Assembly: GCA_945787575.1 (NCBI GenBank)
Contig: CALZKB010000019.1
Coordinates: forward strand, 1-53,530
Source: Thermoanaerobaculia bacterium
GTDB taxonomy: Bacteria; Acidobacteriota; Thermoanaerobaculia; Multivoradales; JAHEKO01
DNA: 53,530 nucleotides
Direction of reading: 5' to 3'
This document shows positions 1 to 53,530 of this stretch, piece by piece. Each line of letters begins with the position of its first letter. Positions within the stretch are counted from its first letter, which is position 1. The translations under genes were made by a program, and so were the position numbers. The notes under the pieces were generated by a model. The model was not told the origin of the DNA. It was given only the letters and a program-made list of their open reading frames with translations, and did no database searches.

Positions 1-6
1 AGCCCG

Positions 7-68
7 AAGAAGAGGTGCCACCCTTTTCTCGAGGCCCCTAAGAAGAGGTGCCACGCTTTTCTCGAGGC
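7..68. repeat. Tandem pair of GGTGCCACC-core repeats
   Basis: Two 29-bp copies, at 7-35 and 40-68, differ by one base (ccaccc versus ccacgc) and have a 33-bp period. Each has a GGTGCCAC core followed by a cttttctcgagg tail. The same unit occurs in inverted orientation at 1776-1800, on the other side of the transposase relic. This suggests REP-like elements belonging to that transposase. Confidence 0.85.
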
Positions 69-640
69 AGCTGATCGGCCTTCAGCTCCTCGCTCTTGAG
101 GGGGAGTTAACTCCGCAGAAGCCGTTTTTGCTGGCGCCCAAGCCTCGAGGAAGCGCATCATCGCTAGCTCGATGACTCGAGCGGACGCACCTGTGCCTGC
201 CGATTGGCAGTGAGAGCTGCCGCGGAGCTAGGTCGGGATGAACCGTGACGAAGGAAAGAAGAGAGGCTGCGCTCGGGCAATTGCGGCCACTGCAGAGGCA
301 TGAGGCGAAGCCCCATCAACAAGCGTGGCTACTTGTCGCGTTTTCTCGAAACGGCGAGGCCCTCAAGCGGTGCCACCCGTTTCCCCCTCAAGCGGTGCCT
401 CAAGCGGTGCTGCGTCAAGCGGTGCCACCCGTTTCCCGACTGGAGCGGTCGGGTAGCTGGTCTGCGGCGGTGACCTGCGGACCAGGACGGTGAGCTGCGG
501 GCTATTTGGGTTGAGCCGGTTCTGTTGAGCCCGGAAGTAATGAATCTTGGCCTGGAGCAAGGCCCCTTGACTCCTGAGGCAGGCCTTCAGACACACTTCT
601 CCCAGGGACTTCTTTGCTCGGTCTCAGAAGCTTCGTTGGC
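69..640. other. Spacer without a recognisable gene
   Basis: No reading frame here resembles a known protein. The stretch holds a perfect 12-bp palindrome (GGAGTTAACTCC, 103-114) and the second repeat cluster at 361-437. The rest shows nothing I can name. Confidence 0.6.
361..437. repeat. Cluster of GGTGCCACC-core repeats
   Basis: A 23-bp unit (tcaagcggtgccacccgtt plus tccc) is present as identical copies at 363-385 and 415-437. Two partial units (tcaagcggtgc) lie between them near 388 and 400. The core matches the repeats at 7-68 but the flanking arm differs, so this is a second variant of the same family. Confidence 0.85.
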
Positions 641-1553
641 TCAGGTGGGGTGCGGCACGAAGCGTGACGAAGGCAGAAACGCTCCACAGGGAAACTGTGC
701 GTTCCTTCCTTCGAACATCCGCTGGGCAGCTTCGCGATAGCCGTAGAAGAACCTCAAGTACGCGTACTCGAGCCTCCTTCGGACGTAGCCGTGGTGGGCA
801 TGAAAGCGAGGAGCGGAAGAGTGGTTCGACCGTCGCGGCTTGCTGTGCGGATCCTGGGCAAGAACGGCCTTGGCGCCCATGGCCTGGTCGTGAGCGTCAG
901 CCCGCGCTTCGCGGGTTTCCGTCTCAATCTCGCGCAAGAGAGCGCGTAGGCGGGAGCTCGCCTGGTGCTCCGGAAGGTCCTGCCAACTCGGGATCGGCGT
1001 GAGTTCGAGCTCGATGCTCTCGGCGAAGCGCATCTTGGGGACGTCTTCTCCCCTGCGTCGCGCCTTGTACTCGGCGCTGCGGTGGAACCAGAGGCCTTGG
1101 AGTCTGTTGTTCTTGGCTTTGGCTGAGGTCGCTCCGGGCCAGCTTCTTGGGGAGTCGACCAGACCTTCCTTGCAGCCCTGGGAGTAGAGATAGTGGAGGC
1201 GCCTGAGCTCGGCCTCGGGTTCGTTGCTCACAACGATCGCTCGGTAGCGCCTTCCCCAGAACTTCTCTCGCCAATCATAGAGCCGTCCGGCTTCCTTGGC
1301 GATGTTCGAGTTGACGCAGTTCATGAAGCGGGCGAGTTGCCAGGCGTCTTCGGGTTGGAGGAGCAAATGGCAGTGATTCGAAAGGTAGATCAAGGCGCAA
1401 ACCGTCATGCCGTAGCGTTTCTGAGCCTTGGCCAGGACCCCGATTATGATTGGGTTGAGGTCGCGGTGGGGTTTGAGGAGAAAGCGCGTGGAGGGTTCTG
1501 CAGGTGACTTCGACCAGCGAGTTGGGTGGGATGAAGCGGAGATCTCGGCCCAT
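641..1553 (-). pseudogene. REP-associated tyrosine transposase (RAYT), frameshifted
   Basis: This encodes a single-strand HUH transposase of the IS200/Y1 type that acts on REP-like hairpins. The first 22 codons (1553-1488, starting MGRDLRFIPPNSLVEVTCRT) are in one frame. The rest continues in another frame from about 1487, through RFLLKPHRDLNPIIIG and then ALIYLSNHCHLLL, which carries the HUH histidine pair (NHCH). The C-terminal part has HAHHGYVRRRLEYAYLRF and a RAYT-like ending, QFPCGAFLPSSRF. Intact relatives join the two parts with one or two residues at this point, so a small indel explains the break. It is flanked on both sides by GGTGCCACC-core repeats in opposite orientation, as expected for a RAYT and its substrates. 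It is either a recent pseudogene or a sequencing error; the repeats may be mobilised by another copy. Confidence 0.8.
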
Positions 1554-1580
1554 GCCCCTCTAAGACGGAAGAGGGAAGGA

Positions 1581-1652
1581 GGATCTTTCGCGAAACGGGT
1601 GGCACCATTTCTGGGGGGATCTTTCGCGAAACGGGTGGCACCATTTCTGGGG
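1581..1652. repeat. Perfect 36-bp tandem duplication with GGTGGCACC core
   Basis: Two identical 36-bp units, at 1581-1616 and 1617-1652, each contain ttcgcgaaacgggtggcacc. The core is the reverse complement of that at 7-68 and 361-437, so this pair faces the left-hand repeats across the transposase relic. A copy-number-two perfect duplication indicates a recent event or a collapsed larger array. Confidence 0.9.
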
Positions 1653-1775
1653 TGACGATGAGAAGCCCCAGGTCGGCGGCTCCCGCTGGGAGTCCACCCG
1701 CAGGTCGGCCTGCCAGACTACTTCTCCGGTCTCCGGCTCGAGCCGGTGCAGGAACCCTTCGGCGCCATCTTGCGA
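1650..1775 (-). pseudogene. Relic of a PQQ-like beta-propeller gene
   Basis: Read on the minus strand, about 42 codons are open and give one propeller blade: LHRLEPETGEVVWQADL followed by PPTWGFSSSP. This aligns with the intact propeller gene in this window (about 37550-37670: ALDAANGTVVWSRDT then VPHWGFTSSPLV). The relic stops abruptly at a GGTGGCACC-core repeat on each side, so it was left behind when repeats or the transposase rearranged the locus. No start codon or partner sequence remains. The blade motif is specific enough to be confident of the family, but not of the original gene. Confidence 0.65.
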
Positions 1776-1800
1776 GAAAAGGGTGGCACCTTCTCTCGGC
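1776..1800. repeat. Inverted copy of the GGTGCCACC-core repeat
   Basis: The sequence agaaaagggtggcacctt is the reverse complement of the repeat at 7-35. With 1581-1652 it forms the right-hand border of the transposase region. Confidence 0.8.
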
Positions 1801-2233
1801 CTCCATCCGGTCGTTGCCGAGAGCCTAAGAGCCCACAGGCTCTCGCTTCTGTGGGATACGCCACATCCGCAACCCGTAACTCACACCGCGAGTTTCCAAG
1901 CCGTAACTCCGAGCAGGAGGGAGGCCTCTATCCGGTCTGCGCTCCCCGAGGCTCGACCTACGCCAATGCCAGGAAGAGCGCCGGCAGGGAGGAGACGAAC
2001 GCCGCCGTCTCGAGTATCGCAACGGCAAGGTAGCGCAAACGCCTCGGTCAGGGAAATGTCTTTGCCGCTAAGATACGGAGCTTCGGCACCAATTCCCTTG
2101 ACGAGGAGACGGCTCAATGGGAGAAGCTCAACCAGAAGTCGATGGCGCAGCAACCTACGAGAAGGTCCTGGGCAAACCGTTTTCGCGGCGGCCGGAATCC
2201 GATAGGAGCCGCCGCCACCAAGGAGGAGATGCC
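1801..2233. other. Spacer upstream of the PHP/NIDO gene
   Basis: I see no gene here. A frame open from 2117 runs into the next gene but lacks a signal peptide before 2234 and has no good ribosome site, so I treat it as untranslated leader. A TTGACG hexamer at about 2097 could be a -35 box, but no convincing -10 follows. Confidence 0.5.
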
Positions 2234-5200
2234 ATGACGCTGCCAGCCGTTCTTCGCGCCCGAGCTGCGTTCACCATCCTTGCTTCGCTCCTGCTGATCT
2301 TTCCGGTGGTGGTCGCGGCGCAGTCGACGCAAGAGGTCACGCCCGACTTTTCCAAGTGGTATTCCGGCGACGTTCACGTTCACGCCGCGGGCGACGCAGC
2401 GCTCGACGCAAACCGTCGTTGCAGGGAATTCGGAGGCATCATTCAGCAGAGTCCGGAGGAATGCGCCGAGAAGGTGGTCGAGCTGCATTACTCCCGCGCC
2501 GAGGCCAACGGCGTCGACTGGCTGATCTTCACCGAGCACGGCGCATGGCTCGGCTTCGACGAGGGCCGTTACGACCACGACCAGGCTCAGGACGCCTACA
2601 GCCTTCTGGAGGCCGAGATGCGCCGCGTGGCTCGCGAGAAGGGCGTCATCCCCGCGCTCATCGGCCAGGAGGTCGGCACCGCGGCGCCCTTCCCCTGCAC
2701 GCCGAGTCGAGGACACTTCGGGGTCTACACCCAAGCCAGCCTGATTGCGCAGGGCATCACCGACTGCAACGAGGTGCGCTACCTCCGCCAGATCGAGCGC
2801 GCCGACGGCTACGGCGCGATCAACCACCCGCACATCGGAAGCACCTGGAGCTGTTGGTACACCGACGACGACATCCTCGGACCCGAGAACTGCGAAGAGG
2901 GAGCCGTCGATTTCGCCAAGGGGCTGATCGACGTCGTCGGCTTAACCGGTCACGACCGGGTCTTCGCCGGTATCGAGGTGGTCACCAGCAACGAGCTACC
3001 GTCCGAAGAGACGCTCGATCAGTGGGATCGGATCCTCCAGGACGGCTACCGCATCGGCGCCACCGGCGGGGCCGACTCCCACACCGTCAACAAGGGGGCG
3101 CGGCTGGACATCCTGCTCGGCGGCGGCAACGGCAACCACGGCAAGGTCGGCATCCACGCCCGAACCTACGCCTACGTCGACGGCTCGATCAGGCCGGGAC
3201 CCGACTTCGAGCCGAGGGCCTCCAACCACCCGATCAGAATCGCGATCAAGAACTCCCGCACGGTCGCCTCCAACGGGCCGCTCTACCTCCCCCAGGTCAA
3301 CGGCAACTTCCCCGACGACGGCAGCGTCTTCGGGCCCGACCCGAGCTTCGAGGGTGACTCTGTCACGGTCCGCATCGACTGGCCGGAAGGCACTTTCCGC
3401 GTCCTCCGCGAGGGGGCGGACCTCGCCAACCCCGAGCCGGCGGACCGGCTGGATTTCACCAACCGTCCGCAGGAGCTGCGGGTGGTTGTCGGCCACGTCA
3501 GCGAAACGGCGCCCTGCGCCGGAGCGCCTCGCGAGCCTTGTCCGGGCGAGACCGTGGTCGCCGACTACTCGACGACCAACGACGACATCGGCAACGGATT
3601 CGCGCGCATCGAGGTGCCGATCGATCCGAGCTGGGATCGCATCTACGTCCGCACCGAGGGGTTGCAGGGCAACCTCGGCCCCCAGGGCAACCTCTACATA
3701 ACCGGCGCCTACTCGAGCCCCATCTACCTCGAGCGCGGTGAGTTGTCGAGCGGACTGCCGTCCGACCCCAACTGCACTGTGAACATCCTTGCTCGCAACG
3801 ACGACGGCTCCACGCCGGAGCTGCCGCTCCCGTTCCCGGTGAACTTCTTCGGCGCGGTGAAGACCTCTATCTTCGTCAACAACAACGGCAACGTGACCTT
3901 CGACTCGCGCCTCGGTACCTACACGCCCTTCGAGATCACCTCCGACACGCCGCCGATCATCGCCCCCTTCTTCGCCGACGTCGACACCAGAAACCCGGCA
4001 TCGGGCGTCGTCACCTTCGGCACCACCCAGTTCGAAGGCCGTGACGCCTTCTGCGTCTACTGGGATGACGTCGGCTATTTCTGGCAGAGTGTCGACAAGC
4101 TCGACACCTTCCGGCTCTATCTCGTCGACCGATCCGATCTCGAGGTCGGCGACTTCGACATCATCTTCGACTACAAGCAGCTGCAGTGGGAGACCGGCGA
4201 CGCCAGTGGCGGCAGCGGAGGCCTCGGCGGCACCTCGGCGGGAGCCGGCTTTTCGAGCGGCACCGGCGATCCGAACGGCTTCATCCAGCTCCCCGGTTCG
4301 CTGGTCAACGGCGCCTTGCTGGACGGCGGCCCCAACTCCCTGACCGCCGGCTCGCGCGACAGCGGCGGGCAGCCGGGCGTCTGGCGCTTCCCGGTACGCA
4401 GCGGGGCGGCCAGCGGCATCTATGCCTTCGGTGGGACCGTGGTACGTGGCACTTCCGGGGGACCTCCGGTAGCGTTCGCGGTGCTCGAGGTTTGCCCGAC
4501 CGGAAGCGGCAGCTGCACCCTGGCGCTCGCCAACAGCGACGGAGGCTTCACGGCCAGCGGCCTCGCCGCCGGCAGTTACACGGTGCGGGCGTTCCCACCC
4601 GCCGGCAGTTCAGGGCTGGCCGTCGGTAGCGCCGACAGTGGTTTCGTCGGCCCGGCGCCGACACCTCCGGTCGAGGTCGTGATGCCCGAGGTCACCTCGC
4701 CACCGCCGGGTACGACGATCTCGCCGTCGCGCAACGGCTCCGGAGGCGCTCCCTCGGTGCTGATCGGCCAGCCGCTACAGTTGCGGACAACGGCGTGCAT
4801 CGGCGCAACGGTGACTGTCACGGTCTTCCGCGCGGGCAGCAGCGTCTTCGGCCCGGCGCCGATGATCCCGACCTCGCCCGGGAACTTCATCCTCGACCTT
4901 CCACCGTTCACGTCGAGCGGCACGGCAACGGTCGACTTCGTCGTGGAATGTCCCGATGGCTCGGTCACCGGCTTCGAGATGACCGTCTACATCGATCCGA
5001 GCGGGCGGGTGATCGACACCGCCGGCGCCCCCATTCCGCTGGCCGAGGTCGTGGTGCTGCGCTCCGATTCGGAGAGCGGCCCCTTTGAGGCGATCCCGGA
5101 CGGCTCGGCGCTGATGTCGCCCTCCAACCGCGTGAACCCGGACGCCACCAACGTCGACGGACGTTTCGGATGGGACGTCATCGCCGGCTTCTACAAAGTG

Positions 5201-6100
5201 CGCGCCAGCAAATTCGGCTGCCGGTCGCCGCTTGATCCGTCGATTCCGTTCGTCGAGACGGAAGTGCTACCCGTGCCGCCACCTGCTCTCGGCCTCGAGC
5301 TGGTGCTCGACTGTGCGCTGCCGAGCGACGGCGAGCTCGAGATCTTGGCCGGGGTGCCCAACCTCGGTCAGCTTGACAACCCGCTCGCCTTCGCGACCTT
5401 CGGGATCAGCTGCGACGTCGGCGGCTCGCCGGTCGACTTCGGCACCGTCACCGTGGAGCTCAACCAGTCGGAGGTCGTGACCGGGCTGCCGGTCGGTGCG
5501 CCTTGCACCACCTCGGTGCTCGACGTGTCGGAAGGCTGGACGTTCTACACCGACGCGTCCACCGTCACCACCATCCGTCCGCACGACACAACGCTGACCG
5601 AGTTCGGCTTTGTCGAGGGGCAGTTGACCGCGAGCCTCTTCCTCTCGCTGGTGCCGGCCGAAGGCTCCACCGCCACCGGCGGATCGGCGTTGTTGACCGT
5701 CGCGTGCGACTCGGGAGCCTTCGTCTCCCAGACGGTCGTCTTCGACCAGTCGGTCGAGCTCTCCGGTCTTGCCGTCGGCGATCGGTGCGACGTCTCGGTC
5801 ACCGACACCGTCGGGCTCGCCGTCGAGCCGCCGATGAGAGAGGTTCGAGTCCTGCCCTACGACGCCAACGTCGCCTGGTTCCGCGCCGACCTGCCGGTCG
5901 ACGATCCGTGTGATGACGACGACGATTCGGACTCAGACTCGGACTCAGACTCAGACTCGGACTCGGACTCGGACTCGGATTCGGAGTCGGATTCCGACTC
6001 GGACTCGGACGACGGCTGCCCCGGCGACGATGACGACGACTCGGACAGTGACTCTGAGGGCGACTCGGACGACGACGACGAGGATTCCGATGGGGACTGA
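2234..6100 (+). CDS. Secreted PHP-domain / NIDO protein with Ser-Asp repeat tail
   Basis: The product has 1288 residues. The ATG at 2234 is preceded by AAGGAGGAG and opens a clear signal peptide (cleavage near AAQS, residue 30). Residues 42-290 form a PHP-like metal-binding domain: HVH 48-50, TEHG 100-103, NHPHIG 197-202 and GADSHT 279-284 supply the usual His/Asp ligands. Family knowledge suggests a phosphoesterase-type fold; the substrate is unknown. Residues about 515-690 match the extracellular NIDO domain (IFVNNNGNVTF, then APFFADVDTR). Several carboxypeptidase-regulatory or Ig-like domains follow to about 1220. The last 65 residues are almost only Asp and Ser, broken by CPG. That tail is acidic and could bind calcium or act as a spacer or adhesive surface. 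It stands alone, with repeats on both sides. The domain order is unusual; the catalytic role is uncertain. Confidence 0.85.
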   Translation: MTLPAVLRARAAFTILASLLLIFPVVVAAQSTQEVTPDFSKWYSGDVHVHAAGDAALDANRRCREFGGIIQQSPEECAEKVVELHYSRAEANGVDWLIFTEHGAWLGFDEGRYDHDQAQDAYSLLEAEMRRVAREKGVIPALIGQEVGTAAPFPCTPSRGHFGVYTQASLIAQGITDCNEVRYLRQIERADGYGAINHPHIGSTWSCWYTDDDILGPENCEEGAVDFAKGLIDVVGLTGHDRVFAGIEVVTSNELPSEETLDQWDRILQDGYRIGATGGADSHTVNKGARLDILLGGGNGNHGKVGIHARTYAYVDGSIRPGPDFEPRASNHPIRIAIKNSRTVASNGPLYLPQVNGNFPDDGSVFGPDPSFEGDSVTVRIDWPEGTFRVLREGADLANPEPADRLDFTNRPQELRVVVGHVSETAPCAGAPREPCPGETVVADYSTTNDDIGNGFARIEVPIDPSWDRIYVRTEGLQGNLGPQGNLYITGAYSSPIYLERGELSSGLPSDPNCTVNILARNDDGSTPELPLPFPVNFFGAVKTSIFVNNNGNVTFDSRLGTYTPFEITSDTPPIIAPFFADVDTRNPASGVVTFGTTQFEGRDAFCVYWDDVGYFWQSVDKLDTFRLYLVDRSDLEVGDFDIIFDYKQLQWETGDASGGSGGLGGTSAGAGFSSGTGDPNGFIQLPGSLVNGALLDGGPNSLTAGSRDSGGQPGVWRFPVRSGAASGIYAFGGTVVRGTSGGPPVAFAVLEVCPTGSGSCTLALANSDGGFTASGLAAGSYTVRAFPPAGSSGLAVGSADSGFVGPAPTPPVEVVMPEVTSPPPGTTISPSRNGSGGAPSVLIGQPLQLRTTACIGATVTVTVFRAGSSVFGPAPMIPTSPGNFILDLPPFTSSGTATVDFVVECPDGSVTGFEMTVYIDPSGRVIDTAGAPIPLAEVVVLRSDSESGPFEAIPDGSALMSPSNRVNPDATNVDGRFGWDVIAGFYKVRASKFGCRSPLDPSIPFVETEVLPVPPPALGLELVLDCALPSDGELEILAGVPNLGQLDNPLAFATFGISCDVGGSPVDFGTVTVELNQSEVVTGLPVGAPCTTSVLDVSEGWTFYTDASTVTTIRPHDTTLTEFGFVEGQLTASLFLSLVPAEGSTATGGSALLTVACDSGAFVSQTVVFDQSVELSGLAVGDRCDVSVTDTVGLAVEPPMREVRVLPYDANVAWFRADLPVDDPCDDDDDSDSDSDSDSDSDSDSDSDSESDSDSDSDDGCPGDDDDDSDSDSEGDSDDDDEDSDGD
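5924..6012 (+). repeat. Coding microsatellite for (Asp-Ser)n
   Basis: Tandem 6-mers of the form gactcg/gactca/gattcg encode alternating Ser-Asp. Synonymous variation between units (tcg, tca, tcc) shows the tract is not a fresh slippage product and is maintained at protein level. Confidence 0.85.
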
Positions 6101-6101
6101 C

Positions 6102-6188
6102 GGCCACCCTTTTCGCAGAACAGGTGGGAACTGCGCCGCACCGAGAACAGGTGCCGAGAACAGGTGCCACCCTTTTCGCAGATCGGCT
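6102..6188. repeat. GGTGCCACC-core repeat cluster after the PHP/NIDO gene
   Basis: Contains ccacccttttcgcagaacagg at its start and again (shifted) at about 6168, with a perfect 13-bp head-to-tail duplication of ccgagaacaggtg at 6141-6153 and 6154-6166. It begins two bases after the stop codon of the preceding gene. The rest of the spacer to 6394 shows nothing recognisable. Confidence 0.8.
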
Positions 6189-6394
6189 GAACCTGAGGAG
6201 TCTCTCCGCGCGGGAGTGGGCTAGCGGGCTGTCAGCCTGACCTAGCGCGACGTTGCGTTGGACCCAGAACGCACTGTTCAAGCGCTTCTGCCCGCTTTCG
6301 GTGCTCGAATGGTCCGACTCGAATCTGCTGGTGAGAGGTGCGCTGGTGAGAAATGGCAGCCTTTTGTTAACCGGCCGCTCGAGGGCGAGGCGAC

Positions 6395-6607
6395 CTATTG
6401 AGTCAAGAAGTCGAAGATGTTCCCCAACATCTTGGTGTCCGCCTGGAACATCTCGGTGTAGCGACAGCGCCGGCAGATGATGGTGGTGAAGCGCCGGCCC
6501 TGGACGTCGAAGATCTTGCTCCAGAATCCGCCGGCAGCTCGAATCTCGCCGGTCTCGTGTTCGGGGTGTCCGCACTTGGGGCATCGATAGGACTGAGGAA
6601 TTGTCAT
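6395..6607 (-). CDS. Small zinc-ribbon protein (DUF2082-like)
   Basis: The product has 70 residues. Two CxxC knuckles, CPKCGHPEHE near the N-terminus and CRRCRYTE in the middle, form a zinc ribbon. The conserved pattern of GEIRAAGG, FDVQGRRFTTIICRRC, YTEMF and GNIFDFLTQ fits the DUF2082/Zn_ribbon_13 family, annotated as nucleic-acid-binding or GTP-binding in various genomes without firm function. I chose the ATG at 6607 because GGAGG sits five bases upstream; a GTG at 6613 would overlap that site. It is divergent from the broken membrane gene at 6707, with about 100 bp between them. Confidence 0.8.
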   Translation of the reverse strand: MTIPQSYRCPKCGHPEHETGEIRAAGGFWSKIFDVQGRRFTTIICRRCRYTEMFQADTKMLGNIFDFLTQ

Positions 6608-6706
6608 CGTCACCTCCGTAGCTGATACGGCTGCGCCGTGCGGTTCATTTCATGGTGTGTGGGTTGTGGCGCGCTAGACTCGATCGACCTTCTCAAGGAG
6701 ATGGCG

Positions 6707-7110
6707 ATGAGCAATCTGGCGTTGCGCTTCATTCGCTGGGGCACCGGCCTTCTGGTGATCGGGCTCCTAACCGGGTACGGGCCGTTGGGGCAGTATCTAC
6801 AGGGAGGAGCGAACCCCTCCTGTCCCGCGGCACCCGTTCACGGTCACGCGATTCTGCTGGGCTGGGTCGGGATGACGATCTTCGGCTTGGTCCACCGAGC
6901 AATTGCAGATTGGCCGAGCGGCGGAGCTCCTTCCCTAGCCGTCGTCAAGGCACACTTCTACTTCTCGGTGATGGGCATGCTCGGTGCATGGGCGAACGGC
7001 ACCTTCGGCTACGCCGCTTGAGCTTGTGGGTTGGGATCAGCGGCATTTTCTTGTCCCTCTACGCCGCAGGGTGTTTGCTTTGCGTGGGTCGTCTTTCGGT
7101 CGACGGCGTA
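6707..7110 (+). pseudogene. Heme-copper-oxidase-like small membrane protein, frameshifted
   Basis: The ATG at 6707 follows AAGGAG by six bases. The first frame encodes membrane segments containing VHGHAILLGWVGMTIFGLVH and AHFYFSVMGMLGAWANGTFG, the pattern of short subunit-I-like proteins related to cytochrome oxidase, in which such histidines would be haem or quinol ligands. It ends early at TGA 7019-7021. The next frame continues the same hydrophobic protein with LSLWVGISGIFLSLYAAGC to about 7110. A one-base indel near 7018 therefore breaks the gene; the true C-terminus cannot be fixed. Function is inferred from pattern only. Confidence 0.55.
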
Positions 7111-7134
7111 CTCACCCGAGTAGGGAGGACGATC

Positions 7135-7187
7135 TTGCTATTCCTTGCTATTCCTGTGAGGCCTCGAGTCGGTGAGGCCTCGAGTTG
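7135..7187. repeat. Two adjacent short tandem duplications
   Basis: TTGCTATTCC is duplicated perfectly at 7135-7144 and 7145-7154. It is followed at once by a 16-bp near-perfect duplication (gtgaggcctcgagtcg / gtgaggcctcgagttg, 7156-7187). They lie in the spacer between the broken membrane gene and the FG-GAP gene. Confidence 0.85.
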
Positions 7188-7359
7188 GGGGAGGTATCAA
7201 GGACCTGTTCTCTTGGGGTGGTTTCGCTGGAAGGACGACTGCGGTACCCTAAAGTCCAGCTGCGACGGGGGGAGCGGCCGTCCGGGGTGCTGGTTCCATG
7301 AGCCATGGGACTGGCTTGAGGCTCGCAAGCCGTTGACCTGATTTGAGGAGGCCCCCTTC

Positions 7360-9735
7360 ATGAACGCACGCCCGATCTTTGTTTGCCTTCTGGCTCTTAT
7401 CGCCTTCGGTCTGCCTTGGGGCGACTTGGAGGCGGAATCCCGAGGCGTCGAACGCCTGGCCAAGGAGAACCGGGACGCGGGCAAGGAGGTCGACGCCCAG
7501 GGTCGCGTAATCCGAACCTCGGACGGCGAAAAGGTGAGCTTTCCACAGCGGGCCGCGAACCTGGCTTCACCGTTTCAGGCTCGACCCATTCAGGAGTCAG
7601 GGCAGGCGTCGCCGCCGGCGCGCAGTAGTGAGGGCACCGGCGACCCCCCGGACCTCGAGATGGACTGGTACTGGCCTGCCTTGGGTGTCGGGATCGGCGA
7701 CAGCGGGCTGTTTGTGGAGGATCTGGACCTGGATGGCAACCCCGAAGTCGTGGCCGCCGCCGGTCGAACCGGCTTTGGCCCGAATACCTACTGGTACACG
7801 CTCGCTTGGAACGGCACCGACTACGAGCGCGAGTGGACCTCTCTGCCGATGGCGGAGCCGATCGCGGCCCTCGTCGTTGCGCAGGTCGACGCGGATCCGG
7901 CGCTCGAGGTGCTGCTGGCCTCGGGCTCGACTGTCTGGATCTACGATGGGAGCGATCGCGGACTTCAGACCTCCATCGCTGTTGACGTCGTGCCCAAGGC
8001 CCTCGCCGCCGGCGACTTGGATGCCGACGGCGTTGCCGAGATCGTCGTCTGCGACGAGGACGACCTCTATAGCTACTCCGTGGCAACTGGAGAGCAGGAG
8101 CTCGTGCGGCTGGGGTTCGGCGGGATCGCCCTTGACCTTGGCCAAGTGGACGATGACGCGGCGCTCGAGATCGGTGTCACCAACGGGGAACTCCCCGCTC
8201 ACGTGCTCGATGGCGTCACCGGTCTGGTCGACTGGGGGCGCAGCGACGGCCTCGGGCGCGTCATCGGCTTCGGCGACCTCAATGACGACGGTTACGACGA
8301 GGTGGTCGGCGGTTTCGCCTGGACCACGGGAGTCCGAGCCTACGACGTCTCTGCCGATACGCTGCTGTGGGAGGAGCCGGTTTTCAACCTGGCGACCCTT
8401 CGAGTGCAGGACGTCGAAGGCGATAGCCGGCCGGAGGTCATCTTCGGGGACGCGCAGTGGGGTGAAGTCCATGTGCTCGACCAAGGCGGAACTGAGCTGT
8501 GGGCTGTCGACAACCCCGAGCATGGCACGACGGGCGTGGTAGTCGGTGACGCCGATGACGACGGAGCTCTCGAGGTGTTTTGGGGTGCCGGTCACACGTC
8601 CACCGGTCCCGACTATCTCTTTGCCGCCGATGCCGAGACGCATCTGCAGGAGTGGCGCAGCGTGGACTTGGTGGGGCCGTTCCTCGGGCTCGACTTCGGT
8701 GATATCGACAATGACGGCGACGAGGAGTACCTGGTCACGACCTTCGCGTCTGACAGTGGATACGGCGACGGTTTGTACCTGATCTTCGACGTCAACACGC
8801 GAACCCTGGAGCACGTTAGCGAAGAGCCGACGGGGTTGAATTGGACTAGCGCGTGGGGAGGACAGGTCCTCAACCTCGACGGCGATCCTCAGCTCGAGAT
8901 CTGTATGACGACTGGAATCACCTATTCGGGCTGGATCGCCTGCTTCGACGGTCTGACTCACACCGAGGAGTGGCACTTCGAGATCGCCTCCGGCCTCTCC
9001 TTCGGCTCCCTCCTCGCTGCCGACGTCGACGGTGACGGTGACCGTGAGCTGGTGGCTGGCAACATCAAAGAGACGACAGGCGCAGACGGGGTCTATGTCT
9101 ACGCCCTCGATCCGGCGACGGGGCTCTTGTTCTGGCGCAGTCCGGACCTCGGCAACTCCTGGTACAACCTCACAATGCTCGAGGTCGGAGACGTCGATGG
9201 CGACTCCGAGCTGGAGGTCGTCGTCGCTTCCGACGGCGACTTTGTCGCGATTCTGGACGGTGAGACCGGTGCGATCGAACTTCCGGCGACTTCCCATGCG
9301 GTCACCGCCCTGAAGCTGACGGACATCGATGGCCTGGGAGGACTCGATATCGTCATCGGCACGGAAGACGGCACCTTGGCGGTCATCGACCCGTCGAATG
9401 GGACCGCCTCCATCGTCGGGGGCCCACTCGGCGGAGCGATCGAAGGGATCGAGCGGGGGGTCTTCGCGGGGCAGGATCTGTACGCGATCTCGAGCAACGG
9501 CAGCATCGGCCTCTATCCGGCGCTCGACGGGGCAGCGATCGTGTCGACGTTCCTCGGTCTCGGCACGGGGCGGCACGACAGCCTCTTGCTGGGTGACTTC
9601 CGCGGCGATGGGAAGACGCGGATCCTCGCGAACAACGTCTTTGGCGTCGCCGAGCTGGTGACTTCGGCGGAACAGATCTTCGAAGACGGTTTCGAGTCAG
9701 GCGATACCTCGGCTTGGAGTGCGACCGTGCCTTGA
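7360..9735 (+). CDS. Secreted FG-GAP/VCBS-type beta-propeller protein
   Basis: The product has 791 residues. GAGGAGG precedes the ATG. Residues 1-25 form a signal peptide (FVCLLALIAFGLPWG). From residue 120 on there are at least eight propeller blades with Asp-rich calcium-loop motifs such as DLDLDGNPEVV, DLDADGVAEIVV, DLNDDGYDEVV, DIDNDGDEEYL, DVDGDGDRELV and DVDGDSELEVVV. The protein ends in IFEDGFESGDTSAWSATVP, a tail almost identical to that of the BNR-repeat protein ending at 49845. This suggests a shared C-terminal export or anchoring signal. It is probably an extracellular, calcium-stabilised scaffold or binding protein; no enzymatic motif is visible. It appears monocistronic. Confidence 0.85.
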   Translation: MNARPIFVCLLALIAFGLPWGDLEAESRGVERLAKENRDAGKEVDAQGRVIRTSDGEKVSFPQRAANLASPFQARPIQESGQASPPARSSEGTGDPPDLEMDWYWPALGVGIGDSGLFVEDLDLDGNPEVVAAAGRTGFGPNTYWYTLAWNGTDYEREWTSLPMAEPIAALVVAQVDADPALEVLLASGSTVWIYDGSDRGLQTSIAVDVVPKALAAGDLDADGVAEIVVCDEDDLYSYSVATGEQELVRLGFGGIALDLGQVDDDAALEIGVTNGELPAHVLDGVTGLVDWGRSDGLGRVIGFGDLNDDGYDEVVGGFAWTTGVRAYDVSADTLLWEEPVFNLATLRVQDVEGDSRPEVIFGDAQWGEVHVLDQGGTELWAVDNPEHGTTGVVVGDADDDGALEVFWGAGHTSTGPDYLFAADAETHLQEWRSVDLVGPFLGLDFGDIDNDGDEEYLVTTFASDSGYGDGLYLIFDVNTRTLEHVSEEPTGLNWTSAWGGQVLNLDGDPQLEICMTTGITYSGWIACFDGLTHTEEWHFEIASGLSFGSLLAADVDGDGDRELVAGNIKETTGADGVYVYALDPATGLLFWRSPDLGNSWYNLTMLEVGDVDGDSELEVVVASDGDFVAILDGETGAIELPATSHAVTALKLTDIDGLGGLDIVIGTEDGTLAVIDPSNGTASIVGGPLGGAIEGIERGVFAGQDLYAISSNGSIGLYPALDGAAIVSTFLGLGTGRHDSLLLGDFRGDGKTRILANNVFGVAELVTSAEQIFEDGFESGDTSAWSATVP

Positions 9736-9843
9736 CGAGGCGCTAGGTACACGCCGCGCAGCGCTGGCCGCCACCCTGGTCAGAGCGGTCGGGGTCGCCT
9801 GGGGGTGTGACACCTCAGCCCTGGGGGCGCTATTCTGGTCGCG

Positions 9844-12690
9844 ATGAGCGACCGGGAGACCGTCGCACCTGAGCGGGGCACGGGCGAAGGAAAGCGTGTC
9901 GTGACCGGTGAGGAGATTCTTACCATCGTGCGCCAGGTGGTGGAGGAGCTCCACCCCAACTCCGCCGGCCAGCGGATGACCCTCGACAGCTCCCTCGACC
10001 GCGACTTGGCGCTCGACAGCCTCGGGCGGGTGGAGTTGGTTGGGCGGCTCGAGAAGGCCTTCGGCGTCGGGCTGGCCGAGCGTGTGGTGGCGACCGCGGA
10101 AACTCCACGCGATTTCCTGCGAGGGCTCTTGAGCGCCGCTGGCACTGCCATGGCTGTCGTCGAGTCGGCAGCGCTCGAGGAGGCCGAGCTGGGCGGGGCG
10201 GAGCCCGCGCCCGAGCGCTCGCGCACCCTGGTCGACGTGCTCGACTGGCACGTCACCCACCACGCCGAGCGGCGCCACGTCACGTTGCTGACCGCCGACG
10301 GCAAGAGCGAAGCGCTGACCTACGGCGATCTACGGCAGAGGGCGTTGGCGGTGGCCGCCGGGTTCCAGCAGCAAGGGTTGGAGCCCGCGCAGACGGTAGG
10401 CTTGATGCTACCGACCAGCCTCGACTACTTCACCGCCTTCTATGGCGTGCTGTTGGCTGGCGGGGTGCCGGTGCCTCTCTACCCGCCGGCGCGCCTCAGC
10501 CAGATCGAGGACCATCTCAAACGCCAAGCCGGGATTCTATCGACGGCGCTCGCCCGCTTGATGATCACCGTGCCCGAGGTCCTGCCGCTCGCCCGCCTGC
10601 TGCGCGCGCACGTGCCGACTCTGCGTCGCTGCCTGACGGTTGCCGAGCTGAGCGACCCCGACGCCGATCCCGGCGCAGGCAACAACCTGCCTGCTGTGCA
10701 CGAGCACGACATCGCCTTCCTGCAATTCACCTCGGGCAGTACCGCGGACCCCAAGGGTGTCATCCTCACCCACGCCAACCTGCTGGCCAATCTGCGCTCG
10801 ATCGGCAAGGCGGCCAACCTGTCAGCCGACGATGTCGTCGCGAGCTGGCTGCCGCTCTACCACGACATGGGGTTGATCGGCGCCTGGATGGGCAGTTTGT
10901 ACTACGCGATGCCGCTGGCTTTGATGTCACCGCTCGCTTTCCTCACTCGGCCGTCGCGCTGGCTGTGGGCGGTGCACCGCCACCGAGCGACGTTGTCGGC
11001 TGCCCCCAACTTCGCCTACGAGCTGTGCCTGAACAAGATCGAGGACGCCGAGATCGAGGGTCTTGATCTGTCCTCGTGGCGCGCCTCGCTGAACGGAGCC
11101 GAGCCGGTGAGCTCGGCGACCATCCGTCGCTTCGTCGAACGCTTCGCCGACTACGGCTACCGGCCAGGGACGATGATGCCGGTCTACGGTCTCGCCGAGA
11201 GCTCGTTGGCGCTGGCCTTCCCGCCGGTCGGTCGTGGCCCCCGCGTCGACACCGTGAGCCGCGAAGCGCTGGCCGGGGCGGGGCGCGCCGAGCCGGCGGA
11301 GGACGAGTCCGAGGCTGTGCGCTTCGTGGGTGCCGGCTTCTCCCTCCCCGATCATGAGATTCGCATCGTCGACGGGACCGGCGCCGAAGTCGGCGAGCGC
11401 CAGGAGGGTCGGATCGAGTTCCGGGGTCCCGGAGCGACCAGCGGCTACTTCCGGAACCCGGAGGCCACGGCGAAGCTCTTTCACGGCGACTGGCTCGACT
11501 CCGGCGACCTCGGGTACCTCGCCGGCGGGGAGCTGTTCGTTACCGGTCGGGCCAAGGACGTGATCATCCGCGCCGGGCGCAACATCTACCCCCAGGAGCT
11601 GGAGGAGGCGGTCGGCGGCCTGGACGGGGTGCGCAAGGGTTGTGTCGCGGTCTTCGGCAGCACCGACGGGGCGACCGGCACCGAGCGATTGATCGTCTTG
11701 GCGGAGACGCGGGAGACCGAGGACGAGACACTGGGACAGCTGCGCGAGCGCATCCAAGTGCTGGCCGTCGACCTCGTTGGCACACCGGCCGACGAGGTGG
11801 TCATGGTGCCGCCGCACACCGTGCCCAAGACCTCGAGCGGGAAGATCCGCCGGGCCGCCGGTCGCGATCTCTACGAAGGCGGTCGCTTGCGCCGTCGCGG
11901 TCCGGTCTGGTGGCAGGTGGCACGGCTGACCTGGGCCGGAGCGCGCCCGCAGTTGGTGCGCACCGGGCGGGCGGCGCGCGAGCTCGCCTACGCCGGTCGC
12001 TTCTGGACGGTGGTCGGGCTGGCGGCGGTTCCTGTCGTCGCCGGGATCGTGCTGCTGCCCAAGCTGGCGCGGCGCCGGCGCATGGCGCGCGGCGCGGCGC
12101 GCCGCATCGCGCGCTTGACCTCGACTCCCATCCGCGTGACGGGCGAAGAGCACCTGGCCGGCAGCGGACCGTTCGTGGTGGCCGCCAACCACGCCAGCTA
12201 TCTCGACGGCTTCGCGCTCACCGCGAGCTTGCCGACCGAGGGCGCCTTTCTGGCCAAGAGCGAGCTGCAGAGCAGCTTTGTCGCCCGCTTGTTACTCGAG
12301 CGGCTCGGCACGGTCTTCGTCGAGCGCTTCGATCCCAACAAGGGAGCCGAGGACATCCGGCGGGCGGCCGAGACGATCGCGACCGGTCAGTCTCTCCTGG
12401 TGTTTCCGGAAGGCACCTTCGACCGCGCGCCCGGCTTGCGGCCCTTCCGTCTCGGCGCCTTCCTGCTGGCGGCGGAGTCCGGTACACCGGTGGTGCCGGT
12501 CGCCATCGCCGGCACCCGCTCGGTGCTGCGTGGCGACAAGTGGTTCCCGCGCCGGGGGGCGGTCAAGGTCACGATCCGGCCGCCCATCGCTCCCGACGGC
12601 ACCGATCTCGCCGCCGCGGCCCGGCTGCGCGACGCGGTGCGCGCCGAGATCCTCATGCACTGCGGTGAGCCGGATCTCGGCAGCCGGTAA
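9844..12690 (+). CDS. ACP - fatty acyl-AMP ligase - PlsC acyltransferase fusion
   Basis: The product has 948 residues in three parts. Residues 22-100 are an acyl-carrier domain with the phosphopantetheine site DSLGRVEL (Ser59). Residues about 115-680 are an ANL adenylating enzyme of the FAAL type, with FTSGSTADPKG at about 295 and the C-terminal lysine region KTSSGKIRRA. After a membrane segment (VVGLAAVPVVAGIVLLP), residues about 760-945 are a PlsC-like acyltransferase with the NHxxxxD motif as NHASYLD (His783) and FPEG at 854-857. A reasonable reading is that a fatty acid is activated as acyl-AMP, loaded on the fused carrier and passed to a lyso- or glycolipid acceptor, an all-in-one Aas analogue. 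The order of steps is inference. No strong ribosome site precedes ATG 9844, but no better start exists in frame. Confidence 0.9.
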   Translation: MSDRETVAPERGTGEGKRVVTGEEILTIVRQVVEELHPNSAGQRMTLDSSLDRDLALDSLGRVELVGRLEKAFGVGLAERVVATAETPRDFLRGLLSAAGTAMAVVESAALEEAELGGAEPAPERSRTLVDVLDWHVTHHAERRHVTLLTADGKSEALTYGDLRQRALAVAAGFQQQGLEPAQTVGLMLPTSLDYFTAFYGVLLAGGVPVPLYPPARLSQIEDHLKRQAGILSTALARLMITVPEVLPLARLLRAHVPTLRRCLTVAELSDPDADPGAGNNLPAVHEHDIAFLQFTSGSTADPKGVILTHANLLANLRSIGKAANLSADDVVASWLPLYHDMGLIGAWMGSLYYAMPLALMSPLAFLTRPSRWLWAVHRHRATLSAAPNFAYELCLNKIEDAEIEGLDLSSWRASLNGAEPVSSATIRRFVERFADYGYRPGTMMPVYGLAESSLALAFPPVGRGPRVDTVSREALAGAGRAEPAEDESEAVRFVGAGFSLPDHEIRIVDGTGAEVGERQEGRIEFRGPGATSGYFRNPEATAKLFHGDWLDSGDLGYLAGGELFVTGRAKDVIIRAGRNIYPQELEEAVGGLDGVRKGCVAVFGSTDGATGTERLIVLAETRETEDETLGQLRERIQVLAVDLVGTPADEVVMVPPHTVPKTSSGKIRRAAGRDLYEGGRLRRRGPVWWQVARLTWAGARPQLVRTGRAARELAYAGRFWTVVGLAAVPVVAGIVLLPKLARRRRMARGAARRIARLTSTPIRVTGEEHLAGSGPFVVAANHASYLDGFALTASLPTEGAFLAKSELQSSFVARLLLERLGTVFVERFDPNKGAEDIRRAAETIATGQSLLVFPEGTFDRAPGLRPFRLGAFLLAAESGTPVVPVAIAGTRSVLRGDKWFPRRGAVKVTIRPPIAPDGTDLAAAARLRDAVRAEILMHCGEPDLGSR

Positions 12691-12769
12691 GGCGAGGCGT
12701 GTAGTTGCACCTCTTCTCGCGGGCCATCATCGGAAATGCGGCTACAGGATACTCATCCCGGCACCTCCG

Positions 12770-14038
12770 TCACCGCGCGATGCAGCGGTCGTAGGCCGTT
12801 CGACAGTCATGGTCTCGGGCGTCGATCTTCTCGGCGCAGACCCGACACTGGCCCTCGGTCTCGACCTCGATGCAATCGACGATGTCGAGCACAGGATAGT
12901 CGAGCAAGCTAAAGACCGTGGAGACACAGCTCTGTTTGCTCGACACCACGGCGGGCCAGATCTCGCACAGTTGCTCGCAGGTCTCGGGCGGCTGCCGCAC
13001 TCGACCGTCACCCCGGATCTCGACTCCGCCGGCGCCGACTCGGACCCGGTTCGACGAACCGGTCGCGCCTTCGCGACCTGACACCTCGACGCCGCCGGGG
13101 CCAACCTTGACCCGTCCGCCGCTGCCGCCGTCTCTTCCCGACACCTCGACGCCGCCTGGTCCGATGCGCACGTGCGTGCCCGCAGCGGCGGAGCTCCTCG
13201 ATCCGGCCCCGGAGCCCGCGCCGGCCGGAGTGCCGTGATCGGCCGAGCGGCTGTAGGGAGAATCCGAGTTGCCGCCGCCGTCGATGAATCGGCCGGCTCC
13301 GGTCTCGAGGTCGCCGACGAGGTTAGAGCCCGCCGCGCTGACGACGCCATCCGCCTCGATGAGCACCCCGTAAACGCCGCCGTCGATGGTACTGTTGCGT
13401 AGGCGAACCGTTCCCGATCCTACGATGCGCAGCGCAGCGCCGGCCGCCACGACATGGCTGTCGGACAGCAGCAGCTCACAATCGCCGAGCAGCGTGATTC
13501 CATCCGCCTCGCTCCGGACGTAACGATGGACGACCGTCAGCCGATCGTTGTCGCCGCACGAGAAGGCCTCGCCCGCGGTGAGCTCGGGATCGGCGGCACC
13601 CGGAATCTGCTCTCGGCGGTTGCCGCCGGCGTCGATCAGCTCGGCGTTGCCCGCGGCCCGCAACCCGCCCCTGAAGGTGCTGCCACGAACCTCGGCGGTG
13701 GCGTTGCCGTCCGCGTAGACGGCGGCCCGCCGGCCTTGGACGAAACTGCCTTGGACCGACACCGAGCCGTTACCGTCGACCCGGACGGCGACCGCTCCGG
13801 CGTCGATGTGGCTGTCGACGATCCGGAGGTCGCAGTTGCCCGAAACGACGACGCCATCGCCCGGGGTCGAGATCGAGCGATTGGCGATCAGGATGTCCTG
13901 ATTCTCATCGCAGACGATCGGTTCGGCCGCGGGTTTCGAGGACAGCGGCAGCAACGGGCCTTGATCGGCCCGAGCCACCACGGCGGTCAGTAGCAAGCCG
14001 GCGGCGACCCAACTCCGTCGAACAATCGTGGACTCCAT
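12770..14038 (-). CDS. Secreted DUF3060-like protein with Gly-rich repeats and Cys-rich tail
   Basis: The product has 422 residues. AAAGGAG precedes ATG 14038, which opens a signal peptide (SWVAAGLLLTAVVARA). Two long DUF3060-like modules follow, recognisable by VCDENQDILI, then GVVVSGNCDLRI, and by SCGDNDRLTVV, then GITLLGDCELLL; such modules form parallel beta ladders. Next come three near-identical short repeats of the form VxVGPGGVEVSGR at roughly residues 290-345. The last 65 residues hold nine cysteines, including CEQLCEIW and CRVCAEKI. It is transcribed divergently from a winged-helix/TPR regulator across about 200 bp, so that regulator may control it. Function is unknown; an oxidised extracellular structural protein is likely. 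Confidence 0.75.
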   Translation of the reverse strand: MESTIVRRSWVAAGLLLTAVVARADQGPLLPLSSKPAAEPIVCDENQDILIANRSISTPGDGVVVSGNCDLRIVDSHIDAGAVAVRVDGNGSVSVQGSFVQGRRAAVYADGNATAEVRGSTFRGGLRAAGNAELIDAGGNRREQIPGAADPELTAGEAFSCGDNDRLTVVHRYVRSEADGITLLGDCELLLSDSHVVAAGAALRIVGSGTVRLRNSTIDGGVYGVLIEADGVVSAAGSNLVGDLETGAGRFIDGGGNSDSPYSRSADHGTPAGAGSGAGSRSSAAAGTHVRIGPGGVEVSGRDGGSGGRVKVGPGGVEVSGREGATGSSNRVRVGAGGVEIRGDGRVRQPPETCEQLCEIWPAVVSSKQSCVSTVFSLLDYPVLDIVDCIEVETEGQCRVCAEKIDARDHDCRTAYDRCIAR

Positions 14039-14135
14039 GACCAGACTCCTTTCTCGTCCCGGACCCTCGCGGCGCGCGAGGGCCAGGGCCGGACGATGCC
14101 TCGGGCAGGGCTCCGGAGTCTTGATGGCGGCCTGA

Positions 14136-14209
14136 CGGTATTCCGCGAGGTCGTGACGAGAGCCGCGGCGACCCAAGGGCGCGATTCGGTATTCCGCGAT
14201 TCGGTATTC
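14136..14209. promoter_or_regulatory. Direct repeats in the divergent promoter region
   Basis: CGGTATTC occurs at 14136, 14186 and 14201. The last two lie in a 15-bp tandem duplication (gcgattcggtattc at 14181-14194 and 14196-14209). OmpR/CadC-type winged-helix regulators typically bind direct repeats, so these are candidate sites for the regulator encoded immediately to the right. They could equally be another of the spacer duplications common in this window. Confidence 0.4.
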
Positions 14210-14244
14210 TCCCGGTGTCGTTGGACCGCAAGGCTCGATCGCAG

Positions 14245-16335
14245 ATGCCCCCCGAAACGCCCGATTCACCGCCACTCACTCACGGCCTGCGCTTCGGCGA
14301 ATTCAAGGTCGATCTCGACACCCGCCGGCTGACTCGCTCCGGCCGCGTCGTCGCCATCGAGCCGCGGGTCTTCGACGCGCTGGTCTATCTCATCGAGCAC
14401 CGCGAGCGCCTGGTCGAGAAAGAGGAGTTCTTCGACCAGGTCTGGGAGGGCGAGTTCGTGTCCGACAACGCTCTGAGTCGCGCCATCGCCCGGCTGCGCC
14501 GGACCCTCGACGACGACGCCAACGAGCCGCGCTTCATCGAGACGGTGCACGGGCGCGGCTACCGGTTCGTGAAGGCCGTCGAGCCGATCTCGGCGGTTGA
14601 CCTCGAGGCCCAGGCCGCCCCTTCGATTGCCCGATCGGCAACGCCGCACTGGCGCCCGCTCGCCGCCGTCGCCGCGTTGGTCATCGCGGCTCTGACGGTC
14701 TCGTGGATCTTCGCCCTGCGGGACTTGCCGGCCGACGGCGCGGCCCAGGAAGGAGGCCGGGAGCTGCGCCTCGACCCGCTGCGAGTGGCGGTGCTACCGC
14801 TCCACAACTTGAGCAGCGAGGACGAGAGCCGCTATTTCACCGACGGCCTGACCGAGCAGACACTCTCGGTCCTGTCCCAGATCGAGGGCGTGCGAGTGAT
14901 CTCGAGCACGACCAGCGCGACCTTCCGCGACGCCGGGAGGCGGGTCTCCGAGATCGCCGCGGAGCTCGGCACCGGAACGCTGCTCGAAGGCAGCGTACGC
15001 CGGGACGGCGATGAGCTTCGCATTACCGTTCAGCTCATCGACGCAGCGAGCGAGGAGCTGCTCTGGTCGCGCGATTTCGATACTCGTCTCGAGGACATCT
15101 TCGCCGTGCAGAGCGAGATCGCCACCAGTGTCGCCGATGCTCTGCAACTGTCGATCTCGAGTGACCGGGTGGTGCGAATCCGCGAGGGCCCGACGCGCAA
15201 GATCACCGCCTATGACCACTATCTCAAGGGGCGGCTGGCCTACCGCCAAGGCTCGCGGGCGGGCAACGAGACCGCGGTGCGTCACTTCCACCGCGCCCTC
15301 GAGATCGACCCCGGGTTCGCCTTGGCGCAAGCGGGGCTGGCCAACGCCTACGCCATGCGCTCGATGCGCTTTGGCTTCGGCGACGAAGAGCGCCTCGCGG
15401 CGGAGCAAGAAGCCGAGGCCGCGCTCGAGCTCGACCCTCGTCTACCGGAGGCTTACAAGGCTCTCGGCATCGCGGCCCTCAACAAGGGCCGGCCGCAGCT
15501 CGCGCTCGCGTACAACGAGAGGGCGCTCGAGATCAACCCGAGCTACGACGAGGCGTTGTACAACGCCGCCTCCAGCAGCACCCAGATCGGAGCGTGGGAC
15601 AAGGCCTTGCGCTATCAGCTCCAGGCGACCAACTGGACCACCGGCCGCGCGGCGCTGGCGAGCTATCTGCTCGTGCTCGGCTTGGACGAGGAGGGCAGAC
15701 GGCTGGCGGCGACCGTCCTCGACGAGGATCCGCTGTCGCCGTATCTCAACCTGAACCTGGCGGAGATCGATGCCTTCATCGAGGGGGATCTCGACGCCGC
15801 TCGCCGGCGCATCGGGCGGATCATCGCGGCCGAGCCGACCTGGGGACGGGCCCACCGAATGGCCGGCGATGTCGAGCTGTGGACGGGAGATCTCGAGCGG
15901 GCGCGCGGACACTACGCGAAGGCGGCCGGGCTGAATGATCCGCCCGACCGGGAGACTCTCTTCCGGATCGCCTGGATCGATCTCGCGCTGGGCCGCGGCG
16001 AGGCCGCGGACGAGCTCTTTGGGCGCCTGCGCGACGCGGCGACGACCGACCTCGAGGCGGGAAGCGAGGACTACCAGGAGTACCAGCTTCTGGGCTGGAT
16101 CGCCGCCGCGCACGGCAAGGTCGAGGACTCTCTCTCCTGGCGTCAGGCGGCCATCGATGCCGGCTACCGGTTGTACTGGCGGGACGCCGCCGACCCCAGC
16201 CTCGACACCCTGCGCGGCGAGCGGCGCTTCGAAGAGCAAGTCGAGGCCATGCGGCGTGAGGTCGCGGCGATGAGGGAACGGGTCCGGGCCAGCGTGGAGA
16301 ACGAGCTACCCAGGATCCTCCAGACTGCTGGCTAG
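14245..16335 (+). CDS. Winged-helix (CadC-type) regulator with membrane segment and TPR repeats
   Basis: The product has about 696 residues. Residues 12-105 are an OmpR/CadC-type DNA-binding winged helix (GEFKVDLDTRRL, EPRVFDALVYLI, then VHGRGYRFV). A single membrane span follows (LAAVAALVIAALTVSWIFAL). Residues about 175-315 are a TolB-like domain (RVAVLPLHNLSSEDESRYF, then LLEGSVRRDGDELRI). The rest is a series of TPR helices (for example YDHYLKGRLAYRQG, ALEIDPGFALAQAGLANAYA). This architecture is abundant in Acidobacteriota. It lets a membrane protein bind DNA in the cytoplasm and sense something outside. I prefer ATG 14245 to GTG 14215, because the latter directly abuts the direct repeats and has no ribosome site. 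The divergent secreted gene is the obvious candidate target. Confidence 0.85.
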   Translation: MPPETPDSPPLTHGLRFGEFKVDLDTRRLTRSGRVVAIEPRVFDALVYLIEHRERLVEKEEFFDQVWEGEFVSDNALSRAIARLRRTLDDDANEPRFIETVHGRGYRFVKAVEPISAVDLEAQAAPSIARSATPHWRPLAAVAALVIAALTVSWIFALRDLPADGAAQEGGRELRLDPLRVAVLPLHNLSSEDESRYFTDGLTEQTLSVLSQIEGVRVISSTTSATFRDAGRRVSEIAAELGTGTLLEGSVRRDGDELRITVQLIDAASEELLWSRDFDTRLEDIFAVQSEIATSVADALQLSISSDRVVRIREGPTRKITAYDHYLKGRLAYRQGSRAGNETAVRHFHRALEIDPGFALAQAGLANAYAMRSMRFGFGDEERLAAEQEAEAALELDPRLPEAYKALGIAALNKGRPQLALAYNERALEINPSYDEALYNAASSSTQIGAWDKALRYQLQATNWTTGRAALASYLLVLGLDEEGRRLAATVLDEDPLSPYLNLNLAEIDAFIEGDLDAARRRIGRIIAAEPTWGRAHRMAGDVELWTGDLERARGHYAKAAGLNDPPDRETLFRIAWIDLALGRGEAADELFGRLRDAATTDLEAGSEDYQEYQLLGWIAAAHGKVEDSLSWRQAAIDAGYRLYWRDAADPSLDTLRGERRFEEQVEAMRREVAAMRERVRASVENELPRILQTAG

Positions 16336-16393
16336 GCTGATCTACGGGCGATTTGCCCCCTAAGAGGTGCGCCGCCGAATGACCCCCCACATT

Positions 16394-16465
16394 GAGGTGT
16401 CACACAGTTCCTGAAGCGTATCGAGGACAGGCCTAGTGCGGCGACGCTCGGGCTACGCCTTGGCG
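16394..16465. repeat. Dispersed 72-bp repeat, copy A
   Basis: This begins GAGGTGTCACACAGTTCCTG and ends TACGCCTTGGCG. A diverged copy of nearly the same length lies at 23213-23283 with the same head and tail. It is preceded by a GGTG-core remnant (aagaggtgcgccgcc, about 16363). It occupies most of the spacer before the next gene. Confidence 0.7.
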
Positions 16466-16556
16466 CAGCACCTCAGGGGAGGGCGCCGCCCGAGCCGGTT
16501 GGAGTAAGCTGGCCTTGCGGACGGTGCGCCCGCGTTGTCCGCTGTCCGGAGGATCG

Positions 16557-17036
16557 ATGAAGAACAGGCTCAAAGCGCTCGTCCTCTGTCTTCTTGTGGG
16601 GTCCGCGCCGGCCGCGGCGGAGATGGGTTTCTACGGCTGGGGTCCTCGGTTCGGGGCGGCGGAAGATCCTGACCAGTTCCTCATAGGCGTGCATCAAGAC
16701 CTCGGCGAGTTCGTCGAGAACCTACGTTTTCAGCCCAGTTTCGACCTCGGCCTGGGAGACGATTACACCGTCCTGTCCGTTGCGTTGCCGGTGCACTATC
16801 GCTTCGCCCTGGAGACCGCCACGCCCTACTTTGGCGGCGGGCTTCTGCTCCAGTGGGTCGATCGCGACGCCCCGCGCGGACGCGGCGGCTCAGACTTCGA
16901 GATCAGCGGGCTGTTGGCCGCCGGCGTCGAGTGGCGGGTGGGGGAATCCGACGATGTCTTCCTGGAGATCCAGCTCCCCGGCGGCGACGTGCACGACGCC
17001 AAGATCTCGCTGGGCTGGATCTTCCGCGCCCGTTGA
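16557..17036 (+). CDS. Small outer-membrane beta-barrel protein
   Basis: The product has 159 residues. ATG 16557 follows CCGGAGGATCG, giving a good ribosome site. A signal peptide (ALVLCLLVGSAPAAA) is followed by alternating polar/hydrophobic strands typical of an eight-strand barrel, for example YTVLSVALPVHYRFAL and PYFGGGLLLQWVD. The end, AKISLGWIFRAR, lacks the usual terminal aromatic residue. No specific family is recognised. It stands alone between repeat-rich spacers. Confidence 0.75.
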   Translation: MKNRLKALVLCLLVGSAPAAAEMGFYGWGPRFGAAEDPDQFLIGVHQDLGEFVENLRFQPSFDLGLGDDYTVLSVALPVHYRFALETATPYFGGGLLLQWVDRDAPRGRGGSDFEISGLLAAGVEWRVGESDDVFLEIQLPGGDVHDAKISLGWIFRAR

Positions 17037-17658
17037 GCGGGAGCTACGCCCCCGCCAAGAGCGGATGAATCGGCCGGTCCCCCTCGGCGACGCCGCAATT
17101 GAGGTGTCGCGAGGTCCTGAGGAGGTCGAGGTCCTGAGGTGCCTTACGAATGCTGCGCGAATGCTGCGAATAGCCGAGACAATAGCCGAGACCTCAGAGG
17201 CTTACCGGTAGCCGTTTACCTGTCCGAGCGGGCATAGATCTTCTTCTCTCGGAGGAGATCGGGCGGTGTATGAAGGCTTGCGCGGGCCAGGCGGTGAGCG
17301 GCAAGAAGCGCCCGGCAGGTAGAAAGCAGCCGGGAGGGAAGAGCGCCTGTTTGCCGAGCTTGAGATCTTGCGCTGCCCGGCCTCTGGAGGGGAGTCGCCG
17401 ATGTCCCACCGTGTCGCCAAACTGGTTGTATTCAGCCGCGAGAATTGGCTACGATTGAGCTCCTCTTAACCACATTGTCGATCGAGATAACACGAGGCGC
17501 GTCTCACACAGGACACCAGCCGGTAACGCAAGGGGGTCGTGGTGCGCCTGTTCTGGCAGGCTAATCAGTGACCGGCGTGTCATCGTCTAGCAGCAGACGA
17601 TTGTGGCGGCAGTTCGCGCCAACTGACGCTCGAGCCGGGAACAGAAGCGGAGGTGATG
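17037..17658. other. Repeat-rich spacer with short tandem duplications
   Basis: Between 17101 and 17192 three short duplications follow each other: gaggtcctgagg (17111-17122 and 17128-17139), cgaatgctgcg (17147-17157 and 17158-17168) and aatagccgagac (17169-17180 and 17181-17192). The last two are perfect head-to-tail. A possible transposase tail relic lies at 17290-17379. The remainder, including about 200 bp upstream of the next gene, shows nothing else I can name. Confidence 0.75.
17290..17379 (-). pseudogene. Possible relic of a RAYT transposase C-terminus
   Basis: Thirty codons on the minus strand read RAAQDLKLGKQALFPPGCFL then PAGRFLPLTA. The ending LFPPGCFLPAGRF resembles the C-terminus of the transposase relic at 641-1553 (QFPCGAFLPSSRF). 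Nothing else of the gene remains. The match is short, so this is tentative. Confidence 0.35.
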
Positions 17659-18912
17659 ATGTTGAGCCAGAAGACGGTCGCCCTGACCGCGACATACGTC
17701 TCGTTGATAGTCCTCGGGAGCCTGACGCCGGCCGCGTGGGCCCAGAACGCGGCTTTCCAAACGTTCTTCTTCGACGTGTGCGCGGCAAATCCCACCGGCG
17801 CCCTCGGTGCGCGCTGTGCCGAAACCGTGGACGCCGCCGGCAATCTCTCGGGCGACAGCGAGTCCTCGCTCAATCCAGGTCAGTTCCTTGCGGTGAACCA
17901 ATCGGCATTGGCCCGCACCCGGGTGACCGGGAAAGAGGTTCAGGGTCATCTGGAGGAAAAGCGTACCGAGCGCTCCAAGCCTGCTGGCGCTGGCCAGGGC
18001 ACGAGCGTGGACGTTCCGCGCTGGGGCGTATACACGCATGGCGCGTTCGAGTCACTAGAGCGCGCCGCGACGGTTCTCGAGCGCGGCTCGGAGGCCGACT
18101 CGATGGGGGTTCAACTCGGTTTCGACTATCGAGTTTCGGACCGCGCCTTCATCGGCCTTCTGCTGTCGAGCGACAGCACGGACTCCGAGTTCGATCCGGA
18201 CGAGCCTGGCGTCAACTTCACGCCGCCGCCGAACGACGGCGACGGAGCGGTCGACAGCGCCTCGCTCACCTTCTACGCCTCGCGTTATCTGACCGACAAG
18301 GTCTGGCTCGACGGCTCCGTCGGATACGGAGTGTCGGACTACGAGTTCGTGCGCAACGCGGTCTTCCAGGAGAGCGGTCGCATGGTGCCGCAGACGAACG
18401 TCACAGCCAGCGCCGAGACCGACGGCACCGAGGTAACGGCGGGCGCCGGCCTTGGCTACGACACGCAAAAGGGAGGCTATAGCGGCGGCCTCTACGGACG
18501 GCTCAGCTTCGCCCGCACCGAGGTGGACGGCTTTACCGAGACCGACCTCTCGGGCCTGCAGATGGGGGTTGACGACGAGACAGGACGCTCGCTCGTGGCC
18601 ACGCTGGGGTGGCAGGGCAGCTTTGCGGCGAGCACGAGCTGGGGCGTCGTCCTGCCACAGTTCCGGGTCGAGTACGAGCACGAGTTCGAGAACGATGTCG
18701 AGACCGTGACGACGCGCTACCTGCTCGACCCGTCCCGCACCACGTTCCAACTGACCGGTGAGGCACCCGACGAGGACTTCATCAACGTCGCGGCCGGCCT
18801 GGTGATCGTGGCGCCTCGGGGATGGAGCCTCTTCTTCGACTACGAGGTGCTCGCCGAGCATCGGCTCCAGGATCGCGGCCGGCTGACAGTGGGCTTGCGC
18901 AAAGAGCTGTGA
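17659..18912 (+). CDS. Autotransporter-type outer-membrane barrel protein
   Basis: The product has 417 residues. Of three adjacent candidate starts, ATG 17659 has GCGGAGG at the best spacing. A signal peptide ends at AWAQ. A region of about 100 residues follows, containing a short Cys pair and a charged linker. From about residue 120 (WGVYTHGAFESLERA) to the end it matches an autotransporter beta-barrel domain: amphipathic strands alternating with loops, such as GFDYRVSDRAFIGLLLSS, SVGYGVSDYEFVRNAVF and LGYDTQKGGYSGGLYGRLSF. There is almost no passenger domain, so it may be a stand-alone barrel. It ends GRLTVGLRKEL, without terminal Phe. The next gene starts 24 bp downstream, possibly in the same transcript. 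Confidence 0.8.
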   Translation: MLSQKTVALTATYVSLIVLGSLTPAAWAQNAAFQTFFFDVCAANPTGALGARCAETVDAAGNLSGDSESSLNPGQFLAVNQSALARTRVTGKEVQGHLEEKRTERSKPAGAGQGTSVDVPRWGVYTHGAFESLERAATVLERGSEADSMGVQLGFDYRVSDRAFIGLLLSSDSTDSEFDPDEPGVNFTPPPNDGDGAVDSASLTFYASRYLTDKVWLDGSVGYGVSDYEFVRNAVFQESGRMVPQTNVTASAETDGTEVTAGAGLGYDTQKGGYSGGLYGRLSFARTEVDGFTETDLSGLQMGVDDETGRSLVATLGWQGSFAASTSWGVVLPQFRVEYEHEFENDVETVTTRYLLDPSRTTFQLTGEAPDEDFINVAAGLVIVAPRGWSLFFDYEVLAEHRLQDRGRLTVGLRKEL

Positions 18913-18935
18913 GTTACGGGCGCGCGAAGAACCTG

Positions 18936-19952
18936 ATGAGAGCCATCGTGCAAGACCGGTACGGCCCACCCGCAGAGGTCTTGCGGCTCCGCGATATCGA
19001 GACACCGACGGTCGGCGACGGCGAGGTGCTGGTTCGCGTCCGTGCGTCTTGCGTTCACGCGGACGTGTGGCATGAAGTGACAGGGCGGCCATGGGTCCTG
19101 CGACTGATGGGTGGTGGGTTCTCGAGACCGAAGAATCCGGTGCCCGGCACAGACGTGGCGGGGGTGGTCGAGGCGGTCGGCAAGAGCGTCACGGAGTTCA
19201 AGCCCGGTGACGCGGTCTTCGGCGAGACCCACGCCGAGCTCGAGTGGCGAAACGGAGGCGCCTACGCCGAATACGTCTCGGTTCCCGAAGACACGTTGGC
19301 TCTCAAGCCCTCTGAGGTCTCCTTCGAGGAAGCCGCGGCCGTTCCGGCGTCGGGGTTCATCGCCCTGCTCAACCTGCGCGGGAGTGCACGGCTCGAGGCC
19401 GGCAAGAGCGTGCTCGTCAACGGGGCGGGTGGGGGGGTGGGCTCGATTGCCGTACAGTTGGGCAAGGCCCATGGTGCCCGCGTCACGGGCGTCGATCGCG
19501 GCGACAAGCTCGAGATGATCCGCTCGCTGGGCGCGGACCACGTCATCGACTACACCCAGGAGGACTTCACCCGACGGGGCGAGCGCTACGACCTGATCCT
19601 CGACGTCGCCTCGAACCTCTCGCTCACGGCCTGCAAGAGCTCCCTCACCTCCGAGGGCGTGTATCTCGTCATCGGTCACGATCACTTCGGCAAGGCGAAG
19701 GGTCGAGTTCTGGGAAGCGTTCCGCGCATGTTGGGCCTGCTCGTGCTTTCGACCTTCGTCCGTCATCTGCCGACCTCGCAGGGCGAACCGGCTTCGACCA
19801 AGAAAGCGGCCATGGCGCTGTTGGCGGAGCTGCTCGAAGCGGGAAAGCTCACGCCCGTCATCGACCGGACCTATCCGCTCGACGAGGTACCCGACGCCAT
19901 GCTCTTTCTCGAGAGCGGGCGCGCGTGCGGCCGGATCATCGTCGTGCCCTGA
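18936..19952 (+). CDS. MDR-family NAD(P)-dependent oxidoreductase (zinc-free, quinone-oxidoreductase-like)
   Basis: The product has 338 residues, the usual length. The GroES-like N-terminal half (LRLRDIETPTVGDGEVLVRV, then NPVPGTDVAGVVEAVGKSV) and the Rossmann motif VNGAGGGVGSIAVQLGKAHG mark the medium-chain dehydrogenase/reductase superfamily. The catalytic-zinc Cys/His pattern is absent; position CVHADVWH is typical of zinc-free quinone or enone reductases. It is expected to reduce an activated double bond or quinone with NADPH in the cytoplasm; the substrate is unknown. No clear ribosome site precedes ATG 18936. It sits 24 bp after the barrel gene, but no functional link is apparent. Confidence 0.88.
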   Translation: MRAIVQDRYGPPAEVLRLRDIETPTVGDGEVLVRVRASCVHADVWHEVTGRPWVLRLMGGGFSRPKNPVPGTDVAGVVEAVGKSVTEFKPGDAVFGETHAELEWRNGGAYAEYVSVPEDTLALKPSEVSFEEAAAVPASGFIALLNLRGSARLEAGKSVLVNGAGGGVGSIAVQLGKAHGARVTGVDRGDKLEMIRSLGADHVIDYTQEDFTRRGERYDLILDVASNLSLTACKSSLTSEGVYLVIGHDHFGKAKGRVLGSVPRMLGLLVLSTFVRHLPTSQGEPASTKKAAMALLAELLEAGKLTPVIDRTYPLDEVPDAMLFLESGRACGRIIVVP

Positions 19953-19971
19953 CGTGACGCAGCAGGGTCCT

Positions 19972-20042
19972 TCCGATGCGGGGCCCTCCGATGCGGTGCT
20001 GCAGCTAAACGGGTGGTACCGCTTCGGGGTACCGCTTCGGGG
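19972..20042. repeat. Spacer tandem duplications
   Basis: TCCGATGCGG occurs at 19972-19981 and 19987-19996. GGTACCGCTTCGG is duplicated with a 13-bp period at 20015-20042. The unit aaacgggtggtaccgc resembles the GGTGGCACC-core repeats. Confidence 0.75.
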
Positions 20043-20167
20043 CTTCGGGGGGCCCCAGGCGTCCGGGCCGCCGAAGGAGCGCTGGCGGCGCTGACGATCC
20101 GGCGCGTCGGCTCTTCGCGGGCTCGCGGAACTCCGGTCGAGGAATCTCGTTGAACTACACTGGACCC

Positions 20168-21595
20168 ATGAGAATGTTCCACATCCCCCTGTTGCTAGCG
20201 CTCCTGGCACCAGGTACGGCTGTCGCCGAGTCTTTCTTCGACACCCACTTCACCGGAAGCACCTTGCGCTACGACTACTTCCACACCGGCACCGCCGGCG
20301 AGGAGCACATCAGCCTCGACCGGCTGCGGCTCGAGGGCGAGTGGCCCGGTCGCCGCGACCGTCTGACCGACGAGAGCGGGCTCGGCAAGTACCGTTTCTC
20401 GGTGGTCGACGAGGCGAGCCAAGAGGTTCTCTTCTCGGCCGGTTTCTCGAGTATCTACGGCGAGTGGGAGACCACCGGCGCGGCGCGCGGCGGTGCCTGG
20501 CGCACCCTTCACGAGTCGCAGCGCTTCCCGGAACCGCGTAGGCCGGTCGAGCTCGTGCTCGAGAAGCGAACGCCGGACGGCGGCTTTGCTGAGCTCCAGC
20601 GTGAACCGCTCGACCCGGCGAGCCGCTTCGTCGACCGCTCGCCGATCCCGACGCGTGGCAAGGCGTGGCCGATGATCGAGAACGGCCCGCCGGCCGACAA
20701 GGTCGACCTGCTGGTTCTCGGTGACGGCTACACGGCGGACGAACTCGAGGGCTACCACCGCGATGTGCGCAAGGTGATCGACGCCCTGTTCTCGTTTCCG
20801 CCGTTTGCCGACAGGCGCACCGACTTCAACGTCTGGGCCGTCGACGTCGCCTCCGAACGCTCCGGCGTCACCCGCCCGCGCAGCGGTTTTTGGAACACAA
20901 CGCCGGTGGGCCTCACCTACAACGCCTTTGACTCGGAGCGCTACATGCTGTCGTTTGCCAATCGCGAACTGCGTGAACTGGCGGCGCTGGCGCCCTACGA
21001 CGCGCTGATCTTGATCGCCAACAGCGACAAGTACGGCGGTGGTGGGATCTACAACCTCTACTCCACCGCCGCCGCCAAGAGCGCTCAGCTCCCTTACCTC
21101 ATCGTCCACGAGTTCGGCCACGCGTTCGCCAGCCTCGGCGACGAGTACTACACCTCGCAAGTCTCCTACGAGGAGTTCATCACCCCCGGCACGGAGCCAT
21201 CGGAGCCGAACATCACGGCGCTGCTCGACGCCGGGAAAGTCAAATGGGCCGAGCACGCCACGGAGGGCGTCCCCCTGCCCACGCCGTGGAATCAGGACGA
21301 GTACGACGAGGTCTCGCTCGCTTTCCAGGAGGTCCGCGGCGAGTTGCGGGCCTCGGGGGCCAGCGAGGCACGGATGGACGAGTACTTCGCCGAGGTCGCG
21401 GCAACGACCGGTCCGATGCTCGAGGGAGAGGAGCACGCCGGCAAAGTCGGCGCCTTCGAGGGCGCCGCATATCAGGCGAAGGGCCTCTATCGACCCTCGG
21501 TCGACTGCATCATGTTCTCGCGTAACCCGGATCACTACTGCCCGGTCTGCGCCGCGGCCATCGACCGGGTGATCGACCTGCACCTGGGACGCTAG
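20168..21595 (+). CDS. Secreted M64-family metallopeptidase
   Basis: The product has 475 residues from ATG 20168. A signal peptide (PLLLALLAPGTAVA) precedes an N-terminal beta domain (residues 30-150). The catalytic domain holds the M64 signature HEFGHAFASLGDEY (His314, Glu315 and His318, with the downstream Asp/Glu). Other family marks are VDLLVLGDGYTADEL and the C-terminal CIMFSRNPDHYCPVC. M64 includes IgA-cleaving peptidases of gut bacteria, but environmental members have unknown targets, so a general secreted protease is the safe call. It stands alone. No convincing ribosome site is seen; an ATG six codons upstream is possible but would lengthen the positive end of the signal peptide. Confidence 0.88.
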   Translation: MRMFHIPLLLALLAPGTAVAESFFDTHFTGSTLRYDYFHTGTAGEEHISLDRLRLEGEWPGRRDRLTDESGLGKYRFSVVDEASQEVLFSAGFSSIYGEWETTGAARGGAWRTLHESQRFPEPRRPVELVLEKRTPDGGFAELQREPLDPASRFVDRSPIPTRGKAWPMIENGPPADKVDLLVLGDGYTADELEGYHRDVRKVIDALFSFPPFADRRTDFNVWAVDVASERSGVTRPRSGFWNTTPVGLTYNAFDSERYMLSFANRELRELAALAPYDALILIANSDKYGGGGIYNLYSTAAAKSAQLPYLIVHEFGHAFASLGDEYYTSQVSYEEFITPGTEPSEPNITALLDAGKVKWAEHATEGVPLPTPWNQDEYDEVSLAFQEVRGELRASGASEARMDEYFAEVAATTGPMLEGEEHAGKVGAFEGAAYQAKGLYRPSVDCIMFSRNPDHYCPVCAAAIDRVIDLHLGR

Positions 21596-21800
21596 GGACG
21601 GCAGGTCTGCCAAAGATGTGCCCGGACAGGTGCTCGTCGAGATAATTGTCACCGAGCGGCACCTCTTCTAAGGTGCGCAACTTGCCGCCGGCTCAACCCG
21701 AGAGATCGGTGACCTCGAGCTGGACGTAGTCGTCCTCGACGCTCGAGCAAGGACAGATCTCCACTCGATATCGGATCTCGTCACGCGAGATCGGAGAAAA

Positions 21801-21826
21801 GGGTGGCACCTGTCGGGCACCTGTCG
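21801..21826. repeat. GGTGGCACC core with 11-bp tandem duplication
   Basis: Reads aaaagggtggcacctgtcgg and duplicates ggcacctgtcg perfectly at 21805-21815 and 21816-21826. The left part is identical to the element at 1776-1790. It lies in the spacer before the toxin-antitoxin pair. Confidence 0.8.
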
Positions 21827-21995
21827 GGCGGAGCTATCGGGGGCTTCGGAGGGGGGGAGGACAGGAGGCGAATCCGCCCACTGGAAGAGGCTAAACAGGG
21901 GGCATAAAGAGAGGCAGATTGGGTTGTTTCCAGGGGTGCTCCGTGCTAGCGTATCCACCAGCGAGGGCCGGAGACGCCTGGAAGAGGAGCTTGCG

Positions 21996-22436
21996 ATGTC
22001 AACTCAAGCGCAAAGAACACCCGAAGTCGCGCAGAACAAAGCCGAGATCGCTTCGCGGGCGAGAAAGCGAAGAAAAGAGAGCCGGCAGGCGGCTGAGATG
22101 GAAATCTCAGCGACTGCGAAGTACTTGCAGGATCACCTGGGACAGGCTCTGGTGTCGATTCTCGCCGATGTCGCGGATCCCAAGACCGTCGGCCGTTGGG
22201 CCAGGGGCCGCGTGAGCCCCAGCTTCAAGCGAGAGGTTCGCCTTCGCGTGGCCTACGATGCGACAAAGTTGATCGTTGAGTCGCTTGGAGAGTCTACGGC
22301 TCGAGCGTGGTTCCTAGGTTCCAGTCCGTACCTGGACGACGAGTCCCCCGCCATTGTGCTCAGTGAGTCCAAGACATTTCGAGAAGGACGGCAGATCATG
22401 CCGGCGGCACGTTCTTTCTTGGAGGGAGCCTACTGA
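21996..22436 (+). CDS. Xre/MbcA-like antitoxin of a RES-type pair
   Basis: The product has 146 residues. ATG 21996 is preceded by GGAAGAGGAG. A charged, Lys/Arg-rich N-terminus leads to a helix-turn-helix region (LGQALVSILADVADPKTVGR, then WARGRVSPSF). The C-terminal part, ESTARAWFLGSSPYLDD then SPAIVLSE, resembles the toxin-binding DUF2384/MbcA domain. It is followed directly by a RES-domain gene, which defines the system: the antitoxin should bind and block the toxin and repress its own promoter. The stop overlaps a possible CTG start of the toxin. Confidence 0.75.
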   Translation: MSTQAQRTPEVAQNKAEIASRARKRRKESRQAAEMEISATAKYLQDHLGQALVSILADVADPKTVGRWARGRVSPSFKREVRLRVAYDATKLIVESLGESTARAWFLGSSPYLDDESPAIVLSESKTFREGRQIMPAARSFLEGAY

Positions 22437-22450
22437 CGCCTACGGGCAGG

Positions 22451-23101
22451 GTGTGGCGCATCGGCCACAAGAGCGACCCACTCGGGTTCCCCTCCAAGAA
22501 GTACCTATCGGATCCGCGAGCAGGGCGTTTCGACGATCCGATAGGGCATTACCGAACCCTCTACTGCGCTCGCTATCAGATCGTCGCCCTGAGGGAAGTC
22601 CTACAGGGCTTCCGTTACTCCACGGCGACACTCAAGCAACTAGTAGCCAAATACGGGGCTGACAACGTTCCTCCAACTGAGGTTCCCTCAGCCTGGCTCG
22701 AGAGTCGGGTCCTCGCACCGTGCCGAATTCGAACCGCTCTGGGTGCCGAGGAGTTCGCGGAGTACGAGTCGGCTCACACCATGCGGTGGCTGGAGAAGGA
22801 GCTCGCTTCGTTTCTGGATATCCTCGAGGTATCCGGCCTCGACACTTCCGTCTTGCGTGCGAAGAACCGCACCGTGTCGCAAGTCCTCGGACGTTCGCTC
22901 TACCAAGCCAACCACTCCGGCGTCGCCTTCTATTCACGCTTCTCTTCAGCCGCTGCATGCTATGCACTGTTTGAAGGCAAGGCGTGGCTGGAACCAGATG
23001 GGCCACCACGAAGCCTCGGCGGTGACGCCAGACACCTGTTGCTCCAGTGCTGCAGGGAGTTTGGCCTCAAGATCGAGCAGGGCAGGGCCGAGGATCGCTG
23101 A
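22451..23101 (+). CDS. RES-domain toxin (NAD-degrading type)
   Basis: About 216 residues from GTG 22451. The N-terminal VWRIGHKSDP, then GRFDDPIGHYRTLYCA, carries the conserved Arg and Tyr of RES domains, which in characterised members deplete NAD+. The C-terminal residues GVAFYSRFSSAAACYALFEG and then AWLEPDGPP include the conserved Ser/Tyr and charged positions. An alternative CTG start at 22433 would overlap the antitoxin stop (CTGA) and has GGAGGGA at correct spacing, so coupled translation from a weak codon is plausible and would keep toxin output low. It forms an operon with the upstream antitoxin. Confidence 0.78.
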   Translation: MWRIGHKSDPLGFPSKKYLSDPRAGRFDDPIGHYRTLYCARYQIVALREVLQGFRYSTATLKQLVAKYGADNVPPTEVPSAWLESRVLAPCRIRTALGAEEFAEYESAHTMRWLEKELASFLDILEVSGLDTSVLRAKNRTVSQVLGRSLYQANHSGVAFYSRFSSAAACYALFEGKAWLEPDGPPRSLGGDARHLLLQCCREFGLKIEQGRAEDR

Positions 23102-23499
23102 CCTTCGATTCCCGTGGGAATGCCGCGGAGTAGAATCTCGCGGCAAATCGCATGGCGCTTCAGCGTGCGCACTTCAGCGCGCGGCCTGGATGAGGTGTCA
23201 CACGGCCTGGATGAGGTGTCACACGATTCCTGGAGCGTTTCGACGGCGGGCCAGGTCGGCAAGGCTCGGAGTACGCCTTGGCGTGAGCCGGCTGCGGAAA
23301 CGGGCGTTCTAGTGGCACCACGGCACCGATTCATCTCATCTGGCACTCCGGCACCCTACGGCACCCTACGGCACAGGGGGCATCCTGAGCTTCTCTGCTA
23401 CGATCGAGATCACCCTCAGACGGGAACTTGAGTACCGGCGCGTCGTCGGCCCCGGCCCTTCCACCGGTTCTGAAGCTCCAAGGCCGAAGGAGGTACGCG
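23102..23499. other. Repeat-filled spacer after the RES toxin
   Basis: Contains the repeats at 23183-23283 and a tandem gcaccctacg pair at 23351-23370. No gene is recognisable. The last 40 bp hold the ribosome site of the next gene. Confidence 0.7.
23183..23283. repeat. 21-bp tandem duplication leading into dispersed repeat copy B
   Basis: The 21-bp unit beginning ggcctggatgaggtgtcaca is perfectly duplicated at 23183-23203 and 23204-23224. The second copy runs into a 71-bp element (23213-23283) matching 16394-16465: both start GAGGTGTCACAC, contain TTCCTG and AGCGT, and end TACGCCTTGGCG. Confidence 0.8.
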
Positions 23500-24030
23500 A
23501 TGCGCTCACGCATACGCCTCGATCCCGCCGTCTTCCTGCCGCTGCTGGTGCTGCTCCTCGCGGTCCCTGGTTGCCGCTTCGACACCAGCTACATGGCCTT
23601 CGCGGAAGAGGGCTTCCTGGAGCCGGTCGAGTGCCCCCAGGAAGGGGCCGCCGTGATCACCCGACTGGTCAACATGGCTGCGCGGTTCGTCCCCGAGGCG
23701 GGAACGACGGACTACCGCTTGGTCTTCAGCTTCCTGCCGATCGATCCGGTGACGACCGATCCCACTGGCGATCCGGTACGGCACCTCGCCGCGCCGTCTG
23801 GCGCTTCCCAGGGTGACGCGGGGGGTCTCGCATTCTCCTTCTACGCCTGCGTTCTCGAGGGACCCTACGAAGTCACTGCGGTAGCGCTGCGCAGGGACAT
23901 ACCCGACAGCGCTCCGCGCTTCATCGCCGACTGCAACGGCCGAGTCACGGCCATCGGAACGTCGGTGGCCTTCAGCCAGGATCCCGCCGGCGGACCCGTG
24001 ACCGCGGTCCCCTGCCTGGCCGCGCTCTAG
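23500..24030 (+). CDS. Lipoprotein of unknown function
   Basis: The product has 176 residues. GAAGGAGG precedes ATG 23500 at good spacing. The signal sequence ends in a lipobox, LAVPGC (Cys25), so it should be lipid-anchored. The mature part contains VITRLVNMAARFVPEAGTTD and a C-terminal half rich in Pro and small residues, with Cys in FSFYACVLEG, FIADCNG and VPCLAAL. It fits no family I know. It is monocistronic, and the next gene on the same strand lies beyond two decayed minus-strand genes. Confidence 0.75.
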   Translation: MRSRIRLDPAVFLPLLVLLLAVPGCRFDTSYMAFAEEGFLEPVECPQEGAAVITRLVNMAARFVPEAGTTDYRLVFSFLPIDPVTTDPTGDPVRHLAAPSGASQGDAGGLAFSFYACVLEGPYEVTAVALRRDIPDSAPRFIADCNGRVTAIGTSVAFSQDPAGGPVTAVPCLAAL

Positions 24031-24152
24031 CCCTGTCGCTTTTCTGCGTTGGCTCAGCTCATCGAGAGCCCGCCCGAAGAGGCGCCCTCGCGAATTGAGA
24101 CGCGTCGTGAAGTGCCGAAATGAGGTGTCCCCTGCCGGGAGGTACTCCCGAC

Positions 24153-25143
24153 CTACGAAGAGGAAGTCGGCGAAGCCCCGGTATCGACCGGGGTGTAGAC
24201 GCCCGGATGGGCCCAGTCGGTGCGAAAGCTCTCGTCAGGCAAGAGCGGAAGGCGTTGCCCGAAGTAGTGGTTGAGGATCACGCGCATGGCGTTCACCGGA
24301 GTGATCGAGGGGTAGAGCGCCTGATGACCGCCGTCAGGCAGATGGAAGGCGTTCAGGATCGCGAGTCGTGAGTGACGAATGTTGGGGCTGAAGCCACGGG
24401 GCCCGTGATCGCCCAGAATGACGATGATCGGCGGCTCGGACGAACGCCGCAGGATCTCATCGACCGCTTGCTGGACCAGACGACCGATGTAGATCGCCTG
24501 TTCGCGGTAACGGCAGAGCCTGGAGCGTCGCCGAATAGTTCGCGTGGCTCTTCTGCGCCGCGTAGAAACCTCTCTTCTCGAGCGCTGCGCCGAGGCCCTG
24601 CTCGATTCCGAAGTACTCGGCGAGCTCATCGTCGCGACCGTGCCCGTCGAGCACGATCAGGTACATATCCGGGCGCGTCCCAAGCTCTTCGACCGCAACG
24701 GCCTGCTCTGACGGAACCGGAGGAGGTACCCGCATCGTCCGATCTGAGCCCGCGACCGTAATGCTGACGAGCGGCAGCGCGACACCCGCTGCGGCAACGA
24801 GGTCGATCACCCGGTAGATGCCAGTCAACGACCCTTCGGAGCGAAGCAACCAGACAAACAGAAGGGGGAGGCTGACGAGCCAGACGCTGGCTGCGAGGGC
24901 GGCGCCACCAGGCATCGAGGTCGTGGACCAGAACAGAAACGCGACCGCCGACGCGAAGAGTGCGCCACGGCGGACGTCGCGCAAGCCCGCGCTCGCCAGG
25001 GCCCAGACGACGAGGCTCGCTCATCCCGAGAGCACGAGCGAGCGGACCACGTCGGTCGGCGCGATCTCTCCCGCGTTGTGAGCATAAAACCACAGCACCT
25101 GCGTGATCGCGATCGCGACAGGCTGTAGCGGGGCGAGATTCAC
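24153..25143 (-). pseudogene. Decayed membrane sulfatase/alkaline-phosphatase-superfamily gene
   Basis: Translation from GTG 25143 gives 40 residues (ending VVRSLVLSG), then an in-frame TGA at 25023-25021. It continues in the same frame as ASLVVWALASAGLRDVRRGA through several membrane segments to MYLIVLDGHGRDDEL, the metal-binding Asp motif. Just after HANYSATLQA (about 24520) the frame changes and the protein resumes at YREQAIYIGRLVQQAVDEIL, then IVILGDHGPRG, the second metal site. Intact relatives have well over 100 residues between these parts, so a deletion with frameshift removed the core. Two independent lesions make a real pseudogene more likely than a sequencing error. Confidence 0.75.
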
Positions 25144-25166
25144 GAGAGGAGCACCCTAGCGGCAAT

Positions 25167-25460
25167 TCAATCGAGGCATCGCCCCGAACCGGGCGAGATT
25201 GCCGTCGGTCTTGTGCTGCCAGCCCGGTAGAGAGTCATGAACTCGGAACGCAGCGAGTTGACTTGTGTTTTGTGGGCGGCAGCCAGGTCCGAGGTTTCGG
25301 CTGCATCGGTCCCGAGATCAAAGAGCTCCCTGACGGCGTGGTCGCGGACCCAGGGTCAGCTTCCATCGATCCTTGTAGAAAGCAAAATTCGGTCCCCGGT
25401 TGTCTTGCACAATCAGGTTCGACCGGGCCGGGCTCTCGTCGGGATCTACCAATGCGCAGG
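25167..25460 (-). pseudogene. C-terminal relic of a sulfatase
   Basis: Minus-strand reading gives SNLIVQDNRGPNFAFYKDRW then KLTLGP. After a one-base frame change near 25335 it gives ELFDLGTDAAETSDLAAAHK and ends with TGA at 25167. This is the usual arylsulfatase C-terminal pattern (QDN..F.....WKL, then ELFDL..D..E..DLA). The catalytic N-terminal part is absent. It lies 23 bp upstream of the decayed gene at 25143 on the same strand, so the two may once have formed one operon. Confidence 0.65.
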
Positions 25461-25519
25461 ATTGTACGCCGAGCGACTGATCAGGCCTGCAAGGAACAAT
25501 CCTTGATAGAGTAAGGATC

Positions 25520-25822
25520 ATGGCCAAGGTCACCAGCAAGCTGCAGGTCACCATCCCCAAGGCGATTGCTCGCCAGTACGGCATCGAGCCGGGCGACGAG
25601 ATCGAGTTTCGGCCGGCGGGCACCGAGATTCGCGTGCGACCGCCGCGAGCCGATCCCGTCGGTCTTGGCATCACCGAACGCCTGCGTCTCTTTCGGGTGG
25701 CAAGGCAACGGCAGCGCGAGCGGGAGGCGACGATGTCCGTCGTCGGGATCACGGCCGCGGATCGCGGGTGGACGCGGGATGAGCTCTACCGACGAGGAGA
25801 GGGGACCGGCGAGGACGGATGA
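25520..25822 (+). CDS. AbrB/MazE-type antitoxin (VapB-like)
   Basis: The product has 100 residues. The N-terminal SpoVT-AbrB swapped-hairpin domain is clear: VTSKLQVTIPKAIARQYGIE followed by GDEIEFRP. Such proteins bind DNA as dimers and neutralise a PIN toxin through the C-terminal tail, here a charged helix ending in DELYRRGEG. The stop overlaps the PIN gene by four bases (ATGA at 25819). It likely represses its own promoter. Confidence 0.85.
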   Translation: MAKVTSKLQVTIPKAIARQYGIEPGDEIEFRPAGTEIRVRPPRADPVGLGITERLRLFRVARQRQREREATMSVVGITAADRGWTRDELYRRGEGTGEDG

Positions 25823-26295
25823 GGCTCCTCGTCGACACCAACCTGCTCGTCTATGCCTACGACCCTCGCGATCCCGATAAGCAGCGAGTTGCCCTTCGAA
25901 CCCTGGAGCGAGGACTCATCGATGATCTGTTGGTCCTGCCGCATCAGGCGGTCGTCGAGTTCGTCGCCGCGGTCACCCGTCCACAGCGCGACCTCGACGA
26001 CAGGCCATTGCTCACGCGTACGGTAGCGCTCCGCGAGGCGGAGGATCTGATGAGCCAATTCCCGATGCTCTACCCCGGCGAGGCCGTGCTGAGGACCGCG
26101 TTGCGCGGTGCCTTGACCTACCAGCTGTCGTGGTTCGACGCGCACCTCTGGGCCTACGCCGAGGTTCACGGCGTCGACGAGATCCTCTCCGAGGATTGCG
26201 AGCACGGTCGGCTCTACGGCACGGTGCGAGTCCGTGACCCGTTCCTCGAGGCGGCCGACGAGGTCTACGAGCTACCGCCTTTGTACGAAGCGTGA
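25819..26295 (+). CDS. PIN-domain toxin (VapC-like)
   Basis: The product has 158 residues. The PIN ribonuclease signature starts at LLVDTNLLVYAYDP (first catalytic Asp). A conserved Glu lies in QAVVEFVAAVTRP, and later acidic residues in SWFDAHLWAYAE and ILSEDCEHG complete the Mg2+ site. It is expected to cleave RNA when freed from the antitoxin. Its start overlaps the antitoxin stop, giving coupled translation. Confidence 0.87.
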   Translation: MRLLVDTNLLVYAYDPRDPDKQRVALRTLERGLIDDLLVLPHQAVVEFVAAVTRPQRDLDDRPLLTRTVALREAEDLMSQFPMLYPGEAVLRTALRGALTYQLSWFDAHLWAYAEVHGVDEILSEDCEHGRLYGTVRVRDPFLEAADEVYELPPLYEA

Positions 26296-26363
26296 GAGGC
26301 GCGAGACGGCGCGAGAACCCTAGCGGGCGACTGCTCGCGTTGACCTGAAACTCGTCACCTAGC

Positions 26364-27203
26364 TCAGAACCTGATCTTCGCTCTGCCCCACCGGAGTCCC
26401 ACGATGGCGACGAGGAGCAGGACCAGGCTCAACCACTGATAGACGTTGGGCTGCCACCAGGGCTCGCCCGGCTGCCAGCCCGCGGCGTCGGCGCGGACCG
26501 TTTCGATCACCAACCGCCACGAGGTGTAGAGAAGCCCGAACCAGGCGGTGATCTGGCCGGGGTAGCGTCGTCGGGGGTAGGCTGTGTACAGCAGCGCGAA
26601 GATCGCCAGCGCGGCCCCGACCTCGTAGAGCTGGACCGGGTGAACCGCCAGGGTGGGGCTGCCGGCGCCGACCAAGCCGAGCTCGACTTGCCTGGCGTGT
26701 GCCATGCTCCCGCTCGGGTAGCGAACACCCCAGCTTCCGTCGGTCGGAGTGCCCCAGCAACAGCCGTTGAGGAAGCAGCCGACGCGGGTCGAGGCCAGAC
26801 CCAGGGCGCCGAGCGGCGCCACGTAGTCCATCAGGTCGAGCGGTCGTATCCCCCGCAACCGCGCGTAGAGGAAGATGACGGCGATGCCCCCGGCCAGCCC
26901 CCCGTAGTAGACGAGGCCGCCCTGCCATGGCATCAGCGCCCGGAACAGGCCGGCGCCCACACCGTGGCGGAAGTACTCCGCCGGATTGAGCGCGACGTGG
27001 AGCCAGTGGGACACGAGGACGCCGCCGGCGACGAGGAAGAGGCCGAAGTCGAACACCTGGCCGGGCCGCAAATCGACGCTCCCGGCGCGCGGAGCGCCGG
27101 CGATGTTGGCGAGCAGCATTCCCACCACCATGAAGGTCCCGTAGGCGGGAACGAGCAGCGAGCCGTCGCCGGGCAGGGGAAGCTCGAAGAGGACTGGTTG
27201 CAC
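26364..27203 (-). CDS. Lgt-family prolipoprotein diacylglyceryl transferase homologue
   Basis: The product has 279 residues with about seven membrane spans, matching Lgt length. Family marks are WQGGLVYYGGLAGG (93-106), RVGCFLNGCCWG (140-151), and HPVQLYE with a following charged loop. Lgt transfers diacylglycerol from phosphatidylglycerol to lipobox Cys in the inner membrane. Compared with E. coli Lgt, positions equivalent to His103, Asn146 and Glu151 appear as Tyr100, Cys143 and Cys148. This GCFLNGCC form occurs in a distinct branch of the family, so either it works with altered chemistry or it has another job. It lies just downstream of a coupled pair containing a lipoprotein, and this window encodes several lipobox proteins. 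Confidence 0.8.
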   Translation of the reverse strand: MQPVLFELPLPGDGSLLVPAYGTFMVVGMLLANIAGAPRAGSVDLRPGQVFDFGLFLVAGGVLVSHWLHVALNPAEYFRHGVGAGLFRALMPWQGGLVYYGGLAGGIAVIFLYARLRGIRPLDLMDYVAPLGALGLASTRVGCFLNGCCWGTPTDGSWGVRYPSGSMAHARQVELGLVGAGSPTLAVHPVQLYEVGAALAIFALLYTAYPRRRYPGQITAWFGLLYTSWRLVIETVRADAAGWQPGEPWWQPNVYQWLSLVLLLVAIVGLRWGRAKIRF

Positions 27204-27261
27204 TTACGCGGAGTCTCCCATCAGCCGCCAGCTGCCTCCCCTTCGGCGGGGTCCATCGTAT

Positions 27262-28395
27262 TCAGCAGCCGCCGGTTCTTCGCAGGATCGGTATCAGGAG
27301 CTGTTCGACCCGCGCGTTGCTGTCGATCGTCAGCGTCCCGTCGTCGTCGACGTCACCGCCGGCCCCCTGACACCAGAGAACGAGGGCGACGTGGGTCTCG
27401 TCGGGCTCGAGCGGCGTGGGCAGCGCCGAGGTGACCTCGAAGCGGCCCGACGCGACGATCTCCGTGACGGAGATCAGGCCCGGGCCTTGGTTGGCGAGCG
27501 GCACCGGAAACTCGGCGGTGCAGCCGTCGCCTAGAACGTCGTCGACGCAGATCTCGTCCGGAGTCGAGTCCCACCGTCCGGATAGGCCGTGGCCCCTCAA
27601 CGGCAGTAGGTAGGGGAAGGTGCTGTCCTGAGAGAAGTCCTTGCGGGCGAAACGCCTTCCATGGCGGGAGGGAGTGAAGCGCACGCTGAGCGAGCACCGA
27701 TCGCCGTCCAACCCTGCCATGGCCAACCAGCGACCGTCCGGATAGAGCTCCGGGTGCTCGGGATCCGGGATGTCGCAGCCGTTGTCGACGATCTCGAAGT
27801 CGGCGGCGTCGCGGCCGGTCAGAGTTCCATCGAGCTGCACCGAGACCTCGGCGTCACAGGTGTTGCTGACGACGACCTCCGCGTCGAAGGGGGCGGGGAA
27901 TCCGACGGCGACGCGCTGATCGTCCAGCCCGGCCTCGGCGAGGAGGATCTCGAAGTCGACGATTTCGGGCTCGATGCCGAGACAGGGATCGGTCCGGGCC
28001 TCGCAGAATCTCGCCTCTACCGCCAGCTCCGGTGGGCAGGGTGTCTCCTCGATCGGAGCCACCGAATCGCAGACGGCCGTTCCGGGCTCGACACACCAGG
28101 TGTCCTCGATTTGCTGGGTCACCCACCTCGTCCAGTCGGCCAAGACGGCTTCGCCGTCGGTGCGGCCGCAGGAGGAGTGAGTAAAGAACGAGCGACCCGA
28201 GTACGGCTCTTCATCGCTCGATACGGGGATCTGCTCCCCTTCGGCAGTCCGGACGTCGGCGCTGCAGTCCCAGACTTCGTAAACCTCGGCCGGCGGCTCG
28301 AGGCCGCTGGTGTCGAAGGTGGCGATCCAATGGCACCCCGGCAGCACGATGAACGCGACCAGTACGATCCGTCCGAAGAGGTTCCTGAGTCTCAT
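27262..28395 (-). CDS. Lipoprotein with Ig-like (choice-of-anchor/ASH-type) domains
   Basis: The product has 377 residues. The lipobox VLPGC (Cys21) follows a hydrophobic stretch. The middle part (VVVSNTCDAEVSVQLDGTLT, then DAADFEIVDNGC, then CSLSVRFTPSRHGRR) and the C-terminal part (FPVPLANQGPGLISVTEIVA) look like two choice-of-anchor D/ASH-type Ig modules. Many cysteines suggest disulfides. Its ATG overlaps the stop of the upstream gene (ATGA, 28395-28392), so the two are translationally coupled and probably act together at the envelope. No catalytic residues are seen. Confidence 0.75.
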   Translation of the reverse strand: MRLRNLFGRIVLVAFIVLPGCHWIATFDTSGLEPPAEVYEVWDCSADVRTAEGEQIPVSSDEEPYSGRSFFTHSSCGRTDGEAVLADWTRWVTQQIEDTWCVEPGTAVCDSVAPIEETPCPPELAVEARFCEARTDPCLGIEPEIVDFEILLAEAGLDDQRVAVGFPAPFDAEVVVSNTCDAEVSVQLDGTLTGRDAADFEIVDNGCDIPDPEHPELYPDGRWLAMAGLDGDRCSLSVRFTPSRHGRRFARKDFSQDSTFPYLLPLRGHGLSGRWDSTPDEICVDDVLGDGCTAEFPVPLANQGPGLISVTEIVASGRFEVTSALPTPLEPDETHVALVLWCQGAGGDVDDDGTLTIDSNARVEQLLIPILRRTGGC

Positions 28396-29945
28396 GGCTC
28401 TCTCCTACCCCGTGCCGGCGCAACTCTCAGCTTCTTGCTCACCCGCTTCTCGTTGCCGGCGGCGTCGACCGCGACATAGGTAACCACGTAGATGCGAGGA
28501 TCCGGGTTGGACGCAACCCGCCGCGGTGGCGCCAGGATCTCGATCTCGCGAACCGGCTTGTCGACGTACCCCCCCGGGATCGTGTCGATCAGCTCGGGAT
28601 CGTTGCAGACGACCGACTCGAGGTGGAAGCGGGCCTGGCCGCAGTCGTCCCGGACCTTGAGCCGCGGCCTGACCTTGACCGAACGCCCCTCGGCCTGCAG
28701 CACTCCTCGGGGGAGTTCCAAGACGAGCTCGGGCGGGGTGGTGTCCGTCACCCGGACGCGCGAGCGTTGCAGTGCTCGATTCTCGGACTCGTCCTCGAAG
28801 CGAAAATCGACGGCCGTCCACTCGTTCAACGGAAAGAGGGTGTCGGGCCCGACCTCGACACCGGCGACCTGCGGCTCGAGCGCGCGCGGTGCGGGATCGA
28901 CGAGGTCCTCCGCGCTGGCGGCGCCGAGAAAGGCTCGCAAGCGGCTCGACGTCCCGGGTGTGGCACCGCCCTCGACGGTGCACGGCACCGTCGTGCTCGC
29001 CGGCACGGTGATCGCGGGGGGCAGACCATCGACGACGACGAACTCACACTCGACACGGTCCATGGCACCATCATGGTCGGTCACCGTCAGCTGCAGCTTG
29101 TGGAGGAGATCCATCTCGAACGTCAGCGGGCCGAGACGCCGGCCGCGACCGAGAAAGACGTGGCTCTCTTCCCCGGTTTCCAGGTCGTAGGAGAATCGGG
29201 ACCACTGCTCGGTGGCGATGTTGGACCGCGCCCAGGTACCGTCCGGATCGGCGGAGATCGACTGGGCGATCAGCTCCAGTCCGTCGGGGCTGTTGGCGTG
29301 GGCGTAGCGCAGGGTCACGGTTCGGTTGGCGAACCGGTGGGTCATCGTCTTCGCCCACGGACAGGCGCCCTTGGTGGCGGTCCCGGGAAGGCCCTCGCCC
29401 TCGACGCCGAAGCGGGCTTCCGGAGGCCGGTTGTCATACCGGCCGTCGACATCGAGATGCACGGTCGCTTCGAGCCTCATCAAACCGCCTTCGCCCTGAC
29501 AGCCCGGGCCCTCTGCTCGACGCTGCCAGGATGTCCCATAGACCGTGAGCGGCGGCGTGAACGACAGCTGGTGTCCGGGTAGGAGGGTGCCCTCGAAGGG
29601 GCCGGTGTTGATGAGACGGTTGCAGCGGAACGGTGTGCGGTCGTCGTCGCCCAGACGCCGGCGGACAATGTCGAAGTCCCGGATCCGTGCGGTCAACCGG
29701 GGCATGGTCACCGTCCGGTCCGGATGTTCGATGAGGGTCGCCCACATCTCGCCGCTGAACTCACCCAACTCTTCGACCTCCAGGGCTACAGTCCCGGTCA
29801 CCGCGAAGCGCGCCGGCACCTCCACCGGCCAGGCGGAGAAGGCGGGGCCCGCGGTGATCAAGACTGTGAGCACGACGAGCCCTCCGCTCCGACCGAGCGG
29901 TCCGGACAGCAGTCGCGGGAACTCCGGCAGCGGCGTCTTCCTCAT
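28392..29945 (-). CDS. Secreted protein of unknown function, coupled to the downstream lipoprotein
   Basis: The product has 517 residues from ATG 29945, which has CTGGAGG upstream. An N-terminal hydrophobic segment (GGLVVLTVLITAGPAFSA) serves as signal peptide. The body is beta-rich. The last third has an Ig/HYR-like arrangement: ending YVVTYVAVDAAGNEKRVSKK, preceded by blocks such as GLPPAITVPASTTVPC and VRVTDTTPPELVLELPRG. HYR-type domains are extracellular adhesion-like modules. I do not recognise the N-terminal 300 residues. It overlaps the next gene by four bases. Confidence 0.7.
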   Translation of the reverse strand: MRKTPLPEFPRLLSGPLGRSGGLVVLTVLITAGPAFSAWPVEVPARFAVTGTVALEVEELGEFSGEMWATLIEHPDRTVTMPRLTARIRDFDIVRRRLGDDDRTPFRCNRLINTGPFEGTLLPGHQLSFTPPLTVYGTSWQRRAEGPGCQGEGGLMRLEATVHLDVDGRYDNRPPEARFGVEGEGLPGTATKGACPWAKTMTHRFANRTVTLRYAHANSPDGLELIAQSISADPDGTWARSNIATEQWSRFSYDLETGEESHVFLGRGRRLGPLTFEMDLLHKLQLTVTDHDGAMDRVECEFVVVDGLPPAITVPASTTVPCTVEGGATPGTSSRLRAFLGAASAEDLVDPAPRALEPQVAGVEVGPDTLFPLNEWTAVDFRFEDESENRALQRSRVRVTDTTPPELVLELPRGVLQAEGRSVKVRPRLKVRDDCGQARFHLESVVCNDPELIDTIPGGYVDKPVREIEILAPPRRVASNPDPRIYVVTYVAVDAAGNEKRVSKKLRVAPARGRREP

Positions 29946-30160
29946 GACGACCTCCAGCGTTCGAGGCGTTGTCTCCACACCGATGCTCCCCCGACGGTCA
30001 TCGTTGGGGATGGCGATCAAGAGAGAGCGGCGTCTTGAACCGCGAAGCTACCAGCGGGAGTCTTGCCGCCGCGTCACCCGAGCGGGGGGGCGAGGCTCAC
30101 TCGGAAGGGTGGGGCAGCGAGCCGTGCCGACCCTCGGAGCTCGTCATGCCGCTCGCGGAC

Positions 30161-32743
30161 TCAGAGCGGGGGACTGGGGCGGGTCTCTGAGCGAGGCCTC
30201 GGTCTTGGGGGACCCGCCGCTACACCGGAGTCGTCGGCGAGCAGGAAGGTGCGCGTCACCACCGTGCTGTCGCTGTAACTGTAGGGCCTGCGCATCATGT
30301 GTGGCGGACGGGCGGGCAGCCCGGCGGCCAGGGCGGGCGGCCAGCGGTAGGCGACCTCCGCCACCTTGAGCGGGACCGGCTCGGCGGAATCCACGGTCAT
30401 CTCGATCGTCACTCCCTCCGGCGGCAGGGCGTAGTAGCGCCAGCGCCACCAGCCCTCGTGGTCGGTCTCGGTGACCTTGACCGGCTCGCCGTTGAGCCGC
30501 GCCGAAACGATCCCGGCCTCTTCGCCGAAGAAGAGGTTGACGTACTCCGCCCGGCGCGGCGAGCGTAGGTGGAAGCGGAGCGTCCGCTCCTTGCCCGTGA
30601 GCTCGCTCGCCAGCATCTCGACCTCGGGCGCCGCCACCGCCGCCGCCGGTGCGGGCGCCTTCCACATCGTGGCCTCCGCCGCCGGCAGGATGGCTCCGAG
30701 CGAGCCGGCCTCCGGGTCGTCACCGAGGAGCTGGCGGGTGAAGGCGTCAGGCTCGAGGTCCGTGCTCGCCCAGTAGGTCTCGCCGGTATCGGCGTTCAGG
30801 GCGTAGAAGACCTCGTTCGGCTTGCGGTGGCGCTCGTCGAAGGGCGAGGTGAAGGCCACCACCGTCAGCAGCACCGTGGCGGCCAGTGCCGCCAGCGCCG
30901 GCACCACCCCGCGGCTGGCCTTCACGGTCTCGACGGCCGCCGGGATCAGGAGTCCCGTCGCGTGCGCCACGAGGAGCATCGCCACGCCCGGAGCGTTGAC
31001 GCCTAGGGCGAGGTAGACGAAGTAGAGGAAAGAGGCCAACCAGAGGGCTCCCGGCAGGGCGCCGGCGAGGATGGCGGCGACGTTGCGGCCGGCATCCGCG
31101 TCGGGCACGTCGCGGGTCAGCGACCAACAATGAGCCGCTGCGGCGGCGGCGAGCGGCCAGGCGAAGAGATAGCTGGCACCCGGCATCGCCCAGGTGACGC
31201 CGGCCAGCATCAGCAGCCAGACGGCCAGCGCTCCGGCGGAGAGCCCCCACACCGGGCAGGGCTTGCGGTAGAGAACGGCGAGCAGGGCACCGGCGGCTAG
31301 CAGGATGACGGCGTTGCCCCAGGCCAGCGACCCGCCTGCCGCGAGCAGCACCAGGGGGCCGGCTACCAGCACGCCGATTTCCCAGAGCGCGAGTCCCCGC
31401 GCGAGCCCCCGATAGAAGGCGAGACAGAGGGCCAGGGCCAGCAGCAGAAAGCCCAGAAGCTGCGTCTTGTGCTGGAAGAAGAGAGCCCAAAAGAGGGCGC
31501 TGTCGCCGGAGCTGCCGCCACCGATCGCCGTGAACACGCCGGTCACCGTCAACAGCACCAGCACCGGCAAGATCAACGAGGCGAGCAGGCCGAGCCCGAG
31601 CGTCTCGAAGTCGAACAGTCCCCGCCGCCGGCCAAGGAAGACGGCGGCGGCGAAGAGCGCGAGCGCCAAACCCGCGACCGGGTAGACAGCCCCAGCGGGA
31701 TAGGTCACGAAGGCGTAGCCCGCGGCGTTGAAGTAGGTGGCGTTGCCGCGCGCCGGCGGTGGCAGGTCCGCATCGCCGAGGTGCGTCGCCAGCGCCAGTG
31801 CGTAGCTGCCGGCGTGTTGGAGGGTGCCCAGGTCGAGGTGGGCCACGCTGTCACCCATGGTGTGGTAGTCGTAGAAGTTGTCGATGAAACCGAAGTTGAG
31901 CCCCGCCAGACCGGAGGCCTTCATGATCGAGAAATCGGTGTCGTTGGGCATGCGGCGGTAAACCTCGTAGCTCAACGAGTTGGCGAGCGGGAAAGGAACG
32001 GCCTGGTCGAAGGCCCGGATCAGCCCCGCGTTGCGCTCGCTGGCCTCGAACATGAACACCGGGCCGCTGCTGCCGCGCGCCTCGAAGTTGAGCACCACGC
32101 CGACGTCCTCGGCCCAGCGATGCTGGCGCACGAACGCCTGCACGCCGAGCAGGCCCGCCTCCTCGCCGTCGGTGATGACGGCGATCACGTCGTTGGCGAG
32201 CGGCCCGCGGTGCCCTAGCGCGCGCAGGGTCTCGAGGATCACCGCCACTCCGCTGCCGGCGTCGCCCGCCCCGGGGGCGCTCGGCACCGAATCGTAATGA
32301 CTCATGAGCGCCAACGCCTTGCCACCGCGGCGGCCCGGCAGGCGCGCCACGACGTTCTCCACCGTCGCCATGCGGGTGACGTTCGGTCGACGCGCGTAGT
32401 CGTAGATCATCTCGGCACGCTGCACTTCGACCTCGAGCCCGAGCGATTCCAGGGCCCGGACCACGACCTGGCGCACCTCGGCATTGGCAGGCGAGCCGAT
32501 CGGGTGAGGCCGGGAGGCGACGGCTCTCACGTGCTCCCGGGCGCGCATCGCCGAGAACTCGCCGGCCGGCGCGTCGGCAGGCCGCGGCGCCGGCGGCTGG
32601 GTGGCGATCAGCGAATACCAGGCGAGGACGAGCATGTAGAGCGGCAGGCCGAGGCTGCGCAGCGATCGGAATACGAGCGGCTGGTCAAAGAGGCTGACGC
32701 GGGGCTCCTTGTTGGCGGATTGATCGGATGAGTCGATGTCCAA
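30161..32743 (-). CDS. Membrane-bound M28-family zinc aminopeptidase
   Basis: The product has 860 residues. A short cytoplasmic N-terminus and one span (LYMLVLAWYSLIATQP) precede the M28 domain (residues 65-320). The zinc and catalytic sites are SHYDSVP (His149), GAGDAGSG (Asp161), TDGEEAG (Glu194/195), NDTDFS (Asp271) and YHTMGDS (His294). A multi-span region follows (about 350-620), then a C-terminal beta domain. This matches the ER-aminopeptidase/Fxna-like layout found in bacteria. It is expected to trim peptides outside the inner membrane. It ends 215 bp before the coupled pair's start and is separated from it by a spacer without recognisable genes. Confidence 0.88.
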   Translation of the reverse strand: MDIDSSDQSANKEPRVSLFDQPLVFRSLRSLGLPLYMLVLAWYSLIATQPPAPRPADAPAGEFSAMRAREHVRAVASRPHPIGSPANAEVRQVVVRALESLGLEVEVQRAEMIYDYARRPNVTRMATVENVVARLPGRRGGKALALMSHYDSVPSAPGAGDAGSGVAVILETLRALGHRGPLANDVIAVITDGEEAGLLGVQAFVRQHRWAEDVGVVLNFEARGSSGPVFMFEASERNAGLIRAFDQAVPFPLANSLSYEVYRRMPNDTDFSIMKASGLAGLNFGFIDNFYDYHTMGDSVAHLDLGTLQHAGSYALALATHLGDADLPPPARGNATYFNAAGYAFVTYPAGAVYPVAGLALALFAAAVFLGRRRGLFDFETLGLGLLASLILPVLVLLTVTGVFTAIGGGSSGDSALFWALFFQHKTQLLGFLLLALALCLAFYRGLARGLALWEIGVLVAGPLVLLAAGGSLAWGNAVILLAAGALLAVLYRKPCPVWGLSAGALAVWLLMLAGVTWAMPGASYLFAWPLAAAAAAHCWSLTRDVPDADAGRNVAAILAGALPGALWLASFLYFVYLALGVNAPGVAMLLVAHATGLLIPAAVETVKASRGVVPALAALAATVLLTVVAFTSPFDERHRKPNEVFYALNADTGETYWASTDLEPDAFTRQLLGDDPEAGSLGAILPAAEATMWKAPAPAAAVAAPEVEMLASELTGKERTLRFHLRSPRRAEYVNLFFGEEAGIVSARLNGEPVKVTETDHEGWWRWRYYALPPEGVTIEMTVDSAEPVPLKVAEVAYRWPPALAAGLPARPPHMMRRPYSYSDSTVVTRTFLLADDSGVAAGPPRPRPRSETRPSPPL

Positions 32744-32818
32744 GCAAGGATAGTAGAAAGTCGATCCGAACCCCTCTTGCCAGCTCCTGTAAGCTGTCGG
32801 CGGAGCGGTAACTGGCGA

Positions 32819-33676
32819 ATGGCCGGCAATCGCAAGGGAAGAGGCGCGAACCCGTGGAGATGGGTCGTGGGGCTGCTGTTCGTCCTACTGGCGATGGTGG
32901 CGCTGTATGCCACACTCCTCGTCCACCCCACTCCGCTCTTTGCCCACGGCGAGCGGATCGACGGCTTCCGCGTCTCCTCCGATCGTGTGCCCACGGTCGA
33001 TCTCGAAGAGCTGGTTGCGCAGGTCGGTGAGCGACTGGCGGCCTTCGAGCACCGGCCCGAGAGCAGGACCTACAAGGTCTACCTCTGCCACAGCCAGCGC
33101 CGCTACAGCTTCTTCGCCAGGCTCGCCCGCCGCACTCCGTCGTCACAGGCCGTCGGGCTCTCCATCCCCGGTACCATCTTCGTTTCCATGCCGCGCCTCG
33201 CAGAGCTCGCGGCCAACCAGGGCGGGCTGTTCGTGCACTCACGCTTCGAGGGAAGTCCGGCGTTCGCCATCGCCCACGAGATCGCACACTTCGGCATCAC
33301 CGACGGCCTCGGGCTGGATGCGAGCCGCTCGTTGCCAGCGTGGAAAAGCGAAGGCTGGGCCGACTACCAGGCCAACCTGGCGAGCATCCGACGCGATCCG
33401 AACTACGACCTGGCGCGGCGGATCGATCTGTTGGACGACCCCCGTCACTGGCAGGAGCCCCGGCTCAGAGCTCGCCGCTTCTACGCCTGGCAGCTCCTGG
33501 TCGAGTATCTCGCCGAGACCCGGGAATACGGGTTCGAAGACCTCAGCCGTCCCTCGGTCACCGAGTCCGAGACCTGGGCGCAAATGCGCGCCTGGCGTCA
33601 AAGCGGCCAACCGCCTCGAGAAGAGGCTGGCAGGCCGCCGGGCCGCCCTCCCCTACGAGGCCCAGGCGGACTTTAG
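32819..33676 (+). CDS. Membrane-anchored zincin-like metalloprotease
   Basis: The product has 285 residues. One N-terminal span ([20 protein letters not shown]) is followed by an external domain with HEIAHF (His153, Glu154, His157) and, about 20 residues later, SEGWADYQA, whose Glu178 would be the third zinc ligand of a gluzincin. The family is otherwise not recognised. The last 35 residues (from [15 protein letters not shown]) are low-complexity Arg/Pro/Gly. They run to a stop that touches the kinase relic, so the natural C-terminus may have been replaced. It is divergent from the M28 gene. Confidence 0.75.
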
Positions 33677-33966
33677 CTCTCGATATCGGGGATGGTCGCG
33701 CAGCGGCCCCCGTAGAGCAGGATGCCGAGAGAGAAGATGTCCGAGCGGTGGTCCACCGCCTGCCCTTGGACCTGTTCGGGGGACATGTAGGGCACCGTGC
33801 CCATGACCAGACCTTCCCGGGTCAGCAGCTCGGTCTCCGCCTCGCCGGTCTCCCGTCCCACGAGCTTCGCGAGACCGAAGTCGAGGATCTTGACCCGCCC
33901 GTCTCCCGTCACCATGACGTTGGCGGGTTTCAGGTCGCGGTGGGTGATTCCCTTGGCGTGAGCGCG
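33677..33966 (-). pseudogene. Ser/Thr kinase catalytic-loop fragment
   Basis: Reading on the minus strand gives [18 protein letters not shown] (catalytic loop), [12 protein letters not shown] (DFG), [13 protein letters not shown] (activation segment) and [16 protein letters not shown], after which the match ends in unrelated residues. The N-lobe and most of the C-lobe are missing. The fragment begins one codon after the TGA of the lipoprotein gene at 33967 and is in the same frame. Read-through would fuse the two. It is most simply the remains of a kinase gene cut by a rearrangement. Confidence 0.8.
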
Positions 33967-36159
33967 TCAGGACTTGTCTATCAAGATAAAGAAGACACCG
34001 AATTCATAGCTCGGCGGGTTCGGTAGTCCGGTCATCTCCTGAGTATAGGCAATCAGTCCATTGGTCTTGCTGAAGGCAACGGCTACCTCCTCGACGCGGA
34101 TGGTTTTTGGGTAAACCGTCGAGGGCCCGGCCTGGCCTTGGGGGGTGATTCGGACGGCGCCGACATGGGATTTCCCGCACGCAACCACATCGACGAAGGC
34201 CAAGGTGTAGTTCTTGCCGTCATAGGCCACGTCCGGATTCAGCTTCCGCTGGCCCTTTACCAGCGCACCTTTGTAACTGAACGACTTGGCGGAGAAGTTG
34301 CCCGCGATGCCGCCGTGGATATCCGGATCGCCGGCCGAGGTTTTATTCTTGCTGTTCTCGAAGACTCCGAGGTAACCCCCGTTGGGACCGGCGGTGGTCG
34401 CTGGATCGTCGAGCCACCATTTCAGCCGCGGTTGCTTGGTGAGGGTCTGGGGCGTCGAGGACTGGAAGCCGGTGGGCACCTGCTTGAGCCACACACCCGT
34501 GACTTTCTCCTGGTGGGGAGTGGTCGTAAAGTCGGATGCGTCGAAGAGGACGAAGCCCTCGTTCTGTTTGTCATTGAAGGCGAGACTCAGGAAACCAGCG
34601 GGCGCCAGGCTCGAGTCGAGGTCGGTCACCTTGAACTTGGCCGGCTGGACCTTGCCGCCTTGGGTAAGGAGCTTGGCGAAGAGCGCCTCCTGGTAGTTGG
34701 TCTTTCCATAGATTCCGCTGCGATACACCACGATCGAGCCGGTGCCGGTCGAGGCAATGTCCGGCACCTCGTGTTTATTCACACTCCAACCGGCCGGGCA
34801 CGCGGTGCACGGCGCAGCCTCGACGACAATGGGGACGGTGTCGAGCACGACGCCGGCCTTGGATATCCGGGCGGCCTTGATCGACCCGTAGGGATCGACG
34901 GTGTAGTTGCCGGCGGGCTTCGCGCGACCAGGTAGGTCTTCCCACACCACCACATAGCGTGCGCCGTCGTAGGTGACGTTGAACGTGTCGTACCAGCCCG
35001 CTTTTTGAGTGATCTGGAAGCCCTTGACGCCCAAGACCGTTCCGGCTGCGGAGACCCTCGCACCCATCAAGCGTTGCTTGGGCCACGCCTTGGAGGTTGT
35101 GACCTGCCGTTTCCAGACGACCAGATAGTCGGTGCCGTCGCTGGCCACCCGGACGAACTTGTCGAACTGACTGCGCGATTGAAACGCGTTCTTCTGCAAC
35201 TGGACCGGATTCACCAGTAGCTTGGGGGCGGCTTCCGTCCCGGAGAGCGATCCCACCCACTTCTCGTGTGCGGTCTCGTTGTTGCAGAGGCTCGCCTCGG
35301 CGATATCTCCGGAGGGGTTGGCGATCGCGGACCACACATGGACGCCTACTTTCGGCGCCTCGGTTTCGAGCGTGACGGTTTGGGAATCGCCGGCAGCGAG
35401 CTCATCGATGCGGCGCTCGCCCAGTACACGCTCGGCGTCCAGGCGAAACAGCACCGGAACATCTTCGGCCGTGGCCAGGCCGCTGTTCTCGATACGGGCC
35501 GAAAGGACCAACTCCTGCCCTTCGTCCAGCGTTTCGGCGTCCAGTCGTAGATCGGCCGCCACCACTTCAGGACGGCCCGGGTGCGTCAGGCGCAATCGGG
35601 CTCTACCAATCCACTCGAGGGCGTCCGCGAGGAGGCCACGGTCCGAGGCCGTGCGCGTAACGGCAAAGCCCACGCCGCTCAGAAGACCGTCTGGACCGAG
35701 CGGAATGGCGTAGAGCTTCCCTTCGATGCGGAAACTGCTCGAGCTCGCCGTTGGCAGGCTGTCCACGAGCGACGGGCTTTCAGCCAACTCCTCGTCGAGA
35801 GCGACAATCCGATCCGCGTCCACCAGTGCGCCGAACCGGTCGTGAGGTACCAAGATGATGTCTGCAGGAGCTCTGGACTCCAGATCGACCATCAGGTCAC
35901 GCCAGTATTCGCCCGGAGCGGATCGAGTCACTGACGTGCGCAGGCCGATCTCGGCCTCACTATCGCGCGCCAGAGTGTCCAGGGTGGCGTTCACGTCGGT
36001 GGAACAGCGGCATTCCTGGGACCAGTCCTGAGTCATGAGTCGCAAGGAAGGCGTTTCGATCGGAATACTGCATCCATGCAGAAGGCTGGCTGAACCGACT
36101 GCAAGCAGAACAAGGGCGAAACGCTCTCGCGGAGGCCGAACTAGAGACGAGCCGAACAT
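33967..36159 (-). CDS. Chimeric lipoprotein: solute-binding-like, CARDB and propeller-like regions
   Basis: The product has 730 residues. GGAGG lies just before ATG 36159, and the lipobox is SLLHGC (Cys30). Residues about 45-190 resemble part of a type-I extracellular sugar-binding protein (ADIILVPHDRFGALVDADRI, then GKLYAIPLGPDGLLSG) but are far shorter than a full one. Residues about 195-315 are a CARDB-type Ig domain (GQELVLSARIENSGLATAED, then ASLCNNET). The remainder has repeated blade-like units (SDGTDYLVVWKR, YDGARYVVVWED, YDGKNYTLAFVD). The combination suggests an anchored binding protein that lost its transport role. No permease genes are nearby. The 3' end borders a kinase relic in the same frame. 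Confidence 0.75.
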   Translation of the reverse strand: MFGSSLVRPPRERFALVLLAVGSASLLHGCSIPIETPSLRLMTQDWSQECRCSTDVNATLDTLARDSEAEIGLRTSVTRSAPGEYWRDLMVDLESRAPADIILVPHDRFGALVDADRIVALDEELAESPSLVDSLPTASSSSFRIEGKLYAIPLGPDGLLSGVGFAVTRTASDRGLLADALEWIGRARLRLTHPGRPEVVAADLRLDAETLDEGQELVLSARIENSGLATAEDVPVLFRLDAERVLGERRIDELAAGDSQTVTLETEAPKVGVHVWSAIANPSGDIAEASLCNNETAHEKWVGSLSGTEAAPKLLVNPVQLQKNAFQSRSQFDKFVRVASDGTDYLVVWKRQVTTSKAWPKQRLMGARVSAAGTVLGVKGFQITQKAGWYDTFNVTYDGARYVVVWEDLPGRAKPAGNYTVDPYGSIKAARISKAGVVLDTVPIVVEAAPCTACPAGWSVNKHEVPDIASTGTGSIVVYRSGIYGKTNYQEALFAKLLTQGGKVQPAKFKVTDLDSSLAPAGFLSLAFNDKQNEGFVLFDASDFTTTPHQEKVTGVWLKQVPTGFQSSTPQTLTKQPRLKWWLDDPATTAGPNGGYLGVFENSKNKTSAGDPDIHGGIAGNFSAKSFSYKGALVKGQRKLNPDVAYDGKNYTLAFVDVVACGKSHVGAVRITPQGQAGPSTVYPKTIRVEEVAVAFSKTNGLIAYTQEMTGLPNPPSYEFGVFFILIDKS

Positions 36160-36653
36160 GAAACCTCCATGGGTCAGTGCTTCTGTTGGTCATCCATGAC
36201 TTTGGCGGCAGCATGCTCGGATCTACCTCGAGCGGAGCGCCAAGCGAGACCGAGCTTCGCGGACGCGTCCCCCGCCGGCCGCGAAGGGGGGCGCGACTGC
36301 GGAGATCAGTGAGAGAATGCCCATAGCTTCTCTCTGTCGGTCCTATGAGTCATCGTACGAGGCCAGGGACTTTCCTGTCCCCGCGCAAACGGGTAGCTGC
36401 GGGCGATCGCCCTGGAAGATGGGCGTCGATCGACGCAAGCGAGCCGCTCGAGGTGGTGTGCGACTCCTTGCTCAAGGAGCTACGCTCCTGCTGGCGGAGT
36501 TCCGGTCAGCCGAGAGCTGACGGTTCGTGGAGGGCCAACGGTGACCCCAGCGACGGCATGGAACCGAAACTCGCGACGTACTCGAGGCGTAGGGTTGAGT
36601 GTCGCACGCTGGCGCCGGCCGCGAGAGAAGGACCGACCAGGGGAGAGTCCGCC
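36160..36653. other. Divergent spacer, no recognised gene
   Basis: This lies between the lipoprotein start and the propeller gene start. A frame is open through it from 36345, but the encoded residues have no signal or domain and no ribosome site supports it. It holds a partial inverted repeat (aggagctacgctcct, about 36475). Promoters for both flanking genes should lie here. Confidence 0.55.
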
Positions 36654-38858
36654 ATGAACCGCGCCAAGTCCGAGGAACCTAATCCGCGAACACCGCTGCG
36701 CCTGTGGCCCGGCATCGTCCTTGCGGCGTTGATCTTGCTGATCAGGTTCGGCGTCCCCATCGTCGCTCCCGACGCCGCGATGTTCGCCTTTTTCGGCGAG
36801 GCCGTCTGCGCGCTCGGCGTAGTGGTGTGGTGGGTGTTCTTCAGTCGAGCGCGCTGGGTCGAGCGCCTGGGCGCCATCGGTCTGATCGCCGTCTCGCTGA
36901 TGGTGACGCCGCGCTTCGTCGACGAGTCGATCACGACGGCAGGCATGGGTGTCTCCTTCTACGTCCTCGCTTTCCCGCTCCTCTGTCTCGCCCTCGTCGC
37001 CTGGGCGGCGGCCAGCCGGCGCCTCTCGGATCGCGTCCGGCTAGTCTCGATGGTCGCGGCCATCTTGCTCGCGAGCAGCGTGTGGACGCTGCTGCGCACT
37101 GACGGCATCCACGGTGCCGGCGACCAGGAGCTGGCGTGGCGCTGGGCGAAGACGGCCGAGGACCGGCTCCTGGCCGGCGACGGCGAGGAGCCGATGGCGC
37201 GTCCCTTTCCCCTGCGGGCAGAGGAGGCGGTCGCCGACTGGCCGGGGTTTCGAGGCCCTGATCGCAACGGCGTCGTCCCCGGCGTGCGGATCGAGACCGA
37301 CTGGACCGCCTCACCGCCCGTCGAACTCTGGCGCCGAGCGATCGGTCCGGGCTGGTCGTCCTTCGCGGTACACGGCGACCGGCTCTACACCCAGGAGCAG
37401 CGCGGTGAAGACGAGGTCGTCACCTGCTACGACGCGAGCAGCGGCGACCCGGTGTGGAGACATCGCGACGCGGTCCGCTTCTGGGAGTCGCACGGCGGCG
37501 CCGGTCCGCGCGCCACGCCGGCCCTCCACGGCGGGAAGGTCTATACCTTCGGCGCCACCGGGATCCTCAACGCGCTCGACGCTGCCAACGGCACGGTCGT
37601 GTGGTCGCGCGATACGGCATCCGACACGGGCAGGGAGGTCCCGCACTGGGGCTTTACGAGCTCGCCCCTCGTCGTTGGTGACGATGTCGTCGTCGACACC
37701 GGCGTCCTCGTTGCGTACGATCTCGCGACCGGAAACCTACGGTGGCGCGGACCCGAGAGCAGCGTGAGCTACAGCTCGCCGCATCCGGTGACGATCGACG
37801 GAGTCGAGCAGATCCTGCTACTGAGCGGCAGGGGAGCGGTGAGCGTCGCTCCGGCCGACGGCACCACGCTCTGGGAGCACTCGTGGCCGGGCTCGAGCAT
37901 CGTGCAGCCGGCCATGACCGCCGACGGCGACGTTCTCATCACCGCCACCGGCGCCGCTGCCGGGATCGGCACCCGCCGCCTCGCGGTCGCGAGCGGAGGC
38001 GACGGCTGGAAGGTCGAAGAGCGCTGGACGTCCAACGGCCTGAAGCCCTACTTCAGCGATCTTGTCGTCCACGACGGCTACGCCTACGGCTTCGACGGCA
38101 GCATCCTCTCCTGCATCGACCTGGAGGACGGAGGAGATGGCCGCGTTCCGCCTACCCGTCACTCGCGGCTAGTTGGCCCATTCGAGGCCAGGATACGCTC
38201 CATGGACGCCTCAGAGGAGGGACATCTCAGAGATGGATGGCCCGGCCGGACCCATCGCCTCGTTGTCAAGGAGGAATTCGTATGGTCACTGCCCGAGCAG
38301 CCGGTTCGGAACGACGCGGACGGCTACTCACCGGTGGCGACCGCTTCGACCGGTGGTCCCCTGGCCATCCACGGCGGCTCCACCACCCTGGTCGGGGACC
38401 GAGCCGCGGTCATCATGGCGGTCAACCACGAAGGAGACCTCTTCTCCGGCTTCGTCAACGGCCTGGTCCACGAGATCGGTCACGGGTTGACGCTCCCGCA
38501 TCTTCCCGACGACATCGACGGAACGTGGCAGGGGAACCAGGCCAGCGGCACCTGGAGAAGCTGGGGCTGTGAGTCCACGAGGCAAGGAGCCTCTGGAAAG
38601 GCGAGTTGGAGCTCGGAGGGACCGGTAGCGATCCCGTGGCGCTACCGGGCCTTGCCGTGGGGTACACTCGTACGCTGCGCCATCGCCTGCTGGACGAGGT
38701 GCGGATCATCAAGGTCATCCGCCCCCAGCTCGATGCCGACAAGAGGCTCCAGGCCAGGTTCTGGGCGGAAGCGAAGTCAGCCGTCCGGCTGCGTCACCCG
38801 AATATCGCGACGATCTACGATTTCACGGTCGATGAAGACGGGGTCGCGTTCATCGTGA
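36654..38858 (+). CDS. Membrane PQQ-like propeller protein, truncated and fused to foreign sequence
   Basis: ATG 36654 has GGGGAGAG upstream. Residues 15-145 contain five membrane spans. From residue about 195 an eight-blade PQQ/BamB-like propeller starts (WPGFRGPDRNGVV, LWRRAIGPGWSSFAVHGDRL, then VVWSRDTASD and WGFTSSPLV), and it breaks off in SCIDLEDG at about 38130. The next 140 codons are unrelated and include NGLVHEIGHGLTLPHLPDD, a zinc-peptidase-like fragment. After about 38600 the frame only runs antiparallel in sense to the kinase gene and is Arg/Ser-rich noise. The first 490 residues are therefore the real gene; the rest marks a deletion or insertion junction. Intact family members usually finish the propeller with two more blades. 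Confidence 0.7.
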   Translation: MNRAKSEEPNPRTPLRLWPGIVLAALILLIRFGVPIVAPDAAMFAFFGEAVCALGVVVWWVFFSRARWVERLGAIGLIAVSLMVTPRFVDESITTAGMGVSFYVLAFPLLCLALVAWAAASRRLSDRVRLVSMVAAILLASSVWTLLRTDGIHGAGDQELAWRWAKTAEDRLLAGDGEEPMARPFPLRAEEAVADWPGFRGPDRNGVVPGVRIETDWTASPPVELWRRAIGPGWSSFAVHGDRLYTQEQRGEDEVVTCYDASSGDPVWRHRDAVRFWESHGGAGPRATPALHGGKVYTFGATGILNALDAANGTVVWSRDTASDTGREVPHWGFTSSPLVVGDDVVVDTGVLVAYDLATGNLRWRGPESSVSYSSPHPVTIDGVEQILLLSGRGAVSVAPADGTTLWEHSWPGSSIVQPAMTADGDVLITATGAAAGIGTRRLAVASGGDGWKVEERWTSNGLKPYFSDLVVHDGYAYGFDGSILSCIDLEDGGDGRVPPTRHSRLVGPFEARIRSMDASEEGHLRDGWPGRTHRLVVKEEFVWSLPEQPVRNDADGYSPVATASTGGPLAIHGGSTTLVGDRAAVIMAVNHEGDLFSGFVNGLVHEIGHGLTLPHLPDDIDGTWQGNQASGTWRSWGCESTRQGASGKASWSSEGPVAIPWRYRALPWGTLVRCAIACWTRCGSSRSSAPSSMPTRGSRPGSGRKRSQPSGCVTRISRRSTISRSMKTGSRSS

Positions 38859-40180
38859 TGGAGTTCATCGACGGCGAGGATCTGGCACGGAAGATAGCCC
38901 GCGAAGGGCGACTGCGGGTCAGCCAGACCATGACGATTGCGATTCAGTGCCTCAAGGCGCTCGACTATCTGCACCGCAGCCAGTTCGTGCACAGGGACGT
39001 CTCTCCGGACAACCTGATGCTCACCAAGGACGTCGATGGAGAGGACCTGATCAAGGTGATCGACCTAGGGATCGCCAAGCAGCTCGAGGACGACCTGAAT
39101 CTCACTCAGGAGGGCTTGTTCCTGGGCAAGATGAAGTACGCCTCGCCGGAGCAGTTCGGCAGCCGGGGCGGCGAGCTCGATGGCAGAAGCGACCTCTACT
39201 CCTTCGGTGTCGTGCTGTACGAGGTACTCACCGGCGTTCATCCGTTCACGGCGGAGAACCAGCAGGCGATGATGGCGGCTCACCTCTTCCTCCCACCCGG
39301 GGAGTTCGCGGCGAGCGATCCTCAGGGTCGGATTCCAGAGGCGCTGAGGATGATCCTCCAGCGGGCGCTGGCAAAGGACCCCAACGATCGATTCCAGACG
39401 GCGAGGGAGATGGCCGAGGCGATCGCTCCCGTGAGTGAGTCCTGGGAGGAGGTCGAACCCAGCCCAGCCGAAGAACCCGCGCCCACAGTGATCGAGCCCC
39501 TGGCTCCGCCCCTCGCATCGCGCACGACCCAGGAGAGACTCGACCGACAGTTCGAGGCGGTTCCGACAGCGCCGCCCATTCGCGCCGTTGACGAGTCAGA
39601 AAAGGACCCGTCGGAGGCCATCGCGGCAACCCGAGCGGCGAAACCGGTCGAGGCGGCGGAGCCGGTCGAGGTGGCGAAGCCGGAAAGGGTCCTCGCCCCC
39701 GCGAAACCGGCATCGAGAACGCTGCCGGAGTGGCTCCTCCCAGCGGGCGGGCTCGCCGCGTTGTTTCTGGTTGCGTTCACGATCGGTTCGTGGTTCCTGG
39801 GAGGACGGGATGAGCAGGAAGCGCCACCGGACCCACTGGAGGCTTCGGCTCCGCAGCTCGACGAGACGCCGGCCGTGCTGGGGACGATACAAAGCTTCGT
39901 CGAGGCACACGTCAACCTCGATTTGCAGGGGCTCCGCTCGATCTGGCCGGCGTTGGCCGGCGGTCGATTGGACGCTGTGCAGGAGTCGTTCTCCGGTGCC
40001 GAGTCCATCGATATGAGTATCGATGACTGCACCGTGCTCACCGATGGCGCCACCGCCACGGCGGACTGTCTATTGCGCCAGAGCTATCGACCCAAAAGCG
40101 GCACCCCCCAGTCGGTGGAGCGCACGGTTCAATTCAGACTCCGCAAGGGTGACAGCGGCTGGGTCATCGAAGACTACTAG
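38606..40180 (+). CDS. Membrane Ser/Thr protein kinase with incomplete N-lobe
   Basis: About 524 residues from a TTG at 38606; no better start is visible. The glycine-rich loop is not recognisable. The sequence becomes kinase-like at HRLLDEVRIIKVIRP, which keeps the ATP lysine (Lys36), followed by the alpha-C Glu55. The catalytic loop is HRDVSPDN (Asp131), the magnesium motif is DLG rather than DFG (153-155), and the activation segment has YASPEQF. A Pro/Ala/Glu-rich linker, one span (GGLAALFLVAFTIGSWFLGG) and an external NTF2-like domain (IQSFVEAHVNLDLQGLRSIW) follow. The gene starts inside the mosaic end of the upstream propeller gene, so its 5' part was probably lost. Activity is doubtful unless another start restores the N-lobe. 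Confidence 0.78.
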   Translation: MELGGTGSDPVALPGLAVGYTRTLRHRLLDEVRIIKVIRPQLDADKRLQARFWAEAKSAVRLRHPNIATIYDFTVDEDGVAFIVMEFIDGEDLARKIAREGRLRVSQTMTIAIQCLKALDYLHRSQFVHRDVSPDNLMLTKDVDGEDLIKVIDLGIAKQLEDDLNLTQEGLFLGKMKYASPEQFGSRGGELDGRSDLYSFGVVLYEVLTGVHPFTAENQQAMMAAHLFLPPGEFAASDPQGRIPEALRMILQRALAKDPNDRFQTAREMAEAIAPVSESWEEVEPSPAEEPAPTVIEPLAPPLASRTTQERLDRQFEAVPTAPPIRAVDESEKDPSEAIAATRAAKPVEAAEPVEVAKPERVLAPAKPASRTLPEWLLPAGGLAALFLVAFTIGSWFLGGRDEQEAPPDPLEASAPQLDETPAVLGTIQSFVEAHVNLDLQGLRSIWPALAGGRLDAVQESFSGAESIDMSIDDCTVLTDGATATADCLLRQSYRPKSGTPQSVERTVQFRLRKGDSGWVIEDY

Positions 40181-40197
40181 CCAAGCAGCCGCTGGAG

Positions 40198-41292
40198 CTA
40201 CTCGTCGCCCAACGACAGGCCCATCTCGCGAGCGGTGCAAACGACATCCCCGTCGAGCGGCACCGTCTTCATCCGGCGAGTTGCCTCAGCCAGCGGGACC
40301 GTGCGCACGACCGGCGGATCCAGGGCAACCATGACCGAAGTCTTGCCTTCGGCGATCACCCGCACGGCTGCGGCGCCGAAACGAAGAGCGAGGATGCGGT
40401 CATAGGGCGTCGGTGACCCACCACGTTGGAGATGCCCGAGCACGACGGATCGGGTCTCCTTGCCGGTGCGCTTTTCGATCTCGTGCGCCACTCGATCCGC
40501 AACGCCACCGAGGACCAGCTCTCGGCCAGGCTCCCGTTCCTCTTTGATGGTCATCTCGCCGCCCACGGGGCGTGCTCCTTCGGCGACGACCACCAGGCTG
40601 AACCGGCGGCCGTGGGCCTCCCGCCTGAGGATCTTGTCGCACACGACGTCGATGTCGTACGGAATCTCGGGCATCAGAATGGCGTCGGCCCCGCCGGCGA
40701 GTCCGGCGTAGAGGGCGATCCAGCCGGCGTAACGGCCCATGACCTCGATGGTAAACACTCGCTCGTGGGCCTCGGCAGTCGAGTGGAGACGCCCGATCGC
40801 CTCGGTCGCGACGCTCATCGCGGTGTTGAAGCCGAAGGTGACCACGGTGCCGCTCAAATCGTTGTCGATCGTCTTGGGAACGCCGACGATAGGCATACCC
40901 TTCTTGCACAGCCGATGGGCGATCTCCATGGAGCCATCACCACCGACGGCAATCAGGGCGTCCAAACCCAGCTTGTGGAAGTTCTCGACGATCTGATCCG
41001 AGCGATCGATCGTCTCGATCTTGCCGTTGCCGAGCTCGACCGGGTAGTCGAACGGATTGCCTCGATTGCTGGTGCCGAGAATTGTTCCGCCCAGATGGGC
41101 GATGCCCCGAACGGAGTCGTGATCGAGGCTCTTGGTGAGGTGGGTGTCGAGGAGACCCTGGTAGCCGCGGCAGATGCCCAGCACGTCCCAGCCCCGACTC
41201 CTGGCCGAGAGCACGGCAGCCCGGATGACGGCGTTCAAGCCCGGTGCGTCGCCGCCCCCCGTGTTGATCGCGATGCGCTTGGTGCTCGACAT
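40198..41292 (-). CDS. pfkA: 6-phosphofructokinase
   Basis: The product has 364 residues. It transfers phosphate to fructose-6-phosphate in glycolysis, in the cytoplasm. The ATP/PPi site begins TGGGDAPGLN, the donor loop is GGDGS (118-121 region) and the catalytic loop is PKTIDND (Lys140, Asp143); the substrate site includes MGRYAGWIALYAG and LGHLQRGGSPTPYDR. Gly after the first Asp favours ATP, while Lys in PKTIDND is common in PPi-dependent and actinobacterial-type ATP enzymes. Donor use is therefore uncertain, ATP being more likely. It converges with the kinase gene (17-bp gap). A weak AGCGAGAG site precedes ATG 41292. Confidence 0.93.
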   Translation of the reverse strand: MSSTKRIAINTGGGDAPGLNAVIRAAVLSARSRGWDVLGICRGYQGLLDTHLTKSLDHDSVRGIAHLGGTILGTSNRGNPFDYPVELGNGKIETIDRSDQIVENFHKLGLDALIAVGGDGSMEIAHRLCKKGMPIVGVPKTIDNDLSGTVVTFGFNTAMSVATEAIGRLHSTAEAHERVFTIEVMGRYAGWIALYAGLAGGADAILMPEIPYDIDVVCDKILRREAHGRRFSLVVVAEGARPVGGEMTIKEEREPGRELVLGGVADRVAHEIEKRTGKETRSVVLGHLQRGGSPTPYDRILALRFGAAAVRVIAEGKTSVMVALDPPVVRTVPLAEATRRMKTVPLDGDVVCTAREMGLSLGDE

Positions 41293-41386
41293 CGGATCAC
41301 TCTCGCTGACGACGGGTGGAGAAGTAAGAGGCTTCGCGCTCGGAAGAAGGAGGATTCACTGTGTGCTGGATCCTGCCATAAAAGAC

Positions 41387-41433
41387 GCGCCCCTGAAGAA
41401 GTGCGCCCCTGAAGAAGTGCCCCCTGAAGAAGT
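41387..41433. repeat. Three-copy 16-bp tandem repeat
   Basis: The unit gcgcccctgaagaagt occurs at 41387-41402 and 41403-41418, with a 15-bp variant at 41419-41433. It is followed by gccagccacttcgcg, which resembles the degenerate flank of the GGTG-core repeats. Confidence 0.85.
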
Positions 41434-41519
41434 GCCAGCCACTTCGCGAGGGGGCGGGTCGGAAACAATCGCTGCTTGCTCTTGTCACCGGATGCCCAAG
41501 CGGTGATTTGAGGTGGTCT

Positions 41520-41668
41520 GGTGCGGACGAGCTTGAGGGCGGTATCGGGCGTCCTCGCGCGCTTTGCTGGAACGATCTCCTTGATTCGACGAGGCGAACA
41601 CCGATCTCGCGGGCCACACGGTCGTGGCTGAGGCCCAGTGGCTCGAGAAACTCGAGGTTGCGATGGCT
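41520..41668 (-). pseudogene. HigA-type antitoxin relic, frameshifted
   Basis: One frame reads NLEFLEPLGLSHDRVAREIG and the next, one base shifted, reads PRRIKEIVPAKRARTPDTAL then KLVR. Joined, they give the HigA helix-turn-helix pattern (EFLEPLGLS...LA..IGVP..RI..I...KR..T.DTAL.LA). No HigB toxin gene is visible nearby. The C-terminal third is also lost. Confidence 0.65.
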
Positions 41669-41737
41669 CGTGAGAGGATAGGATTGCGGCCCTCGGAAGC
41701 ATGAGATGAGTCCCCCGTCACGGTTTGCCTGAACGTC

Positions 41738-42517
41738 ATGCGACCACGACGAATCTGCGCTTGGCTGCTGAGCGGCATGGCCCTGTGCCTCTGGCTTCCG
41801 ACGCTCGCTGACGCCCAGCGCCCCCTCCTTTCCATAGAGGCGGACCCTGCCAGCCCCTGCGGCGGCCTCGAGGGGCGATACCTGGCGCGGCTCTACGCGA
41901 GCGGCACGGTGATCGTGCTCTCGGGGGCCGAGTTCCCGGGTGGGCGCAACGTCGGTGCCGTGGAGTCGGGGGCGCTGCGCGTCGAGGTCGACGGCCACGG
42001 TGGATGGACCACCGAGGCGTCGCCCAACGGACCACTGTGGGGCATCCTCGATCCCGTCTTGCCGCCCACGGACCCGGCGTGCCTAGCCTTCCGCCACAGG
42101 GATCGCTTCACCTGGGCTAGCGATCTGTTGACCTATGTCCGCTACTGGACCGGCGAAGTGCTGCCGGCTATCCGCGCCCTCGACCCCTCGGTGAATCGTC
42201 TGGAGATCTCCAATCGCACCGTTCACTTGGAGGTCGAGCAGGTGGACGCGCGGCTGGGGGCTGTTCTCACAGGAGTCGAAGCCGGAATGCTCGGCTTCGG
42301 GCGCATCGACGACCCCGAGCGCTTCCTCTTCGTTCCGGTGGTGCTCGACGAGGCGCGGCGGCGGGTCGCCGTCCACGTTCTGAGGATCCGCGGAGCCGTG
42401 TTCGACGAGCGAGGAACCGAGAGCCTCGGCTGGGCGCTGGCCGACTCTTCCGGAGCGAGCCTGACCGAAACCACGCCCAGGTTCCGACTCCGGGTCGCGG
42501 ATATCCGACCCTTTTGA
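41738..42517 (+). CDS. Secreted protein of unknown function
   Basis: The product has 259 residues. A signal peptide (ICAWLLSGMALCLWLPTLADA, cut near residue 26) precedes a single domain with no motif I recognise. Features include paired Cys (ASPCGGLEG, DPACLAFRH), a WTTEASPNGPLWGILDP block and a beta-rich C-terminus ending RLRVADIRPF. No clear ribosome site is seen. It sits between a decayed antitoxin and another secreted protein 185 bp downstream. Confidence 0.65.
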   Translation: MRPRRICAWLLSGMALCLWLPTLADAQRPLLSIEADPASPCGGLEGRYLARLYASGTVIVLSGAEFPGGRNVGAVESGALRVEVDGHGGWTTEASPNGPLWGILDPVLPPTDPACLAFRHRDRFTWASDLLTYVRYWTGEVLPAIRALDPSVNRLEISNRTVHLEVEQVDARLGAVLTGVEAGMLGFGRIDDPERFLFVPVVLDEARRRVAVHVLRIRGAVFDERGTESLGWALADSSGASLTETTPRFRLRVADIRPF

Positions 42518-42702
42518 GGTGATCCACTCAAGGCGACAGGATCGCCGCACGCCGAACTGTCCGAAGGATGGGTCCACCTCGGTTTGAGGACCGGCGAACC
42601 TACCGACCTACCTGATGGGGTGGCGGTCGTCTACGCCGAGAGGGTGTTTGCAAACCGCCCGCGACTTGCTACCAAGGTGCGATCAGAAGAAAGGAAGTTG
42701 TC

Positions 42703-43458
42703 ATGAAGAAGAGAGTACCTTCGTGCACCCTCGGTATCCTCCTTGTGTTCGCTCTCTCCGCCGCCCAAAGCTACGGAGGGACCGCTCCTGCCGGCGGGGG
42801 CGACCCGGGCGTCCTGCCCGCGGACCTCAACCTTGGCGCTGACGAGTTCTGGGAGAATTTCGACTCTTACGTCGACGGTAGCGAGATGCATGGCCAGGGC
42901 GGCTGGAAAGGCTGGGACAACAATCCCGCGTTCGGCGCATTGGTGACCAGCGCCTTCTCGCACAGCAGTCCGCACTCTGTGGATATCACCGGCAGCTCCG
43001 ATCTCGTGCACGAGTTCGCGGGCTTCACCAGCGGCCAGTGGGTCCTGACCGCCTGGGTCTACGTTCCGGCCGGAACGCCGCTGAGCTACATCCTCGCGCT
43101 CAACACCTACGCCGACGGCGGACCCTATAACTGGTCGACGCAGGTTTTCTTCGACGCCATGAGTGGGGTAGTGGTGTCCGATTTCGATGGCGGCACGCTA
43201 CCGATCGTCACCGACGACTGGGTCGAGTTTCGGGTCGAGATCGACCTCGACACAGACACTCAGGTGGGCTATTACGACGGCCAGCAGCTGTACTCCAAGA
43301 GCTGGACGGAGGGTGTCAGCGGAGGGGGCGTGCTCAACATCGCGGCGATCGATCTCTTCGCCAATGGAGCGACGTCGGTCTACTACGACAACGTCTCCCT
43401 GTGCCCCGCGTCGGGCTGCTTGGTACCGGTCGAGCTGAAGTCGATCTCGATCGACTGA
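42703..43458 (+). CDS. Secreted concanavalin-like (jelly-roll) protein
   Basis: The product has 251 residues. AAAGGAAG precedes ATG 42703, which opens a signal peptide (LGILLVFALSAAQSYGG). The mature protein reads like a LamG/concanavalin-type jelly roll: FWENFDSYVDG, GQGGWKGWDN, SPHSVDITGSSDLVHEF, SGQWVLTAWVYVP, WVEFRVEIDLDTDTQVGYYD and SVYYDNVSLC. Such domains bind carbohydrate or act in adhesion. It ends CLVPVELKSISID, a short hydrophobic/acidic tail that resembles endings seen in other secreted proteins of this kind of bacterium and might be an export tag. It is 94 bp upstream of the RiPP-like gene. Confidence 0.72.
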   Translation: MKKRVPSCTLGILLVFALSAAQSYGGTAPAGGGDPGVLPADLNLGADEFWENFDSYVDGSEMHGQGGWKGWDNNPAFGALVTSAFSHSSPHSVDITGSSDLVHEFAGFTSGQWVLTAWVYVPAGTPLSYILALNTYADGGPYNWSTQVFFDAMSGVVVSDFDGGTLPIVTDDWVEFRVEIDLDTDTQVGYYDGQQLYSKSWTEGVSGGGVLNIAAIDLFANGATSVYYDNVSLCPASGCLVPVELKSISID

Positions 43459-43501
43459 TCGGTCCTCAGCGGGAGGTAACTCCTGATCCTTCGAAAAATA
43501 G

Positions 43502-43527
43502 TAGCTTGTCAGTCCTGATACAAGCTA
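43502..43527. promoter_or_regulatory. Inverted repeat upstream of the RiPP-like gene
   Basis: TAGCTTGT at 43502-43509 pairs perfectly with ACAAGCTA at 43520-43527, around a 10-bp loop. The repeat ends 24 bp before the ATG of the next gene. It could be an operator or an mRNA hairpin; no T-run follows, so it is unlikely to be a terminator for the preceding gene. Confidence 0.45.
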
Positions 43528-43551
43528 TGGACTGGAACGGGAAGGCCTATC

Positions 43552-43944
43552 ATGAGCCAGCAATGGTCCGAAGAGTCCTTTAGAGATAGCCTCAAACAGC
43601 TTCTGCGGCGGGCCGCTATCGATCCGACTTTTCGTCAGAAGTGCTTGGAAAGCGCCCAAGGAGCCATTCAGGAGATCAGTGGTCAGGATGTGTCTAGAGA
43701 GGTCCCGGTTCGGTTTGTCGAAGAACTGGAGGAGCTGGTGTTTGTCTTGCCGAAACAGCTCACCGGAGCCGACGGTCTAACGGTCGAGGACTTGCGGTCA
43801 GCGGCCGGCGGTGACGATGGGGGCCCCGAGAGGGGCGAGCTCGTGAAGATCCGCAGACACGTCGAGGGCTGTCTGGCCGCCGCTCTGGCCTATTATCGGT
43901 GTGTTGGGGACCTCAAACGACTATCGTTGGGGCCCAAGAAATAG
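43552..43944 (+). CDS. Candidate RiPP precursor with nitrile-hydratase-type (NHLP) leader
   Basis: The product has 130 residues. ATG 43552 follows GGGAAGG. Residues 10-66 resemble the NHLP/TOMM leader fold: SLKQLLRRAAIDPTFRQKCL, an intermediate helix, then VPVRFVEELEELVFVLP. This leads to GLTVEDLRSAAGG (75-87), a leader ending in Gly-Gly as in peptides cut by C39-type proteases. The 43 residues beyond (88-130) start DDGGPERG and include EGCLAAALAYYRCVG, with Cys107 and Cys117. No YcaO, LanM, radical SAM, C39 protease or exporter is encoded nearby, so any modifying enzymes would act in trans. It converges with a glycosyltransferase gene one base away. The alternative is a small non-RiPP protein with an NHLP-like fold. 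Confidence 0.55.
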   Translation: MSQQWSEESFRDSLKQLLRRAAIDPTFRQKCLESAQGAIQEISGQDVSREVPVRFVEELEELVFVLPKQLTGADGLTVEDLRSAAGGDDGGPERGELVKIRRHVEGCLAAALAYYRCVGDLKRLSLGPKK

Positions 43945-43945
43945 A

Positions 43946-45787
43946 TCACTGCTTGCGCCGCAGGATCTCGACTCCGTACTCCTCCGGGTGCTGCAGGGGT
44001 GGGCTGCCGGTGATGTGCTCACTGTCGTAGTGGTCTCGCACCCAGCGGTAGAGCTTCTCGCCATAATCGGTGCCAAACAGCAGTGGGCCGTACTCCGAAG
44101 TGGCTTTGTGGGTCAGCACGACGATGTCCGGTTTCGCGCGCTCCATGGCGTCGATCATCGCGTCTTCGCCATAGAGGAGGAGCTCCGGCGGCATGAAGTT
44201 GATGAAGGGCGTGGGATTGGGTCGGCGCGACCAGTAGTTTAGGGTGACGCCCTCGGGAACGACCACCATCGTGGCCTCGTCCGGGAAACGCGTTTGCAGT
44301 TCGTCCAGGGTTTGCTGGAAGAGCTGGCCGCGCACCCGGTCGCCGTACATGCGGTCGCGGCCCTGCCCCACCGGCCATGCCTTCTCCTCGTACTTTCGAG
44401 CTGACATCTGGTTGAGGGTGACCGCCATGCTGGCGAGGATGCCCACCGTCGCCAGGGTCAGGCCGAAGGCACGCGCCCGGCGGCCGGCCAACGCCGCGGG
44501 CAACCAACCTGCCAGGCAGACCACGACACAAGCCATGGCCGGCATCGCCAGGGCGAAACCGTAGTGGTAGACGCGAGCATTCAGGATCATCTTCGCCAAG
44601 AGGACCAGCGAGAACGCCAGGAGACCGACCCGCACCACCAGCCGTTCACCCAGCTCTGTGTCGCGGCTCCTGGTATACCACCAGAGGTTCCCGGCGAGCG
44701 CGAGCAAGACCAAGAGCGGCAGGGCGCGCGGCGCCTGATCCCAGCGCACTCCAGCGAGCCGGCTCCAGAAGAAGTAGACGAGCCCGGCCACGCCACCGAC
44801 GAGCGTGCGCATCCTAAAGGACGCTACCTTGCGCTCCACGAACGCCACCGGCGCCAGCAATCCCAGCAGGATGACGAACCACTTCAGGACGGCAGTCAGG
44901 TTGGACCAAGGCTCGTCGAAACCCATGCCACGGGAATAGAACTTCAGCTGAGAGACCTCTCCGGAGAGGATGTTGAGCCAGGAGCCGAGGAGACCGCGCG
45001 AAGCGGGGCCGGCGCCGATGGACACGCTCAACGACACCCACGCCACGAGAACCACCACGGCGCTCCCTAGCGCCAGACGGACCACCGAAGCCACCCGTCC
45101 CCCCGGACCGGGTCGCAGGAGGCAGATGGCGAGGACGCCCGCACCGGCCGCCAGAAAGATCTCCACCTTGGTCAAGAACACCAGGCCCAGCAGTACTCCC
45201 GCGACCACCCAGAGGCGGGTCGAATCAACCGCGCCACGGCCGGCCGTCACCAGCAGCAGAACCAGCGACAGGGTCACGCCGTGGGTCATCTCATGGGAGT
45301 AGGGAGTGACCCAATTGAAGTTGCCGTAGTGCCCCAGGTGCTGGAAAGCGAAAAGACCCAGCAACGTCAGCGGAGCGAGCATCGCCGTCACTGCCGGATC
45401 CGCACGACGAAACAGCAGCGCCAACAGCACGCACGCCAGAGCCAGCACCAGCAGGTTCACCCCCACCAGCGTCGAGAATCCGGTGCCAAAGAGCCGGAAG
45501 GCCCACTCGTTCACGACCGGCGACAGCGGGCCGTTGAAATACGACACGTCCCGGTACAGCGCGTCGCCCTCGACGAGCCGCCAAGGCGTGTAGAGCTCTC
45601 GACCGAAGTCCACCTGCACGTCCGCCCACTTGCGCCAGGACGTCGAGAGCTGCGGCCACGCGCAGACCACGCACACCAGCACCCCGGCGAGCCACGAAAG
45701 CCGGCGCGATCGGTCGACTGCCGGTTGCAGAGGCTTGTCCACCCGCGGCGCAGCCGACGGTTTCTCCTTCGGTTGTCGCCTACCCAT
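43946..45787 (-). CDS. Multi-span membrane glycosyltransferase-like protein (GT-C type)
   Basis: The product has 613 residues with about eleven membrane spans. The first periplasmic loop carries DFGRELYTPWRLVEGDALYR then DVSYFNGPLSP, a pattern of GT-C enzymes (ArnT/PMT-like) in which the Asp/Glu in this loop are catalytic and the donor is a polyprenyl-phosphate sugar. The C-terminal 170 residues form a soluble domain (PDEATMVVVPEGVTLNYWSR). It would transfer a sugar to lipid or protein on the outer face of the inner membrane. Its ATG lies inside the end of the sulfatase-like gene (8-bp overlap), so the two are coupled; a common role in envelope glycan modification is a fair inference. Confidence 0.8.
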   Translation of the reverse strand: MGRRQPKEKPSAAPRVDKPLQPAVDRSRRLSWLAGVLVCVVCAWPQLSTSWRKWADVQVDFGRELYTPWRLVEGDALYRDVSYFNGPLSPVVNEWAFRLFGTGFSTLVGVNLLVLALACVLLALLFRRADPAVTAMLAPLTLLGLFAFQHLGHYGNFNWVTPYSHEMTHGVTLSLVLLLVTAGRGAVDSTRLWVVAGVLLGLVFLTKVEIFLAAGAGVLAICLLRPGPGGRVASVVRLALGSAVVVLVAWVSLSVSIGAGPASRGLLGSWLNILSGEVSQLKFYSRGMGFDEPWSNLTAVLKWFVILLGLLAPVAFVERKVASFRMRTLVGGVAGLVYFFWSRLAGVRWDQAPRALPLLVLLALAGNLWWYTRSRDTELGERLVVRVGLLAFSLVLLAKMILNARVYHYGFALAMPAMACVVVCLAGWLPAALAGRRARAFGLTLATVGILASMAVTLNQMSARKYEEKAWPVGQGRDRMYGDRVRGQLFQQTLDELQTRFPDEATMVVVPEGVTLNYWSRRPNPTPFINFMPPELLLYGEDAMIDAMERAKPDIVVLTHKATSEYGPLLFGTDYGEKLYRWVRDHYDSEHITGSPPLQHPEEYGVEILRRKQ

Positions 45788-47210
45788 CCGAATCCGTCAG
45801 ATAACCCAGCGACCTGAGCCGAGCGCGCATCTCGTCATTGAGCTCCAACGAATCCGCTTCCCGCTCGCCCAGCGCCCGCTTCAGCGCCAGGGCCCGCTGG
45901 AAGGTGGTCAGCAGCTCCTTCGCACCCTGCCGGCGTTGGCTCTCGAACCTCGTGGTACCGGGAGAAATCGGCCTGCTCTCGGTCGGGTCGTCGTCGAGGC
46001 GCAGTAGAAAAGCGCCCTCATCGTCGGCCGGCCGGTAGATCTTCCGGTCGTTGGTTCGCAGCGCCCGCTGCGACTGGCCGTCGATCATCAACTCGGCCAG
46101 CGCCGGCGCCGGCGCCAGCTCCTCTCCTCGCAGCAATGGCCACAGGCTGCGGCCGGCCAGCGGCAAGGGAGACGCGCGCGTGATCTCGACGAAGGTCGGC
46201 ATCAGATCGACCAGACGCACCTGATCCGTCACCACCTGGTTGCCCGGTAAGACGCTCGGCCACCAGATCACCAGTGGTACCTTGAGGACCTCGTCGAACA
46301 GGTGCTTGTGGTGCCCCTTGTCGCGGTGCTCGAAGAACTCCTCTCCGTGGTCAGCCGTGACGACCACCATGGTGTCTTCCAGCAGGCCTCGTTTGCGCAG
46401 GTGTCCGAGCATCGTCGCGACGATCTCGTCGGTGAAGCGGATCTCGCCGTCATACAAGGCCAGGACGTGCTCCAAGTCGCGGGCCGGCATGCCGGGCCGG
46501 ATGTTCGGGTCGGACATGAGCCGGCCGCTGATGCTGCCCTCATAGGCCGGATCGAACATCGTGTCGTAGGGCGGTGGTGGCATGAAGTCGTAGTGCACGT
46601 CCCAGAGATGCACGAACAGGAAGAAGGGTCGGTCACTCTGCCGGCTATCGGCCCAGCTTCGCACCGCCTCCAGGGTTCGCGGACCGGTGATGTCCCGGTG
46701 GCTGTTGCCTCGGCGCTGGCGGGCTTCGCGACGCACCTCTTCGCCGGCGGCCTCGTCAGGCGTGGTCGTCATGCAGCTGGCGTAGCTATCGAATCCCTGC
46801 CCCATGCCGAAGACCGGATGCAGGTACGGCCCGCCGAAGAAGCCGACCGTTTCGTAACCTACCGCGCCCAACACTTCAGCCAGCGTGACGTGACCATCGT
46901 TGAGCGTCAGCCCGTTGTCGACCAGACCGTGGGTGGAATCGTAGAGGCCGGTCAACATGGCCGCGTGCGACGGCAGCGTCCACGACGTGGTGCTCACCGC
47001 ATTCTCGAAACGGATGCCTTCGGCGGCCAGCCGGTCCAGAAACGGGCTTGTATTCCTGGGGTAGCCGTAGCTCCCCAGATGATCCGGCCGCAGACTGTCG
47101 ATCGAGATCAGGATCAGGTCGGGTGGCTGCCGTGGAGGCTCGGGAGCCTCCTTGACGCCGCCGCAACCGATCAGGCAGACACCGATGAAGCCCCCGAGCC
47201 CCGCCCTCAT
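45780..47210 (-). CDS. Sulfatase-superfamily lipoprotein with Thr at the nucleophile position
   Basis: The product has 476 residues from ATG 47210. The lipobox is CLIGC (Cys16). The metal-binding start ISIDSLRPDHLGSYGYPRN and the later VVVTADHGEEFFEHRDKGHH are classic for the alkaline-phosphatase/sulfatase fold. The activation motif, however, reads TLPSH (78-82), so the formylglycine Cys/Ser of true sulfatases is replaced by Thr, as in phosphotransferase-like members. It may therefore hydrolyse or transfer phosphoesters rather than sulfates. It overlaps the downstream membrane glycosyltransferase gene by 8 bp and probably acts on the same envelope polymer. An earlier ATG at 47282 would hide the signal peptide. 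Confidence 0.85.
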   Translation of the reverse strand: MRAGLGGFIGVCLIGCGGVKEAPEPPRQPPDLILISIDSLRPDHLGSYGYPRNTSPFLDRLAAEGIRFENAVSTTSWTLPSHAAMLTGLYDSTHGLVDNGLTLNDGHVTLAEVLGAVGYETVGFFGGPYLHPVFGMGQGFDSYASCMTTTPDEAAGEEVRREARQRRGNSHRDITGPRTLEAVRSWADSRQSDRPFFLFVHLWDVHYDFMPPPPYDTMFDPAYEGSISGRLMSDPNIRPGMPARDLEHVLALYDGEIRFTDEIVATMLGHLRKRGLLEDTMVVVTADHGEEFFEHRDKGHHKHLFDEVLKVPLVIWWPSVLPGNQVVTDQVRLVDLMPTFVEITRASPLPLAGRSLWPLLRGEELAPAPALAELMIDGQSQRALRTNDRKIYRPADDEGAFLLRLDDDPTESRPISPGTTRFESQRRQGAKELLTTFQRALALKRALGEREADSLELNDEMRARLRSLGYLTDSDG

Positions 47211-47362
47211 TGCCGCGACGACCGCCGGTGTCGGACAGATCCGATCCAGGAGCATTGGGTGAATACTAGCGCCCGAGCCCATCGGGACATCAGGATGCCG
47301 AGCCGATGCCGAAAAGCGAGCTTCCGAGCATCACGCCGAGTCTCTCCCGATCACGGCCCTTC

Positions 47363-49639
47363 TCAGCGGATCCAGGCGTAGCCGAGCTTGAAGAAGAAGG
47401 TGCGGTCGGTACGGGTGAGATCCACGTCCGTGAGGCCGAGCTGGTTGTCGGCGTAGCCGACGAAGAGCACGGTGCGAGCGTTGAGCTTGTAGGAGTAGAG
47501 AAGTTGGGTGAAGAGGGTCTCGGTCTCGGGCTCTACGGCGAAGCTGTAGAGCTCGGGGTCTCGAGTGACATCCAGCCATTGGAAGATGCCGCGCACGAGC
47601 ATCCGGACGTTGAAGTTGTAGACCAAGCGAAGCTGGCTCAGGTTGGCCTCGAACAGCTCGCCGCCGGCCACCTCCAATCGCCGCAAGGTGTGATCGACAC
47701 TGACGTTGACGTGCCGGCCGATCTTGGCTTCGACCGACGGATTGACGAACAGCTGATCGGCTCGCTGGTTGTTCGAAAAATCGATCCCGTCACTGATCTC
47801 GGCAAACACGTCGAAGTTGATAGCGCCGCTGGGCTGCAGCGAAAAGAACACGGAGCCACCGTCGAGGTCCTCGTAGAGGACCGCGTCGAAGAGCTCTTCC
47901 CTACGCAGCACGAGCAGTTCGATCACCGACTGCTGAGGGCCTCTGAGCGTGGTCCACAGCTGAGCGATCTCGTCGGTCAGCCGGCCGTCGTGATCCTCGG
48001 TACGGTTGAGGTAGCCGGCCACGTTCCACTGGTCGAACCAATCGTCGTCCTCACCCCAGAAACGGCGCGTGGCGACCATTTGACCCTTGAGGATATCCAC
48101 TCGCGGCAGGAAGCCGCTGTCGGCCCGGAAGTCCGTGCCGTAGTCCTCGTAGTCCACCGCGAAGTTCCACTTGCGGGTGTCGTACTCGTAGCGCACCTCC
48201 CAGAAGTCGTCCTCGAAGGCGTCGGCGGGCTGATCGAACTGCGCGGCCACGGATCGCGGGTAGAGGGTGTCGGACCGCAGGTAGTGAACCAGCAGGGTGT
48301 CCGTTTCCCGCGGGCGGAAGAATCCGTCCACTCCGACGACGCGGTTGTGGTAGCCATCGCCCTCTCTGCCGGTGTAGACGAGGCCGACGGCCGACGCTTC
48401 ACCCACGTCGCGGCGGTAGCGCGCGACCCCACTGGTCACAGACTGCATCAGCAGCGTCGATTCGGAGCCCTGGTTCGAGGGGAAGACGAGGCTGTTGACC
48501 GCGTCCTCGACCACGAAGATCCCGAACCCGTTCCGGTTCTGTTTGGCGGCCAGCTTGAGCCCCCAGTCGGGATCGACCACCGTGCGGGTGAAGACGATCC
48601 GGTTGGGGGTGCTGAACGAGCTGATGCCCTCGAGGAAGAACGGCCGCTTCTCCTCGAAGAAGAGCGCGAAGCGCTCGTTGACGTCGAGCTGGGCGACATC
48701 GGCCTCCACCTGTGAGAAGTCGGGATTGAGGGTGCCGGTCAGAGTCAGGTCCGGGGTGATCCCCCAGCGCACGGTCAGACCCGCATCGACATCCTCTTCG
48801 CCGGTTACCAGGTCGCCGGCGGGGAACGTGTCCAGGGTGTCGGTCCGCGCGGCGGTCAGCGTCGGGTCGATCTCCAGATTGCGGCCCGGCTCCAGACCCT
48901 CGAGACCCGTGACCTTGTCGAACTGACAGACGATGCAGGACTGATTCCAGTCCCTGCCGCTCGAGTTCATGCGATGACGGCTGCTCCGGGGGTAGGAACG
49001 CCCCACGTCGAACCCCCAGGTCTGGGGGCCGCGGGTGTTGGGGAAGCGCAGCTGGTTCAGCGGGAAGGCGATCTCGACTTCGAAGCCGTCCGCGGTGATC
49101 CTGCCCATCGAGTCCCAGATCATGTCCCACGACCAGTCCTCGGACCGGTCGACCGCGCTCGATAGCGCGTCGGCCTGCACCCCCAGCGGATTGACCCGGA
49201 ACTGGACGTTGCGGCGCTGATCGTCGAAGGTGTCGATCTGCACGATGACGTAGTCGTCCTGGATCAGCGTGTCGATCTGATCCCGGTCCATCAGGTGCGC
49301 CCGAATCTGCGACGGCTCGGGGTCCCAGGCCCGGAATCCCACGTAGACGTTGCGGGTGTCGTAGGTCACGTAGGCGAGCGTCCGGACCGGCGGCTCGACG
49401 TTGTCGCCGGGGAACCACTCGTAGTCGATGGAGATCTCGGTTGCGTCCGACCAGGCCAGCTCGTCCAAGACGCCGTCGATGGCGATCTCGGAACTGGCGG
49501 GACGGACCGCGTAGACCGTGGGCTGTCTGGGCAGCGCCGGCTTCTCTTCGTTGCCCTCCCGGACCAACCCGGACAAGGAGCCCGTGACCCAGAGGCCGCA
49601 GGCTAGAACGATCGCGATGTGCCGCATCAAGAGCAGCAT
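47363..49639 (-). CDS. DUF5916 outer-membrane protein with CBM9-like N-terminus
   Basis: The product has 758 residues. I chose ATG 49639, which has TTGGAG directly upstream; a second ATG four codons later is possible. After the signal peptide, residues about 35-200 are a CBM9-like sugar-binding domain (EIAIDGVLDELAWSDATEIS, NVYVGFRAWDPEPSQIRAHL). The rest is a DUF5916 beta-barrel (LTGTLNPDFSQVEADVAQLD, ERFALFFEEKRPFFLEG, then repeated amphipathic strands), ending FFFKLGYAWIR. DUF5916 proteins are predicted to bind glycans and span the outer membrane; function is unproven. It lies upstream of the sulfatase-like gene on the same strand, 150 bp away. Confidence 0.88.
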   Translation of the reverse strand: MLLLMRHIAIVLACGLWVTGSLSGLVREGNEEKPALPRQPTVYAVRPASSEIAIDGVLDELAWSDATEISIDYEWFPGDNVEPPVRTLAYVTYDTRNVYVGFRAWDPEPSQIRAHLMDRDQIDTLIQDDYVIVQIDTFDDQRRNVQFRVNPLGVQADALSSAVDRSEDWSWDMIWDSMGRITADGFEVEIAFPLNQLRFPNTRGPQTWGFDVGRSYPRSSRHRMNSSGRDWNQSCIVCQFDKVTGLEGLEPGRNLEIDPTLTAARTDTLDTFPAGDLVTGEEDVDAGLTVRWGITPDLTLTGTLNPDFSQVEADVAQLDVNERFALFFEEKRPFFLEGISSFSTPNRIVFTRTVVDPDWGLKLAAKQNRNGFGIFVVEDAVNSLVFPSNQGSESTLLMQSVTSGVARYRRDVGEASAVGLVYTGREGDGYHNRVVGVDGFFRPRETDTLLVHYLRSDTLYPRSVAAQFDQPADAFEDDFWEVRYEYDTRKWNFAVDYEDYGTDFRADSGFLPRVDILKGQMVATRRFWGEDDDWFDQWNVAGYLNRTEDHDGRLTDEIAQLWTTLRGPQQSVIELLVLRREELFDAVLYEDLDGGSVFFSLQPSGAINFDVFAEISDGIDFSNNQRADQLFVNPSVEAKIGRHVNVSVDHTLRRLEVAGGELFEANLSQLRLVYNFNVRMLVRGIFQWLDVTRDPELYSFAVEPETETLFTQLLYSYKLNARTVLFVGYADNQLGLTDVDLTRTDRTFFFKLGYAWIR

Positions 49640-49844
49640 CTCCAAGCGCCGGAGTCTTCGGCGCCGCGAGCAGACAAAGCCCCGCAAAGGTACGTCTCGG
49701 GACTCGGCAACAAAGCTAATGCCGGCCGCACCGGGAGTCGCCACCTGAAGAGGTAGGCGAGGACCCCTCGCTCGTCAATCCGCTGTCGTCACAGTCGTGG
49801 ACGGGCATCCTACCGCCTGCTCCGGTGCGCTCGACGGGAACGGC

Positions 49845-51810
49845 TTACGGCACAGTGGCCGACCAAGCCGACGTGTCGCCCGACTCGAAGCCGTCGGCGA
49901 AGATACTCAGGAGCGTTGCCCGAACCCCACTGGCATCGGTTGCGATGTAGATCGCGTCGTCGGCGCGGGCGAACGCCTGCCCGCGGGGGATGGGAACGCC
50001 GGAGTCGACCTCGGTCCAGACCGAACCACCCCTCGTCCGATAGACGCCTCCGAAAAGAAGCCCCAGGTAGATGTCGTCCCCATCGGCAGACAACTTCTCT
50101 GGGAGCATGAAGGGCAAGCCGTTGTTCGCCGGCGTCCAGTTCATCCCGCCGTCTACGCTCTTGAACATGCCATCGCCCTGGAACCCGGCATAGAGGTCAC
50201 CGTTCTCCGCGACCGCCAGTGAACGAGTCTCGGCCTGGAGCGGCAGCCCGGTGTTGACTTCGAACCAGACGTCGCCTCCATCGGTGCTCTTGAATACGCC
50301 GTTACCACGCGTACCGGCGTACAGATTCGTCCCATCGGTCGCCAGCGCCTTGACGTCGAGGTTCGGCAGCCCGTTGTTGACCGGATCCCAGCTGCTCCCG
50401 CCGTCGGAGCTTCGATATACGCCGGCCTCGGCAGTCCCGAAAAAGACGTCCGTGCCGAGCTCTTCGAGCGCTTGATACCCCAGGAAAGGAGTGGAGAAGA
50501 CCAACGCCCAACTATCCCCGTCGTCGGTGCTCTTCAGTATCCCCTGGGTCCAAGCCGTGGCGAACAGCCCGGCACTCGACTCTCGGAGGGCGAGGATCAC
50601 TTGATGGGCGAGGTCGGTATTCGTCCAGTTCTGCCCGGAATCAGTGCTCTTGAGAATTCCACGCCACCCGGTGCCGGCGACCAGGTCGCCGTTGTCCAGT
50701 GCCAGAAGGCTGAACACGTTCGAAGCGATCAGCCCTAGATTCGAATCGTTCCACGACGCGCCGCCATCGCTGCTCGTGTAAACGCCGGAGAGGAGACCGG
50801 CAACCAGATCGTCTCCAAGCGCGGCCACGGAAGAGATCTCTTCGACGAGACCCGTGTTGATGGGGATCCAGTTGGCGCCGCCGTCGGTGCTCTGGTAGAC
50901 CCCATGGAAAGTACCCGCAAACAGATCAGTACCCGAAGCAAAGATGGTCGGTACGGTCTCCAACGGTGGCAGCCCGTTGCTGGCATCCGCCCAATTGTCA
51001 CCGCCGTCGCCGCTCTTGAAGATCCCGCCCTGGTGCAGTCCCGCAAAGAGGTCGGAGCCCGAGACGGCCAGACTGCGGACCATGCCCCCTACGTCCGGCA
51101 AGCCTGTGTCTTCCCAGGAAACTCCTCCATTCACGGTCTTGAACACCTGGGGAGCGACACCCGCACTCAGTCCGTCGGTGCCCGCATAGACTGCACTTCC
51201 ATCGGAGACGAGGGACCAGATGTAGAGGTTCGTCACCCCATTGTTGACCGCAAACCAACTGTCTCCGCCGTCGACGCTCTTGAACACGCCTCCATTGAAC
51301 ACCCCCGCGTAGAGCTCACTGCCGCTCACCGCCAGCGCCATCACATTGGTTCGGAACACTTGAACCAGCCCGTCGCACAGCTGCGTCCAGCTGTCGCCAC
51401 CGTCGGCGGACCTGAACACGCACATCGAGGTGGCGGCAAAGAGATCGCTGCCGGACGAAACGAGAGCTCGAACGTTCGGGTACGCCCCTGGAAGGCCGGC
51501 GTTGCCCTGGACGTTCACCAAGCCGGCGTCGGCCGGAGACCAGGTGGCGCCGCCATCGGTGCTCTTGAAGATCCTTCCCCCGCTGTCAGACACGCCACTG
51601 GCTCCCGTGCCCGCGTAGACGACGCTCGGATCCTTCGAGTCGACGGCGGTCGTCGTCGCGGTCAGAGAGCCTCTTGTAGCTTTCTCATATCCGGATCTCC
51701 CTGACGTCGATTGATCTAAGAGGAGCCATCGCGCGTGACTCGATACCCCAAGTGGCCGGCATGGCCAGGAGCACCGCGGATCCGAGAGCCACCGAGGCTC
51801 TCGCACTCAT
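49845..51810 (-). CDS. Secreted BNR/Asp-box propeller protein with N-terminal frameshift
   Basis: At least twelve Asp-box repeats of the form SxDGGxxW (STDGGATW, SADGGDSW, SVDGGDSW, SSDGGASW and so on) make one or two sialidase/sortilin-like propellers. The end, IFADGFESGDTSAWSATVP, matches that of the FG-GAP protein at 7360-9735. The frame with the repeats has no signal peptide. A different frame starting at ATG 51810 gives MSARASVALGSAVLLAMPAT, a good signal sequence, and stops at 51685. In the main frame the protein continues from SGYEKATRGSLTA. A one-base indel near 51690-51700 would restore a normal secreted protein. Either the gene is recently broken or the base is a sequencing error. 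The role is probably extracellular binding. Confidence 0.78.
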
Positions 51811-52099
51811 CGTCACGACGGAGTGTGCCTTTCGAGGGTCCCTCCACTAGAGTTCAGAATCAGAACGCCGTCGCCAGACCCCGAGGGGCGGGTCGAAATA
51901 CCTACCTGAATAGGCGGGTGCATCGATCGGTTGCCTGGCCGTCTCGGGCGCTATTCCAACAGAGCCGACGAAGATCGAGATCGCATCACTTCCCCTCGGA
52001 GTCCCCGCCCTTTCGGGTGTGTCGAGCTACTGCCCTGGCGGCTCTGTTCCGGAGCGGGACGACCCGCTACGGTGGTGACGAGAGAAGAAGGGGCTTTCG

Positions 52100-52573
52100 A
52101 TGCGCGTAATCACCGGTCGTCGATTGGTTGGTCTAGCTTGGGTCACTCCGCTGATCGTGGTCTCAGGCGTCGGTCTCGGCACCTCACCGAGCCGGGGACA
52201 GGAGAACGAGAATCCTGGTTTCATGGCCAGCGCGGGCCGCGAGACATACCAGACCTACTGCGCCAGCTGCCACGGCACGGAGGCCGACGGTCGAGGGAGC
52301 CTCGCCCGCCACCTGACCGTCCGCCCGACCGACCTCACCAAGGTCAAGCAGCTCAATCAAGGGGTTTTCCCCAAGGAGGAGGTGCGTCAGGCGATCGACG
52401 GTCGGAAGGAGATCGGACCTCACGGCTCGGCCGACATGCCGGTCTGGGGAGACGTCTTTCAGAGCTCGATGGCGCTCAAGACCTTCGAGCAGGGCGAGAC
52501 CGACGAAGATCGGGCCGCCAGGAAGATCCGCGAGCTCGTCCAATACCTGGAGTCGATCCAGGTCATCGATTGA
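52100..52573 (+). CDS. Secreted class-I c-type cytochrome
   Basis: The product has 157 residues. AGAAGAAGGGG precedes the ATG. A signal peptide (LAWVTPLIVVSGVGLGTSP) leads to the haem site CASCH (Cys54, Cys57, His58). The distal Met ligand is probably Met113 in GSADMPVWGDVF. Size and layout match small periplasmic electron carriers. No oxidase or reductase genes adjoin, so its partner is unknown. Confidence 0.88.
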   Translation: MRVITGRRLVGLAWVTPLIVVSGVGLGTSPSRGQENENPGFMASAGRETYQTYCASCHGTEADGRGSLARHLTVRPTDLTKVKQLNQGVFPKEEVRQAIDGRKEIGPHGSADMPVWGDVFQSSMALKTFEQGETDEDRAARKIRELVQYLESIQVID

Positions 52574-52664
52574 AGGTGCATCAGGCCTCCGGGATGTCGC
52601 CAGCGGCCACGTTGTAGAGGTGCACGTTGCCTGGCAGAAGGTCGGATAGTAACGTCGAAGCACT

Positions 52665-53530
52665 GTGACGGTGCCGACGGATGATCAGGCCTCGGTGATT
52701 GGCGCCGGCGTGAGGTCGTCCCAACCCCTGCTGGTCTTGGATCCTCAGCGGCCGGCGGCGCGGGCGTTGGTAGCCATCCTCGAGGCTCTCTTCGAGGTCG
52801 CGCTCCGGAGCGAGGAGGGCGTGCGCGAGGATCGGCACGTGGAGCACCTGCACGACTTTCGGGTCTCCCTGAGGCGCACCCGGTCGGCCCTCGGGGGCGT
52901 CAAGAAGGTCCTACCCCGGGCACCGGTCAAGCGGTTCCGGCGGGAGTTCGCCTGGCTCGCGCGGACGACCGGGCCAACCCGCGATCTCGACGTCTTCCTG
53001 ACCAAGCTGCCGGACTACGAGGCCCAGCTGCCGGCGGATCTCGTCGCGCGCCTTGAGTCGGTGAGGAGGTCGCTCGGCCGACTGCGCGGTTCGGCCCAGC
53101 AGCGAGTGGTCGAGAACCTCGAGACCGCTCGTTATCTGCACCTGCGCACCGAATGGCGCGCCTTCCTCAGCTCGCCGGCGACGATCTCGGGAGGCGAGAA
53201 CGGGCAGCGCCCGATCGTCGAGCTGGCGGACCGAGCGATCTCCGAGGCTCACAACCGGGCAACGAAGCTGGCGCGGGCGCTCGATCCGACGTCCTCCGAC
53301 GCCGACCTGCACCGGCTGCGGGTCGCCGGCAAGCGACTGCGCTACCTGATGACGTTCTTCCGGTCGCTCTATTCCAGCGAGGAGGTCACCCCCAAGATCG
53401 AGTCGTTGAAGGTCCTGCAGGACACGCTCGGAGATCTCCACGACCTGGCGATCCAGCGCTCGCTTCTCGCCGAGCTGGTGCGGGGCACGGCGACTCAGGA
53501 CCTCCCGTCGAGCGCCGAGCGGGTCGCTAT
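52665..53530 (+). CDS. CHAD-domain protein (partial, runs off the window)
   Basis: This is open to the end of the window (288 codons seen). An in-frame TAA just upstream limits the start to GTG 52665 or GTG 52671. CHAD marks are HDFRVSLRRTRSALGGVKKV, RDLDVFLTKLPDYEAQLP, LHRLRVAGKRLRYLMTFFRS and LKVLQDTLGDLHDLAIQRSL, with conserved His and Arg for binding polyphosphate. CHAD proteins coat polyphosphate granules; some are fused to CYTH triphosphatase domains, but no CYTH part appears before the edge. It lies 91 bp after the cytochrome gene. Confidence 0.85.
   Translation, partial: MTVPTDDQASVIGAGVRSSQPLLVLDPQRPAARALVAILEALFEVALRSEEGVREDRHVEHLHDFRVSLRRTRSALGGVKKVLPRAPVKRFRREFAWLARTTGPTRDLDVFLTKLPDYEAQLPADLVARLESVRRSLGRLRGSAQQRVVENLETARYLHLRTEWRAFLSSPATISGGENGQRPIVELADRAISEAHNRATKLARALDPTSSDADLHRLRVAGKRLRYLMTFFRSLYSSEEVTPKIESLKVLQDTLGDLHDLAIQRSLLAELVRGTATQDLPSSAERVA

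Follow-up and report, generated by a model that had tools for sequence, protein, structure and literature searches.

The stretch of DNA analyzed here (53,530 nucleotides in full, hereafter the window; contig C19 of draft genome G000, which comprises 5.59 Mb in 484 contigs and is 97.5% complete) encodes a single, diverged NHLP-type protein, most likely a remnant or a repurposed precursor and not part of a working pathway. NHLP stands for nitrile-hydratase-like, proteusin; bacteria obtain modified peptides by cleaving precursors of this type. Ordinarily, the leader of an NHLP docks a modifying enzyme (YcaO, LanM, or others), and a C39-ABC exporter then cuts after a Gly-Gly and exports the core. 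Such cores are variable and often rich in Cys, Ser, or Thr. The analyses established the homology of the leader, the positions of its motifs, the lack of detectable C39, YcaO, LanM, and NHLM genes in the draft genome, and the sporadic distribution of the gene. The features of the gene and its product are collected in Table 1.

Table 1. Features of the NHLP-like gene and its predicted product, with positions in the window.
Feature	Position	Strand	Basis
Diverged NHLP-type (proteusin-like) precursor gene, intact ORF, 130 aa	43552..43944	+	ATG to TAG, 130 codons; homology searches
Ribosome-binding-like purine-rich stretch GGGAAGG	43539..43545	+	Read directly; ends 6 nt before the ATG
NHLP-type leader, residues 1–87	43552..43812	+	Profile and DprE2 match; predicted three-helix bundle, strand, and short helix before the GG
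L(X)4L motif LTVEDL, residues 76–81 (L76, L81)	43777..43794	+	−12 to −7 from the leader end
Gly-Gly, residues 86–87, presumed leader/core boundary	43807..43812	+	Aligned with the AGG of bona fide NHLPs
43-residue tail, candidate core peptide	43813..43941	+	Net charge +3; 2 Cys, 1 Ser, 0 Thr

The reading frame of the gene scored best among the three plus-strand frames, and an AAGG motif was found 6 nt upstream of its ATG. Its codon usage fit the window genes more poorly than that of its neighbors did, and its GC3 was 0.66, compared to 0.76–0.89 for most confident neighbors. The earlier note, made from the sequence alone, had quoted the elements RRAAIDPTFRQKCL, FVEELEELVFVLP, and GLTVEDLRSAAGG in a 130-residue product, along with a 43-residue tail containing two Cys, and all of these were present. 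It had also described the gene as an orphan, which was accurate for the neighborhood, as no modifying enzyme, C39 protease, or RiPP exporter was identified among the 30 larger window ORFs scanned. On the same strand, 93 nt upstream, positions 42703–43458 encode a secreted protein of 251 aa that bears an apparent signal peptide and matches no Pfam family; a shared transcript with the NHLP-like gene is possible. Elsewhere in the window, a PQQ-type beta-propeller ORF (36345–38858) runs ~250 nt into the beginning of a Ser/Thr kinase ORF (38606–40180) in a different frame, which may reflect a misassigned start for one of them or a frameshift.

By sequence comparison, the first 87 residues are a diverged NHLP leader, with a resemblance beyond chance. 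The TIGR03793 profile, a check that the earlier note had suggested, matched the 130-aa protein at 31.3 bits (E = 1.4e-7), aligning residues 14–87 to profile positions 6–77 of 77. The curated cut-off for this family is 50.9 bits, so the protein falls outside it on the formal test; the three-copy cluster L040 includes a likely genuine NHLP that was likewise below the cut-off, at 44.0 bits. That cluster (8716–10288), from a Rhizobium MAG, consists of three tandem NHLP precursors with different cores, of which one was scanned. A phmmer search of the PDB (177,635 sequences, single-sequence query) returned 9CJX as the one strong match, with 54 bits, an E value of 1.5e-13, and 41% identity. This entry is the NMR structure of the proteusin DprE2 from Desulfotomaculum sp., and residues 2 to GG87 of the window protein aligned with few gaps to the end of the solved leader. 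Together with the aligned Gly-Gly, the TIGR03793 and 9CJX E values bear out the NHLP-type leader and Gly-Gly boundary that had been proposed from the letters of the sequence.

The possibility was also considered that the gene is not an NHLP and instead represents part of a nitrile hydratase alpha subunit. Weak TIGR01323 and NHase_alpha profile matches to the protein point in that direction, as do the nitrile hydratase chains recovered by phmmer from the PDB, which matched only at an E value of about 1e-3 and 23 bits, compared to the 54 bits of DprE2. The homology to NHase alpha is present with the metal-binding segment deleted; the alignment crosses this NHLP-specific deletion unbroken and ends at the GG, and the CxxCSC metal site is absent from the 130-aa sequence. 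On these grounds the fragment was rejected, and we consider it highly improbable.

An AlphaFold2 model built from an 11-sequence alignment predicted helices at residues 7–23, 25–33, and 35–43, a strand at 53–57, and a further helix at 78–84, which is the proteusin order minus the second strand. The mean pLDDT of the model was 54 (70–80 in the helices), and the tail was unreliable. The top Foldseek match was again 9CJX (probability 1.00, E = 0.02), with nitrile hydratases next. Because DprE relatives were inside the alignment used for the model, this fold match is supportive and not independent proof. Fold prediction from the single sequence was uninformative.

The motifs of the leader are where they would be expected in a proteusin. 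Specifically, the proteusin L(X)4L motif has been published at −12 to −7, the same place as in the window protein (PMC10858898), and the helix that carries it is the docking site for modifying enzymes (PMC10858898, PMC12455567). The A-G-G at residues 85–87 was common to nearly all aligned relatives, and GG86–87 lined up with the GG of all of them. Some common NHLP features were missing from the protein, namely the Pro of the "DP/NP" turn, the Pro after position 47, and the Pro-rich "PDP" hinge.

The tail (DDGGPERGELVKIRRHVEGCLAAALAYYRCVGDLKRLSLGPKK), whose Cys are C107 and C117, had no relatives in 149 genomes of the class and on that basis counts as variable. The relatives of the leader have differing tails, in keeping with the pattern of a conserved leader and a variable tail that the earlier note had anticipated; homologs conserved over their whole length, which it had named as evidence against its reading, were consequently not what was found. 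The tail was also considered as an amphipathic cationic bacteriocin, and this was rejected, as its helical moment was unexceptional and was reached by 21% of shuffles.

The presence of maturation and export genes was investigated across the draft genome. Profile searches identified no Peptidase_C39 and no YcaO in the draft genome, and no LanM-type synthetase was found in it with a LANC_like search that should have shown one. No TIGR03796 (NHLM C39-ABC) match in G000 was above the cut-off, and the best TIGR03797 score in this genome was 331 bits against a cut-off of 709. No second NHLP was found in the genome either, the DprE2-leader query returning only this gene (E = 8.8e-14) apart from a single insignificant location. 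The whole-genome TIGR03793 search missed the 43552–43944 gene itself, so the negatives for weak families are not absolute. For strong families such as C39 an oversight is improbable, because C39 domains in relatives score E values of about 1e-33 or better. The gaps of the draft (~2.5% of the genome) could nonetheless hide a small export locus. Two MsbA-like exporters with long frames (contigs C45 and C113) were considered as C39 exporters and rejected; they start with other domains or a membrane region and contain no C39 by profile.

The NHLM exporter was the strongest correlate of NHLPs in a 2010 study (PMC2887384). TIGR03796 was over its cut-off in all seven of the NHLP-bearing relatives tested (G039, G052, G020, G108, G142, G093, and G333) and in none of eight same-genus or same-family genomes without NHLP matches. 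This co-occurrence agrees with the published correlation, to which the window genome, with a leader and no exporter, is an exception.

The only LANC_like match in the genome was a 792-aa kinase-LanC fusion on contig C192, which resembles a class IV LanL at 155.9 bits, far under the model cut-off of 650. No NHLP lies beside it. The locus (L025, 3472–6908) includes the kinase-LanC, with a putative zinc motif (WCSG...CCG), and upstream of it a 270-aa ORF without family matches and a 75-aa ORF; it is possibly an unusual lanthipeptide-like locus of its own. Nothing ties this enzyme to the NHLP-like gene, whose tail, with one Ser and no Thr, offers it little substrate.

These results bear on whether the gene could be a functional orphan precursor matured in trans, which we regard as unlikely. 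The leader would then dock a distant enzyme, such as the C192 kinase-LanC, and a 43-residue cationic peptide with one ring or disulfide would be released after the GG by another protease, or by a C39-ABC missing from the draft. The ORF is intact with its GG and L(X)4L preserved, a LanC-domain synthetase exists in the genome, NHLP precursors distant from their machinery have been documented (PMC2887384), and the assembly is about 97.5% complete, all of which would suit such a peptide. However, the assembly contains no C39 peptidase and no NHLM ABC1 over the cut-off, the C192 enzyme has small upstream ORFs of its own and no adjoining NHLP, and the composition of the tail is poor for lanthionine or azole chemistry. 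The orphan-precursor reading of the earlier note stood in its anatomy and in the local orphan status of the gene; processing in trans by the expected machinery was not supported, as no C39, YcaO, LanM, or over-cut-off NHLM exporter was found in the genome.

Searches of two same-genus and fifteen same-family genomes (G001–G017) did not recover the gene. In a tree of leaders, the window protein joined the DprE group with a support of 90/87 on a branch 1.4 long, a length at which the placement is unsure. Named relatives clustered in this tree with a genome from the same phylum as the window, which makes Acidobacteriota the probable phylum. The new leader-bearing family that had been offered as the other possibility is unnecessary, since the leader belongs to the known NHLP clan, with DprE as its closest member. 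The phosphofructokinase (PFK) encoded 2–3 kb from the NHLP-like gene is 70–89% identical to that of several same-family genomes, from which we conclude that the contig fits its bin and is native; a misbinned contig was rejected on this identity. No synteny with the relatives was observed around PFK, and without a common gene order there no empty site is demonstrable. A viral or plasmid origin was rejected as well, with no relative in viral contigs or plasmids and no PHROG match.

The explanation we favor, which we hold to be about evenly balanced between right and wrong, is a horizontally acquired, stranded, and fast-diverging DprE-like NHLP precursor that is not canonically matured. The gene would descend from a DprE-like RiPP precursor of the NHLP family (proteusin type). 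Its leader keeps the L(X)4L docking motif and the Gly-Gly boundary and appears to retain the NHLP helical bundle; a core-like tail of 43 residues comes after it. The precursor may have been acquired by horizontal transfer without its pathway, or may have outlived that pathway, and would now be stranded and diverging fast, presumably with loss of function. Such a history is consistent with a singleton NHLP without machinery, its absence from G001–G017, its lower GC3, and its long, DprE-joined branch. Counting against it are the intact ORF, the plausible ribosome-binding site, and the preserved GG and L(X)4L, which are unexpected for an old relic, as well as the draft state of the assembly (484 contigs, ~2.5% missing) and the kinase-LanC elsewhere in the genome.

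The same long branch and the lack of canonical machinery in the genome could also reflect an exapted NHLP-fold protein, in which the leader would have taken on a new role as a small, stable protein, the GG would be vestigial or a linker, and the tail would be a helical extension and not a core. The tail is indeed poor in modifiable residues and helix-prone at 108–118 (in the alignment-based model, with low confidence), and NHLP leaders are known to fold as stable proteins (PMC10858898). Nevertheless, the protein keeps both the GG and the L(X)4L, elements without an evident purpose beyond RiPP processing, at their exact positions, and no conserved orthologue was found in the genomes, plasmids, and viral contigs searched, so we doubt this origin. 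A lone NHLP-fold protein kept functional without NHLP machinery, whether exapted to a non-RiPP role or using a processing route new to the clan, is put forward only tentatively.

An NHLP leader is normally accompanied by a C39-ABC exporter dedicated to it, and this genome keeps the leader and the cutting site only. Under the favored reading of a stranded precursor, the gene would capture a RiPP system eroding after horizontal transfer; it could otherwise be a starting point for new roles of the NHLP fold. For annotation, the lesson is that finding a leader with a GG site is not enough to call a biosynthetic locus.

Among known systems, DprE2 is like the window leader over residues 2–87, including FR-x-x-CL, VRFVE, FVLP, L(X)4L, and AGG. 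L038 (Peptococcaceae BICA1-7) also encodes the DprE2 leader, in a group of four NHLP paralogues whose cores are short and variable, with tails such as AGETQGKCYGFGY and KAPNGTGYSFGY; these lie 4–9 kb from two NHLM-type ABC transporters, one of them with a C39 domain. The DprE copies are tandem paralogues with cores of 12–19 aa near an NHLM ABC with C39, whereas the window gene occurs singly, has a 43-aa tail, and lacks such a transporter. With the TIGR03793 proteusins, the window protein shares a near-full profile alignment, a terminal GG, and a tail that appears variable, and it differs from them in its sub-cut-off score, the lack of an NHLM exporter, and a tail that is not rich in Cys, Ser, or Thr. 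The NHLP-LanM loci of Acidobacteriota (L039, L041, and L042) have an AGG-bounded NHLP leader, at 27–30% identity over the whole precursor, and their NHLP gene precedes an ORF of 1069–1075 aa (LanM in L041), which the window gene does not. These loci span the region around 4000–13500. In L041, the NHLP adjoins LanM and an opposed NHLM C39-ABC/ABC2/OEP export set, and the ORF arrangement of L039 and L042, judged by size, is the same. The helical bundle and beta region of the nitrile hydratase alpha subunit (TIGR01323) are distantly homologous to the window protein; the alpha subunit carries a metal-binding segment, whereas the window protein passes over this segment and ends in a GG and a tail.
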